Below are positions 1 through 51,090 of a DNA stretch of 51,090 nt, one piece after another. The position numbers and the translations under genes are program-made. The notes under the pieces are model-generated. The model ran no database searches, was not told the origin of the DNA, and was given only the letters and a program-made list of their open reading frames with translations. Each line of letters opens with the position of its first letter. Position 1 is the first letter of the stretch. This DNA comes from an uncultured Chitinophagaceae bacterium (GTDB taxonomy: Bacteria > Bacteroidota > Bacteroidia > Chitinophagales > Chitinophagaceae): contig CAISDV010000080.1 in assembly GCA_903884185.1 (NCBI GenBank), positions 1 to 51,090 on the forward strand, read 5' to 3'.

Positions 1-46
1 CCCTTTGCTTCCTTTGCTCCCGAAGTTTCGGGATTTGCGTGAAACC
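1..46. repeat. Intergenic dispersed repeat, copy 1 (truncated by window edge?)
   Basis: A short stretch with the hairpin CCCGAAGTTTCGGG just downstream of the mutL stop codon. It resembles the segment at 33442-33487 over about 45 bases (CCCTTTGC... against CCCTCTGC..., both containing the core GAAnTTTCGGGAT and a GTGnnAACC-like end). Two copies in non-homologous gene contexts suggest a dispersed intergenic repeat. The left border cannot be seen because the window begins here. Confidence 0.4.
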
Positions 47-1900
47 CTATCTTCCAAACATCCTATCCAAACTATCTTCTTTAAATTCCAAATAAGTTGG
101 ATTGCCTGTTGGAGTGATATTAGGGGTGTTGCATTGAAACAATTCATCCACTAATACCTGCATTTCTTTTTGAGCGAGTTGCCTGCCTGACTTAATAGCA
201 AGCTGGCGCGACATACACCGAACTAATTTCTCGCGCTTGCTGAATTTCATATCGCTGTTAAAATGTTTGAACTGTTCTATCAGCAACTCAACAGATTTTT
301 TTTCATCTCCCTGTAATATATCGGCAGGTGTTCCTTGTATCACGAAAGTATTGCTGCCAAAGGGTTCTACCAGGTAGCCAATCGTTAATAGATCTGGCAA
401 CATGTCTTCTAACAGGGCCGCATCCGCAGGCGCCAGTTCAAGTGTAACGGGAAATAAACTCTTTTGCGCAGGCATTGGTTTGCCGTGTGCCGCGGCGCTA
501 TACTGCTCATACAAAATCCTTTCATGCGCCAGCTGCTGGTGCACAAGGATGAAGCCATTGCTTGATGACACGATTATATAAGTATTGTGGAGTTGAGCTA
601 GGGGGATTCGGGATTCGGGATGCGAGATACGGGGTTCGGGATGGGGGATGGGGGATACGGGATGCGAGATGCGGGATGCGGGATCTGTGGAAGGAGATTC
701 TGCATTTGCAGCTGGATTAAAAAATTCCTTCCAGTGTTTTAACTCACTTTTCTCCGTAGGATCAATTGCGTGTGCCTGGTGTTTCTGTGTAAATGTTTTA
801 AAAATACTGGACGAAGAAATAGCCTGCTGTTTATCCGTGGTGAATGGTTTGCTAATAGATTCCAATCCCTGTATCTCTGCATTCAATGTAAAATCGAGTG
901 AAGGTGCTACGCTGAATTGAGCCAGCGCATGTTTTACTGCTGCCTGCACAAAAGCATATACGATCTTTTCATCTTCAAACTTTATTTCCTGTTTTGTCGG
1001 ATGCACATTGATATCTATCTGCGAAGGATCAAGGTCAATGAACAAAACATAACTCGGGAAACTGTCTTTCGCGATCATCTGGTCGAAGGCACCCATGACA
1101 GCATGATTGAGATAAGCGCTTTTAATAAAACGGCTGTTCACAAAAAGATATTGATCACCACGGGTCTTTTTTGCTGTTTCGGGCTTGCCAACAAATCCAT
1201 AAATATTCATGTAGTCGGTATCTTCCTTCACACTTACCAGCTTTGCATTATAATTATTCCCCAATACCTGCGTGATACGTTGTTTAAGGTTGCCCGATTC
1301 AAGATGAAATACTTCCTGCCCATTACTTGTAAAAGAAAAAAATATTTGCGGAAAGGCCATCACCACATGAATAAACTCGTCTATGATATGGCGCATCTCT
1401 GCGGCATTGCTCTTTAGAAAATTTCTTCTCGCGGGAACATTGAAGAAAAGGTTTTTCATGCTGATGCTTGTGCCAACAGGGAATGCACAAGGTTCCTGCT
1501 TTATAACTTCACTGTTCTCGATCTCGATAGAACAGCCCAATTCATCTTCGGCACGTTTTGTTTTTAATTCCACCTGTGCAACGGCAGCAATGGATGCTAA
1601 AGCTTCACCGCGGAAGCCCATTGTCTTTATCCGGAACAGGTCATCAATATTGCGGATCTTACTGGTAGCATGCCGCTCGAATGCCATTCTTGCATCGGTC
1701 TCACTCATGCCATTACCATTATCTATTACCTGCACCAGGTTCTTGCCTGCATCTGTAACGATGAGTTTTATTTCTGTGGCGCCTGCATCCACGGCATTCT
1801 CCAATAACTCTTTAACGGCGCTGGCGGGGCGCTGAATCACCTCACCTGCGGCGATCTGGTTGGCAATATTATCGGGCAATAATTGAATGATATCTGTCAC
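47..1900 (-). CDS. mutL: DNA mismatch repair protein MutL
   Basis: MutL couples mismatch recognition by MutS to strand removal. The 617-residue product has the GHKL ATPase motifs in order: ELLENAVDAGA at 31-41 (Glu34 and Asn35), DNGNGM at 60-65 and GFRGEAL at 95-101, followed by the S5-like domain. A low-complexity linker (about 340-435) precedes the C-terminal dimerisation domain. Residues 406-433 of the linker are encoded by a 7-bp tandem repeat, giving a 7-residue Pro/Ser/His-rich period. The expected endonuclease motif DQHA(x)2E(x)4E reads HQQLAHERILYE at 454-465, so the Asp and His are replaced. The ATG at 1900 directly precedes the conserved N-terminus. The gene is divergent from the M3 peptidase at 1994. 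Identity is certain; nicking activity is doubtful. Confidence 0.97.
   Translation of the reverse strand: MTDIIQLLPDNIANQIAAGEVIQRPASAVKELLENAVDAGATEIKLIVTDAGKNLVQVIDNGNGMSETDARMAFERHATSKIRNIDDLFRIKTMGFRGEALASIAAVAQVELKTKRAEDELGCSIEIENSEVIKQEPCAFPVGTSISMKNLFFNVPARRNFLKSNAAEMRHIIDEFIHVVMAFPQIFFSFTSNGQEVFHLESGNLKQRITQVLGNNYNAKLVSVKEDTDYMNIYGFVGKPETAKKTRGDQYLFVNSRFIKSAYLNHAVMGAFDQMIAKDSFPSYVLFIDLDPSQIDINVHPTKQEIKFEDEKIVYAFVQAAVKHALAQFSVAPSLDFTLNAEIQGLESISKPFTTDKQQAISSSSIFKTFTQKHQAHAIDPTEKSELKHWKEFFNPAANAESPSTDPASRISHPVSPIPHPEPRISHPESRIPLAQLHNTYIIVSSSNGFILVHQQLAHERILYEQYSAAAHGKPMPAQKSLFPVTLELAPADAALLEDMLPDLLTIGYLVEPFGSNTFVIQGTPADILQGDEKKSVELLIEQFKHFNSDMKFSKREKLVRCMSRQLAIKSGRQLAQKEMQVLVDELFQCNTPNITPTGNPTYLEFKEDSLDRMFGR
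602..685. repeat. Heptanucleotide tandem repeat (12 units) inside mutL
   Basis: Twelve contiguous 7-bp units, consensus CGGGATG on the + strand, with substitutions but no indels (for example CGGGATT, CGAGATA, CGGGGTT, GGGGATG, CGGGATC). The total is 84 bp, a multiple of three, so the MutL frame is kept and residues 406-433 become a 7-residue repeat such as RISHPES. A shorter array of the same unit lies in icmF at 34104-34138, in the opposite orientation relative to the gene, and both arrays end with the variant CGGGATC. Confidence 0.95.
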
Positions 1901-1993
1901 AGTCCTCTTTATTATAAAAGTCTGTAAAAATAGAACTATTGCGGCTTCTGCAAAGCACCAAGGGGTTACATTTGTGACTTAAAGTTTTTACGA

Positions 1994-3712
1994 ATGAAAT
2001 TGAGTGCAGATATTAAACGGCTGGAAAGGATTTTTCTCCCAAAAGAATTTATTGTAACCGATTGGAATAGCCTGGAGCCATGGTTTAAAAATCTTCTTGA
2101 AAGAGAGATCGGTTCTGTGGAACAACTCAGGCACTGGCTGAGGGATATGAGTGAACTGGAAGCAGCAGTAAGCGAAGATGCTTGCTGGCGACAGATCAAA
2201 ATGACATGCGATACTTCGAACAGGGCACTGGAAGATGCATTTACTTATTTCTGTATGGAGATACAGCCAAAAATACAGCCCTATGCCGATCAGCTAAACA
2301 GAAAATTAATTGCCTCCCCTTTTACAAAAGAACTGGATCCGAAACTATTTTTTACTTACCTGCGGTCAGTTAAAAAAAGTATTGACCTTTTTCGTGAAGA
2401 GAATATTCCCCTGCAGGCAGAACTAAGTGTGATGCAACAACAATATGCCGCAATTGCAGGCCAGATGACCGTGGAAGTAAAAGGGCAGGAATATACTTTA
2501 CAACAGGCAGCCAAATTTTTAGAAAGCCACGACAGGAGCCTGCGTGAAGAAGTTTACCGGAAAATACAGGAACGAAGATTGAAAGACCAGCAACCACTGC
2601 ATGAATTATATTCTGAACTGATAGAAAGAAGAAACCGCGTTGGAAAAAATGCCGGCTTTGAAAATTACCGCGACTATAAGTTCGCGGAAATGGGCAGGTT
2701 TGATTACACTAAAAAGGATTGCTACGATTTTCATGAAGCGGTGAAACTACATGTACTACCGATCGTTGAAAAAATTTACCGGAAGAAAAAAGAAAAATTA
2801 GGATTGGATACGCTCCGCCCCTGGGATACAGAAGCAGAACCTGATGGCGTAAAAGCATTGAAACCTTTTTCGAATGGAGAAGACCTGCTAAAAAAATCCA
2901 TCACTTGTTTTGAACAGCTCGATCCATTCTTTGCTGACTGTTTGCGTAAGATGGATGAGATGAAACATTTTGATCTCGAAAGCAGGAAGGGAAAAGCACC
3001 GGGTGGCTATAACTGTCCATTAGCAGAAAGTGGCGCACCATTTATTTTTATGAATGCTGCCGGACAGATGGATGATGTAACTACAATGGTACACGAGGGT
3101 GGACATGCAGTGCATTCTTTTTTGTCGCATCATCTTGAGTTGAGTGCTTTCAAAGAATATCCTATGGAGATCGCTGAAGTAGCGAGCATGGCAATGGAAC
3201 TCTTTAGTATGGCACATTGGGAGAGTTTCTTTAATGATAAAGCTGATCTGCAAAGGGCAAAAGAACACCAACTGGAACGAACCATCACCATCTTCCCATG
3301 GATCGCAACGATTGATAAATTCCAGCATTGGATTTATGAAAACCCAACGCACACCATTGAAGAAAGAACAAATAAGTGGATGGAGATACTGAATGAATTT
3401 TCTACAGACTCCATTGATTTCAGCGGACTAGAAATGTTCCGAAAGATCGGATGGCAGCGGCAGCTGCATTTATTTGAAGTGCCTTTTTATTATATCGAAT
3501 ATGGTATTGCACAGCTTGGTGCCATTGGCTTGTGGATGCAGTACAAAAAAGATCCGAAACAGGCATTGCAGAATTATATCAACGCCTTAAGCCTTGGCGG
3601 AACAAAAACACTTCCCGAATTGTATGCCACCGCAGGATTGAAATTCGACCTTTCACCCGGACATATTAAAACACTGATGGAATTTGTGAATGAGGAGATG
3701 GAGAAATTGTAA
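1994..3712 (+). CDS. M3 family oligoendopeptidase (PepF/thimet type)
   Basis: Zinc metallopeptidase of 572 residues, cytoplasmic (no signal peptide), expected to cleave short peptides. The zinc motif HEGGH is at 367-371 within MVHEGGHAVHSF, and a downstream helix MEIAEVASMAMELF supplies the likely third ligand Glu. Length and the conserved C-terminal segment with IEYGIAQLGA fit the PepF-like M3 family. The start is the ATG at 1994, a short distance after TACATTTG (1967-1974), which matches the Bacteroidota -7 element. The gene is divergent from mutL, and its stop codon lies one base before a REP-like palindrome. Exact substrate is not predictable. Confidence 0.93.
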   Translation: MKLSADIKRLERIFLPKEFIVTDWNSLEPWFKNLLEREIGSVEQLRHWLRDMSELEAAVSEDACWRQIKMTCDTSNRALEDAFTYFCMEIQPKIQPYADQLNRKLIASPFTKELDPKLFFTYLRSVKKSIDLFREENIPLQAELSVMQQQYAAIAGQMTVEVKGQEYTLQQAAKFLESHDRSLREEVYRKIQERRLKDQQPLHELYSELIERRNRVGKNAGFENYRDYKFAEMGRFDYTKKDCYDFHEAVKLHVLPIVEKIYRKKKEKLGLDTLRPWDTEAEPDGVKALKPFSNGEDLLKKSITCFEQLDPFFADCLRKMDEMKHFDLESRKGKAPGGYNCPLAESGAPFIFMNAAGQMDDVTTMVHEGGHAVHSFLSHHLELSAFKEYPMEIAEVASMAMELFSMAHWESFFNDKADLQRAKEHQLERTITIFPWIATIDKFQHWIYENPTHTIEERTNKWMEILNEFSTDSIDFSGLEMFRKIGWQRQLHLFEVPFYYIEYGIAQLGAIGLWMQYKKDPKQALQNYINALSLGGTKTLPELYATAGLKFDLSPGHIKTLMEFVNEEMEKL

Positions 3713-3762
3713 TCTCGTCCCCGTCTCTGACGGGGATGCATTGGTCTCCCGACTTTGTCGGG
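3713..3762 (-). repeat. REP-like two-hairpin element, inverted copy
   Basis: It contains CCCCGTC-TCT-GACGGGG (3719-3735) and CCCGAC-TTT-GTCGGG (3748-3762). Read on the minus strand it matches the elements at 3851-3970 and 4608-4750. It begins one base after the stop codon of the M3 peptidase, so it could also act as that gene's transcription terminator. Confidence 0.8.
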
Positions 3763-3850
3763 ATGCATTGCCAAGGATGCGTAAGCAACAGTTTTGTCGG
3801 AGATTTGAATGGCAGTAGATTGGTAGAAAGATATCTAGATTAATTATTCG

Positions 3851-3899
3851 GCGACAAAGTCGCATTATAGAGCATCCCCGATGGAATCGGGGATGAGAG
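3851..3899 (+). repeat. REP-like two-hairpin element
   Basis: Small hairpin GCGAC-AAA-GTCGC (3851-3863), a short spacer, then a perfect 10-bp stem CATCCCCGAT-GGA-ATCGGGGATG (3873-3895) followed by AGAGG. The same architecture recurs at 3920, 4608 and 4681. Confidence 0.85.
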
Positions 3900-3919
3900 G
3901 TAAAAGCAAATTAATTATG

Positions 3920-3970
3920 TTCGACATAGTCGAACAACCAAAGCATCCCCGTCAGAGACGGGGACGAGAC
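3920..3970 (+). repeat. REP-like two-hairpin element
   Basis: TTCGAC-ATA-GTCGAA (3920-3934), spacer CAACCAAAG, then CCCCGTC-AGA-GACGGGG (3947-3963) followed by ACGAGAC. The arm sequence differs from the previous copy but both halves co-vary so the stems are kept, which argues for selection on structure or for spread of a palindromic unit. Confidence 0.85.
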
Positions 3971-4002
3971 GAAATATATTTATACACGACTTGCCGCAAT
4001 AT

Positions 4003-4545
4003 TCACACGCAAACCTCCACCAATCCCTTCTTCCCCTTATAATCCCTCGCCGAACTATGTAAATATTCCTCTGGCTCATCAACGATCATAGCACGCACAG
4101 GATTATTATGTGTGTAGTTTATCTTTTGCCAGAAAATAGCATTCCAGCTTAATAAAACGGCATGATTACTGTCATCCCAGACATGATATACTTCAACATT
4201 GCTCCTGTATTTTCCATGGTAAGCAAAACGATATAATAACCAGTCTCTCCGGCTTTCTTTTTCATTTTGCATCCATGCCAGTATTTCTTTGGCTGTCCAT
4301 TTTTTGAAATCGCGGATAACATATGATAAATCTAGTTTTGGAGAAGATACAACAAGGTGCAGGTGATTACTCATCAGGCACCAGGCATAGATATTAAGCT
4401 CTTTTTCTTTTACGCAGAAATTCAGGGAATCTACAATGATCTGTTTGCATTCTTTACGGGTAAACACATCCACCCAATCAACAAGTGTGAATGTTAAGAA
4501 ATGCGGTGAATGTTGTTCTGTTATTTTGTAACGATCTCCTGACAT
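4003..4545 (-). CDS. REP-associated tyrosine transposase (Y1/RAYT family)
   Basis: 180-residue single-domain HUH nuclease of the transposase IS200-like (Y1_Tnp) fold. RAYTs cut and rejoin single-stranded DNA at REP palindromes using a tyrosine. The HUH pair is in HLHLVV (His61 and His63), the catalytic tyrosine is probably Tyr144 in KINYTHNNPVRA, and SSARDY near the C-terminus is also typical. It is flanked on both sides by two-hairpin GC-rich palindromes (3713-3970 and 4608-4750), the expected substrate class. The ATG at 4545 fits the usual N-terminal region of the family. The gene appears intact. Unlike IS200 elements, no transposon ends are evident beyond the repeats. Confidence 0.9.
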   Translation of the reverse strand: MSGDRYKITEQHSPHFLTFTLVDWVDVFTRKECKQIIVDSLNFCVKEKELNIYAWCLMSNHLHLVVSSPKLDLSYVIRDFKKWTAKEILAWMQNEKESRRDWLLYRFAYHGKYRSNVEVYHVWDDSNHAVLLSWNAIFWQKINYTHNNPVRAMIVDEPEEYLHSSARDYKGKKGLVEVCV

Positions 4546-4607
4546 AATGAACTATTTACATTAAGAAATGTATTTAGGAAATTATGAGAGGTTAATGCAT
4601 TGAATAC

Positions 4608-4660
4608 GGTCGACAGAGTCGACCTACCAAGGCATCCCCGATGGAATCGGGGACGAGAGG
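4608..4660 (+). repeat. REP-like two-hairpin element
   Basis: GGTCGAC-AGA-GTCGACC (4608-4624), spacer TACCAAGG, then CATCCCCGAT-GGA-ATCGGGGACG (4633-4655) followed by AGAGG. It lies upstream of the RAYT start and is the cleanest copy, so it is useful as the family consensus. Confidence 0.88.
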
Positions 4661-4680
4661 GGTAAATGCAAATTAAATAC

Positions 4681-4750
4681 GGTCGACAAAGTTGACCTAC
4701 CAGAGCATCCCCGCATCCCCGACAGAGTCAGAGGACGATAATCGGGGACG
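4681..4750 (+). repeat. REP-like two-hairpin element, rearranged copy
   Basis: GGTCGAC-AAA-GTTGACC (4681-4697), spacer TACCAGAG, then a CATCCCCG arm that is duplicated, followed by GACAGAGTCAGAGGACGATA and ATCGGGGACG. It looks like one repeat inserted in, or recombined with, another. It ends four bases before the ricT stop codon, so it sits in the 3' untranslated region of ricT. Confidence 0.8.
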
Positions 4751-4754
4751 AATA

Positions 4755-6068
4755 TTATTTTTCTTCCGGAGGTTTTTGTTGTGGCGGCCTGTTAGGAGGT
4801 CTTTGCTGAGGCCTTTGTTGTTGTCCGCCCTGTGGTGGGCGCTGTTGCTGTGAGCCACGCTGCTGCCCGCCTTGTGGTGGACGGGATTGTTGTCCTCTAT
4901 TATCTTGCTGTCCCCTGTTATCTGGCCTGCGGTCGCGGTTATTTCTGTTATCACGATCCTGGTCTCTTCTGCGCCTGTCGTTCTTTTCAAGGCTGCGTAA
5001 GCTGATTTGTCCAACCACGTCAACAAACTGTGGTTCTATTTCTTTTGGTTTGCCAGTTGTTACATCTACTACATCAAGCTCTTCGGGACGAATGCCTTTT
5101 GCATTCATCTGCTTGATATCTTTTACAGTCTGGATCGTTAACGGATAATGTTTACTGCCACCCTGTATCATATACCACATCAAATTCTTGAAGATGTCTT
5201 TCTTTATCAGGAAAGCAACGCCCTTTGCTGTTTCAATAGTATCTGCATTGTCAGGAAAATATTGCAGTGCATCCAAATAAGTATCCAGCTCATAATTCAA
5301 ACAACATTTCAGCCTGCCGCATTGGCCGCTCAATTTTGTTTGATTGATAGATAAATTCTGGTATCGTGCTGCGGTGGTGTTCACGCTTTTGAAATCAGTT
5401 AGCCAGGTGCTGCAGCAAAGTTCTCTTCCGCAACTTCCTATGCCACCGATCTTTCCTGCTTCCTGCCTGATACCTATCTGGCGCATTTCCACTTTCACTT
5501 TAAATTCGCCCGCAAAAATCCGGATCATCTCGCGGAAGTCAACACGGTCATCTGCTGTATAAAAAAAAGTTGCTTTTTTCCCATCGGCCTGTATCTCCAC
5601 TTCACTCAATTTCATTTGTAGTTTCAGGTCTCTTGCCACTTCCCGGCTGCGTGCAAGAATTTTGGCTTCGCGGCTCTTGCTTATTTTAAAACTTTCAATA
5701 TCGCGATCGCTGCTACGGCGCAATATCTTTTTAATTTCTGCGCTGAACTCATCAACGCCATGTTTTTTCATTTGCATACGCACCAGCTCGCCTGAGAGGC
5801 TTACTTCGCCTACATCAAATCCGCCCACACCTTCCACGCTCACTAATTCGCCTTTTTCAAAATATTGTAAGGTTGTGTTGCGAAAAAAATCTTTCCGGCT
5901 GCCTTGTTTAAAACTCAGTTCCACCACTTTACAGGTGCTTTCAGGGTCTTCGAAGGGAAGATTACGAAGCCAGTCATGAACATTCATCCTGTTACAGCCG
6001 CCGGTGCTGCAACTGCCATGGCTTTGGCAGCCATTAGGTGTACCCGTACCGCAAGATCCACATGACAT
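4755..6068 (-). CDS. ricT: PSP1 domain protein, RicT-like
   Basis: 437-residue PSP1 C-terminal domain protein. In Bacillus, RicT (YaaT) works with RicA and RicF in RNA processing; the role in Bacteroidota is not established. The N-terminus is rich in Cys/Gly (CGSCGTGTPNGCQ). The core carries the paired Cys motifs GRELCCSTW and GRLKCCLNYE typical of the family. Residues from about 365 to the end are an Arg/Asn/Gln/Pro-rich disordered tail with repeats of PPQGGQQ. The Met with the conserved CGSCG start is at 6068. It follows holB in the same orientation (272 bp gap); ricT next to holB is also seen in Firmicutes. Confidence 0.88.
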   Translation of the reverse strand: MSCGSCGTGTPNGCQSHGSCSTGGCNRMNVHDWLRNLPFEDPESTCKVVELSFKQGSRKDFFRNTTLQYFEKGELVSVEGVGGFDVGEVSLSGELVRMQMKKHGVDEFSAEIKKILRRSSDRDIESFKISKSREAKILARSREVARDLKLQMKLSEVEIQADGKKATFFYTADDRVDFREMIRIFAGEFKVKVEMRQIGIRQEAGKIGGIGSCGRELCCSTWLTDFKSVNTTAARYQNLSINQTKLSGQCGRLKCCLNYELDTYLDALQYFPDNADTIETAKGVAFLIKKDIFKNLMWYMIQGGSKHYPLTIQTVKDIKQMNAKGIRPEELDVVDVTTGKPKEIEPQFVDVVGQISLRSLEKNDRRRRDQDRDNRNNRDRRPDNRGQQDNRGQQSRPPQGGQQRGSQQQRPPQGGQQQRPQQRPPNRPPQQKPPEEK

Positions 6069-6340
6069 ATCAGTAAGTTGATAGGTTAAAAATCAATAAA
6101 TGAGGGAAATGGATGTGGGACGAACTGCTGTACTGCTTTCAACACCTGTTGTGTCACTCACTTCAGCGCCTGTAATGCTTTTCAGCCGGCTAAAGTGTCA
6201 GGATGATATGTTATTTGTGTGACTCAATTTGCTATCTCTATTGTTGATAAGCGTAATACGTAAAAGTGTGTGTACCACAGCCAGTTCCACCAAATCCTTG
6301 CCTCAATGCCCAAAAATAGGGAATTATCCTCAATAGCGGC

Positions 6341-7537
6341 CTATGCCATGACCAGAGACTTATTTTGGATGATATGGTAGAACCGGATGCTCAGTGCCTG
6401 GAACAGCATTTTGCCATTGGCATTGCGTTCTATATGGTAGGAGGCTTTGTCCAGTTCATCAATCAGTGCGTGTTGCTGGCTTACAGATGCGATCTTGTTC
6501 AACCGCTGGGCAAAATCTTTTTCATTATCTGCCAGCAGGATGTTTTCGGCGCCTAAGATCCTGATGCGGACACTCTGTTCCAGTAAATGAATAAAATAGC
6601 GAAGAAACTGTTTCTGTTTTTCCCTTCCCATTTTGGTGATCTCTTCGGTGAATTTTATCTGCGATGTTGGGCCGCCTTTCAAAATGGCGTTCAACCATTC
6701 TCTTAATAAACTTTGCCAATCTTCTTCAGCATGTTGTAATAACTGAAGTGCTTCACGATAATTGCCTTCGCAGATACCTGCTACTTGCCTGGCTGTGTCT
6801 GGCGAAGTGTTTGGTATTTGCAATAGGGCCTGTTCCACATCTTTGTTTTCCAGTAAAGGAATTTTTATCAGTTGGCAGCGGCTGAGAATAGTAGGTAATA
6901 TTAATTCTTCATTTTCTGCTACCAGTAAAAACAAGGTGTTTGGCGGCGGCTCTTCTATCAACTTTAATAATTTATTTCCTTCTTTGCCAAGATATTCCGG
7001 CATCCATAATACAAGCACTTTGTATTCGCTCTCGAAACTTTTCAGGCTAAGTTTTTTGATGATATCATTACACTCATCGGCGGTGATATTGCCCTGTTTG
7101 TTTTCTGCGCCGATAAACTGTAACCAGTCATACACATTCCCATATGGAAACTGTTCAACAAATTCTCTCCAATTGCTGATATAATCACTGCTTACTGGTT
7201 TATCGCCCGATTTTTTTGGGATCACCGGGTAGGAAAAATGCAGGTCGGGGTGTATCAGTTGCGATGCACGCTGAAACGCAGGCAGGGTGGCTATCTCATC
7301 GGGGTGAACAAAGGCGGGTGCCGGCTCCATGGCTGTAAATCCGCCAAACAGATCAGCAACGGGTACGGGTGCAGGCGGCTGACTCACTACATATTGTGCA
7401 AATGCCAGTGCCAGCGGAAGTGCGCCGGATCCTTCTTTTCCAAGAAAAAGCAAAGCATGGCTGAGGCGGTTCTGTTGTACCATTTCCGCCAGGTGCTGTT
7501 TTACTTCCTGTTGCCCTATTACATCCTTAAAAAGCAT
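6341..7537 (-). CDS. holB: DNA polymerase III subunit delta' (clamp loader)
   Basis: Clamp-loader subunit of about 398 residues, AAA+ fold. The N-terminus MLFKDVIGQQEVKQHL is the typical opening of delta'/gamma subunits, followed by RLSHALLFLGKEGSGAL, a degenerate P-loop without the Lys, as expected for the non-hydrolysing delta'. Further conserved pieces are LLKLIEEPPPNTLFLL and ILSRCQLIKI. An in-frame upstream Met at 7627 exists, but the extra 30 residues are not family-like and overlap the terminator hairpin of the upstream gene, so I choose 7537. Likely essential. Confidence 0.92.
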   Translation of the reverse strand: MLFKDVIGQQEVKQHLAEMVQQNRLSHALLFLGKEGSGALPLALAFAQYVVSQPPAPVPVADLFGGFTAMEPAPAFVHPDEIATLPAFQRASQLIHPDLHFSYPVIPKKSGDKPVSSDYISNWREFVEQFPYGNVYDWLQFIGAENKQGNITADECNDIIKKLSLKSFESEYKVLVLWMPEYLGKEGNKLLKLIEEPPPNTLFLLVAENEELILPTILSRCQLIKIPLLENKDVEQALLQIPNTSPDTARQVAGICEGNYREALQLLQHAEEDWQSLLREWLNAILKGGPTSQIKFTEEITKMGREKQKQFLRYFIHLLEQSVRIRILGAENILLADNEKDFAQRLNKIASVSQQHALIDELDKASYHIERNANGKMLFQALSIRFYHIIQNKSLVMA

Positions 7538-7604
7538 AGAAGCGAAGATAACGGTCGGGCCCGTGATTTGCGAAAGATGGGAATAACTTAGGTGCAATAA
7601 AAAA

Positions 7605-7630
7605 TGGATGGGCTTTTGCAAGCCCATCCA
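7605..7630 (-). terminator. Rho-independent terminator of the glutathione peroxidase gene
   Basis: Perfect 11-bp stem TGGATGGGCTT / AAGCCCATCCA with a 4-base loop. On the minus strand it is followed by six T residues. It lies 22 bases past the peroxidase stop codon. Confidence 0.85.
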
Positions 7631-7652
7631 TCAATATAAATCAGTTAAAAAA

Positions 7653-8189
7653 CTATTTCAGGTATTTCAGGATATCATCATCATCTGGTTTCACTTTGCT
7701 TGGGAAATAAGCGATCATTTTTCCATTCTCATCCAGCAAAAATTTATTGAAGTTCCATGCGATGGTAGCATCCAAAACGCCATTTTCACTTTTATTGCAA
7801 AGCCATTTGTAAATAGGAGAGATGTTATCGCCCTTTACATCCACTTTTGCAGACAATGGGAACGTAACACCATAACGTGCTTTGCAGAATTCCTGTATTT
7901 CTGTTTCAGTGCCTGGTTCTTGTCCGCCAAACTGGTTGCAGGGAAAACCAATCACCACCAGTTTATCTTTATACTGCTCAGATACTTTTTGCAGTGCTTC
8001 ATATTGTGGCGTGAAGCCGCATTTGGAAGCCGTATTTACCACGAGAATTTTCTTGCCTTTGTAATCAGAGAATTTGATCTCTTTGCCTTCGATGGATTTC
8101 GCTTTAAATGCGTAGATGCTTTCCACCGGAGATACGAATGTAAATGCACTCAATACTAATATTGCTGCAATGGTTGATAGATATTTCAT
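7653..8189 (-). CDS. Glutathione peroxidase family protein (Cys type), exported
   Basis: Thiol peroxidase of 178 residues that reduces hydroperoxides; bacterial Cys-type members usually use thioredoxin. The catalytic residues are visible: Cys57 in NTASKCGFT, Gln90 in NQFGGQEPG and Trp145 in IAWNFNKF. Residues 1-20 form a signal peptide-like hydrophobic segment (MKYLSTIAAILVLSAFTF), so the enzyme is probably periplasmic. The start is 17 bases from a TAATTTTG box on the minus strand. It has its own promoter and terminator, so it is probably monocistronic. Confidence 0.93.
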   Translation of the reverse strand: MKYLSTIAAILVLSAFTFVSPVESIYAFKAKSIEGKEIKFSDYKGKKILVVNTASKCGFTPQYEALQKVSEQYKDKLVVIGFPCNQFGGQEPGTETEIQEFCKARYGVTFPLSAKVDVKGDNISPIYKWLCNKSENGVLDATIAWNFNKFLLDENGKMIAYFPSKVKPDDDDILKYLK

Positions 8190-8205
8190 GATTAATTATT
8201 TGTAG

Positions 8206-8213
8206 CAAAATTA
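8206..8213 (-). promoter_or_regulatory. Candidate -7 promoter element of the peroxidase gene
   Basis: TAATTTTG on the minus strand matches the Bacteroidota sigma-A -7 consensus TAnnTTTG, 17 bases upstream of the ATG. The -33 TTTG is not clear. Confidence 0.45.
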
Positions 8214-8360
8214 ATATCATTTCAGGGAAAGGGTAAAAAATTTGTGATGAAGGGCTGGAAAGGAGTTATTCCAGCGTAAAAAAGGGCAAAGAGTCATCCT
8301 CTACTGTAGTAAAATTGAGTATTTTGGCGGATGTGTATCCTTAAGAATTGTACGTAATCC

Positions 8361-8918
8361 ATGAAACTCTTAAAAAGTTTATCGATACTTATTCTCTTAT
8401 CCTGCTTGCCAATTAAAAATGTTGAGCGAAAAATTATTATTAAATCTATTGGGTGGCAATTCCCGTTGACTAATGAAATAAATTTTAAAGATTCTGCATT
8501 TGATTCGAAAGGGGAATTAGTTGATGAAATTCCAACAAGCGGGCCTTCATTAAGACTGTTTACGATTAAAGATTCTTCATTCGGTTCTTTTAGTGCTTAT
8601 TTAAGAAAGAATACCTTAAAATTTAATGACTGGAAAGAATGGCATGATAAAGACACTAAATACTATTTTGAACAATTAAGGCGACTTCCTCGTATGCAAG
8701 TTTTGGAAACAAAATACTACACTGTAACAATTGACACTGTCAGTTTTTTAGTACAGTACGTTAAGTATATTAAGAATGACAAAGCAGATACAGTTCATGT
8801 TTATCACCATTATGGCAGAATAAACGGGATTGAACTTGATATTAGCTTTGACTATAACAAAGAAGTGAACGGAAAAAAATACATCGACATAATTAAAAGA
8901 TCAAAATTTATTGAATAG
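8361..8918 (+). CDS. Hypothetical secreted protein
   Basis: I do not recognise this 185-residue protein. The first 20 residues (MKLLKSLSILILLSCLPIKN) look like a signal peptide, possibly a lipoprotein with Cys15, though the lipobox is poor. The rest is charged, rich in Lys, Asp and Tyr, with no recognised motif, and probably a small beta-rich fold. The gene is clearly more AT-rich than its neighbours, which hints at horizontal acquisition. It is convergent with comF, with 16 bases between the stop codons. Confidence 0.75.
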   Translation: MKLLKSLSILILLSCLPIKNVERKIIIKSIGWQFPLTNEINFKDSAFDSKGELVDEIPTSGPSLRLFTIKDSSFGSFSAYLRKNTLKFNDWKEWHDKDTKYYFEQLRRLPRMQVLETKYYTVTIDTVSFLVQYVKYIKNDKADTVHVYHHYGRINGIELDISFDYNKEVNGKKYIDIIKRSKFIE

Positions 8919-8934
8919 CTAAGTATGATAATTA

Positions 8935-9639
8935 TCAAATCGTATACGCCACCGTCGCAATGCTTATAGTAATACCTTCTATTAACCTGATCGCCGAAGC
9001 GCAGGCTTCCAAAGTGGCGCCGGTTGTTACTACATCATCCACTAATAAAATATGTTTGCTACGAAGGGCTTCTTTGTCTGCAACGGCAAAAACATCTTCC
9101 ATATTCTGCCAGCGGCTGATACGGTTTTGATGTGTTTGTGTTTCCGTAAACCGTTTACGGACCACCGCATTTTTCAAAACAGGTTTACGCCAGATCTCGG
9201 CAATCCCCTCGCAAATAATGGCAGCCTGGTTATAACCGCGCTGCTGTTCTTTTTTTGAATTGAGGGGAAGAGGCACCAGTAAATCCACATCATGAAATCT
9301 TCTAGTTTCACTTAGCATGGCACCTGTCAATCTTCCCAGATAGATACCAGCTTTTTTATCGTTGCGGTATTTCAATCGTACCATCAGATGCTGCAACATG
9401 GAGTCTTTTGTAAAATAATAAGCAGCGCCGGCATTGGCAATATCCTGCCTGCCATAAAAGGCCTTTTCAATGGGATTGCCGCGTGCATGAAAGAAACCTG
9501 TTTCGGGCAATAAAGTAAAACATCTCAGGCAGAGCTGCTCATTCTCATTCAATGTATCGGTTCCGCAACACGCACAGTTATGCGGAAAAAGCAAATGAGA
9601 AAAATCTTTCAGGTATGATTTGAATAAAGGCATCTCCAT
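8935..9639 (-). CDS. ComF family phosphoribosyltransferase-like protein
   Basis: 234 residues. The N-terminal Cys pairs CACC and CLRC form a probable zinc-binding element, and the C-terminal half is a type I phosphoribosyltransferase fold with the PRPP motif ILLVDDVVTTGATLEA near residue 198 and the segment QRGYNQA. ComF homologues assist uptake or processing of transforming DNA in competent bacteria; a conserved biochemical activity is not established. It lies upstream of radA in the same orientation only in the sense of transcription toward it (69 bp gap between comF start and radA stop). Confidence 0.9.
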   Translation of the reverse strand: MEMPLFKSYLKDFSHLLFPHNCACCGTDTLNENEQLCLRCFTLLPETGFFHARGNPIEKAFYGRQDIANAGAAYYFTKDSMLQHLMVRLKYRNDKKAGIYLGRLTGAMLSETRRFHDVDLLVPLPLNSKKEQQRGYNQAAIICEGIAEIWRKPVLKNAVVRKRFTETQTHQNRISRWQNMEDVFAVADKEALRSKHILLVDDVVTTGATLEACASAIRLIEGITISIATVAYTI

Positions 9640-9707
9640 AAATTTTTAATTTAATGAGGAGATAATGCCAGTATGCTGAGCGGGATAAAATGCTACTTCA
9701 ATCAATC

Positions 9708-11078
9708 TTAGAAAAAATGCTGGTACACTTCCTGTACTTGCCCCAGGGCGATTACCTGTATTTTAAATGCTTTAGCGTTAAAACTTTTTTTATTAAAGCG
9801 TGATACGATGATCTTTTCAAAACCCAGTTTTTCTGCTTCTGCTATACGCTGCTCGATACGGTTCACAGCCCTGATCTCTCCATTCAATCCCACTTCTCCT
9901 GCAAAGCAAACCTGAGAGGGTAGAGGCTTGTCTTCATAAGATGATAATAACGCACAAATAACGGCCAGGTCAATAGACGGGTCTTCCACTTTTAAGCCCC
10001 CGGCGATATTGACGAACACATCCTTCACTCCAAAATGAAATCCTCCGCGTTTTTCAAGAACTGCCAAAAGCAATTGCAATCTTCTCAGGTCAAAGCCACT
10101 CACCGTGCGTTGCGGGGTACCATACACGCTTTGCGTAACAAGCGCCTGCACTTCTATCAGCAATGGGCGCAGGCCCTCTAATGTAGCTGCAATAGCACTT
10201 CCGCTTAATTGCTCATCTCTTTGTGCGATCAGGATCTCTGAAGGATTTGAAACCACTTTCATTCCCTCGCCTGTCATCTCATAGATACCCAGTTCAGACG
10301 TGCTGCCAAAGCGGTTCTTGAGTGTTCTCAAAATTCTGTAAGCATAATGCTGGTCGCCCTCAAACTGCAATACCGTATCTACCATATGTTCCAGGATCTT
10401 TGGTCCGGCAATGCTTCCATCTTTTGTAATATGGCCTATGAGGAAAACGGGAGTACCCGTATCTTTTGCAAAGCGCTGAAATTCTGCTGCACATTCTCTT
10501 ATCTGCGAAACACTTCCTGCCGATGAATCTATCAAACCCGATTGCAATGTTTGTATTGAATCCACGATCACCAATTGCGGCTTCAGTTTTTTTATTTCCT
10601 GGAAAATTGTTTGCGTAGATGTTTCCGTGAGCAAATAAAAATTATCGTTCTTATAATGTAACCTGTCTGCACGCATCTTGATCTGCTGCTCGCTTTCTTC
10701 GCCGCTGATGTATAGAACAGATAACTCATTCATCATTAAACCATGCTGTAAAAACAAAGTACTTTTTCCAATTCCAGGTTCACCAGCAACAAGCACAATA
10801 CTTCCGGGAACAATACCTCCTCCCAAAACACGATTAAACTCAGCATCTTTTGTGATGATCCTTTTTTCTTCGGTGCTGGTCACTTCACTTAATGCGATCG
10901 TCTTCTGTATTTTTTTCTCATCAGTGTAACCATTCCAGTTTTGTTCTTTGTTGCTTCCCTTGTCCAATACTTCTTCAACAAATGTGTTCCACTCCTGGCA
11001 GCTTGGGCACTTACCCAGCCACTTGGCACTTTCATGACCACAGTTGCTGCAAAAAAATGCTGTCTTAACCTTACTCAT
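9708..11078 (-). CDS. radA: DNA repair protein RadA
   Basis: RecA-related branch-migration helicase of 456 residues. Features in order: zinc finger CSNCGHESAKWLGKCPSC near the N-terminus, Walker A GEPGIGKST, the RadA signature KNRFGST, and a Lon-like C-terminal domain (FAGEVGLNGEIRAV). The Met at 11078 (MSKVKTAFFCSNCG) is the standard start; an upstream in-frame Met at 11123 would add 15 residues without similarity. Confidence 0.96.
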   Translation of the reverse strand: MSKVKTAFFCSNCGHESAKWLGKCPSCQEWNTFVEEVLDKGSNKEQNWNGYTDEKKIQKTIALSEVTSTEEKRIITKDAEFNRVLGGGIVPGSIVLVAGEPGIGKSTLFLQHGLMMNELSVLYISGEESEQQIKMRADRLHYKNDNFYLLTETSTQTIFQEIKKLKPQLVIVDSIQTLQSGLIDSSAGSVSQIRECAAEFQRFAKDTGTPVFLIGHITKDGSIAGPKILEHMVDTVLQFEGDQHYAYRILRTLKNRFGSTSELGIYEMTGEGMKVVSNPSEILIAQRDEQLSGSAIAATLEGLRPLLIEVQALVTQSVYGTPQRTVSGFDLRRLQLLLAVLEKRGGFHFGVKDVFVNIAGGLKVEDPSIDLAVICALLSSYEDKPLPSQVCFAGEVGLNGEIRAVNRIEQRIAEAEKLGFEKIIVSRFNKKSFNAKAFKIQVIALGQVQEVYQHFF

Positions 11079-11470
11079 GGTATAAAGATAATCGCTGAAA
11101 AATGAAGAGGGGCTTTTATGCAATTGGGTAGATAAGTATCACTTTCGGAAACTCATCAGCCCAAAGAAAGTCACTTATTTATGAACAGAAATACCTCCGG
11201 TTTGGGGCACATAAAAGGGCTGACATTGCTGTCAACCCTCTTACTTACTAACCCATTAAATTCTACCACTAAATTACAATAATGGGGCACATGGCAAAAT
11301 TATTTTTTGGGCTTGTGTAAAACTATTTTGACTACGAAGAAAGGGGTAAATTAGCCTTGGCCGGGGAATCGGCTTCACCGGACTGAGCCAGAAGGTTAAA
11401 ATATAAAGTATACTAACTTATTGACAATCAATAAATTAAAAATAATTAGGTAAAAAAATAGACTTGGGTA
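11079..11470. other. 392-bp intergenic region between rng and radA
   Basis: AT-rich with no convincing gene on either strand. It holds the terminator-like hairpin at 11216-11239 and a second, weaker GC-rich inverted stretch (GGCCGGGG...CCGGACTGAGCC, around 11358-11390). The string GGGGCACAT occurs twice (11204-11212 and 11283-11291). I cannot assign a small RNA. Confidence 0.4.
11216..11239 (-). terminator. Candidate terminator downstream of RNase G gene
   Basis: Stem AGGGCTGACA / TGTCAACCCT (one G-T wobble) with a 4-base loop, followed on the minus strand by TTTTAT. It is about 230 bases after the rng stop codon, so a long 3' leader or another transcript is possible. Confidence 0.55.
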
Positions 11471-13021
11471 TTACAGTTTGATCTCTTCTTCCTGCTGGTC
11501 GAAGAACCTGAACTCGATCAGGTGGTAAGCACTGTTTGAGCGTAGCTTGAGGCTGGTTTTGTGCTTTTTCCTCCATTTGCGGGCAATGGACGAAAACAGG
11601 CCTTTTGTGAGGTGGGAATACACAATTGGGTGTACCACGAGGGTGAGATTTTTGTGCGAATGGGTTGCCAGGTAATAAAGGCGTTTTTCGATCTCATCTT
11701 CTAGTAGAAGTGTTGAGGAAATTTTACCTGTTCCGTTACAAACCGGGCAATCTTCAGAAGTATTGATGTTCACTTCAGGGCGCATACGCTGCCGGGTGAT
11801 CTGCATCAATCCAAATTTCGAAATTGGCAACACAGCATGCTTGGCACGGTCGGTCTTCATAAAACCATCCATGGCTTCCTGTAACCTTCTTTTGTTATCG
11901 GGCAACTTCATATCAATAAAATCCACCACGATGATGCCACCAATATCTCTCAATCTTAATTGTCTTGATATTTCTTCTGCAGCTTCCAAATTTGTTTGCA
12001 CTGCATTTTCTTCCTGGTTATTACTTACACTTTTATAACCGCTGTTCACATCAATGACATGCAATGCTTCTGTATGTTCAATAATTAGATAAGCGCCGCT
12101 GGGAAGATTGACGGTTTTTCCAAAAGAAGATTTCACCTGTTTAGTAATACCATACTGGTCAAAAACCGGAGTGCCGTTACTATGAAATGCAACAATCTCC
12201 GCTTTCTCGGGCGAGATACGCTGAATATAGTTTTTTGTGTCAGCAAAAATATTTTTATCGTTTATTACGATGCGGTTGAAATCTGCACTTAGCAAATCGC
12301 GCAGGATACTATTCGTCTTTCCCTGTTCGCTTAAAATTTTCGTGGGAGCAACTGCACCTTTCAAATTATTCTGAATGGTCTTCCATGTTTCAATCAATGA
12401 TAACATATCCTGGTGCAACTCTGCCGTGCTCTTTCCTTCTGCAGCGGTTCTTACTATCACGCCGAAATTTTTTGGGCGAATGGCCTCAACGATCTTGTAT
12501 AAACGTTTTCTTTCTTCTGAAGAATGGATCTTTTTAGATACGGCAACAATTTCATTGAAAGGGGTAACCACCACAAATCTTCCTGGCAGGCTCAGTTCGC
12601 AACTCAGCCGTGGGCCTTTGGCAGCAATGGGTTCTTTCAATATCTGCACCAATACACTTGGCTTGCCATTGAGCACCTCATTGATCTTCCCCGTTTTCAC
12701 TATTTCAGGTTCGATATTAAATTTCGCAAAATCTAATGCACTACCATCCTTTGTATTCATTGCGATCTGGGTGAACTTGAGGATAGACCGGGCGTAGGGA
12801 GAGAGGTCTGTATAATGAAGGAAGGCGTCTTTTTCGAAACCCACATCTACAAATGCAGCATTCAATCCCGGCATCAGTTTTTTTACTTTGCCAAGATAGA
12901 GGTCGCCAACAGCAAAACTGGCATCAGATTTTTCGCTGTGCAGTTCTACGAGTTTTTTGTCCTCGAGCAAGGCGATCTCAACACCGCCTGGCGCCACATT
13001 AATAATTAATTCTTTGTTCAC
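11471..13021 (-). CDS. rng: Ribonuclease G/E family endoribonuclease
   Basis: Endoribonuclease of the RNase E/G family, about 516 residues, acting on rRNA precursors and mRNA. It contains an S1-like segment (VGDLYLGKVKKLMPGLNAAFVDVG), the catalytic DNase I-like region with HVIDVNSG and VVDFIDMK (the metal-binding Asp residues) and the zinc-link motif CPVCNGTGK. I choose the GTG at 13021, which gives VNKELIINV, matching the MNKELI opening usual in Bacteroidota; in-frame ATG codons at 13063 and 13072 would add 14-17 residues not typical of the family. It lies downstream of the TPR and HU genes, a common Bacteroidota order. Confidence 0.93.
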   Translation of the reverse strand: MNKELIINVAPGGVEIALLEDKKLVELHSEKSDASFAVGDLYLGKVKKLMPGLNAAFVDVGFEKDAFLHYTDLSPYARSILKFTQIAMNTKDGSALDFAKFNIEPEIVKTGKINEVLNGKPSVLVQILKEPIAAKGPRLSCELSLPGRFVVVTPFNEIVAVSKKIHSSEERKRLYKIVEAIRPKNFGVIVRTAAEGKSTAELHQDMLSLIETWKTIQNNLKGAVAPTKILSEQGKTNSILRDLLSADFNRIVINDKNIFADTKNYIQRISPEKAEIVAFHSNGTPVFDQYGITKQVKSSFGKTVNLPSGAYLIIEHTEALHVIDVNSGYKSVSNNQEENAVQTNLEAAEEISRQLRLRDIGGIIVVDFIDMKLPDNKRRLQEAMDGFMKTDRAKHAVLPISKFGLMQITRQRMRPEVNINTSEDCPVCNGTGKISSTLLLEDEIEKRLYYLATHSHKNLTLVVHPIVYSHLTKGLFSSIARKWRKKHKTSLKLRSNSAYHLIEFRFFDQQEEEIKL

Positions 13022-13196
13022 AAAGTTCGCAACTTTTAAAAATACATAATCACATTCCGGCATACAGAACATCCAAACACACTTTTCATATTTGCCTGGT
13101 CAGGGACGGAAGGTAAAGTTGCAGCGTTGAGAAAGGGAATGGCAAATACCGTTAGATGCTCAATGCCCGGGAGCATTGATTCGAAAACGGAAAGAA

Positions 13197-13289
13197 CTAC
13201 TTGTTCTTTTTATGTCGATTCTTACGTAAACGTTTTTTACGTTTGTGTGTAGCAATTTTATGACGTTTTCTTTTCTTACCACAAGGCAT
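13197..13289 (-). CDS. AURKAIP1/COX24-domain mini ribosomal protein (bS22/mS38-like)
   Basis: A 30-residue, extremely basic peptide starting MPCGKKRKRHKIATHKRKK and ending in RHKKNK, found by reading the minus strand. The motif KRKRHKIATHKRKKRLRK is that of the AURKAIP1/COX24 domain, found in mitochondrial mS38 and related to the small-subunit protein bS22 of mycobacteria. By analogy it should sit on the 30S subunit near the decoding region. The size and the isolated position between the TPR gene and rng are as in other Bacteroidota. It is easily missed by gene finders. Confidence 0.88.
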   Translation of the reverse strand: MPCGKKRKRHKIATHKRKKRLRKNRHKKNK

Positions 13290-13320
13290 ACTCGGTCAAT
13301 TTTTAATTAGTTAAAATAAT

Positions 13321-14160
13321 TTATTTCAGTTCGTTGATACGTTTATCAATGTCTTTTATGATCCCGGGATCGCCAATCAGTTTCTTCGATGCTTGATACC
13401 ATTTTACCGCATTCAGCTTATCACCTTTCAGATCATAACAATCTGCGAGGTTAAAAACAGCTTCGGTATTCTGCGGCTGTTTTTGTACAATGATCAGAAA
13501 GTGTTCGATCGCTTTATCATACTGGCCGCTTCTCTTTCCGCCCAGTCCAAGAACCAGTTGGGCGTAAAGATTATCCGGGTTTTTCTGTGCGATCTCTCTT
13601 ACAGGCAGGATGCCCTGCATGGGATTGTCTGAAATATTGCCAAAAATATAGCAGGCTCCCAAACCGATCTTGCTCGAATCATTGGCCGGATTTAACTCCA
13701 GCGCCTTCTCAAAAAGAACTTTTGCATTCGCCGCCCACCAGCTTTGCATGGCGGGTTCGCCTCCTGTCATCAGGTTATCTAAAAACAGTTGGGCGGCAAA
13801 AGTGAGGGTTTTTTCCGAATTTTCCAACTTGGCAGCTTCTGCAGTGTAATAAGCATAAGGCTCGAACACCCTGGCGGAGTCTTTCCAGAACCTGGCCAAC
13901 TGGTGGTAGAGGTGTAATTTCTGGTCTTTTACATCGCCACGGGTGATGCTGTTTTCCAGTGCTGTTAATCTTGCATTTTGAGCGGGACTGATCTTTTGCT
14001 TTGCCTTTGCGAGAATATCATCAAAATGGACGGCAGCAGATGCTGTTGCCGGAGAAATAGCCTGATTGGCCTTTTTTTCGGGGACTGTTTGTCCAAAAAA
14101 ATATAATGCGAGTAATAATACAACGCCGCCGCCTACCAGGAGTAACTGTTTTTTCTTCAC
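13321..14160 (-). CDS. Membrane-anchored TPR protein
   Basis: 279 residues with one N-terminal membrane segment (LLLVGGGVVLLLALYFFG, about 6-23) and a long periplasmic or cytoplasmic part. The C-terminal half has tetratricopeptide-like repeats (ALELNPANDSSKIGLGACY; AIEHFLIIVQKQPQNTEAVFNLADCY; AVKWYQASKKL). TPR domains mediate protein contacts; the partner is unknown. It lies between HU and the mini ribosomal protein gene, a conserved Bacteroidota neighbourhood. Confidence 0.85.
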   Translation of the reverse strand: MKKKQLLLVGGGVVLLLALYFFGQTVPEKKANQAISPATASAAVHFDDILAKAKQKISPAQNARLTALENSITRGDVKDQKLHLYHQLARFWKDSARVFEPYAYYTAEAAKLENSEKTLTFAAQLFLDNLMTGGEPAMQSWWAANAKVLFEKALELNPANDSSKIGLGACYIFGNISDNPMQGILPVREIAQKNPDNLYAQLVLGLGGKRSGQYDKAIEHFLIIVQKQPQNTEAVFNLADCYDLKGDKLNAVKWYQASKKLIGDPGIIKDIDKRINELK

Positions 14161-14182
14161 AGGACCATTATTTCCTGCAAAG

Positions 14183-14473
14183 TTACTCAGACCTGCGCTT
14201 GGTTTTTACGTCGGTTACAAATTCTTTTGCGGGTTTAAAGGCAGGAGTGTAATGTTCGGGGATCTCAACAGCCGTATTCTTCTTAATGTTGCGCCCGATC
14301 TTGGCAGCACGTTTTTTGGTAATAAAACTGCCAAAACCACGGATATATATATTATGACCATTGGCAAGGCTTTCCTTTACTTCCTTAAACATGGTTTCCA
14401 GCGTAACCAATACATCCACTTTGGGGATACCGGTTTTGTCTGAAATGTTGTTGATGAGGTCGGACTTTCTCAT
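14183..14473 (-). CDS. HU family DNA-binding protein
   Basis: 96-residue histone-like protein that bends DNA. MRKSDLINNISDKTGI is the usual HU/IHF opening, and the beta-arm region GFGSFITKKRAAKIGRNIKKNTAVEIPEH has the conserved GRNP-like element (here GRNIK). The upstream extension to 14536 is unlike the family, so the start is the ATG at 14473. It is transcribed just ahead of the TPR gene (22 bp gap) and divergent from mutY. Confidence 0.94.
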   Translation of the reverse strand: MRKSDLINNISDKTGIPKVDVLVTLETMFKEVKESLANGHNIYIRGFGSFITKKRAAKIGRNIKKNTAVEIPEHYTPAFKPAKEFVTDVKTKRRSE

Positions 14474-14689
14474 AATTGTATTGTTAGTTAGACGGTTAGG
14501 GGAACTAAAGTAAAAGAAAACTATTTGGATTTGCAAGAAAAATGGTAAAAATATATAAGGCGTTATTCATTGATTAATAAATCGTTTAGGCTGACTTAAA
14601 GGGGAGTTTTTTCAGCATAGCCCAAAATCTAACCTGAAAATTGAACAAATCGGGATTCCGGAGCCTGTTTTATTGAATCTTTGCCCCTC

Positions 14690-15760
14690 ATGAGTAAGCA
14701 AAAATTCACGGCCTTATTAATGCGGTGGCACAGGGAAATCAATAAAAGAGAGATGCCCTGGAAGGGGGAGAAAGACCCTTATAAGATCTGGCTGAGCGAA
14801 GTGATCCTGCAACAGACCCGTGTAGAACAGGGCAGAGGCTACTACGAAAGATTCATTCAAAAATATCCGCATATTGAAAAATTGGCAAAAGCGGCTGATG
14901 AAGAAGTTTTTAAGATGTGGGAAGGATTGGGTTATTATAACCGGTGCAAGAACCTTTTGTTCACTGCAAGAAAAATTGTAAAAGAAGACAAAGGAAAATT
15001 TCCCACCACTTATGACAGCATTGCTGAGTTGAAAGGTGTTGGTCCTTATACTGCTTCGGCCATTGCTTCTTTTGCATTTAATCTTCCGTATGCAGTAGTG
15101 GATGGAAATGTATTCCGTGTTTTGTCGAGGGTGTTTGGAATTGATACTCCAATCGATAGTACCGAAGGGAAAAAGCAATTCACAGAATTAGCAGGGAAAG
15201 TATTGGATAAAAAAGAACCAGGCAGCTACAACCAGGCCATCATGGATTTTGGTGCAACGGTTTGTACGCCCTTTGCGCCGCGTTGTAGTGATTGCCCGAT
15301 ACAAAAAATATGCGTGGCATTCAAAGAAGGCAGGGTGAATCAACTCCCCATAAAAGAAAAAATACTGCACAGGAAAACACGCTGGCTGTATTATTTTTTG
15401 ATGGAACATGAAGGAAAAATATTGGTGAACAAGCGTACAGGGAAAGACATTTGGGAAAACCTGTTCGAGTTTTATTTAGTGGAGACAGAAGCCAAGGTAA
15501 AATGGAAGAAGGCATCTGTTGACCAGTGGCTGAAAGAACAGTTTGGTATTAAAAAAAGCGAGGTGCTGGATATTTCTCCCGTTTCATCGCAACAATTAAC
15601 CCACCGGCAGATCAAAGGCCAGTTCATTCATATTCAATTGCAAACAGTCCCGCCATCATTACAACATTACCAGTGGCAGGCCATAAAAAAAATAAAACTG
15701 CTGGCATTTCCGAAGTTCATCAATCAATATCTTTCAAACAGCGAATTGAAAAAGAAGTGA
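14690..15760 (+). CDS. mutY: A/G-specific adenine glycosylase MutY
   Basis: Removes adenine mispaired with 8-oxoguanine. Features in order: EVILQQTRVEQGRGYYERF, helix-hairpin-helix LKGVGPYTASAIASFAF, catalytic Asp in VVDGNVFRV, the 4Fe-4S cluster Cys pattern C-x6-C-x2-C-x5-C (CTPFAPRCSDCPIQKIC) and a C-terminal NUDIX-like domain for 8-oxoG recognition. The start is the ATG at 14690; a TTG three codons earlier is in frame. AATCTTTG at 14676-14683 resembles the -7 box and would put the transcript start very near the ATG, so a leaderless mRNA is possible. Confidence 0.95.
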   Translation: MSKQKFTALLMRWHREINKREMPWKGEKDPYKIWLSEVILQQTRVEQGRGYYERFIQKYPHIEKLAKAADEEVFKMWEGLGYYNRCKNLLFTARKIVKEDKGKFPTTYDSIAELKGVGPYTASAIASFAFNLPYAVVDGNVFRVLSRVFGIDTPIDSTEGKKQFTELAGKVLDKKEPGSYNQAIMDFGATVCTPFAPRCSDCPIQKICVAFKEGRVNQLPIKEKILHRKTRWLYYFLMEHEGKILVNKRTGKDIWENLFEFYLVETEAKVKWKKASVDQWLKEQFGIKKSEVLDISPVSSQQLTHRQIKGQFIHIQLQTVPPSLQHYQWQAIKKIKLLAFPKFINQYLSNSELKKK

Positions 15761-15787
15761 TTTTAATTATTTGAATGAAAACTCCGG

Positions 15788-16144
15788 TTATTCTGTACTA
15801 TCACTGTTCTTTATCAATCTCTCAATAAAAGAACCAACAAAAGAAACGATCAGGCTGAATAGCAACGCAGAGAACCAGCCATCTACCTGGAAGCCCGGAA
15901 CTATATCTGCTGCCCATTTGATGATGAGGATGTTGATGACCAAGAGGAATAACCCAAGCGTTAAAATGGATATGGGTATAGTGAGAATGACCAACAGGGG
16001 TTTTACAAAACTATTCAACAACCCAAGTACTGCAGCCACCATGATGGCGGTGAATGTGCTGTTCACACTTACTCCTTTAAGAATAAAGCAGGCAAAGATC
16101 ACAGCAACTGAGGTAACCAGTGTTTTGGAAAGGAATTTTATCAT
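15788..16144 (-). CDS. Phage holin family 4-like (YvlD) membrane protein
   Basis: 118 residues with four hydrophobic helices (about 7-24, 30-47, 52-78 and 90-112) and the family's LNSFVKPLLVILTIPISILTLG. These are chromosomal proteins of the superfamily named after a mycobacterial phage holin; their role is unknown and they do not indicate a prophage. It is convergent with mutY. Confidence 0.88.
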   Translation of the reverse strand: MIKFLSKTLVTSVAVIFACFILKGVSVNSTFTAIMVAAVLGLLNSFVKPLLVILTIPISILTLGLFLLVINILIIKWAADIVPGFQVDGWFSALLFSLIVSFVGSFIERLIKNSDSTE

Positions 16145-16153
16145 AACAGTGAT

Positions 16154-17437
16154 TTAGACCACAACAAGTTCGTAAAACTCTGCCGGATTCAAATATTTTT
16201 TTGCAGTTTCCTGCAGCTCTTCTGCCGTAACAGTTTTGATGGTATTGATGCTGTTATAAAAATATTTTTCATCAAGGCCATTCAATATATAACTTTTCCA
16301 CCTGGCGATTATCTGGAAGGGGCCATCCAAATCGCCTAATAAAGACCCGATCATATAATTTCTGACAAGGTCAAGCTCAGCCGCATCCACCGGTTCATTG
16401 CGCAGGATATCCATTTCTTTATACGTTTCTTCTATTGTGGCATCGCATACTTCGCGGCCCGCTTCTGTACTGATCATCCATGCGCAGGTATGCACATGAT
16501 TCTGAATATAAGAGTGAATGCCATAAGTATAACCCTTGTCCTCCCTGATATTACTCATTAGCCTTGATCCAAAAAAGCCTCCAAAAATATTATTCAACAC
16601 CTGAACCTTGGCAAAATCCGGATGATGCCTGTTGGGAAAAGGCGTTGCCATCCTGATAGCACCCTGAACACCATTTGGATCGTTCACGATATGATACTTC
16701 TTATCATCGGCAGGTTGTGTATTATACTGTACCTCGCGTTGTGCTGTATGATTCAGGGGTAATGAACCAAAGGCATTGTTGAGTTGCTCCTGAATATTAG
16801 CCGGTAGCTTACCTGCCACAAACACCATACAATTTCCCTGCGTATAATATTGTTTGTAAAAAGCAATCAGTTCTTCCCTTTCCAACTGATCGTAATCAAG
16901 CGTGGAAGTATAACGGCCATAGGGATGATGAAACCCATACACATATTCATCTATCAGCCTGTTGGCAACAAAATCACATTTCTTAAGGCTTACTTCAAGA
17001 CGCTGTTTCTGGTTCTGTTTGTAAATGGCCAGCTCATCTTCCAGAAATACTGATTCGGTAAGTATCTCTGTGACCACAGGCAATAAAGCGGATAAATGCT
17101 TACTAAGTGTATGCAACGTTATAGCGGCTGTTTCATGATAGCATGTCCTGTTGAGATATGCGCCATAAAAATCAAAATGTTCATTGATGGAGAAAGCATT
17201 TTTGTGCTTTGTTCCGTTCTTCAGCATAAAATTGGTGGTTGCCGCCACAATGTTTTTATCCTCGTACCAGTTGCCTGCTTTGAATACCAGTTCTACCATT
17301 AGCACATCTTCTGCGCCCGCATCAACAGCGTATACCGGCACGCCATTATCGAGAGTAAAACGCTGGCAGGGTTTTAATTGCAGGTTGAATTCAACTGCAT
17401 CAAAAATTTTGGGTGTTTCTTTTCTGTTTGGAGCCAT
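16154..17437 (-). CDS. M16 family peptidase, non-catalytic subunit-like
   Basis: 427 residues of the M16 (pitrilysin/processing peptidase) fold without the HxxEH zinc motif: the matching position reads ATTNFMLKNGTKH. The R/Y pair used for substrate binding in processing-peptidase alpha-like partners is suggested by EDKGYTYGIHSY. It overlaps the stop codon of the upstream active paralogue by one base (TGATG), so the pair is probably translated together and forms a heterodimer. No signal peptide is seen. Confidence 0.92.
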   Translation of the reverse strand: MAPNRKETPKIFDAVEFNLQLKPCQRFTLDNGVPVYAVDAGAEDVLMVELVFKAGNWYEDKNIVAATTNFMLKNGTKHKNAFSINEHFDFYGAYLNRTCYHETAAITLHTLSKHLSALLPVVTEILTESVFLEDELAIYKQNQKQRLEVSLKKCDFVANRLIDEYVYGFHHPYGRYTSTLDYDQLEREELIAFYKQYYTQGNCMVFVAGKLPANIQEQLNNAFGSLPLNHTAQREVQYNTQPADDKKYHIVNDPNGVQGAIRMATPFPNRHHPDFAKVQVLNNIFGGFFGSRLMSNIREDKGYTYGIHSYIQNHVHTCAWMISTEAGREVCDATIEETYKEMDILRNEPVDAAELDLVRNYMIGSLLGDLDGPFQIIARWKSYILNGLDEKYFYNSINTIKTVTAEELQETAKKYLNPAEFYELVVV

Positions 17438-18675
17438 CAGTTCTTACTATAATAATATATGGTGTTGCTGTTGTTTGGATCAAATATTTTATTGCTGCAT
17501 TCTTTTATATCCTCACGCGTTACACTTTGGTATTTTTCCAGTTCTGTATTGATCAGGTTAGGATCTCCAAGCAGTTCATATAAAGCCAGGCTATTGGCAC
17601 GGCTCATGACGCTCATATCTTCAAATGCGATCACGCTTTCTGTTTTATTTTTTACTTTTTCCAACTCCTGTTCTGATACCATTGATGTTTTTATTTTTTC
17701 GATCTCTTCATTTACGGCTTTTTCAACATCCTCCATCTTTACACCTTTTACCAATTTTCCTTCTACTGCCAGCAGGCCTGCATCGATGGTTCCGAAATGA
17801 TAACAATCAAGGCTTGAGAATAATTGTTTCTCTTTTACGAGCGCCTGGTACAAACGCGAAGAACCACCGCCACCCAATATCTCAGCTATCAGGTCGGCAA
17901 CATAATAACCATGGTGCAACCTTGCTTCCATGTGCCATGTTTTAATAAAGGCATCCAGTGGTACATCTGCTTTTATTTCCAGCAACCTTGCTTCTTTTTG
18001 TTGAGGCTCCTGTGGCAGGCTGCGGATATATTTTTTCCCGGAAGGGATACCGGCAAACCATTTCTCTGCCAGTTGTTTTACTTCTGCTGTTTTTACCTTA
18101 CCTGCCACCACCAATACGGCATTGGGTGGAAGATAATGTTTGAAGAAGAAATTTTTTACATCGCTGATCTTCGCATTTTCTACATGGCTCAATTCTTTCC
18201 CGATCGTCATCCATTGATACGGATGCACTTTATAAGCGAGATCCCTCATCTTCTGCCATACATCGCCATAAGGCTTATTGATATAATGTTCTTTGAATTC
18301 CTCGCACACCACTTTTCTCTGCACTTCAAGGCTTTTTTCGCTGAAGGCAAGGCTTAACATGCGGTCACTTTCGAGCCAGAAAGCAGTCTCAATATTTTCG
18401 GCAGGTAAGGAGCAATAATAGTTAGTGAGGTCATTGGTGGTGTAGGCATTGTTCTCTCCACCGGCACGTTGCAATGGTTCATCATAATCGGGAATATGAA
18501 CACTGCCCCCAAACATGAGGTGCTCGAACAAGTGGGCAAAACCGGTTTGCGCCGGATCCTCGTCTTTAGAACCCACATCATACATAATATTTACAACTGC
18601 GAGCGGAGTGGAAGGATCCTCATGCACCAATACCCTTAATCCATTTTCTAAAACAAACCTGTTGAATTCGATCAT
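17437..18675 (-). CDS. M16 family zinc peptidase, catalytic subunit
   Basis: 412 residues with the inverse zinc motif HLFEH (HxxEH) in GFAHLFEHLMFGG near residue 46, followed by the distal Glu helix, and GGGGSSRLYQALVKEKQLF in the C-terminal half. It is likely the active partner of the downstream M16 protein. It lacks a signal peptide, so it is probably cytoplasmic, degrading peptides. Start ATG at 18675 gives MIEFNRFVLENGLRVLVHED, the usual N-terminus. Confidence 0.94.
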   Translation of the reverse strand: MIEFNRFVLENGLRVLVHEDPSTPLAVVNIMYDVGSKDEDPAQTGFAHLFEHLMFGGSVHIPDYDEPLQRAGGENNAYTTNDLTNYYCSLPAENIETAFWLESDRMLSLAFSEKSLEVQRKVVCEEFKEHYINKPYGDVWQKMRDLAYKVHPYQWMTIGKELSHVENAKISDVKNFFFKHYLPPNAVLVVAGKVKTAEVKQLAEKWFAGIPSGKKYIRSLPQEPQQKEARLLEIKADVPLDAFIKTWHMEARLHHGYYVADLIAEILGGGGSSRLYQALVKEKQLFSSLDCYHFGTIDAGLLAVEGKLVKGVKMEDVEKAVNEEIEKIKTSMVSEQELEKVKNKTESVIAFEDMSVMSRANSLALYELLGDPNLINTELEKYQSVTREDIKECSNKIFDPNNSNTIYYYSKN

Positions 18676-18730
18676 ATTCCGTTAGACTAAGCTGCAAAAT
18701 AGCGACAAAAATTTTATCAGCAGGGCCATG

Positions 18731-19927
18731 CTATTTCCTGATATCCCTGATGACCATGTTTAGAGTGAGGAGTTTTTTATTTCTCGATACAACGATCTTT
18801 ACTTTTGACCCTGCATTCTGCAATAAGGTCTTGAAGGTTTGTATATCGGTGGTAAGGCTATTGTCTATTGCATAAATGGTATCGTCAGGTTTAAAACCTG
18901 CTTTTTCTCCGGGAGACCCTTTGATAATATCTATTACAGTGATCTCGCCATTTACCATATAGATGCCTAATCCTGTATAGGAATAATCGAAATTATCGGC
19001 ATAATGAAAGTTGGGTTTTAAATGGATCACTTGTTCCGGGTAGTTCAATATGATATTAAACCTTCTGAAGATATCGTTCCCGATCAACCCACCCAATTGC
19101 GGATAGGAAGTAACATTGAATTCGTCTTTAAATATGTATATCGGCACGTTTTTAAAATGATAAGGGCCAACGTTGAGCCCCTTTAATACAGTTGTATTCA
19201 TTAATTTCTTACCACCCAACCCTTCGGCCTGGGTAGGAAATATCTTACGTCGTTTACTGATAAAGTCGCTGTCATCTACAAAATCCTGCGAGAGCAATGC
19301 GCAGAGGCCTGCACCTGTATCAAAAATAAACCGGCTGAATACTTGCCTGTCGTCTGTTATGTTAGCGGACTGCAATGGGAGTGTACTAAAATTGGGACGG
19401 AGTACATACCCACCCCTAGGATATTTAATAGTACCCGGGCTTAGCACCTCAATCGTAAAATCATCATAATCGATTCTTACAATATATCTTCTTAAAAAAC
19501 TGAAACAGATAATGCCATCTATTTTTACTCCGTATACGCTGGTAAGGAGATCATAATCATTGATATGAAAATCGAGGCTGTCTACTTTTAATCCTGGTAA
19601 GCGTAGGCTATGATGATAAGCGAAATCAACAGTTTTCATTCCTGCTATCCCGCGAATAGTGCGGTCACTTTTTTCCTTTGGGATCTTAAACTCTTCTACT
19701 GTGGATGAATCGAGTGAAATACCACCACTGCCGGTATCAAGTACAAAATTCAGGGTATCTGGAATATTGTCAAGTTGTGCACGCAGGATGATGATACCAC
19801 CGCTCAATTGCGCAAATTTGAATTTTGTCAATGATTTTGATTGGGGCATCACAAATTCTTCCTGTGAGTAGGAAGCAAGTGAGCTCAAAAAGAAGACAAG
19901 CAAGCAGACAATAGCTGGTCGTTTCAT
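18731..19927 (-). CDS. Secreted retropepsin-like aspartyl protease with PDZ domain
   Basis: 398 residues with a signal peptide (MKRPAIVCLLVFFLSSLASYS). Two aspartyl protease motifs are visible, VLDTGSGGISLD (about 63-74) and FIFDTGAGLCALL (about 203-215), so a single chain can build both halves of the active site. A PDZ domain at about 310-390 contains GSPGEKAGFKPDDTIYAID. Proteins of this layout are common in Bacteroidota as exported proteases; substrate unknown. It is upstream of the M16 pair in the same orientation with a 55 bp gap. Confidence 0.88.
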   Translation of the reverse strand: MKRPAIVCLLVFFLSSLASYSQEEFVMPQSKSLTKFKFAQLSGGIIILRAQLDNIPDTLNFVLDTGSGGISLDSSTVEEFKIPKEKSDRTIRGIAGMKTVDFAYHHSLRLPGLKVDSLDFHINDYDLLTSVYGVKIDGIICFSFLRRYIVRIDYDDFTIEVLSPGTIKYPRGGYVLRPNFSTLPLQSANITDDRQVFSRFIFDTGAGLCALLSQDFVDDSDFISKRRKIFPTQAEGLGGKKLMNTTVLKGLNVGPYHFKNVPIYIFKDEFNVTSYPQLGGLIGNDIFRRFNIILNYPEQVIHLKPNFHYADNFDYSYTGLGIYMVNGEITVIDIIKGSPGEKAGFKPDDTIYAIDNSLTTDIQTFKTLLQNAGSKVKIVVSRNKKLLTLNMVIRDIRK

Positions 19928-20043
19928 CAGGCAGGGTTAACGCTATGAAATTACGATTAAAGTCCCTTCTTGCCCGTATTCCACAAGGCAGGGCTTATTT
20001 TAGAGACAACAATACATTTTATTTCGATGCAAGTGCATTGTCT

Positions 20044-20051
20044 TAATTTTG
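20044..20051 (+). promoter_or_regulatory. Candidate -7 promoter element of mqnC
   Basis: TAATTTTG matches TAnnTTTG, 25 bases upstream of the ATG. A TTTC at 20022-20025 could serve as the -33 element (spacing 18). Confidence 0.5.
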
Positions 20052-20076
20052 TCGCTCTATTCCAAATAATAAAGAA

Positions 20077-21201
20077 ATGCAGGCAGAAGCGTTATACCAG
20101 AAGGCATTGAATTTTGAGTTTTTAAGTATTGAAGAAGGTATGTGGCTGTTTGAACATGCTCCATTGGCCGGGCTGATGTATGTGGCTGATGAGATGCGAA
20201 AAAAACAGGTGCCTCATGGAAAAGTGACCTGGCAGATAGACCGGAATGTGAATACCACGAATGTATGTATCGCCAATTGCAAATTCTGTAATTTCTACCG
20301 CATCCCCGGGCATGCAGAGGCATACATCACAGACATGCCAACATACAGAAGGAAAATTGAAGAGACTTTAAAGTATGGTGGCGACCAGCTTTTATTACAG
20401 GGCGGGCATCATCCTGAACTGGGACTTGATTTTTATACAAAGACCTTTCGCCAGATCAAACAGGAATACCCAACAATAAAATTGCATGCATTAGGTCCCC
20501 CTGAAGTGGCACATATTACCAAACTTGAAAAATCCACGCACAAAGAAGTATTGATGGCATTGAGAGAAGCAGGATTGGATTCATTGCCTGGTGCAGGTGC
20601 AGAAATATTGATCGACAGGGTAAGAAGATTGATCAGTAAGGGAAAATGCGGAGCCGATGAGTGGCTGGCAGTTATGCGCGAAGCGCATCAGCTTAATATC
20701 ACCACCAGTGCTACTATGATGTTTGGCCATGTTGAAACACTTGAAGAAAGATTTATTCATTTGGTAAAACTCAGGGAAGTGCAGGCCGCGAAACCAGCTA
20801 ATGCAAAGGGTTTCCTGGCATTTATTCCATGGACATTCCAGGATGTAGATACGTTGCTAACCAAGATCAGGGGCGTACATAATTTAACCACACCAGATGA
20901 ATACATCCGCATGATCGCCATCAGCAGGATCATGTTACCAAATATTAAAAACATCCAGGCATCGTGGTTAACTGTTGGAAAACAAACTGCACAGATCTGT
21001 TTAAATGGAGGAGCCAATGATTTTGGAAGTATCATGCTCGAAGAAAATGTGGTAAGCGCCGCGGGTGCCCCTCACAGGTTCACTTATAAAAGCATACAGG
21101 ATGCCATACGCGAAGCGGGTTTTGAGCCACAATTGCGTAACCAGCAATATGAATGGCGTAAGATCCCCGAAATGATCGAAGAGCAGGTGATCGATTATTA
21201 A
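20077..21201 (+). CDS. mqnC: Cyclic dehypoxanthinyl futalosine synthase MqnC
   Basis: Radical SAM enzyme of the futalosine route to menaquinone, forming the cyclic intermediate from dehypoxanthinyl futalosine. 374 residues; the cluster-binding motif is CxxxCxxC at Cys64, Cys68 and Cys71 (CIANCKFCNF). FLAFIPWTFQ and QASWLTVGKQTAQICLNGGANDFG are family hallmarks that separate it from MqnE. No other mqn gene is in the window. The kbl gene follows after 19 bases on the same strand, probably co-transcribed. Confidence 0.93.
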   Translation: MQAEALYQKALNFEFLSIEEGMWLFEHAPLAGLMYVADEMRKKQVPHGKVTWQIDRNVNTTNVCIANCKFCNFYRIPGHAEAYITDMPTYRRKIEETLKYGGDQLLLQGGHHPELGLDFYTKTFRQIKQEYPTIKLHALGPPEVAHITKLEKSTHKEVLMALREAGLDSLPGAGAEILIDRVRRLISKGKCGADEWLAVMREAHQLNITTSATMMFGHVETLEERFIHLVKLREVQAAKPANAKGFLAFIPWTFQDVDTLLTKIRGVHNLTTPDEYIRMIAISRIMLPNIKNIQASWLTVGKQTAQICLNGGANDFGSIMLEENVVSAAGAPHRFTYKSIQDAIREAGFEPQLRNQQYEWRKIPEMIEEQVIDY

Positions 21202-21220
21202 GAATTAAAATTGTTGCCAC

Positions 21221-22408
21221 ATGAACGAAAAATTTGTTGACAGGATCAAAAATGAAGTAAAAGAAATTGAAACAGCAGGGCTGTTTAAAAAAGAGCGCAT
21301 CATTACCAGTGAACAGGGCCCTGAAATAACTGTGAATGGTAAAACGGTTTTGAATTTCTGCGCAAATAATTATCTCGGCTTATCATCTCACCCCAAAGTA
21401 ATTGAAGCAGCACACAAAGCCATCGACACGCATGGTTATGGTATGAGCAGTGTGCGTTTTATCTGCGGTACACAGGACATTCATAAAGAACTGGAACAAA
21501 AGATCGCGCAGTTCCTGGGCACGGAAGATTCCATTTTGTATGCTGCGGCATTTGATGCCAATGGTGGTGTATTTGAACCTTTGTTTAATGAAGAGGATGC
21601 AATTATCAGCGATGCGCTCAACCACGCTTCTATCATTGATGGCGTTCGTTTATGCAAGGCACAGCGTTTTCGATATGAGCATAACAATATGGCCGATCTG
21701 GAAACAAAGCTGAAAGAAAGTGCTGGATGCAGAAGCCGCATTATTGTTACTGATGGTTCTTTTAGCATGGATGGAACTATTGCACAATTAGATAAGATAT
21801 GTGATCTCGCAGATAAGTATGATGCCATTGTAATGATCGATGAATGCCATTCATCCGGCTTCCTTGGTAAAACTGGAAGAGGCACACATGAATACCGCGG
21901 AGTGATGGGAAGAATAGATATCATCACCGGCACTTTGGGAAAAGCATTAGGTGGAGCGAGCGGTGGTTTTACATCGGGAAGAAAAGAGATCATTGAAATG
22001 TTGCGCCAGCGTTCACGGCCTTATCTGTTTTCAAATACGGTGGCACCAAGTATTGTGGGCGCTTCGATCGCTGTGCTGGATATGTTGACAGAAACAACTG
22101 AATTGCGCGACAAGCTTGAATACAATACAAAATATTTCAGATCAAAAATGACAGAAGCAGGATTTGATATCAAGCCGGGCGACCATCCTATTGTTCCCAT
22201 CATGTTATATGAAGCAACCGTGGCGCAGAACTTTGCTGCCAAATTGTTAGAGGAAGGCGTGTATGTGATCGGGTTCTTCTATCCCGTTGTGGCAAAGGGT
22301 TTGGCAAGGATACGTGTGCAATTAAGCGCTGCACATACCCAGGATCATTTAGATAAAGCTATTGCTGCATTTACAAAAGTGGGCAAGGAATTAAGTGTAT
22401 TGAAATAA
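21221..22408 (+). CDS. kbl: Glycine C-acetyltransferase (2-amino-3-ketobutyrate CoA ligase)
   Basis: PLP enzyme of the alpha-oxoamine synthase family, 395 residues, the full family length. It joins acetyl-CoA and glycine, or runs in reverse for threonine breakdown. The PLP lysine is Lys241 in [15 protein letters not shown], and [15 protein letters not shown] and [13 protein letters not shown] are typical of Kbl. No threonine dehydrogenase gene is adjacent, so a wider alpha-oxoamine synthase role remains possible. Confidence 0.92.
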
Positions 22409-22435
22409 CTGACTGTTCCGAAAATCAATAATATT

Positions 22436-23275
22436 ATGAAACTGATCAAAAGACTTGCTTTCTCTTCACTAACCATCGTTGTGCTTTTTTTAAATTCATG
22501 TAATCCCAATAATGTAACCATTGATAACAGCCTTGGGAAACATTTTGAAGATAACCATGTTACGGGCACATTTGCCATGTTTGATAATGGACAAGGGAGA
22601 TTTACAGTTTACAATTTGCCAAGGTATCGGGATTCTGCATTTCTTCCTGCTTCTACTTTTAAGATCGTGAATTCGCTGATTGGATTGCAGACGGGAAAAG
22701 TGGTGAATGAAAAAATGATCATTAAATGGGATGGTGTGGTGCGGATGCATTCTAATGGCAAACCTGCGGATGAATGGAACAAAGACCTTACGATGGAAGA
22801 AGCGTTTGCAGTTTCTGCCGTTCCTTACTACCAGGAAGTGGCAAGAAGGATCGGTAAGGACACGATGCAATTTTGGTTAGACAGCTTGCGCTACGGAAAT
22901 CACGTCATAGGTGGAACCATAGATAGTTTCTGGCTGAATAATTCTTTAAAGATCACACCTGATGAACAACTGGGATTGGTGAAAAAATTGTACTTCGAGC
23001 AACTACCTTTTCAAAAAAGAGTCCAGGGTATTGTAAAGAAAATGATGGTTCGGGAAAATAATGCCAACTATGTTTTGGCGTATAAAACCGGCACGGGTAC
23101 ACTGGAAAATGGCAATACAGTTGGCTGGGTGGTAGGCTGGGTGGAAGAAAACAGGCACCCTTATTTCTTTGTATTGAATGTGGAGGGAAATCCTTCAATA
23201 GATATACCTACAGTCAGGTTGAATATGCTAAAAGCGATCTTAAAACAACTGGGATTCCTGGAAGGGAAAAGATAG
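22436..23275 (+). CDS. Class D (OXA-type) beta-lactamase family lipoprotein
   Basis: 279 residues with all class D serine motifs: Ser73-x-x-Lys76 (PASTFKI), Ser127-x-Val129 (SAVPYYQEVAR), YGN at 153-155 and KTG at 217-219 (YKTGTG). A signal peptide ends in LNSC with Cys22, suggesting a lipoprotein in the periplasm. The carbamylated Lys76 chemistry predicts beta-lactam hydrolysis; a penicillin-sensor role is the alternative. The context is ordinary chromosome with no mobile element, so it is probably intrinsic rather than acquired. Follows kbl by 27 bases. Confidence 0.9.
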   Translation: MKLIKRLAFSSLTIVVLFLNSCNPNNVTIDNSLGKHFEDNHVTGTFAMFDNGQGRFTVYNLPRYRDSAFLPASTFKIVNSLIGLQTGKVVNEKMIIKWDGVVRMHSNGKPADEWNKDLTMEEAFAVSAVPYYQEVARRIGKDTMQFWLDSLRYGNHVIGGTIDSFWLNNSLKITPDEQLGLVKKLYFEQLPFQKRVQGIVKKMMVRENNANYVLAYKTGTGTLENGNTVGWVVGWVEENRHPYFFVLNVEGNPSIDIPTVRLNMLKAILKQLGFLEGKR

Positions 23276-23341
23276 CGCTGCTGTGGCATCCATTCAGAAT
23301 TTTAGTTTTTTGTTTTCTTTTCCCACAGTAGCTTGCAAAGG

Positions 23342-24343
23342 ATGCTTCAATTTCAAAACATAGAATTTCTTTTAGGATTGCTGATCCTTCTTCCATTGGC
23401 TGCATTGCTATTCTATGCGCTTCGCTGGAAACAAAAAGTGAAACGGAAATTGGGCGACCATAGATTGATTGATGCACTCACTAAAAATCATTCTCCCAAA
23501 CGATACCGGCTTAAGAATATTTTCATATTACTGGCAGTCAGTTTCGGTATTCTTGGAATGGCCAATCTTCGGAAACCACTTACAGCCACCGGAACCAAGG
23601 GTACTGGCATTGATGTAATGATCGCTCTGGATATCAGTAAGAGCATGTTAAGCCAGGATGAAAAGCCTACACGGCTTGATAAAGCCAAACAACTTATCAA
23701 TCAATTAACTGATAAACTGGAGAACAACAGGGTAGGCCTGGTGGTGTTTGCCGGTCAGGCATATTTGCAAATGCCTTTGACAGCCGATGCTACAGCAACA
23801 AAAATGTTTGTGAGCGATGCTTCACCTGAACTGGTTTCGGTACAGGGTACTAATCTCACTGCAGCATTACAATTATGTGATGCCTCATTAGATACAAAAG
23901 AAAAAAAATATAAAGCAGTTGTACTTATCACCGATGGGGAAGACCATGAAGAGAAAGCGGTAGAAACAGCAAAGCAACTCGCTGATCATGGAACGGTCTT
24001 ATACACAGTGGGCGTGGGTTCTCCGGAAGGCTCGCCCATTACAGAGCCGGGGACAAATGAATACAAAAGGGATGAGAACGGGCAGACCATTATCTCAAAA
24101 CTCAATGTAAATTTATTGCAGCAATTGGCGAAAGAAGGCAATGGGACTTACCAGCAACTAAAAAACACAACAGCTGTTGCAGATGAATTAGTGGGCAGCT
24201 TGAATAATATGGAAAAAAAGAGCATTGGCGGTGCAGGTGGTTTTGTGGAATACAAATCGTTCTATCCATTTTTCCTGGCAGCAGCCGTTCTATTACTGAT
24301 AGCAGAAGTATTTATTCCTGAAAGAAAATCCAATGTAAGTTGA
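23342..24343 (+). CDS. BatB-like VWA domain membrane protein
   Basis: 333 residues with helices at about 9-27, 58-74 and near the C-terminus (FFLAAAVLLLIAEVFI), and a VWA domain facing the periplasm. The MIDAS motif DxSxS is Asp97-Ser99-Ser101 (DISKSM), with a later TDGEDHE. In the Bacteroides aerotolerance (Bat) locus, BatA/BatB pair with BatC-E and a MoxR ATPase; here only the BatB-BatC portion is present, without moxR, DUF58, batD or batE next to it. The start is the ATG at 23342, with an in-frame TTG three codons upstream. It overlaps batC by four bases. Confidence 0.88.
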   Translation: MLQFQNIEFLLGLLILLPLAALLFYALRWKQKVKRKLGDHRLIDALTKNHSPKRYRLKNIFILLAVSFGILGMANLRKPLTATGTKGTGIDVMIALDISKSMLSQDEKPTRLDKAKQLINQLTDKLENNRVGLVVFAGQAYLQMPLTADATATKMFVSDASPELVSVQGTNLTAALQLCDASLDTKEKKYKAVVLITDGEDHEEKAVETAKQLADHGTVLYTVGVGSPEGSPITEPGTNEYKRDENGQTIISKLNVNLLQQLAKEGNGTYQQLKNTTAVADELVGSLNNMEKKSIGGAGGFVEYKSFYPFFLAAAVLLLIAEVFIPERKSNVS

Positions 24344-24948
24344 AACTTGTTTTTATCATATTATTCTTCTTTGCTTTTGGTGCACATGCCCAAACGGCCA
24401 ATAATTTTATATTGAAAGGAAATGAGCTGTATAAAAAAGGTGACTTTAAGAATGCACAGATAGAATATGAAAAAGCTTTGCAGGCCGAAATAAAAAATGC
24501 AACAGCTCAATTCAACAATGGCAATGCATTACAAAAGCAGGGCAACTTTGCAGATGCCGCCAAACAATTTCAGGGCTCATCAGAAAGTACAAAAGATATC
24601 CCACTTAAAGCATCTTCCAATTATAATCAAGGCGTTGCCGAAGTAAAGCAGAAACAGTTACAGGAAGCCGTCTCTTCTTTCAAACAATCACTCCGCCTGA
24701 ACCCTTCTGATGTAGAGGCAAGAGATAACCTGCAAAAGGCTTTGAATGAATTAAAGAAACAAGATCAAAAGCAAAAGCCAAAGGACAATAAGCAACAGGA
24801 AAAAAAGCCACAGGAACAGAAAAAAGATAATCCATTGAACAAGCAACAGGCAGAGAATCTCCTCAACCAGCTACGCCAGGAAGAAAAACGTTTGCAGGAA
24901 ATGCAAAAGCAAAAAATCAAACAGGTAAGGCCTGAGAAAGACTGGTGA
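24340..24948 (+). CDS. BatC-like TPR protein
   Basis: 202 residues with signal peptide (MKLVFIILFFFAFGAHAQ, using a TTG start at 24340 inside the batB stop region TTGA). Three TPR-like units follow (ELYKKGDFKNAQIEYEKAL; NALQKQGNFADAAKQFQ; VKQKQLQEAVSSFKQSLRLNPSDVEA), then a Lys/Gln-rich coiled tail. This is the arrangement of BatC, thought to work with the VWA proteins in the periplasm. Its stop codon directly abuts (zero bases) the stop codon of the convergent hydrolase gene. Confidence 0.85.
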   Translation: MKLVFIILFFFAFGAHAQTANNFILKGNELYKKGDFKNAQIEYEKALQAEIKNATAQFNNGNALQKQGNFADAAKQFQGSSESTKDIPLKASSNYNQGVAEVKQKQLQEAVSSFKQSLRLNPSDVEARDNLQKALNELKKQDQKQKPKDNKQQEKKPQEQKKDNPLNKQQAENLLNQLRQEEKRLQEMQKQKIKQVRPEKDW

Positions 24949-25815
24949 TCAATCCAGTATCTCTAAAAATCTTTCAAAATTATTATGGTTTGCAACCACG
25001 TCGTTGTGCTTCTTCTTGCTGTGTAAGAAAATAATGCGGTTATCTCTCATATCAACATTTGTACAATCATCTTCTTCTTTGTCGATGTATTTCCATTTCC
25101 GTTTCTCCATATCCACTGCAAAATTCTTTGAGTTCTGATATGTCCCGCCACTGTCGGTATAAATATTGATCATGCGGCATGCAGGATTATTCTCCAGGCA
25201 TTGCATAAATTTTTCCTGCTCGCCATACAAAGCATCAAAAAGAAAAACAGCTTTGGGTGTATAAGAAGAACGCAATAATAAATAACTGATCACGCGGTAA
25301 GCGCCGCTATGCCCTGCATAGACCATATCAAATGAATGGTTATCCGCTTTGATCACTTTTTCTCCCGCCAGGAAACCAAGCATTTCTTTCATTAAACGAT
25401 TAAATACATCCGGCTGTTCAAACTTGCCCCCATAACTGTCAGGTGAATTTTTTGGCCCTTCGGGGAAAACAAAAATGGCATTTTTCTGGGCAGCGAAAAA
25501 TTGTTCCTGCAAATGATATTGTACCAATGCACTGTCAATATTATTGCTCCAGCCATGAAACCAGAACACAAAATGATAAGGCTTTGCAGCATTAAAATTG
25601 GAAGGAACAAAGATGTACACGCTGCTGTCGTTATAATGTTCTGCTGCGGTATAGGTCTTGCCACCATACACACGGGGCTCTTTATTTCTCAATGAATCGG
25701 GGAACATGGCATTGGTGGAGCTGATACGAAAGACTTTGCCCAGGGGCATTGAGCCATTCTGCGCAGAGGCACCCCTAAACACAAAAAATAACAATAAAAA
25801 AGGGAGGTATTTCAT
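24949..25815 (-). CDS. Secreted alpha/beta-hydrolase-like protein
   Basis: 288 residues with signal peptide (MKYLPFLLLFFVFRGASA). A possible alpha/beta hydrolase nucleophile elbow is GHSGA in VYAGHSGAYRVISY near residue 168, an oxyanion-side segment HFVFWFHGWSNN lies near 82, and the final HNDVVANHNNFERF contains a candidate catalytic His. Related proteins include esterase D-like hydrolases. The substrate is unknown and the family assignment is by motif only. Confidence 0.72.
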   Translation of the reverse strand: MKYLPFLLLFFVFRGASAQNGSMPLGKVFRISSTNAMFPDSLRNKEPRVYGGKTYTAAEHYNDSSVYIFVPSNFNAAKPYHFVFWFHGWSNNIDSALVQYHLQEQFFAAQKNAIFVFPEGPKNSPDSYGGKFEQPDVFNRLMKEMLGFLAGEKVIKADNHSFDMVYAGHSGAYRVISYLLLRSSYTPKAVFLFDALYGEQEKFMQCLENNPACRMINIYTDSGGTYQNSKNFAVDMEKRKWKYIDKEEDDCTNVDMRDNRIIFLHSKKKHNDVVANHNNFERFLEILD

Positions 25816-25883
25816 ATTGTGTGATTGATTGCTAAAATTAGTTGATTTTTTTTGAGGACATTTGCACCAGAACCGGAAACCGT

Positions 25884-27902
25884 ATGCAATTATATTGTAA
25901 TTCCCTTACACAATACAGCCGCTTAAAAACAAGAGAGGTAAAAGTGGGCAATTTGTTATTGGGTAATTTTCATCCTATCCGTGTGCAGACGATGACCACT
26001 ACCGATACCATGGATACCATGGCCACGGTAGAACAAAGCATCCGTTGCATTGAAGCAGGAGCAGAACTGGTCCGCATTACAGCACCCAGCAAAAAAGAAG
26101 CAGAGAACCTCCTCAACATAAAAAATGAATTGAATAAAAGGGGGTATACTGTTCCGCTGGTTGCCGATATTCATTTCACTCCCAATGCAGCAGAGATCGC
26201 AGCAAGGATCGTAGAAAAAGTAAGGGTGAACCCGGGCAACTACGTCGACAAGAAAAAATTTGAACTGATAGAATACACGGATGCAGATTATGCCGAAGAA
26301 ATAGAAAGGATACGTGAACGCTTTACTCCGCTTGTGAATATTTGTAAGGAATATGGAACAGCGATGCGTATCGGTACCAACCACGGTTCTTTGAGCGACC
26401 GCATCATGAGCCGTTATGGCGACACGCCAATGGGAATGGTGGAAAGCGCGATGGAATTTTTGCGAATAGCGCGCGACAGGAATTACCACAATATTGTTTT
26501 GAGCATGAAGTCGAGCAACCCACAAGTGATGGTGCAGGCTTACCGTTTACTGATACAACAGATGGATGCGGAGTTTCAAGAATGTTACCCGTTACATCTT
26601 GGGGTTACGGAAGCCGGTGATGGTGAAGATGGAAGAATTAAAAGCGCAACCGGCATTGGTACTTTATTAGAAGATGGTATTGGTGATACGATCAGGGTAT
26701 CACTTACAGAAGATCCTGAGTTGGAGATACCTGTTTGCAAAGACCTGGTAAAAAGATATTCGATGCCCGCCCCGAAAACAGGAATCATTCCAAAAATAGA
26801 AAAGCCGCCTTATTCTCCGTTCACATATGCGCGAAGAGAAACATTCACCGTAGATAATATTGGATCGGGGCATGTGCCTGTTGTTGTGGCTGATCTAAGC
26901 AGGATAGAAAACATCAGCCCCAGTCACCTGAAAAATATTGGATATAGTTATGATGCCGAAACTGATAAATGGAATATCAGTGACGCTGCTGCCGATTATA
27001 TTTTTACAGGAAATCATATTCCTGATTTTGCTTTACCCGGAACATTGAAAGTCATCGTATTTCCTGCTACCTGGGCGCTAGCAGCCGATAAAAATAAATG
27101 CTATCCCATATTTGATGGAGGCGGATATGTAGAAGCAAAGGAGAAAAGTGAGCGGATAAATTTTGTGATGATGGATTGCTTCACCGATGAGACAAACATC
27201 AATGATTTTACTTTTTTAGATGAACTGGCAAATGATAAAACAGTGGTTCTTTGTTTGAGTAGCAAGAACCAGCACGCTATGCCAGCTGTCCGCAGAATGT
27301 TCATGGAATTGATGGAAAGAAAAATTAAAAACCCGGTTGTGCTTACCTGTGACAGCAATTGGGAAACTGCCGATGAACACCTGATACATTATTCAACCGA
27401 ATGTGGCGCTTTATTATTGGATGGCTTGGGGGATGGAATTTGTTTGGGAATGACAAGCAAGAGCTATTCCACACTTGCTGCAGATAACACCGACTCAAGA
27501 AATGCGAGTGGAAGAAATTACCTGCTCAACCAAACCGTTGAACAATTTATTAATAATACAGCTTTTGGAATATTACAGGCTACGCGGACAAGAATTTCCA
27601 AAACAGAATATATTTCCTGTCCGAGTTGCGGAAGAACATTGTTCGACCTGCAGGAAACTACTGCTAAGATCAGGAATGTAACACATCACTTAAAAGGCGT
27701 GAAGATCGCCATCATGGGATGCATTGTAAATGGCCCGGGTGAAATGGCAGATGCTGATTTTGGTTATGTGGGAAGCGGCGTAGGCAAGATCACACTCTAC
27801 AAAGGAAAAGAAGTGATGAAACGCAATGTGGACAGCGCTATCGCAGTAGATCAACTGATTGGCCTGCTGAAAGAGAGCGATGCCTGGATTGAACCTGCCT
27901 GA
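25884..27902 (+). CDS. ispG: (E)-4-hydroxy-3-methylbut-2-enyl-diphosphate synthase, long form
   Basis: Iron-sulphur enzyme of the MEP isoprenoid pathway, also called GcpE. 672 residues: the long form found in Bacteroidota, Chlamydiae and plants, with a large insert between the TIM barrel and the C-terminal reductase-like domain. The cluster ligands are in CPSCGRTLFDLQ and MGCIVNGPGE. I choose ATG 25884 (MQLYCNSLTQYSRLKTREV), the standard start; an in-frame TTG at 25842 is upstream. Intact. Confidence 0.96.
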   Translation: MQLYCNSLTQYSRLKTREVKVGNLLLGNFHPIRVQTMTTTDTMDTMATVEQSIRCIEAGAELVRITAPSKKEAENLLNIKNELNKRGYTVPLVADIHFTPNAAEIAARIVEKVRVNPGNYVDKKKFELIEYTDADYAEEIERIRERFTPLVNICKEYGTAMRIGTNHGSLSDRIMSRYGDTPMGMVESAMEFLRIARDRNYHNIVLSMKSSNPQVMVQAYRLLIQQMDAEFQECYPLHLGVTEAGDGEDGRIKSATGIGTLLEDGIGDTIRVSLTEDPELEIPVCKDLVKRYSMPAPKTGIIPKIEKPPYSPFTYARRETFTVDNIGSGHVPVVVADLSRIENISPSHLKNIGYSYDAETDKWNISDAAADYIFTGNHIPDFALPGTLKVIVFPATWALAADKNKCYPIFDGGGYVEAKEKSERINFVMMDCFTDETNINDFTFLDELANDKTVVLCLSSKNQHAMPAVRRMFMELMERKIKNPVVLTCDSNWETADEHLIHYSTECGALLLDGLGDGICLGMTSKSYSTLAADNTDSRNASGRNYLLNQTVEQFINNTAFGILQATRTRISKTEYISCPSCGRTLFDLQETTAKIRNVTHHLKGVKIAIMGCIVNGPGEMADADFGYVGSGVGKITLYKGKEVMKRNVDSAIAVDQLIGLLKESDAWIEPA

Positions 27903-27953
27903 TCCGCATATCATTTAACAGTTTCAACATTATTTTATAGGCATTCGCAGGGT

Positions 27954-27961
27954 TATCTTTG
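27954..27961 (+). promoter_or_regulatory. Candidate -7 promoter element of the lpxL-like gene
   Basis: TATCTTTG matches TAnnTTTG exactly, 21 bases before the ATG. The -33 element is weak. Confidence 0.5.
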
Positions 27962-27982
27962 TTTTCCAATAATTGACTGGCG

Positions 27983-28867
27983 ATGTATTATGTTGTTTAT
28001 GGGTTTTTATACCTGCTTTCTTTATTACCATGGAGAGTGATATATATTATCAGTGACGCTGTGTATGGATTGATATATTATGTTGTTGGCTATCGCAGAA
28101 AAGTGGTCATGGCCAACCTCGACATCGCATTTCCCGAAAAAACAAAACAGGAGAAGATTCGCATCGCTAAAGATTTCTATCACAATTTTGTTGATACCAT
28201 GATAGAGATCATCAAACTGATCTCGATTTCACGGAAAGAGTTCGACCGGCGTGTTACTATCAACGCTGAAGTGATGAACGATCTGTATCCTTCAGGACAA
28301 AGCATACAATTAATGACCGGGCATTTTTTTAACTGGGAATTTTTAAACCTCGCGCTTTCGGCAAATCTTAAATTGCCTTTCCTGGGAGTGTATATTCCCA
28401 TCACCAATAAAATATTTGAAAGAATATTTCTTGATTTTCGTTCCAAGTTTGGTACCATCATGATACCTGCGCCGGAGTTTAAAAATATTTTTCACCAATA
28501 TGCCAATGAAGCGTATTCGTTAGGGCTGATAGTAGACCAAAATCCCGGTGATCCGGGAGCCGCATACTGGTATCCTTTTTTTGGCAGAATGACACCATTT
28601 GTGAAAGGGCCTGAGAAAGGAGCACGAAATAGGAATGCAGCTATTGTGGTGGCAGATTTTTACAAAGTGAAAAGAGGATATTATAAAATAGACTGCACAC
28701 TACTTACCACTACGCCCAACGAAATGCCACAGGGTGAGATCACTAAGGCGCTGGTGCATTTTATAGAGGACAGTGTAAGAAAACGCCCGGCCAATTATTT
28801 ATGGAGTCACCGCAGATGGAAGTTTGAATACAACGATGAGAAGTACTGGCATTTAGTATTGAAATAA
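27983..28867 (+). CDS. Lipid A biosynthesis acyltransferase (LpxL/HtrB family)
   Basis: 294 residues with an N-terminal membrane anchor and the catalytic HX4E motif His114...Glu119 in TGHFFNWEF. GLIVDQNPGDPGAAYWYPFFG is the family's second conserved block. It should transfer a secondary acyl chain to lipid A at the inner membrane, or acylate another lipid. The gene is convergent with the persulfide dioxygenase-like gene, with 9 bases between. Confidence 0.9.
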   Translation: MYYVVYGFLYLLSLLPWRVIYIISDAVYGLIYYVVGYRRKVVMANLDIAFPEKTKQEKIRIAKDFYHNFVDTMIEIIKLISISRKEFDRRVTINAEVMNDLYPSGQSIQLMTGHFFNWEFLNLALSANLKLPFLGVYIPITNKIFERIFLDFRSKFGTIMIPAPEFKNIFHQYANEAYSLGLIVDQNPGDPGAAYWYPFFGRMTPFVKGPEKGARNRNAAIVVADFYKVKRGYYKIDCTLLTTTPNEMPQGEITKALVHFIEDSVRKRPANYLWSHRRWKFEYNDEKYWHLVLK

Positions 28868-28876
28868 TGCAACGCC

Positions 28877-30292
28877 TTAGTTCAGCATCTCCACACTCTT
28901 TTCGATCTCGAATTTATCAGGCAATGCCTTGATCTGTCCCCAGCCACCCAATACATTCCTGATATTATGTATCCCCTGGCGTTTCATTAATGAAGAAGCT
29001 ATAACGCTGCGGTAACCACCGGCACAATGCACATAAATATTATGCGTATCGTCAAGGTTGACCATGCTGCCGGGGTCTGTGAGTTCACCCAACGGAATAT
29101 TCAGCGCTTCTTTGATATGCCCATCAGCAAATTCAGCCTCCCTTCTCACATCTACAATAACAATATTTTTATCGAAAGGAAGATCCATTGCCAATTCATC
29201 GGCTTCTACATCAATGATTAGGTCAACGGTTTCACCGGCCTGTTTCCATGCTTCAAAACCACCTTGTAAATGGCCATCAATTTTTTCAAACCCCACTCTT
29301 GCCAAACGGATGATGGTTTCTTTTTCTTGTCCAACTTCTGTAACAAGAATAATGTTTTGATCAAATGGAAGCAAACTACCTGCCCATTCTGCAAATCGCC
29401 CTTCCAGCCCGATAAATAATGAACCCGGAACAAAACCTTGTGTAAATACGTTTGCATTTCTTGTATCAAGTACTATCACACCCTCTTCTTTCATTTTTTC
29501 TTTGAATGCTGCAACTGGTAAGGCTTGCATTCCTCTTTCCATAACAGCATCCAGGCTTTCATATCCTTCTTTATTGATCTTTGCATTGATCGGAAAATAT
29601 TGAGGTGGTGCTGCAAGTCCATCAGTGACTGCAATAACAAAGTCTTCTTTTGTCTGCTGCTGCAGTGCATAATTATTTTGTTTCTGTTCACCTATCGTAC
29701 TAAAAGTTTCGGGCCCCAGATTTTTTCCGCAGCTGCTTCCTGCACCATGTGCGGGATACATGATCACATCATCTGCCAATGGCATGATCTTCGCCTGCAG
29801 GCTTTCATACAACATTCCCGCAAGGTCATTCATTGTAAGTTCTTCTCCTTTCTGTGAAAGATCGGGGCGGCCTACATCACCTACAAACAATGTATCACCT
29901 GTGAATACGGCATGATTCTTTCCATTTTCATCTTTCAATAAATAACAACTGCTTTCTAAAGTGTGCCCGGGTGTATGAAGCACTTCAATTGTTAATTTAC
30001 CTACTTTAAAATTTTCACCATCTTTTGCTACATGCACAGGAAATTTTGTAACAGTATCAGGGCCATAAATAATAGTAGCACCGGTTGCTGCAGCCAGGTC
30101 AAGATGCCCGCTTACAAAATCAGCATGAAAGTGAGTCTCAAAAATATATTTGATTTTCGCCTTGCGTTCGCGCGCCAGTTGCAGGTATTCATCAATATCG
30201 CGCAGAGGATCTATCACCGCAGCTTCTCCTTCGCTCTCAATATAATATGCTGCTTCACTCAGGCAGCCCGTATATAATTGTTGTACAAACAT
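28877..30292 (-). CDS. MBL-fold persulfide dioxygenase with rhodanese domains (CstB-like)
   Basis: 471 residues: an N-terminal metallo-beta-lactamase fold with ETHFHADFVSGH (His54, His56, Asp58, His63), HTPGH and TGDTLFVGDVGRPDL, followed by two rhodanese-type domains. The first rhodanese domain has no Cys at its active loop (LVTEVGQEKE), the second has CAGGYRS. This matches persulfide dioxygenase-sulfurtransferase fusions such as CstB, which oxidise persulfides during sulfide detoxification. It has its own TACCTTTG box and lies 90 bases downstream of an ArsR gene. Confidence 0.9.
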   Translation of the reverse strand: MFVQQLYTGCLSEAAYYIESEGEAAVIDPLRDIDEYLQLARERKAKIKYIFETHFHADFVSGHLDLAAATGATIIYGPDTVTKFPVHVAKDGENFKVGKLTIEVLHTPGHTLESSCYLLKDENGKNHAVFTGDTLFVGDVGRPDLSQKGEELTMNDLAGMLYESLQAKIMPLADDVIMYPAHGAGSSCGKNLGPETFSTIGEQKQNNYALQQQTKEDFVIAVTDGLAAPPQYFPINAKINKEGYESLDAVMERGMQALPVAAFKEKMKEEGVIVLDTRNANVFTQGFVPGSLFIGLEGRFAEWAGSLLPFDQNIILVTEVGQEKETIIRLARVGFEKIDGHLQGGFEAWKQAGETVDLIIDVEADELAMDLPFDKNIVIVDVRREAEFADGHIKEALNIPLGELTDPGSMVNLDDTHNIYVHCAGGYRSVIASSLMKRQGIHNIRNVLGGWGQIKALPDKFEIEKSVEMLN

Positions 30293-30309
30293 GTAAGGGT
30301 ATTTAACTG

Positions 30310-30317
30310 CAAAGGTA
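30310..30317 (-). promoter_or_regulatory. Candidate promoter of the MBL-rhodanese gene
   Basis: On the minus strand TACCTTTG matches TAnnTTTG and a TTTT lies 20 bases upstream, an acceptable -33. It is 17 bases before the start codon, so the gene has a promoter of its own within the ArsR intergenic region. Confidence 0.5.
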
Positions 30318-30382
30318 ATTATTATGCAGGGGATGGTAAAAACGAGAAGCCGGACACCTATATGATGCTGTGTGATAACAGG

Positions 30383-30718
30383 TTACGCGATCAACTCTGC
30401 CACGAATTTGGTCACTTCCGCAATACGGGTGTAATTGGGAGAGTAAAAGATGAATTTGCCTATGCGTTGTGTGCTCACTATGCCCGCCCGCCTGAGGATG
30501 GCGAGGTGTTGGGAGGCAACCGACTGCTCAAGTCGCAGTTTAACATACAATTCAGTTACCGTCATTTTTTTGTTCTCATCCAGCAGTTTCAACATCTGTT
30601 GCCTGAGTTTGTGGTTCAATGCTCTTAGGATCAATGCTGATTTCTTTGTTTGAAGAAAATCAATTTTGACAAGGATCTTCCCATTGTTCAGGGTGACGGA
30701 ATGTTGAGGATAATTCAT
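30383..30718 (-). CDS. ArsR/SmtB family transcriptional regulator
   Basis: 111 residues with a winged-helix core (LNHKLRQQMLKLLDENKKMTVTELYVKLRLEQSVASQHLAILRRAGIVSTQRIGKFIFYSP). The protein contains no cysteine, so it cannot sense persulfides or metals through thiols, unlike BigR/SqrR regulators. The neighbouring persulfide dioxygenase gene suggests a sulfur-linked role, but the inducer is unknown. Palindrome ATAAAA-TG-TTTTAT at 30770-30783 and ATAAAATGTT again at 30722-30731 are candidate operator sites. Confidence 0.88.
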   Translation of the reverse strand: MNYPQHSVTLNNGKILVKIDFLQTKKSALILRALNHKLRQQMLKLLDENKKMTVTELYVKLRLEQSVASQHLAILRRAGIVSTQRIGKFIFYSPNYTRIAEVTKFVAELIA

Positions 30719-30769
30719 AAGATAAAATGTTGGCGCGTGAATAAATAATCCATCAATGTATAAAGTTAT

Positions 30770-30783
30770 ATAAAATGTTTTAT
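30770..30783. promoter_or_regulatory. Candidate operator upstream of the ArsR gene
   Basis: Perfect palindrome ATAAAA-TG-TTTTAT. The half-sequence ATAAAATGTT recurs at 30722-30731, four bases from the ArsR start codon. AT-rich palindromes arise by chance, so this is weak. Confidence 0.25.
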
Positions 30784-30826
30784 AAATACAAAGCGATTGC
30801 GGAAGAAATCGGCGGACAGGCTGACC

Positions 30827-31513
30827 CTATTTTTTAAAAGGGGTAAAAAACTCCTTAAGATAAAAAGGTTCTGCATACGCAATATCTGCAAACTCAGCCT
30901 TCGCAAATGCTTGTTCAGCAAGGGAAAGCATGTGTGAGGCAGTATGCTGCGCATGAGATAAAATGACATTGGCATGACGTACAATTTCTTTCATTTTAAT
31001 GCTCCCGCTGCCACCAAAAATGATCTTGTGCGAGGAAAGTTCATTGGCAAATGACAACTCGTTTAGTATCATTGCCGAAGCCGGCTGTATGGCCTGCAAA
31101 TCAGCGTCATAGAGGGCGGTAAAAACTTCCATTCTCCTTGCATCGATCATCGGGCAGAAAAGCATATTTTGAAAACCTGGGATATCTTTAGCTTCACTCA
31201 GCAAAGCCTGTGCCATCACTTCCAAAGTGTTCAAAAGGATCAAAGGTTTCTTCCAGGCATAGCATAAACCTTTTGCCGAGGCTAACCCAACACGCAAGCC
31301 GGTGTAGCTGCCAGGTCCGGCTGTAACAGCGATCGCATCAAGAGTTAATGGGTCAATAGATGCAGAAGACAACAGCTCTTTGATCACAGGCTGAATAAAG
31401 GAAGCATGATTTTTTTGTTCATGGCTTTCGCGAAGGGCAATTGTTTCACCATCCCTGCCCAGGCATACGCTGGCGTGTTCGGTGGCGGTATCTATATATA
31501 AGACCAGTGGCAT
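30827..31513 (-). CDS. tsaB: tRNA threonylcarbamoyladenosine biosynthesis protein TsaB
   Basis: 228-residue ASKHA-fold partner of TsaD in making t6A37 of ANN-decoding tRNAs. Conserved segments are VLYIDTATEHASVCL at the N-terminus, AVTAGPGSYTGLRVGLASAKGL (about 60-81) and FCPMIDARRMEVFTALYD. Length is normal. It follows the dehydrogenase-like gene at 31522 in the same orientation with an 8-base gap, probably one transcript. Confidence 0.94.
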   Translation of the reverse strand: MPLVLYIDTATEHASVCLGRDGETIALRESHEQKNHASFIQPVIKELLSSASIDPLTLDAIAVTAGPGSYTGLRVGLASAKGLCYAWKKPLILLNTLEVMAQALLSEAKDIPGFQNMLFCPMIDARRMEVFTALYDADLQAIQPASAMILNELSFANELSSHKIIFGGSGSIKMKEIVRHANVILSHAQHTASHMLSLAEQAFAKAEFADIAYAEPFYLKEFFTPFKK

Positions 31514-31521
31514 GTTAAAAA

Positions 31522-32139
31522 TTATGCGAGTGATTTTAATTCTTCTTCCAGTTTGGACGCTACATCATAACGGTTATCCTGTTTACCCAATTCTTTCAGC
31601 AGCCTGTAAATTTTATGGAGTCCAATTTTTTCACTCCATTCAAATGGACCGAAAGGGTAGCCTGTTCCCAGTTTCATGGCAGTGTCTATTTCTTCCTTGG
31701 TACTTACTTTATCGCCCAATGCAAAATAAGCTTCGTTGATGATCATAGCTATCACGCGCGGGGTCACCATGCCTGGTATATCGGCCACCCAGTGTGGTTT
31801 CCAGCCTAACTGCGTTAAAATAGTTTCAGCTGTTTTTTTTATGGGGGAGGATTTGGCCACTGCTACTTCGACCAGGTCTCTTTTTAAAAAACCATTCCAT
31901 GCATTGATGCGGATAAAATTTTTCGGCAATTCTGCACAAGTGCCGATCACTTCATTTACAAAAATGGGTTGATCATGAATAACTGAAAAGTTTGCACCAC
32001 TCGTTTCAAACAGAAGATCAAAATATGCATCGGCTCCGGCAACTTGTTCAGTTCCCCAACTGATTTTAAGATCAGATGGAATGGGCCTTGATAAAAATTC
32101 TTCCTTCTGTTTTTCGCTTGCGTTTATCGCGATATGCAT
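31522..32139 (-). CDS. 3-hydroxyacyl-CoA dehydrogenase C-terminal-domain protein
   Basis: 205 residues. From about residue 78 on, the sequence matches the helical C-terminal domain of 3-hydroxyacyl-CoA dehydrogenases (VADIPGMVTPRVIAMIINEAYFALGDKVSTKEEIDTAMKLGTGYPFGPFEW). The N-terminal part lacks the GxGxxG Rossmann dinucleotide motif and is only about 75 residues, so a complete NAD site is absent. It is a distinct family commonly annotated 3-hydroxyacyl-CoA dehydrogenase in Bacteroidota; function without cofactor domain is unclear. Confidence 0.85.
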   Translation of the reverse strand: MHIAINASEKQKEEFLSRPIPSDLKISWGTEQVAGADAYFDLLFETSGANFSVIHDQPIFVNEVIGTCAELPKNFIRINAWNGFLKRDLVEVAVAKSSPIKKTAETILTQLGWKPHWVADIPGMVTPRVIAMIINEAYFALGDKVSTKEEIDTAMKLGTGYPFGPFEWSEKIGLHKIYRLLKELGKQDNRYDVASKLEEELKSLA

Positions 32140-32216
32140 GAGACAGCTGTTTCGGTTGCAAATTTAGGTTGGTTGATTGATGGAAATGGCGTTAATTGCT
32201 TATCAAACAAATAACC

Positions 32217-32603
32217 ATGTCAAAACAGGTCTTCAAAACAGAAAAGGCGCCGGCACCCATCGGGCCATACAACCAGGCAGTAAGAGGCGGCAACCTGCTG
32301 TTTATCAGCGGGCAGGTTGCTATCATACCGGCTACAGGTGAACTGATCACCACAGATATCAAATCCGAAACACACCAGGTAATGAAAAACCTGGATGCCA
32401 TTCTCAGCGAAGCAAAACTCACATTCGAGCATGTGGTAAAGACAACTATATTTTTAAGTGATATGAGTTTGTTTGTCGAAATGAATGAAGTGTATGGTTC
32501 TTATTTCACGGGTGATTATCCGGCAAGAGAAACTGTTGCAGTAAAAGGATTGCCGAAGGGAGTGAATGTGGAGATCAGTATGATTGCAGTGGTGGGGATG
32601 TAG
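32217..32603 (+). CDS. ridA: RidA family reactive intermediate deaminase
   Basis: 128 residues; hydrolyses reactive enamine/imine intermediates produced by PLP enzymes. GPYNQAVRGGNLLFISGQ, the catalytic Arg in YPARETVAV, and PKGVNVEISMIAV are the family signatures. The start is ATG 32217 (MSKQVFKTEKAPAPIGPY); an in-frame extension upstream adds seven unrelated residues. Divergent from the tsaB/dehydrogenase pair. Confidence 0.95.
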   Translation: MSKQVFKTEKAPAPIGPYNQAVRGGNLLFISGQVAIIPATGELITTDIKSETHQVMKNLDAILSEAKLTFEHVVKTTIFLSDMSLFVEMNEVYGSYFTGDYPARETVAVKGLPKGVNVEISMIAVVGM

Positions 32604-32640
32604 AAGAATAATTTATGAATATAAGAGTTATCTGCTACTT

Positions 32641-33420
32641 ATGTTTGGACTATTCTCAAAAAAGAAAAACATTAAATGCCCAATAGACCATGGGACGCGT
32701 CTTTGGATGGAAAATACTTTTTTGTGGTTGGCAGGTCAATTTGGCAAAGAAAATATTTTTAGAAAATCGATGTTGATGCCAACCCAAGAATATTTCCCAA
32801 TTCATTATGATGGGTCTAAAGAATCATTAACAAAAACAGCAGAGATCATCGCTAAGCAAATGGAAATTGATATTGCTGAAATAAAGCTTGACATTTATGA
32901 GAATAGCACTCAAAAATTCAATAGTGATGTAGGGCCTGGAATATGGACACAAATAGATAATGGTCAAAAAGTTTCGGCAGGCATGTACTTTAAAAAAGAT
33001 GAACAAGGGAAATATGAAATATTAATTGAAAAAGAAAATTTGAAGTACCCTGAAAATTTGGTGGCAGTGATTGCACATGAATTTGCTCATATTAAAATAT
33101 TAGGAGAAAATCGGCTTGAATTTAATGACGAACTTTTAACAGACATGGTCCCGATTGTTTTTGGACTCGGAATATTTCAAGCAAATTCTTCTTTTAGGGA
33201 ACATAAGTCATTTGAGAGTTACGGTTATAGAAGTATTGGTTATTTGCAACAGACAGAATGGGGTTATGCCTTGGCATTATATGCTTATTACAGAAATGAA
33301 AAGGACCCTGACTGGATGAAAGCTCTCTCACCAAACATAAAATCAGATTTTAAAAACAGTATGGATTTTATTTATGCTAACACAGACAAAGTATTCATTG
33401 AAGAATATAAGCTCGAATGA
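32641..33420 (+). CDS. Hypothetical protein with HEFAH zinc-peptidase-like motif
   Basis: 259 residues, no signal peptide. The only recognisable feature is HEFAH (HExxH) in VAVIAHEFAHIKILGE near residue 146, and a following Glu/Asp-rich stretch (FNDELLTDMVPIVFGLG), compatible with a metallopeptidase-type fold. The family is not recognised. Base composition is lower in GC than the flanking ridA and icmF. The start is MFGLFSKKK at 32641; an upstream TTG/ATG at 32584 overlaps ridA. Confidence 0.75.
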   Translation: MFGLFSKKKNIKCPIDHGTRLWMENTFLWLAGQFGKENIFRKSMLMPTQEYFPIHYDGSKESLTKTAEIIAKQMEIDIAEIKLDIYENSTQKFNSDVGPGIWTQIDNGQKVSAGMYFKKDEQGKYEILIEKENLKYPENLVAVIAHEFAHIKILGENRLEFNDELLTDMVPIVFGLGIFQANSSFREHKSFESYGYRSIGYLQQTEWGYALALYAYYRNEKDPDWMKALSPNIKSDFKNSMDFIYANTDKVFIEEYKLE

Positions 33421-33441
33421 AGCTATTGCATATACTAAAAT

Positions 33442-33487
33442 CCCTCTGCGTTTCTGTTCCTGAAATTTCGGGATCTGTGGCAACCTT
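33442..33487. repeat. Intergenic dispersed repeat, copy 2
   Basis: Resembles the segment at window start (1-46): CCCTCTGCGTTTCTG, then GAAATTTCGGGAT and GTGGCAACC. It contains a small palindrome around GAAATTTC and lies between the HEFAH gene and the icmF promoter. Confidence 0.4.
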
Positions 33488-33527
33488 AAAACTCCCTCAA
33501 AAGCTAACAATCGTTAACTTAATAGCT

Positions 33528-33535
33528 TAATTTTG
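33528..33535 (+). promoter_or_regulatory. Candidate -7 promoter element of icmF
   Basis: TAATTTTG matches TAnnTTTG, 43 bases before the ATG of icmF. Confidence 0.45.
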
Positions 33536-33578
33536 CTCTCCCGCAGGTTTTCAGGTTTGAACCGCCGGTATAGAAGCT

Positions 33579-36500
33579 ATGAAGCATGCTTTAAAAAATA
33601 AGGTCCGTATAGTTACCGCAGCCAGTCTCTTCGATGGGCATGATGCTGCTATTAATATTATGCGCCGCATCCTGCAAAGCAAGGGAGCTGAGATCATTCA
33701 CCTGGGCCATAACAGAAGCGTACACGAAATTGTTGAATGTGCCATCGAAGAAGATGCACAGGGTATTGCCATCACATCCTACCAGGGCGGACACGTTGAA
33801 TTCTTTAAATACATGAAAGACCTGCTTGACCAGAACGGTTGCGGGCACATTAAAATTTTTGGTGGCGGCGGCGGCACTATCCTTCCCGAAGAAATAAGAG
33901 AATTACAGCAATATGGTATCACGCGGATATACTCACCCGATGATGGCAGGCACATGGGACTGGAAGGAATGATCGAAGATGTTTTACACCAATGCGATTA
34001 TAGCCTGAATGGAAATGGCGAGTATAAAACACCGATGACATTGGGTGAAGTAAAAGATGTGAGGAAGATAGCGAGATGGATTACGAATGCGGAGAACGGG
34101 GTTGTGGATGCGGGATGCGGGATACAGGATGCGGGATCGAAGACCGTTCCGGTGCTTGGGATTACGGGAACGGGAGGGGCGGGTAAATCATCAGTTACCG
34201 ATGAAATTGTGAGGCGCTTTCTTCATAATTTTTCAGATAAAACAATTGCTGTTGTTTCTGTTGATCCTTCAAAAAAGAAAACAGGTGGGGCATTGCTGGG
34301 AGATAGAATAAGAATGAATGCCATTTCTCATCCGCGTGCCTATATGCGCAGCCTGGCAACACGCGATGATAACACAGCACTCAGCGCTTATGTGCAGGAA
34401 GCGATTGATATTTGCAAAGGAGAAGGGTTTGACCTGATCATCCTGGAAAGTGCCGGGGTTGGACAAAGTGATGCATCCATTTTAGATCATTGCGATGTGA
34501 GCATGTATGTAATGACACCGGAATATGGCGCAGCTTCTCAATTGGAAAAGATCAACATGCTTGATTATGCAGATATCGTCTGCATAAATAAATTCGACAA
34601 AGCCGGCGCGCTGGATGCATTGAATGATGTGCGCAAACAATACAAACGAAACCACACACTTTGGGATGCCAAGAATGAAGACCTACCTGTGATCGGTACT
34701 ATTGCAGCGCAGTTTAATGATTCAGGGGTAAACAGTTTATTTGAGAAGATCGTAGAGAAATTAGAATTTTCTAAACCCTTGGAGGGTTCTAAACCCTCCA
34801 AGGGTTTAGAAAAGCCCTATATCATCCCCCCAAAAAGAATCCGTTATCTCTCAGAAATATCCGAAGGCAACCGCAGTTACGACCAATGGGTGAATGAACA
34901 ATGCGCTATCGCTTCAAAACTATACCAGCTTCATGGTGTAATGAATGAAAAAGGATTGAAAGAAACGGCTGAACTGGACTCACTCAAAAAGAAATACGAA
35001 GAACAACTTGACCCTGCCTGCAAAAAATTAGTTGAAGCCTGGCCATCATTAATTGAGCGCTACAATAAAGGTTTCTTTGAATACGAGGTACGGAATAAAA
35101 TTATCAGGCAGGAATTAACGGTTGTATCATTAAGCGGAACAAAAATTCCAAAACTGGTATTGCCAAAATATAAAGACTGGGGCGATATTTTGAAATGGCA
35201 ACTGCAGGAAAATGTGCCGGGAGAATTTCCTTATACTGCCGGTGTATTTGAATTGAAACGTGCAGGGGAAGACCCAACACGAATGTTCGCAGGGGAAGGT
35301 GGGCCTGAAAGAACCAACAAAAGATTTCATTATGTATCACTCGGGCAGCCCGCGATCCGCTTGTCCACTGCGTTTGACAGCGTTACCCTCTACGGAGAAG
35401 ACCCCGATAAACGCCCTGATATTTATGGAAAGATCGGTAATAGCGGTGTAAGCATTGCTACTGTTGATGATGCAAAAAAATTATACAGCGGTTTTGATCT
35501 CTGCGATGCCAAGACATCAGTATCCATGACCATCAATGGGCCAGCACCAATGCTGCTCGCATTTTTTATGAATGCAGCGATCGACCAGCAATGTGAAAAA
35601 TGGATAGAAGCAAATGGGCAGTGGAAACTGGTAGAAGAAGTTTTCCATAAAAAATACCATCGCCTTGTTAAACCTGTTTATTATAATCCTGCTTCTCCTG
35701 AACGTTTACCCGAAGGAAATAACGGACTTGGTTTAAAATTACTTGGATTAAGCGGTGATGAAGTATTACCAAAAGATGTATACGAACAGATCAGGGCAGA
35801 AGCACTCACACAAGTAAGAGGAACCGTACAGGCAGATATTTTAAAAGAAGACCAGGCACAGAACACCTGCATTTTCTCAACAGAATTTGCTTTGAAGCTG
35901 ATGGGTGATGTGCAGGAATATTTTATCACGCAGAAAGTAAGAAATTTTTATAGCGTCAGTATCAGCGGCTATCATATTGCAGAAGCAGGAGCTAACCCGG
36001 TCACACAATTAGCGTTCACATTATCCAACGGATTTACTTATGTTGAATATTACCTGAGCCGTGGAATGAATATTGATGATTTTGCACCAAACTTATCTTT
36101 CTTCTTCAGCAATGGAATGGATCCTGAATATAGTGTGATAGGCAGGGTGGCAAGAAGGATCTGGGCAAAGGCAATGAAACATAAATACAAAGCAAATGAG
36201 CGGTCGCAGAAATTAAAATATCATATCCAGACAAGTGGAAGGAGTTTGCATGCGCAGGAAATTGATTTTAATGATATCCGCACTACACTACAGGCATTAT
36301 ATGCTATTTATGATAACTGTAATTCACTTCATACCAACGCCTACGATGAAGCCATCACTACGCCAACCGAAGAAAGTGTAAGAAGAGCAATGGCCATTCA
36401 GCTCATCATCAACAGGGAACTGGGAACTGCCATCACTGAGAATTTTATCCAGGGAAGTTTTGCCATAGAAGTTTTGACAGACCTGGTGGAAGAAGCCGTG

Positions 36501-36917
36501 CTGGCTGAGTTTGACAGGATCAATGAACGTGGCGGTGTACTCGGCGCAATGGAAAGAATGTACCAGCGTAATAAAATACAGGAAGAAAGCCTCTACTATG
36601 AAACATTGAAACATACAGGCGAATTGCCATTGATAGGAGTGAACACCTTCCTCAATAAAAAAGGAAGTCCAACCATCTTGCCAAGTGAGGTCATCCGTTC
36701 AACCACAGAAGAAAAAGAACAACAAATACAAAACCTACTAACATTCAGAAAACGTAACAAAGAAAAAGCCGAAGCAGCTTTACAAAAATTAAAAGAAACA
36801 GCCATCAGTAATGGCAACTTGTTTGCAGAATTAATGGAGACGGTAAAATATTGTTCGCTTGGAGAGATCACCCATGCCTTGTATGAGGTTGGTGGGCAAT
36901 ATAGAAGGAACATGTGA
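33579..36917 (+). CDS. icmF: Fused isobutyryl-CoA mutase IcmF
   Basis: Adenosylcobalamin mutase interconverting isobutyryl-CoA and n-butyryl-CoA, with a built-in G-protein chaperone. 1112 residues: B12-binding domain (1 to about 150, [17 protein letters not shown] with the DxH pair Asp19-His21), MeaI-like GTPase domain (P-loop GTGGAGKSS at 197-205), a linker, and the large mutase TIM-barrel domain to the C-terminus. Two repeats are translated inside it: a 7-bp array at 34104-34138 (residues about 176-187, linker before the P-loop) and a 47-bp palindrome at 34767-34813 (residues about 397-412, between G and mutase domains). Both keep the frame open. Confidence 0.95.
34104..34138. repeat. Heptanucleotide tandem repeat (5 units) inside icmF
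   Basis: Units GTGGATG, CGGGATG, CGGGATA, CAGGATG, CGGGATC: the same CGGGATG family as in mutL at 602-685. In IcmF the repeat is on the coding strand and gives [13 protein letters not shown], whereas in MutL it lies on the non-coding strand. Confidence 0.9.
34767..34813. repeat. 47-bp near-perfect palindrome inside icmF
   Basis: Arms of 22 bp separated by 3 bases: the left arm contains CTAAACCCTTGGAGGGTT (34771-34788), the right arm is its reverse complement (34792-34809), and both extend by TTTT/AAAA. It is translated as [16 protein letters not shown]. It looks like a mobile palindromic unit that landed in a tolerant linker. Confidence 0.93.
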
Positions 36918-36937
36918 TTAAAATTTATAAGATTTTG

Positions 36938-36993
36938 GCCCGCCCGGCCAAGCCCTGCCCGACTATGTCGTTCAGGCGGGCGTTCGGACGGGG
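36938..36993 (+). repeat. GC-rich palindromic element, long form (GCCCGCCCGG...TCGGACGGGG)
   Basis: Begins GCCCGCCCGG and ends TCGGACGGGG, with an internal inverted stretch around CGAC-TAT-GTCG. The same ends, in reverse complement and with a shorter centre, form the inserts in the tRNA-Arg copies at 46784-46809, 47248-47275 and 47360-47387. It lies 20 bases after the icmF stop codon. Confidence 0.75.
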
Positions 36994-37020
36994 ATTACAG
37001 GATTGAAGAATAAGAAATTA

Positions 37021-37053
37021 AAAAGCCGAATTCAATTATTGAATCCGGCTTTT
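37021..37053. terminator. Bidirectional rho-independent terminator
   Basis: 15-bp stem AAAAGCCGAATTCAA / TTGAATCCGGCTTTT with one mismatch and a 3-base loop. It is followed by T-rich sequence on both strands, so it can serve icmF (+) and the convergent secreted protein gene (-). Confidence 0.85.
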
Positions 37054-37075
37054 GTTTTATATAAGTGCAATTATA

Positions 37076-39298
37076 TTAATGTCCTCCTCTATGACCATTA
37101 TTATTGCTGCCACTACCACTTGATCTGCTTGGCTGTTGCCTGCTTGCAGGAGGAGCGCTTCTTGTAGCCTGAAAATTCTGTGTATGCACTTGTCCTCTCT
37201 GTTGCATCTGTTGCTGGTGATTCAAATTCTGTATCACTTCTCTCTGATTGTTTTGAACAGGCTTCCATTGGCTTTGGTCACGCTGCTGCCATTGGTTGCT
37301 ACCACTTCTCTGGTAAACATTTCCTTCCCTGTCGGTAGTAACATTGTTTGCAGGCCTTGAATTGCTTGCAGAATTTGCAGGAAGATTACCACGGATGGAG
37401 TTACCACCTAAGCTGCGTGGAGACTGGTTATTCGATACTCCATTCACCCTGCCAGTATTAGTAGAAGCTGTCCCTCCTCTTACAACCCCAGGTACTGCAA
37501 CATCGTGGCGGTAGTTATATATATTATTAGTGAAGCTGCCGGTACGTGGGCCACTCCTCAGAGCAAATCCATTTGATCTTCCATAGACACCACCACTACT
37601 TCTATTGGCAAAACCAAAGCTGAAAAACGCTGGGCGATAAACTGCTGGTCCCCACCAACCACCTCTTGATCCTCCCCACCTGTTATTGATTCCAAAACCT
37701 ATACCCAACCAGCCAAATCCATAGTTATACCCCAGGTTCCATCCATACCAGGGATTGTAGTGCATAGAGAAACCCCATGTGTATGGGCGCGGATAATAAT
37801 AATGGCCCCACCATGGTGAATAATAAAAACCCGTTCCATAAACTACTGTAGGCCCATATATATAAGCATTTAAATAGCCAGGCGTATAGCCCATGTACAC
37901 CCAATCAGGGTCCACATCATATACATACACATACTTCATGTTGTACACAGGATAACTTGGAGGAATAATATCCACTTCATCCGGGCGGTCTGTGGCAACG
38001 GTCCATGGGCCTGTTGCGTTGTAAGATTCAAACCATACACCATTATCAACTGCATAATATTTATCACGATAACGAAGCACTGACCCTTGTGTGTTCACAG
38101 CATATTGCAAATGTGTGCCGGGTATGTTTTCAAATTTCGGGTCTCCGTCATAATTGATAGTAGCAGTTGCATTCCTGCGGTCCACTTTAGCTGTTTGTGG
38201 TATCTGTGCATCCATTACAGCTTCTCTTGCGGCATCAGTTCCTGCAACACTTGCCAACACATTATCTTTTGGCGAACCTTCAGGGATCTTTGCAAAGCCT
38301 GTAGGCAAAGAATTAGCTGCAGTGAATTGCCATGGGCCATTCAATCCCGGTGCTTTGTACCAGCGGCCTGAAAGCAATACATAATATTGATTTGAATTGT
38401 GGTCAAGAAAAATATCGTTATCTGAATTGGTAACATAAGACAAACCTGTTCCGGAGATGTCAGAAAATTGTGGTTGCCCTTTTACCTGTATCAGTTCTGC
38501 AGGTTGTGTACTCACAATAATATCTGAAACTGCATTTCCAGTTGAACTGTTATTTGTAAAACCTGGGTCAGCATTATTTGCATTGTCTACAGCAGCCTGT
38601 ATTTTAGAAAGGCTGGTTGGAACATTGTTCATGTAAGTGTAAGGGCCGGTTGCAGAAGGTGCCCTGTACCATTGTTTCCCTCCATATAAATAATAATTGC
38701 CATCATCATTTTTTACGATCGTAAAAGGCGAGTTAACAACTACATCTACACCCCAATCGTCATTGCGCTGAAATTTTGGAACTCCATCGGTTACAACAAG
38801 GATGGATGGTTTGGTAGAAAAAAATATTTTTGGAGGATTATTATTCAGGTCCTTCGACAATTTTTTTTCTTCGGTCCTCATATCAAGCGAAGCAACTAAC
38901 TGGTCCAGGAAAAAACTGATCTGCAATTTTGGAAGTTCTGTTTCAAGAGTTGTCTTTAGGAAATTGATCCTTCCAACATTCTTTTCTTCAGCGAATTTCA
39001 GGTTAGGGACTTTGGTGGAGACGAGGTTTACCTGGCGATTGTCTTTATCTGTTTCTACGGTAGATACAGCCCAGAAAGTGCCGAATATTCTTTCGGCCTG
39101 GCCATCTTCCATCAGTGAAATGGCTGCTCTTGTTTTTAATATATTGCCTGAAAAAGATTCGGCCTGCGGTTCATAGATCTTAAGTATCGAACCGTCAGCG
39201 GCCGTGATGGTTTTGGGCCATTCTTCCTGTGCCTGTATGCCGCTTGCTATTAAAAGTGAGCAGCAGAGGAACGATAAAATGAGGTGTAGTTGTTTCAT
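37076..39298 (-). CDS. Large secreted protein with three WY-type repeats and aromatic Gly-rich tail
   Basis: 740 residues with a signal peptide (MKQLHLILSFLCCSLLIASGIQA). Three related segments occur at about 205-230, 315-340 and 420-440, each with a YY..GxxWY/F core then GPW/GPY (YYLYGGKQWYRAPSATGPY; YYVLLSGRWYKAPGLNGPW; YYAVDNGVWFESYNATGPW), probably one beta-module each. After about residue 455 there is a Tyr/Trp/Gly-rich region (YYSPWWGHYYYPRPY), then a Gln/Ser/Arg-rich tail. No catalytic motif recognised; related proteins are sometimes labelled carbohydrate-binding without proof. Likely periplasmic or surface-exposed. Confidence 0.82.
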   Translation of the reverse strand: MKQLHLILSFLCCSLLIASGIQAQEEWPKTITAADGSILKIYEPQAESFSGNILKTRAAISLMEDGQAERIFGTFWAVSTVETDKDNRQVNLVSTKVPNLKFAEEKNVGRINFLKTTLETELPKLQISFFLDQLVASLDMRTEEKKLSKDLNNNPPKIFFSTKPSILVVTDGVPKFQRNDDWGVDVVVNSPFTIVKNDDGNYYLYGGKQWYRAPSATGPYTYMNNVPTSLSKIQAAVDNANNADPGFTNNSSTGNAVSDIIVSTQPAELIQVKGQPQFSDISGTGLSYVTNSDNDIFLDHNSNQYYVLLSGRWYKAPGLNGPWQFTAANSLPTGFAKIPEGSPKDNVLASVAGTDAAREAVMDAQIPQTAKVDRRNATATINYDGDPKFENIPGTHLQYAVNTQGSVLRYRDKYYAVDNGVWFESYNATGPWTVATDRPDEVDIIPPSYPVYNMKYVYVYDVDPDWVYMGYTPGYLNAYIYGPTVVYGTGFYYSPWWGHYYYPRPYTWGFSMHYNPWYGWNLGYNYGFGWLGIGFGINNRWGGSRGGWWGPAVYRPAFFSFGFANRSSGGVYGRSNGFALRSGPRTGSFTNNIYNYRHDVAVPGVVRGGTASTNTGRVNGVSNNQSPRSLGGNSIRGNLPANSASNSRPANNVTTDREGNVYQRSGSNQWQQRDQSQWKPVQNNQREVIQNLNHQQQMQQRGQVHTQNFQATRSAPPASRQQPSRSSGSGSNNNGHRGGH

Positions 39299-39483
39299 GT
39301 TGATAGATTTTATGCAGTCAGGGATAAATAGGTTAAGAATACCATTCAGTAAGACGAAGCTGCTATATAAAAGTTTAGGATAAAGGCTGTATTAGAAAAG
39401 AATTAACAGAATTTGCCTCCTGTTCATGACAATACCTGGCCCATATTGCTATGAACAGGGTTTTTGATTCAAAAACGGCCAGT

Positions 39484-39642
39484 TCAGACCCCTGAATTCT
39501 TACCACCTATCAAGCCCAATAACAGCGAGATCACAGCCAATACCAGTAAAATATGGATGATAGCACCCGTACTGTAATAAAAGAACCCAAACAACCAGCC
39601 GATAATAAGAACTACTGCGATGATATACAAAATGCCTCTCAT
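39484..39642 (-). CDS. Lmo0937 family small membrane protein
   Basis: 52-residue peptide (starts MRGILYIIAVVLIIGWLFGF) with two hydrophobic helices and ending GGKNSGV. It matches the two-helix Lmo0937 family, which is widespread, stress-associated in some bacteria and of unknown function. I found it by reading the minus strand; a longer overlapping frame nearby (39500-39757) has no coding character. Confidence 0.8.
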   Translation of the reverse strand: MRGILYIIAVVLIIGWLFGFFYYSTGAIIHILLVLAVISLLLGLIGGKNSGV

Positions 39643-39802
39643 AAAATATGATTTTCTGGTAAAGGGTAAAAATCATGCCACTTTCGTCTTTTATGGTGAA
39701 TACCTGCCTCCTGTAGCCTAAACACACGATAAATTTTTTGGGAAGGCCTAAAATCAAAGATTTCTATAGCTTTGGCAATATCATACTGTATAATTTGTAA
39801 AT

Positions 39803-40384
39803 ATGAAATTTAAGTTTCTCATTTCTTTTACCTTTTTATTGCTCATTACCGCTCTGGAAAGTAATGCGCAGTCAAGAAAGATAGATACCACTGTACTGCT
39901 CAATAAAACGGGTTACAAAGTGTATTGTAATAATAAGCGCGCCGAATCCAATGATATCGTTATTTCCCCTGTTGGGTTTGAAAATACAGCCCGTGAAATG
40001 AATTTTGTTATTAAAGGAAAACTGGCCAAAGCTGTGGTAGATGATTTTAATCATGATGGTTTTCCTGACCTTGTAATATATGTTTATGGAGGAGTTGATG
40101 GAACATATGGAACTGTTTATGCGCTTACATCCAATGAGAACAAATCCTGTTCTGGTATTATTTTTCCAGACCTGCTCGACGATTCAAAACTCCGGATAGG
40201 TTATAAAGGACATGATGAATTTTCATTGCTGGAGGGGACTATCATGCGGCGTTTTCCTTTGTATGATACGCTCCAAATAAATCCGCAGCCTACCGCTAGC
40301 AAGCGTGTGGTGCAATACCAATTAGGTAAAAATGAAAATGGCGGACTTAAATTCAAAGTGATACGCTCATACGAAACAAAATAA
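39803..40384 (+). CDS. Hypothetical secreted protein with an FG-GAP-like calcium motif
   Basis: 193 residues with signal peptide (MKFKFLISFTFLLLITALESNAQ). A single DxNxDGxxD element, DDFNHDGFPDLVIY (about 84-97), resembles the FG-GAP/VCBS repeat calcium loop. The rest is unrecognised. It stands 160 bases from the Lmo0937 gene and 48 bases before the DUF72 gene. Confidence 0.75.
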   Translation: MKFKFLISFTFLLLITALESNAQSRKIDTTVLLNKTGYKVYCNNKRAESNDIVISPVGFENTAREMNFVIKGKLAKAVVDDFNHDGFPDLVIYVYGGVDGTYGTVYALTSNENKSCSGIIFPDLLDDSKLRIGYKGHDEFSLLEGTIMRRFPLYDTLQINPQPTASKRVVQYQLGKNENGGLKFKVIRSYETK

Positions 40385-40432
40385 AAATCTTACCTCTATC
40401 CCCACTTGTTTTTAGACCGATAAAAAAATGAT

Positions 40433-41335
40433 ATGGAATTCGGGCGTGTTACAGAAAAGGAACTCAAAGGGATAGATTTTATTTTGCCCGCCGACCCGGT
40501 CTTTAATAACGCGATCCTTAAAGGCAAACGGGCTAAAGATCCAAAGGTCTATATCGGCTGTGCCAAGTGGGGGCGAAAGGAATGGGTAGGGAAAATATAT
40601 CCAAAAGGCGCTAAGGAAAAAGACTTTCTTGATTATTATGTGCAACATTATAATTGTATTGAGCTGAATGCAACCCATTATAAGATCTATGCACCTGAAC
40701 AAATTGCCAAATGGGATGAAAAAGCAAAAGGCAAAGATTTTCTATTCTGCCCTAAAGTGCCACAAGCTATCAGCCATTACAGTGGGTTTAATAATACAGA
40801 CGTTTTAACGACCTCTTTTTTAGAAGGAATAATGGCATTTGGAAAACACCTTGGCCCCATTTTTTTACAGGTGAGTGATAAGTACAGTCCGCAGAGAAAA
40901 GAAAACCTGTTCAATTACCTCCGGTCATTACCTACTGACTTATCATTTTTTTTAGAAGTGAGGCATCCCGATTGGTTTGCAGATACAACTGTTCGCGATG
41001 AATTGTTTACTACTTTAAAAAAATTAAAGATCGGTGCAGTGATAACCGATACCAGCGGCAGAAGGGATTGTGCACACATGTATTTGACCGTACCAAAAAC
41101 ATTTATCCGTTATGTGGGTAATAGCCTTGACCCAACAGATTATACAAGGATAGATGAATGGATAGAACGCATTAAATATTGGCTGGATAATGGCTTGCAG
41201 GAAATTTATTTTTTCATGCATATGCATGATGAGGCGTTTTCGCCCGGGTTAACCGTTTATCTTGTTGACCGGATCAATGCCGCCTGTGGCTTGAATTTGC
41301 AGAAACCAGTTTTTATTCAGCCTGGATTATTTTAA
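40433..41335 (+). CDS. DUF72 (YecE) family protein
   Basis: 300 residues, TIM-barrel-like DUF72 family of unknown function. Hallmarks are VYIGCAKWGRKEWVGKIYP, NCIELNATHYKIY and SFFLEVRHPDWF. Some members resemble sugar isomerases or endonucleases by fold only; no reaction is established. Transcribed toward the dienelactone hydrolase gene, 19 bases apart. Confidence 0.92.
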   Translation: MEFGRVTEKELKGIDFILPADPVFNNAILKGKRAKDPKVYIGCAKWGRKEWVGKIYPKGAKEKDFLDYYVQHYNCIELNATHYKIYAPEQIAKWDEKAKGKDFLFCPKVPQAISHYSGFNNTDVLTTSFLEGIMAFGKHLGPIFLQVSDKYSPQRKENLFNYLRSLPTDLSFFLEVRHPDWFADTTVRDELFTTLKKLKIGAVITDTSGRRDCAHMYLTVPKTFIRYVGNSLDPTDYTRIDEWIERIKYWLDNGLQEIYFFMHMHDEAFSPGLTVYLVDRINAACGLNLQKPVFIQPGLF

Positions 41336-41354
41336 AACGAATAAAACGAACAAT

Positions 41355-42062
41355 ATGTCGAAGCCAAATTATGTTTCATTAAATGTTGCAGGTGGAATGA
41401 TGGACGCTTATCTCTCACAACCAGCTGGAGAAGGAAAATTTCCTGCTATTATTTTATTGCAGGAAGCTTTTGGCGTAAATCATCATATCCGTAACATGGC
41501 CGACAGGCTTGCGAAAGAAGGATACTTTGTTATTGCACCTGAATTATTTCACCGCACAGCCCCACCGGGATTTGAAACAGGGTACACAGATTTTTCTTTG
41601 GTAAAGGGTCATTTTGAAGCATTGACCACTGAAACTTTCGCAGAAGATTTACAGGCAACGTATTCATGGCTGCAGCAGAATGAAAAAATAAATAAAAACA
41701 AGATCGGCAGTATTGGTTTTTGTCTGGGTGGGCGGGCTTCTTTGCTCGCGAATATATTATTACCCGTGGCTGCATCGGTTTCATACTATGGTGGCAGATC
41801 AACAGTTTTGGTAGATAGGGTAAAAGATATGCACGCGCCGCATTTATTTTTTTGGGGTGGGTTAGATAAAAATATTCCGCAGGAGCAGGTCGATACGGTG
41901 ATTAACGCAGTAAAAGCGGCTGGTAAAGAATATATCAATGTGGTGATGTCCGCCGCTGATCATGGATTCAATTGCGATGAAAGGGCCAGCTACAATGAGC
42001 AGGCAGCTAAGGATGCCTGGGCGCTTACTATCAATTTTTTTGCGCAGCGGCTGAAAGTGTGA
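41355..42062 (+). CDS. Dienelactone hydrolase family protein
   Basis: 235-residue alpha/beta hydrolase. The Cys nucleophile is in IGFCLGGRAS (G-x-C-x-G), with a candidate Asp in WGGLDKNIP and His in SAADHGFNC. No chlorocatechol genes are nearby, so the physiological substrate is probably a general lactone or ester. Convergent with umuC, with 20 bases between. Confidence 0.9.
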   Translation: MSKPNYVSLNVAGGMMDAYLSQPAGEGKFPAIILLQEAFGVNHHIRNMADRLAKEGYFVIAPELFHRTAPPGFETGYTDFSLVKGHFEALTTETFAEDLQATYSWLQQNEKINKNKIGSIGFCLGGRASLLANILLPVAASVSYYGGRSTVLVDRVKDMHAPHLFFWGGLDKNIPQEQVDTVINAVKAAGKEYINVVMSAADHGFNCDERASYNEQAAKDAWALTINFFAQRLKV

Positions 42063-42082
42063 TGTTATTGAAATATTAGTGT

Positions 42083-43363
42083 TCATTTTATTTCATATAA
42101 TTCATTCCACCGCGTAGTATATCTTTTGGAACGAAGTTCCTGCCGCATTTTCCAGTCGCGCGCCGTGCCCGATGCCGCGAACTTCAACACATCATCCCTC
42201 ATCGCAAAATTTACATTGTCCATCATGGTCATTAATAAGCGGTTGCTGTTTTTTGCAGGAGCACAAAACAAATTCCCCTGTATGGAATCATCAGGCACAA
42301 TATCACTTAGCATGACACCCGCTTTTTTATAGATCTTTCCTTCTTCGTAAAGCGTATTCACCAGTTGCACAGCGGGTTTGATGAGTTCCTGCGTAATAGA
42401 AGTGGCGGCGGGTAAAGTAATATAACTGCTGATGGTTGGGCCATGCCTGAAATAAGTATTGTGCGATTGCTCTTTGGGAACAATAAATACACTCACTGTT
42501 CTTGCGGCGCTGTTTTGTCTTCGTAATTTCTCAGCTGCCCTTGAAGTATAAGTAGCGATCGCTTCTTTGATGTCTTTGATATTATCAACTGCTTGCCCGA
42601 ACATGCGCGTGGTAGCAATCATTCTTTTATTGACCAGTTCCTCTTCCATTTTTATGGCAGTCTCGCCGCGCAGTTCTTTTATCAGCCTCACACCCATCAC
42701 GCCACCCAGGTTTTTTTTCGCCCATTCAATATCCATTTGTTGCAGGTCTTTGGCAGTATTGATCTGGAAGCGGTATAATTTTTCGGCATATTGCCTGCCT
42801 ACGCCCCAGATATCATCTACCGGTGTACGCCGCAATGCATCGTTGATCTTTTCTTCGGTATCTAATACTACTACACACTGTGTGGCTACTTTATTTTTTT
42901 TGGCGAGATGATTTGCGATCTTTGATAATACTTTTGTTGGCGCTACACCTACTGATACTTTAATGCCTGTCCATCTTTCCACTGTTTCTTTTATTTCTAT
43001 GGATAGTTGCTGTAATTTTTCCGAAGGCATTTCTTCGAGATCAAGAAAAGCTTCATCTACAGAATATACTTCTACATTTTTTTTGCCAACGAGCACCCGG
43101 AGTGTTTCCATCACCCGCCAGCTCAGGTCGCCATACAAATTATAGTTGGATGAAAAAGTAGATACGCCAAATTTTTCTATCATCGGTTTCGCCTTGAAAT
43201 AAGGCCCCGCCATTTGCACACCTAATTTTTTGGCTTCATCGCTTCGCGAGATGATGCAGCCATCATTATTACTCAACACCACTACAGGTTTATGATCCAA
43301 TTCAGGATGGAATACCCGCTCGCAGGAACAATAAAAACTATTACAGTCAACAATTGCTTTCAT
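42083..43363 (-). CDS. umuC: DNA polymerase V catalytic subunit UmuC
   Basis: Y-family translesion polymerase of 426 residues. Metal ligands are visible in IVDCNSFYCSCERVF (Asp6) and VYSVDEAFLD (Asp and Glu of the catalytic pair). IANHLAKKNK and WGVGRQYAEKLY (helix-hairpin-helix) are typical of UmuC, and the C-terminal little-finger domain is full length. It follows umuD by 12 bases in the same orientation, so the two form an operon. Confidence 0.94.
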   Translation of the reverse strand: MKAIVDCNSFYCSCERVFHPELDHKPVVVLSNNDGCIISRSDEAKKLGVQMAGPYFKAKPMIEKFGVSTFSSNYNLYGDLSWRVMETLRVLVGKKNVEVYSVDEAFLDLEEMPSEKLQQLSIEIKETVERWTGIKVSVGVAPTKVLSKIANHLAKKNKVATQCVVVLDTEEKINDALRRTPVDDIWGVGRQYAEKLYRFQINTAKDLQQMDIEWAKKNLGGVMGVRLIKELRGETAIKMEEELVNKRMIATTRMFGQAVDNIKDIKEAIATYTSRAAEKLRRQNSAARTVSVFIVPKEQSHNTYFRHGPTISSYITLPAATSITQELIKPAVQLVNTLYEEGKIYKKAGVMLSDIVPDDSIQGNLFCAPAKNSNRLLMTMMDNVNFAMRDDVLKFAASGTARDWKMRQELRSKRYTTRWNELYEIK

Positions 43364-43375
43364 GATGCTTTGCCA

Positions 43376-43810
43376 TTACAGGTGATGGATAGTAAAGGTG
43401 ACAACTCCCCATACATTGGCTCGTTCATCAAAGACAGATAACGGGATGTCTGCATATTTTTTATTTTCTGCCATCAGCACCACACCATTAAAATTTTTTT
43501 GCAGCCGCCTGATCACCAGTTCGCCTTCAAGGATAGCCACGATCACTTTGCCGGTTACCGCTTTAATGCTTCTGTCAACGATCAAAACATCGCCGCTGTG
43601 AATGCCCGCACCTATCATGGAATCGCTGTTCATGCGGAAGAAAAAAGTAGCAGGTTTATTATGGATCAATTGTTCGTTCAGGTCAATGCCCCGTTCCATA
43701 TAATCATCTGCGGCGGCGCCAAAACCCGTAGCATTGGCAGTGGGTACTTCCCATTGCGAAAACCGTTTGGAACCTTTGTAAGCGGCCCCGTAAAAAATAT
43801 CCTCATCCAT
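43376..43810 (-). CDS. umuD: UmuD-like S24 peptidase, with Arg at the catalytic Lys position
   Basis: 144 residues, LexA/UmuD fold. In E. coli, UmuD is self-cleaved by a Ser-Lys dyad (Ser60, Lys97). Here the Ser is Ser64 in NSDSMIGAGI. Aligning EGELVIRRLQ with E. coli DGEFTVKKLQ places Arg101 where Lys97 should be, so general-base function is in doubt. The cleavage region TANATGFGAAADDY aligns with the Cys24-Gly25 site and has Thr-Gly. umuC follows directly. Upstream is the palindrome at 43836-43855. Confidence 0.9.
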   Translation of the reverse strand: MDEDIFYGAAYKGSKRFSQWEVPTANATGFGAAADDYMERGIDLNEQLIHNKPATFFFRMNSDSMIGAGIHSGDVLIVDRSIKAVTGKVIVAILEGELVIRRLQKNFNGVVLMAENKKYADIPLSVFDERANVWGVVTFTIHHL

Positions 43811-43835
43811 ATTTTTATTTTGAAATACTAATTAA

Positions 43836-43855
43836 TTTAGTAAATTTATACTAAA
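43836..43855. promoter_or_regulatory. Candidate SOS operator between umuD and the LigT-like gene
   Basis: Inverted repeat TTTAGTA-AATTTA-TACTAAA; a third half-site TACTAA lies at 43826-43831. It is 26 bases upstream of umuD and 36 bases upstream of the divergent gene at 43891, and UmuDC is LexA-controlled in other bacteria. The sequence is not a known Bacteroidota LexA box, so this is an inference from position and symmetry. Confidence 0.4.
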
Positions 43856-43890
43856 ATAATTGGGTATTCCAAATAATTGATCAAGTATTT

Positions 43891-44511
43891 ATGGAAACAA
43901 CACTCCTCGACTTGCCTGGCTACCAGGTGAACGAATACCTGCTGGTATTGCAGCCGCATGAGGACCTGTGGAACAGGATCATGGCGGTAAAGAAGGCTTT
44001 TTCAGAAAAGTATGATTGTCCGATGGCGTTATGGACAAAGCCCCATATTACGCTGGTGAATTTTGTGCAGTACGCCATAAAGGAAGAAAAGGCCGTAGAG
44101 AAAATGGGGAGGATCGCTTCCCGCAATTCACCTTTTGCAGTAGTATTAAAAGATTTCGGGAGTTTTCCCACGCACACTATTTATATCAATATATCTACGC
44201 AAACGGCCATCGTGGAATTAGGAAAACAATTGCGGGAAGCACAGGCGCTGATGACCCTGAATAAAGACAATAAACCTCATTTTCTGTCTGAACCGCATCT
44301 CACCATTGCAAGAAAATTAAAACCCTGGCAATATGAAAAGGGATGGCTGGAGTATAGCAACACGCCTTTTACAGGAATGTTCATCGCGGATCATTTGCTG
44401 TTGCTGAAAAGAAAAGTAGGAATAAAAAAATATGAGGTACTGAAAAAATTTGAACTGAAGGGCGAGCCGTGTACAGAAAATAAAGGGATACAATTGGGGC
44501 TATTTGCCTGA
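43891..44511 (+). CDS. 2'-5' RNA ligase/2H phosphoesterase superfamily protein
   Basis: 206 residues. Two HxT-type motifs of the 2H phosphoesterases are present: HITLVNF (about 49) and HLTIARK (about 131). Members hydrolyse or ligate 2'-5' and cyclic phosphate RNA or nucleotide linkages. The gene is divergent from umuD and followed by the radical SAM gene 34 bases on. Presence beside umuDC suggests a damage-response role, but the substrate is unknown. Confidence 0.85.
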   Translation: METTLLDLPGYQVNEYLLVLQPHEDLWNRIMAVKKAFSEKYDCPMALWTKPHITLVNFVQYAIKEEKAVEKMGRIASRNSPFAVVLKDFGSFPTHTIYINISTQTAIVELGKQLREAQALMTLNKDNKPHFLSEPHLTIARKLKPWQYEKGWLEYSNTPFTGMFIADHLLLLKRKVGIKKYEVLKKFELKGEPCTENKGIQLGLFA

Positions 44512-44545
44512 AACAATATCAATAAAAATAATCAATCAATATTTC

Positions 44546-45624
44546 ATGGAGGAAGAACAGCAGGAAGAAAATACGGATACTTATAAAAAGGGCAGGGGAG
44601 CGCAGATCAATACCAAGAACCGATTTCTTACCAATCAAAAAGTAAAAGAACATATTGAATCTATCGATGACTGGATAGAACCGAATGTGGCAACGCAATA
44701 CCTGGAGGACAAAGCAAAAGGCCTGGTTAATAAAGTGGATAGCCCGGATGTAGGTATGTGGTACAGTATGAATCCTTACCAGGGGTGTGAGCATGGCTGC
44801 ATCTATTGTTATGCACGGAATTCTTTTGAATACTGGGGATATAGCGCCGGGCTTGATTTTGAAAGCAAGATCATTGTAAAGAAAAATGCTCCCGAGTTGC
44901 TTCGTAAATTTTTAATGAATCCCAAATGGCAATGTGTTCCGATCAGTTTAAGCGGGAATACGGATTGTTACCAGCCTGCAGAAAAAAAGTTCCGGATCAC
45001 GCGGCAGTTACTGGAAATATGCAATGAGTTCAACCAACCGGTAGGTATTATCACTAAGAATGCGGGTATATTAAGAGACAAAGAACTTTTACAGGAGATG
45101 GCGAAGAAAAAATTGGTGAGTGTATTGGTGAGTACCACTTCTTTCAATGAAGACCTGCGAAGAGTAATGGAACCCCGCACCACAACGGGGAAACAAAGAT
45201 TGCGTGTGATGAAAGAATTAAGCGATGCAGGAATCAGGGCAGGAGTAATGCTTGGGCCAATGATCCCGGGGTTGAATGAACATGAGATGCAACGTATCAT
45301 GGAAGCTGCCAGTTTAAATGGCGCAACTTTTTCTGCTTATACTTTTATCCGGCTGAATGGCGCGATCAAATTATTATTCCATGACTGGTTATATAAAAAT
45401 TTCCTGACAGGGCAGACAAAGTATGGCACCTGATAGAAACGGGGCATGGCGGGCAGGTGAATGATAGTCGCTGGGGTACCCGCATGCGTGGCGAAGGGCC
45501 CATAGCAGAACTGGTACGCCAGCAATTTATCAAGTATAATAAAATATACAAGCTAAATGCAGAAAGATGGGAACTGGATTGCTCACAATTCAGGAGGCCT
45601 GGAGAACAGGGTCGCTTATTTTAA
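44546..45624 (+). pseudogene. PA0069/Rv2578c-type radical SAM protein, frameshifted
   Basis: Radical SAM protein of the COG1533 group (to which spore photoproduct lyase also belongs). The start ATG at 44546 gives MEEEQQEENTDTYKKGRG. The cluster motif CxxxCxxC is CEHGCIYC. The reading frame ends at 45433, but the +1 frame from about 45405 continues with the conserved C-terminus (DRADKVWHLIETGHGGQVND...RRPGEQGRLF) to a stop at 45624. A single missing base near 45403-45406 (TTCCTGAC for TTCCCTGAC) explains it. Either a real inactivating deletion or a sequencing error. The catalytic core is intact but the last third of the C-terminal part is lost. Confidence 0.85.
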
Positions 45625-45634
45625 ACAACCGTAT

Positions 45635-45985
45635 TTATTTCTCCAGCAATCCGTCAGCCTTCCATTGAGCCAGGACATGTATATCCGCTTCAGAAAGTTT
45701 TGGATTTCTCTGCGGCATAAATCCTCTTTCACCAGGATTCAGTTGTGTTCTGCGCAGCATTTGGTCAATATTCTTTACCGCTCCTGCAAAGGTGTTCAAT
45801 GGTTCTTTATTTCCTTGTGGAGGTATATGGCACGGAGCACATTTTGCTGCAACCAGGGCTTTTACATTTGCCTCGTATGTAAACTTGGGAGGTGCAGGTG
45901 GTGCTTTTGCTATTTTATTTGACGGGGAACAAAATTGCAATAAAATTGCGCCAAGCAGGACGGCGACTACAAAAATTTTTTTCAT
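45635..45985 (-). CDS. c-type cytochrome lipoprotein
   Basis: 116 residues with a signal peptide (MKKIFVVAVLLGAILLQFC), Cys19 possibly lipid-modified. One haem-binding CxxCH motif: Cys49-Ala-Pro-Cys52-His53 (KCAPCHIPPQG). A Met in RGFMPQRNP is a plausible axial ligand. A periplasmic electron carrier or a sensor-type single-haem domain; partner enzyme not identifiable from the window. Confidence 0.85.
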   Translation of the reverse strand: MKKIFVVAVLLGAILLQFCSPSNKIAKAPPAPPKFTYEANVKALVAAKCAPCHIPPQGNKEPLNTFAGAVKNIDQMLRRTQLNPGERGFMPQRNPKLSEADIHVLAQWKADGLLEK

Positions 45986-46072
45986 TACTGTTGGTTTTTA
46001 GTAAGTTGTCAAATGAATTTTAAAGATATTGATTTTAATTCAACCCGGCTTATCCTCTAATAAATTTATTTA

Positions 46073-46417
46073 ATGCGTATTCTTTTCTGGAAAATTGCCC
46101 ATATAAAAAAATGGATGCAGAACCATTTTGAACTTCTTTTTTTTACATTTTCCATCTTTGCCTTGTTTTTCATGCCGGAAAAACATTCAGGAGAATCATT
46201 TTGTTTGTTCAGGCAGATGGGTTTTTCTTTCTGTCCTGGCTGCGGTATCGGGCATTCCATACATTATGCATTGCGAGGCGAGTTTCAAACCTCATTTAAA
46301 TACCACCCTTTGGGCATTGTTGCCGTTATCATTATATTTATGCGTATCAAACAACTCTTATTCAAACCAAAACCCATATATGAAACCAAGCCTCATAACA
46401 TTGATCCCGGCAATTGA
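46073..46417 (+). CDS. DUF2752 family membrane protein
   Basis: 114 residues with the DUF2752 hallmark CPGCGIGHSIHYALRGEFQTSFKYHPLG (about 58-85, shown here in parts) and two or three membrane helices. Function unknown. It overlaps the TM2-domain gene by 38 bases (a 38-bp out-of-frame overlap), suggesting translational coupling; the two families are often neighbours in Bacteroidota. Confidence 0.85.
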   Translation: MRILFWKIAHIKKWMQNHFELLFFTFSIFALFFMPEKHSGESFCLFRQMGFSFCPGCGIGHSIHYALRGEFQTSFKYHPLGIVAVIIIFMRIKQLLFKPKPIYETKPHNIDPGN

Positions 46418-46733
46418 AGGAGATGAACTTGCCTTTTTACAGGCAATGACCAATGAACTTAGCGAAGAAAAGCTGCAGTCGTTTGTCATGGTTTATAATG
46501 GCAAAAGAAAAAAAGCCGACACTATCCTTGTGGGCTGCATCCTGGGTTTTGTTGCTGTAGCTGGGATCCAGCGATTTATGGTAGGGCAAATAGGTATGGG
46601 CCTTTTATATTTATTTACAGGTGGATTGTGCTTCATAGGGACCATCATGGATATTATCAATTACAAGAAACTTACGTTTGAATATAATCAGCAGATGGCG
46701 GTTGAATCTCTTGCTATGGCGCGGGCATTTTAA
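46380..46733 (+). CDS. TM2 domain-containing protein
   Basis: 117 residues, start ATG 46380 (MKPSLITLIPAIEGDE) nested in the 3' end of the DUF2752 gene in another frame. The TM2 domain has two helices (ILVGCILGFVAVAGIQRFMVG and MGLLYLFTGGLCFIGTIMDI) joined by a short turn with the aromatic/RF pattern. Role unknown. A longer frame opening at 46128 is only the shadow of the DUF2752 gene. Confidence 0.87.
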   Translation: MKPSLITLIPAIEGDELAFLQAMTNELSEEKLQSFVMVYNGKRKKADTILVGCILGFVAVAGIQRFMVGQIGMGLLYLFTGGLCFIGTIMDIINYKKLTFEYNQQMAVESLAMARAF

Positions 46734-46738
46734 AGCAG

Positions 46739-46840
46739 TGGTCTCGTCCAGAATCGAACTGGAATCTGGGGCTTCGGAAACCCCCGTCCGACCGGTCATC
46801 CGGGCGGGCTTATACTATCCTCGTCCAACTGATGTCAATC
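46739..46840 (-). pseudogene. Truncated tRNA-Arg copy carrying two GC-rich inserts (copy A)
   Basis: Bases 46736-46783 are identical to 47105-47152, the 3' half of the intact tRNA-Arg(CCG), at an exact 369-bp offset. A 26-bp insert (46784-46809, beginning CCGTCCGAC and ending CGGGCGGGC) then interrupts the anticodon arm. The D-stem segment TTATACTATCC (46810-46820) follows and is itself followed by a degenerate second insert (TCGTCCAACTGATGTC..., 46821-46841). The 5' end of the tRNA is missing, so this copy cannot be functional. The next 15 bases carry the D-arm in inverted orientation (GGATAGTAT at 46847-46855). Confidence 0.9.
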
Positions 46841-46854
46841 GAAAATGGATAGTA

Positions 46855-47100
46855 TTACTGAATCATCTTTTTGAGAAATCTTCTACCTGCTGCGGATTTA
46901 AAATATTTTTCCCGTGAAATGGCATCTTCTCTTGTTGTAAACGATTCCTTATAGACAACTTTAAAAGGAATATATGGCCGAATAGATTTGGTCATACCAG
47001 AGTTATGCTGCTTAATCCTTTCTTCGATATTTTCACAATGACCCTTGTAAAAGAAATCGTGACTGACACTTTTTAAAACATACGCACAAAACATAATCAC
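46855..47100 (-). CDS. GIY-YIG nuclease family protein
   Basis: 81 residues, the small UvrC/URI-type GIY-YIG domain. GIY-YIG element appears as AYVLKSVSHDFFYKG (about 6-20), with the conserved Arg in ERIKQHNSG, and Glu in SREKYFKSAAGRRFLKK. These small proteins are abundant in Bacteroidota; most have no known target. It lies exactly between an intact tRNA-Arg gene and a broken copy of the same tRNA, like a gene carried inside the tRNA repeat array. Its stop codon overlaps the inverted D-arm fragment. Confidence 0.85.
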   Translation of the reverse strand: MIMFCAYVLKSVSHDFFYKGHCENIEERIKQHNSGMTKSIRPYIPFKVVYKESFTTREDAISREKYFKSAAGRRFLKKMIQ

Positions 47101-47107
47101 TCATCAG

Positions 47108-47179
47108 TGGTCTCGTCCAGAATCGAACTGGAATCTGGGGCTTCGGAAACCCTTATACTATCCATTGTACTACGAGACC
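47108..47179 (-). tRNA. tRNA-Arg (anticodon CCG)
   Basis: 72 nucleotides folding as a cloverleaf: acceptor GGTCTCG/CGAGACC, D-arm GTAC-AATGGATA-GTAT, anticodon loop TTCCGAA (anticodon CCG, reads CGG), T-arm TCCAG-TTCGATT-CTGGA, discriminator A. The anticodon stem AGGGT/GCCCC has one A-C mismatch and a T-G pair. CCA is not encoded. The sequence upstream (47180 onward) is duplicated in the tandem repeat at 47164-47403. Confidence 0.95.
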
Positions 47180-47403
47180 TGAATCACAAATTTAATTGAA
47201 AGGCTTATGTTTAAGTAAATAGTTTACATCGGAAATTTATACTATCCCCGTCCGACTGGTATCATCCGGGCGGGCATTGTACTACGAGACCTGAATCACA
47301 AATTTAATTGAAAGGCTTATGTTTAAGTAAATAGTTTACACCGGAAGCTTATACTATCCCCGTCCGACTCGCATCATCCGGGCGGGCATTGTACTACGAG
47401 ACC
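47164..47403 (-). repeat. 112-bp tandem repeat made of tRNA-Arg 5' half plus leader, with inserts (copies B and C)
   Basis: ATTGTACTACGAGACC, the 5' end of the tRNA, occurs at 47164, 47276 and 47388, a period of exactly 112 bp. Copies B (47230-47291) and C (47342-47403) contain the tRNA D-arm TTATACTATCC, then a 28-bp insert (47248-47275 and 47360-47387; CCGTCCGACT...CATCCGGGCGGGC), then the tRNA 5' end. The spacer between units is the leader of the intact tRNA (GAATCACAAATTTAATTGAA and onward). The copies lack the T-arm and are not functional tRNAs. Confidence 0.92.
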
Positions 47404-47419
47404 TGGATCACAAAATTAA

Positions 47420-48280
47420 CTATAAACGAATATTGCGTAAGTAAGCACCATAACCGCTTTTTTGATACTTATCTGCGAGTAACAGCAGTTGCTCTTTATT
47501 GATAAATCCCATCCGGTAAGCCACTTCTTCAATGCAGCCTATTTTCTGGCTCTGTCTTTTTTCGATCACCCTTACAAACTCGCAGGCATCGCTCAGTGAT
47601 TCAAAAGTGCCTGTGTCCAGCCAGGCAGTTCCTCTGTTCATTACACCTACTTTTAATGTGCCGCGTTGAAGGTATTCTCGGTTTACATCAGTTATTTCAT
47701 ATTCTCCCCTTACTGAAGGATTGATATTTTTTGCAATGGATACTACATCATTATCATAAAAATACAGGCCGGGAACGGCGTAATTTGATTTTGGCTGTCC
47801 TGGTTTTTCTTCAATTGAAATGGCATTCTGATTTTTATCAAATTCAACCACTCCATATCTCTCGGGGTCATTTACTTCATAAGCAAAAATGGCTGCGCCA
47901 TTGATGTTGTTAAATGATTGAATAAGTTTACTGAACCCTGCGCCATAAAAAATATTATCACCTAATATTAATACCACTTTTTCTTTTCCTATAAATTTTT
48001 CGCCAATCACAAACGCCTGGGCCAGGCCATTAGGAATTTCCTGAACCGCATAAGAGAACTGGCATCCTAGTTCAGCACCATCGCCCAATAATCTTTTAAA
48101 TTGAGATGAATCTTCAGGGGTAGTAATGATCAATATCTCATTAATGCCTGCCAGCATCAATACGGACAATGGATAATAGATCATGGGCTTATCATAAATT
48201 GGCATCAATTGTTTGCTGATCCCCTTTGTAATAGGATATAGCCTTGTGCCACTGCCGCCTGCCAAAATGATTCCTTTCAT
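47420..48280 (-). CDS. rmlA: Glucose-1-phosphate thymidylyltransferase
   Basis: Makes dTDP-glucose from dTTP and glucose-1-phosphate, the first step of dTDP-sugar synthesis. 286 residues with [20 protein letters not shown] (about 8-27) as the nucleotide-binding loop and [18 protein letters not shown]. It is the last gene of an rmlB-rmlC-rmlA run on the minus strand, three bases after rmlC. No rmlD follows; the tRNA array begins after it. Confidence 0.95.
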
Positions 48281-48282
48281 AT

Positions 48283-48840
48283 TTAAAAATTGAGCGTGGG
48301 TTGAATATCTTTCAGGAATGGATTGTTTTTGTCTTTTTCAGAGAGTAGTATTTTTTCAGCTTTCAGTTTCCAATCTATACCCAAATCCGGGTCACAATAA
48401 CTGATTCCAGCTTCAGATGCCTTGTTATAGTAATTATCGCATTTGTAAAAAAAGACAGCTTCTTCACTTAATACAACAAAGCCATGAGCAAAGCCACGCG
48501 GGATATACAACTGAGTGCCACTGGCTTCGGTAAGTTCTATGCTAAAATGTTTCCCAAATGTAGGCGAGTTCTTGCGAACATCAACTGCTACGTCAAGCAC
48601 TTGTCCTTTTATTACCCGTACCAGTTTTGCCTGGGCAAATTCACCTGTTTGAAAATGCAGTCCGCGTAAAACACCGCGCAATGATCTTGATTGATTATCC
48701 TGTACAAACTCAGCGGATAATCCTGTTAATTCGGAAAAGCGTTTTTTATTAAAACTTTCAAAAAAATAACCACGCCCGTCATCAAATACGGTATCGTGTA
48801 CAATAAAACATCCATTCAAATTTGTTTGCTCAATTTTCAT
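48283..48840 (-). CDS. rmlC: dTDP-4-dehydrorhamnose 3,5-epimerase
   Basis: 185 residues, cupin fold; epimerises C3 and C5 of dTDP-4-keto-6-deoxyglucose. Conserved elements are [16 protein letters not shown] (catalytic His) and [15 protein letters not shown]. Its start overlaps the rmlB stop by four bases (ATGA). Confidence 0.94.
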
Positions 48841-49889
48841 CTGTTAGAATACATTGATGTATAATAATTCTGATAAGCGCCACTTGTAACATGTTGCAGC
48901 CACTCTGTATTTTGAAGATACCAGTCTATCGTTTCACTCAACCCTTCTTCAAAAGTAGCACTTGGTTTCCAACCCAATTCTGTATTGATCTTTGACGCAT
49001 CGATCGCATACCTTCTGTCGTGGCCAGGCCTGTCTTTCACATATGTGATCAGTTTTTCATTTTCCCCGGGGGCCCTTCCCAGCTTCTCATCCATCAGGGA
49101 ACACATTAATTTTATAAGATCAATATTCTTCCACTCATTAAAGCCGCCGATATTATATGTTTCATCAGGTTTTCCTTTATGAAATACAAGATCAATAGCT
49201 GAGGCATGGTCTTTTACATAGAGCCAATCCCTTGTGTAGAGGCCATCCCCATAAACGGGTAAAGATTTTTTTTGAATGATATTATTTATAAAGAGCGGAA
49301 TCAGTTTTTCGGGAAAATGATATGGCCCGTAGTTATTGGAACAATTTGATATGACGGTCTGCATATCGTATGTCTCCGCATAAGCCCTGACAAAATGATC
49401 AGATGATGCTTTGCTGGCAGAGTAAGGAGAATTTGGGTGATACGGAGTACTTTCCGTGAAAAGCCCTGTATTTCCTAAGGCGCCATATACCTCATCGGTT
49501 GAAACATGATAAAATAAATGTTTACTTAAATCTTGCGCCCAATGTTTCCTGGCAACATTAAGAAGATTGACAGTGCCAATCACATTTGTATAAACAAAAT
49601 CGAGGGGGGAAACGATGGACCTGTCAACATGGGATTCTGCAGCAAGATGAATTACATCAGTAATTCTATGTTTTTCAAAAATATTCTCCAGTGCAGCGAT
49701 ATCCAGGATATTTGCTTTTTCAAAAAAATAGTTAGGATATTTTTCTATATCTGCCAGGTTTTCGAGGTTACCGGCATATGTCAACGCATCAAGGTTGATG
49801 ATACGATAATCAGGGTATTTGGTTACAAACAGTCTTACAACATGCGAACCAATGAATCCTGCGCCACCTGTAATTACAATATGTTTCAT
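48837..49889 (-). CDS. rmlB: dTDP-glucose 4,6-dehydratase
   Basis: 350-residue extended short-chain dehydrogenase with GGAGFIGSHVVR (NAD-binding, residues about 7-18), the active-site HVSTDEVYG and YSASKASSDH (Tyr-x-x-x-Lys), all as in RmlB. Precedes rmlC. The product feeds rhamnose or other 6-deoxyhexoses; because rmlD is not seen here the final sugar is not determined. Confidence 0.95.
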   Translation of the reverse strand: MKHIVITGGAGFIGSHVVRLFVTKYPDYRIINLDALTYAGNLENLADIEKYPNYFFEKANILDIAALENIFEKHRITDVIHLAAESHVDRSIVSPLDFVYTNVIGTVNLLNVARKHWAQDLSKHLFYHVSTDEVYGALGNTGLFTESTPYHPNSPYSASKASSDHFVRAYAETYDMQTVISNCSNNYGPYHFPEKLIPLFINNIIQKKSLPVYGDGLYTRDWLYVKDHASAIDLVFHKGKPDETYNIGGFNEWKNIDLIKLMCSLMDEKLGRAPGENEKLITYVKDRPGHDRRYAIDASKINTELGWKPSATFEEGLSETIDWYLQNTEWLQHVTSGAYQNYYTSMYSNR

Positions 49890-49924
49890 GCTAAATATTT
49901 TTTGTGTTGATCATATCAAACAGC

Positions 49925-50857
49925 TCAAGCCCAAACTGTCTCTTTGATCTCATTATAAACTTTTGTTATTCCTTCTTCCAGCGAAACAGAAGCTTCCCAG
50001 CCAATGTTTGCCAGTTTTGTTGTATCCATTAGCTTCCTTGGTGTACCATCAGGATTAGAGGCATCAAATTTTAATTCGCCTGTATAGCATGTTATCTTTT
50101 GAATCAATTTTGCTAATTCCTTTATGGTAATATCTTCGCCTAATCCAATATTTATTAATCCGGAGTCATTATAGTTTGCCATTAAAAAAAGCGTTGCATC
50201 GGCCAGGTCATCTACATAAAGAAATTCGCGCCTGGGTTCTCCTGTTCCCCATAACTCCACAAATGGGGCATTATTACGTTTTGCTTCAATGAATTTCCTC
50301 AGTAAAGCCGGAAGTACATGTGAATTGGCAAGATTGTAATTATCATTTGGGCCGTAAAGATTTGTAGGCATGCCAGAAATAAAATTACATCCGTATTGTG
50401 CACGATAGGCATCACATAATTCAATACCAGCTATTTTAGCTATGGAATATGGCTGGTTAGTTGGCTCCAGGTAACCTGACAATAAATACTCTTCTTTCAA
50501 AGGCTGTGGTGCCAACTTCGGATAAATACAGGACGATCCTAAAAACAACAATTTCTTTACCCCGGTGAGATAAGATGAATGAATGATATTAGCTTCAATT
50601 AAAAGATTGTCATAGATAAATTCTGCACGATAAGTGTTGTTGGCAACAATGCCACCTACTTTGGCTGCTGCAAGAAACACATACCCTGGCTTTTCTTTTT
50701 CAAAAAACTTTTTAACGGCATCCTGGTTGCGAAGGTCTAATTCCTTTGACGTTTTGGTAATGATATTTGTATAGCCTTCCTTTCGCAGTTTCCTTACGAT
50801 GGCACTTCCCACCATTCCATTATGGCCTGCTACATATATTTTCGCATCCCTTTCCAT
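49925..50857 (-). CDS. fcl: GDP-L-fucose synthase
   Basis: Also called WcaG. Converts GDP-4-keto-6-deoxy-mannose to GDP-L-fucose by epimerisation and reduction. 310 residues: [14 protein letters not shown] (NADPH-binding, GxxGxxG), [20 protein letters not shown] and [12 protein letters not shown] (Tyr-x-x-x-Lys). The gmd stop codon overlaps its ATG by one base (TAATG), so Gmd and Fcl are translationally coupled. Confidence 0.95.
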
Positions 50858-51090
50858 TATTCAAATTCGTTTTTGATATCAAACCCACTTTCTTTTAAAT
50901 GCTTTTCCTTTCTGAATAATTCAAGGTCGCAGTCTATCATTTCCTTCACCATTTCCGCTAATGTGTATGTAGGTTGCCATCCCAGTTTTTCTTTTGCCTT
51001 GGAAGCATCCCCAATCAGCAGATCCACTTCGGTAGGACGGTAATAGCGAGGATCTACTTTTACTACAACAGTGCCTTCTTTTAGAGCAGA
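50857..51090 (-). CDS. gmd: GDP-mannose 4,6-dehydratase, C-terminal part (truncated by window end)
   Basis: The last 77 codons and stop of an open frame entering from the right edge. The translated end contains [19 protein letters not shown] and [20 protein letters not shown], diagnostic for the C-terminus of Gmd, which supplies the substrate of Fcl. The N-terminal part lies outside the window. Confidence 0.93.

Follow-up and report, generated by a model that had tools for sequence, protein, structure and literature searches.

A recurring unit of tRNA gene and GIY-YIG nuclease gene in Bacteroidota, a candidate tRNA-specific selfish element

The window analysed here, a stretch of 51,090 nucleotides from an uncultured Chitinophagaceae bacterium, contains an array in which a short GIY-YIG nuclease gene lies between an intact tRNA-Arg(CCG) gene and a broken copy of it, and this locus is one case of a recurring tRNA-specific architecture that is common in Bacteroidota and not a local accident of one array. 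A preliminary description of the window had suggested a small tRNA-targeting unit; its direction is borne out by the recurrent linkage to tRNA genes. Probably a small selfish element specific for one tRNA resides here, a homing-like GIY-YIG unit in which one functional tRNA is retained. Elements of this sort, living on tRNA genes, look undescribed, and a search of the open-access literature, judged from titles and the opening parts of abstracts, found no description of GIY-YIG genes at Bacteroidota tRNA genes, which is no proof of absence. If this reading is correct, many types of tRNA gene across a major phylum of bacteria carry a selfish unit reduced to about 370 bp and one protein. Such units would account for the pieces of tRNA and the tandem GIY-YIG genes seen in genomes of Bacteroidota, would make available a family of related nucleases that nature has sorted by tRNA, and would be a candidate origin of the short palindromes that enter protein genes exactly and in frame.

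The tRNA-Arg(CCG) array and its nuclease gene

The sole tRNA found by ARAGORN in the window is tRNA-Arg(CCG) on the minus strand (47107-47179), which Rfam places at 47108-47179 (RF00005, 58 bits). Together with repeat comparison the two programs confirm one intact gene and three broken copies with GC-rich inserts, as first described, and 26-28-bp palindromes were located at the insert sites then named, the anticodon arm in copy A and the D-loop in copies A (degenerate), B and C. The features of the array are as follows.

46738-46848, minus: interrupted tRNA copy A, right-hand (sequence comparison)
46783-46808, minus: 26-bp palindrome in the anticodon arm of copy A (pattern match)
46820-46848, minus: degenerate D-loop palindrome of copy A (read by eye against copy B)
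46844-46855, no strand: inverted D-arm fragment of 12 nt, overlapping the GIY-YIG stop codon (matches 47155-47166)
46855-47100, minus: GIY-YIG nuclease ORF, 81 codons, GTG start (Pfam PF01541, E 7.3e-12)
47107-47179, minus: intact tRNA-Arg(CCG) with wild-type D-loop (ARAGORN and Rfam)
47163-47386, minus: two tandem 112-bp units, which extend from the beginning of the intact tRNA across copies B and C (repeat comparison)
47237-47291, minus: interrupted tRNA copy B, left-hand, with tRNA nt 1-17, palindrome and about 10 nt
47247-47274, minus: 28-bp palindrome in the D-loop of copy B, splitting the two G of a GG pair (pattern match)
47349-47403, minus: interrupted tRNA copy C, left-hand, with tRNA nt 1-17, palindrome and about 10 nt
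47359-47386, minus: 28-bp palindrome in the D-loop of copy C (pattern match)

Copy A reads tRNA nt 28-73 (46738-46783), anticodon-arm palindrome, D-arm remnant and degenerate D-loop palindrome. The reported repeat of the 3' part of the tRNA is exact, 46736-46783 being identical to 47105-47152 at 48/48 nt with a start-to-start distance of 369. On the left-hand side the unit at 47163-47274 (112 nt) recurs at 47275-47386 with 96% identity; the 112-bp period given earlier is correct, and what recurs is less than the 5' half that had been proposed, as copies B and C hold nt 1-17 only. The GIY-YIG gene does lie inside the array, with the 12-nt match at its stop codon, and it starts 6 bp downstream of tRNA-Arg(CCG), its third codon being ATG. 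Exact matches to the palindrome pattern in the 2.95-Mb host genome are confined to the three palindromes at 46783-46808, 47247-47274 and 47359-47386 (0 for the reversed pattern as control). An assembly artefact was ruled out, error being unlikely because other assemblies show the same layout, including contigs of 4.6 to 8.4 Mb (L277, L147 and L115). The inserts do not belong to a known catalytic family of tRNA introns at the Rfam gathering threshold, the search of the window having matched the tRNA alone.

tRNA-targeted integrative elements are bounded on both sides by a direct repeat of the tRNA 3' end and encode an integrase. Similarly, the unit is flanked by a direct repeat of the 3' part of its tRNA, the 48/48 nt mentioned above, but its repeat spacing of 369 bp leaves no room for an integrase, and unlike these elements it has palindromes in the tRNA copies. 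No integrase was found between the 48-nt repeats of the window, where the GIY-YIG gene is the sole sizeable ORF lying wholly between them.

The host genome holds a second locus of this sort on contig C174 (L002), where tRNA-Arg(ACG) is followed by a GIY-YIG gene of 49% identity and the flanking tRNA copies carry a palindrome different from that of the window. In a further stretch (C29:1-3500, L347) tRNA-Arg(CCU) is followed at about 730-929 by a copy with a D-loop palindrome; no GIY-YIG gene lies within these 3.5 kb, and the place is likely a scar left when an element was lost. Elsewhere in the window, at 4252-4467 on the minus strand, lies a Y1 transposase-like gene (PF01797).

By sequence and by fold, the GIY-YIG domains of UPF0213 (1YWL, 1ZG2) and SLX1 are closest to the window's protein. 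An AlphaFold2 model of 80 residues has a pLDDT of 96, and Foldseek returned UPF0213 1ZG2, SLX1 and HIGLE as nearest folds and I-TevI as a weak match; the nearest solved structures by sequence are the two of UPF0213. Six residues (Y6, Y17, G19, R27, H31 and E63) are invariant across 16 diverse GIY-YIG proteins. Compared with seven relatives the ORF has a pN of 0.105-0.175 and a pS of 0.705-1.0, the latter near or at saturation, and it is under purifying selection. The protein amounts to a UPF0213/SLX1-like domain alone, no extension for DNA binding being visible, so that the fidelity of a lineage to its tRNA may rest on homology and not on recognition by the protein.

Recurrence at tRNA genes of Bacteroidota

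At a threshold of E 1e-6, 71 of 147 related genomes contain relatives of the GIY-YIG gene, frequently arranged in tandem, and a phylum-wide scan gave a match in 190 of 296 genomes. Relatives with the gene apart from tRNA genes, against which the earlier idea had been set, are not what is found. A tRNA gene lies within 250 bp at 90 of 109 loci from related genomes, representing 12 amino-acid types, at 72 of 80 Arg-type loci in species genomes (the best 80 of 155 confirmed) and at 26 of the 29 best-scoring loci of the 190 positive genomes in the phylum-wide scan, the nearest tRNA always being on the same strand as the GIY-YIG gene. Under the same distance criterion, 0 of 30 Y1-transposase loci and 0 of 27 dispersed-palindrome loci were tRNA-linked. 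Among the best 80 of 155, 71 of the 72 tRNA-linked loci are at tRNA-Arg (31 CCG, 40 CCU), and their hosts belong mostly to Chitinophagales, Cytophagales and Sphingobacteriales with a few Bacteroidales, Marinilabiliales and Flavobacteriales. The loci without a tRNA within this distance (19/109, 8/80 and 3/29) include some that stop at a contig edge. The set of 109 was composed of 31 loci, two duplicates having been removed, and 80 of the stronger places in the match listing, 2 of 111 being dropped for want of a BLAST match; the three sets overlap slightly, in that the places of L319 and L346 had been counted in the first set and L226 and L036 are one place. Tandem GIY-YIG arrays have periods of about 315-450 bp. 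Four to six tandem genes are seen in three single-contig genomes (L332 in G677, L115 in G084 and L147 in G055), and arrays of the same sort are known from the match listing for G732.

The second recurrent feature is the surplus of tRNA sequence. Once every tRNA called by ARAGORN has been masked, the GIY-YIG gene is still flanked by a further copy of its tRNA at 77 of 90 loci, as compared with 27 positives in 900 control tests with a tRNA of the wrong isotype. Of 27 GIY-less tRNA-Arg loci (26 CCG, one CCU), 26 are without an extra copy and one (L045) has two short pieces. Many copies are 5' or 3' fragments only, and for several other types of tRNA a hairpin stands in the copy where the anticodon arm would be. 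In the Arg-type loci (best 80 of 155) 84 interruptions were counted in 55 loci, not independent events because many share ancestry. They lie at tRNA position 17 in 50 cases, at 55 in 12, at 50, which is not in a loop, in 6, at 35-40 in 6 and elsewhere in 10, and 67 of the 84 inserts fold into a stem of at least 6 pairs. The insert of the array belongs to a repeat family that is found at the same tRNA site in other genera as well. Some genera differ in their position-17 palindrome, and nested forms occur, a pattern suggesting that this one site was hit repeatedly. At three loci (L294, L295 and L312) palindromes are nested in, or joined to, others at the D-loop site of tRNA copies. A strict rule of insertion between two G residues was considered and rejected; it is common at dispersed sites, as judged by eye, and fails at tRNA positions 55 and 38-40. 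At diagnostic positions the copies carry the tRNA variant of their own genome in 284 of 316 cases, the consensus base in 28 and another base in 4 (58 loci from the best 80 of 155), a match that probably reflects recent copying or gene conversion.

Moreover, one site can be found empty, occupied and scarred. An empty site had been predicted and exists, with conserved synteny of the left flank: at 11 control loci a gene that we take to be MarC-like is followed by tRNA-Arg and no GIY-YIG gene, 10 of them being without an extra copy and the eleventh, L045, running into N after a partial copy. In genus g29 the site is empty in G181, occupied in G028, G368 and G394 (left copy, intact tRNA, GIY-YIG gene, right copy), occupied without the left copy in G297, and reduced to left copy and intact tRNA without a GIY-YIG gene, a scar, in G337 and G417; no such locus was found in the g29 genome G438. 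The same GIY-less state is present in G190 and G302, and G030 and G401 may share it, their contigs stopping 427 and 123 bp past the tRNA. A search for copies with a D-loop palindrome gave 26 matches, of which 3 were judged chance, and a GIY-YIG gene lies in the stretch at 16 of the 20 genomes with a genuine copy. The g29 genomes also contain a short AT-rich repeat (L036:650-1310, query part 622-659, of the type TTTGAAAAT...TTTTCAAATT) with many matches per genome.

How could such a unit spread and be kept? It would consist of a tRNA gene, an adjoining GIY-YIG gene of about 80 codons and a second copy of the same tRNA, either nearly whole or its 3' part, with extra 5' tRNA pieces often lying upstream. 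The nuclease would break an unoccupied tRNA locus and repair would copy the unit in, the tRNA stretches serving as homology arms, and with one intact tRNA retained the host would survive. The palindromes in the surplus copies, mostly in the D-loop, would block the action of these copies as target or as tRNA. Recombination of the direct tRNA repeats could amplify the unit in tandem or delete the nuclease, and the GIY-less scar would be expected where the intact tRNA had recombined with the right-hand copy. DNA cutting, its target, transfer and the role of the palindromes in such a homing-like unit are what we infer, and the key question is whether the enzyme's target is the intact tRNA gene or the hairpins. 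The retained tRNA of the window is wild type, its D-loop (AATGGATA) being the same in the 27 GIY-less tRNA-Arg loci, so that its sparing by the enzyme is unexplained, which counts against the homing reading. Also weighing against it are the bare domain of the protein with its weak I-TevI match, the partly vertical descent within the Arg-type clade, the lack of phage or plasmid relatives at 1e-5, and the GIY-YIG loci with no tRNA within 250 bp. Accordingly, an element-borne, cleavage-resistant tRNA variant is not a general feature, and an altered anticodon stem in the tRNA was found in one relative (L064).

A parallel in phages is offered by the free-standing enzyme SegB, which the account in PMC13096335 presents as a GIY-YIG homing endonuclease driving the amplification of tRNA segments. 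As described there for T-even phages, a GIY-YIG gene adjoins tRNA genes and tRNA and nuclease are amplified in tandem, as in the unit, which also has the SegB-type features of a GIY-YIG domain with conserved active-site residues and of occupied and empty alleles at one site. Unlike SegB, the unit is chromosomal, its lineages follow the tRNA type, its tRNA copies are interrupted by hairpins, and it has no phage match at 1e-5. From this comparison the unit resembles SegB in setting, membership of the family being a candidate assignment. No relatives of the GIY-YIG gene were found at 1e-5 in 50,697 phage records (tblastn) or in 72,556 plasmid records, so that phage and plasmid carriers were dropped and no vehicle is seen; a kinship with phage enzymes too remote for this threshold may exist. 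According to the same account such an enzyme can alter tRNA gene dosage, and a chromosomal counterpart would make this testable in cellular evolution.

Palindromes beyond the tRNA loci

The palindrome P1 (CCCGNCCGGATG...TCGGNCGGG, 26-29 bp) occurs in 15 of 147 related genomes, the reversed control giving 0. Of its 38 copies outside the window 27 were examined, and 13 of these are inserted in a dominant ORF. Nine of the 13 are in sense orientation, are 27 nt long and share one frame, so that ARPDDPVGR, or a sequence close to it, is placed ahead of a glycine. Such in-frame 27-bp palindromes are found at L026 and L030 in G027 and also at L008-L010, L013 and L019-L021. The two genes of G027, presumably histidine kinases, are paralogues with exact 27-nt insertions, each providing the other's empty site. 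In-frame insertion of palindromes in protein genes is also what PMC10969869 describes for the Rickettsia palindromic elements. Those elements measure about 150 bp in that source, as compared with 26-28 bp for the palindromes here, which unlike them also lie in tRNA copies beside a nuclease gene.

It could be imagined that the GIY-YIG protein is a structure-specific nuclease of the SLX1/UPF0213 type which mobilises palindromes in the manner of REP/RAYT but with another enzyme, the tRNA loci being its home and the dispersed palindromes its cargo, with fidelity to a tRNA arising from homology and not from specificity of the protein. We regard this as unlikely. SLX1 is portrayed in PMC8287910 as a structure-specific nuclease subunit that is activated by SLX4, and it is, with UPF0213 1ZG2, among the nearest folds of the window's protein; the stems in 67 of the 84 inserts of Arg-type copies and the exact 27-bp insertions with mutual empty sites would also be expected. 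In addition, palindrome-bearing genomes are richer in GIY-YIG genes. Such genes are present in 12 of 15 P1 genomes versus 59 of 132 others and in 21 of 22 genomes with the palindrome P2 (CCTGCCTGCCGNCAGGCAGG) versus 50 of 125 others, and TCCCG hairpins average 12.9 (control 1.9) in the 71 GIY-positive genomes versus 3.8 (control 1.2) in the other 76. However, these are several uncorrected tests on related genomes, the hairpin difference is weaker within family f1 alone (p 0.035), and part of the counted P2 copies sit at the GIY-YIG loci themselves. Furthermore, G009 has 11 P1 copies and no GIY-YIG gene at E 1e-6, and the dispersed P1 sequences of G027 differ from those at its tRNA locus. A general enrichment of GC hairpins near GIY-YIG genes is weak, with 50 of 109 loci as compared with 7 of 27 controls, a modest excess.

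In REP/RAYT elements palindromes flank a Y1 transposase gene. What they have in common with the unit is a set of short GC palindromes scattered through the genome and a candidate nuclease to go with them, but the enzyme of the unit is of the GIY-YIG type. Among Y1 transposase (PF01797) loci from P1-bearing genomes, where 30 of 40 listed places had a locus, P1 was found at 0 of 30 and a P2-like match at one, so that a Y1 (RAYT) transposase was ruled out as the partner of P1, which is in favour of a palindrome-mobilising GIY-YIG enzyme. A more far-reaching proposal joins mobilisation to the homing-like unit, in that the tRNA-specific GIY-YIG units would form a new class of mobile elements that break the resident tRNA gene, make up for it with a functional copy of their own, tag the broken copies with hairpins and spread these hairpins across the genome, even in frame into protein genes. 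We put it forward tentatively and consider it rather doubtful as a whole.

Descent of the nuclease gene

If the unit is a tRNA-specific element of the homing-like kind, how do its lineages relate to tRNAs and hosts? The layout was found at tRNAs of 23 anticodon labels. A tree was built from 106 GIY-YIG proteins, 3 short ones being left out, and has few columns and many open forks; a clear tRNA label was available for 86 of its 106 rows. The anticodon label requires 35 changes on this tree, as compared with a mean of 67.0 and a minimum of 60 in 2000 shuffles, and 25 changes within family f1 (shuffled mean 48.0, minimum 43). For host family the number is 23 with a shuffled mean of 24.6, 108 of 2000 shuffles being as low, and for host genus 75 with a shuffled mean of 75.6. 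The GIY-YIG lineages track the tRNA anticodon and not the host family. Vertical descent at an old tRNA site would equally tie lineages to anticodons, and taxonomic order does leave a signal in the Arg-type clade (16 changes; shuffled mean 28.9, minimum 22), so that descent is partly vertical.

This vertical component, together with the insertion of palindromes elsewhere, would fit an old tRNA-side GIY-YIG gene that was passively duplicated in tandem, no active element being involved and the surplus copies being neutral pseudogenes that collected independent palindromes. Such a history is quite improbable, as it has to contend with the spread of the layout over so many anticodon labels, with copies that follow the local tRNA variant, with interruptions that cluster at position 17 and are not independent, with purifying selection on the ORF, and with empty, occupied and scar states at one site in one genus. 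Least of all do we favour, as very improbable, a system at the RNA level in which the protein would target the tRNA molecule and pseudo-tRNAs lengthened by a hairpin would be transcribed as decoys or antidotes: the anticodon-specific lineages and those copies with only the anticodon arm swapped for a hairpin would suit it, but many copies are mere 5' or 3' fragments, scar loci without the nuclease keep their pseudo-tRNA, and we know of no GIY-YIG RNase of a tRNA-acting kind.

A minor observation concerns the ends of some of these genes. At L094, L079 and L106 the GIY-YIG frames seem to enter the following tRNA gene, which gives a predicted protein with a tRNA-encoded tail.
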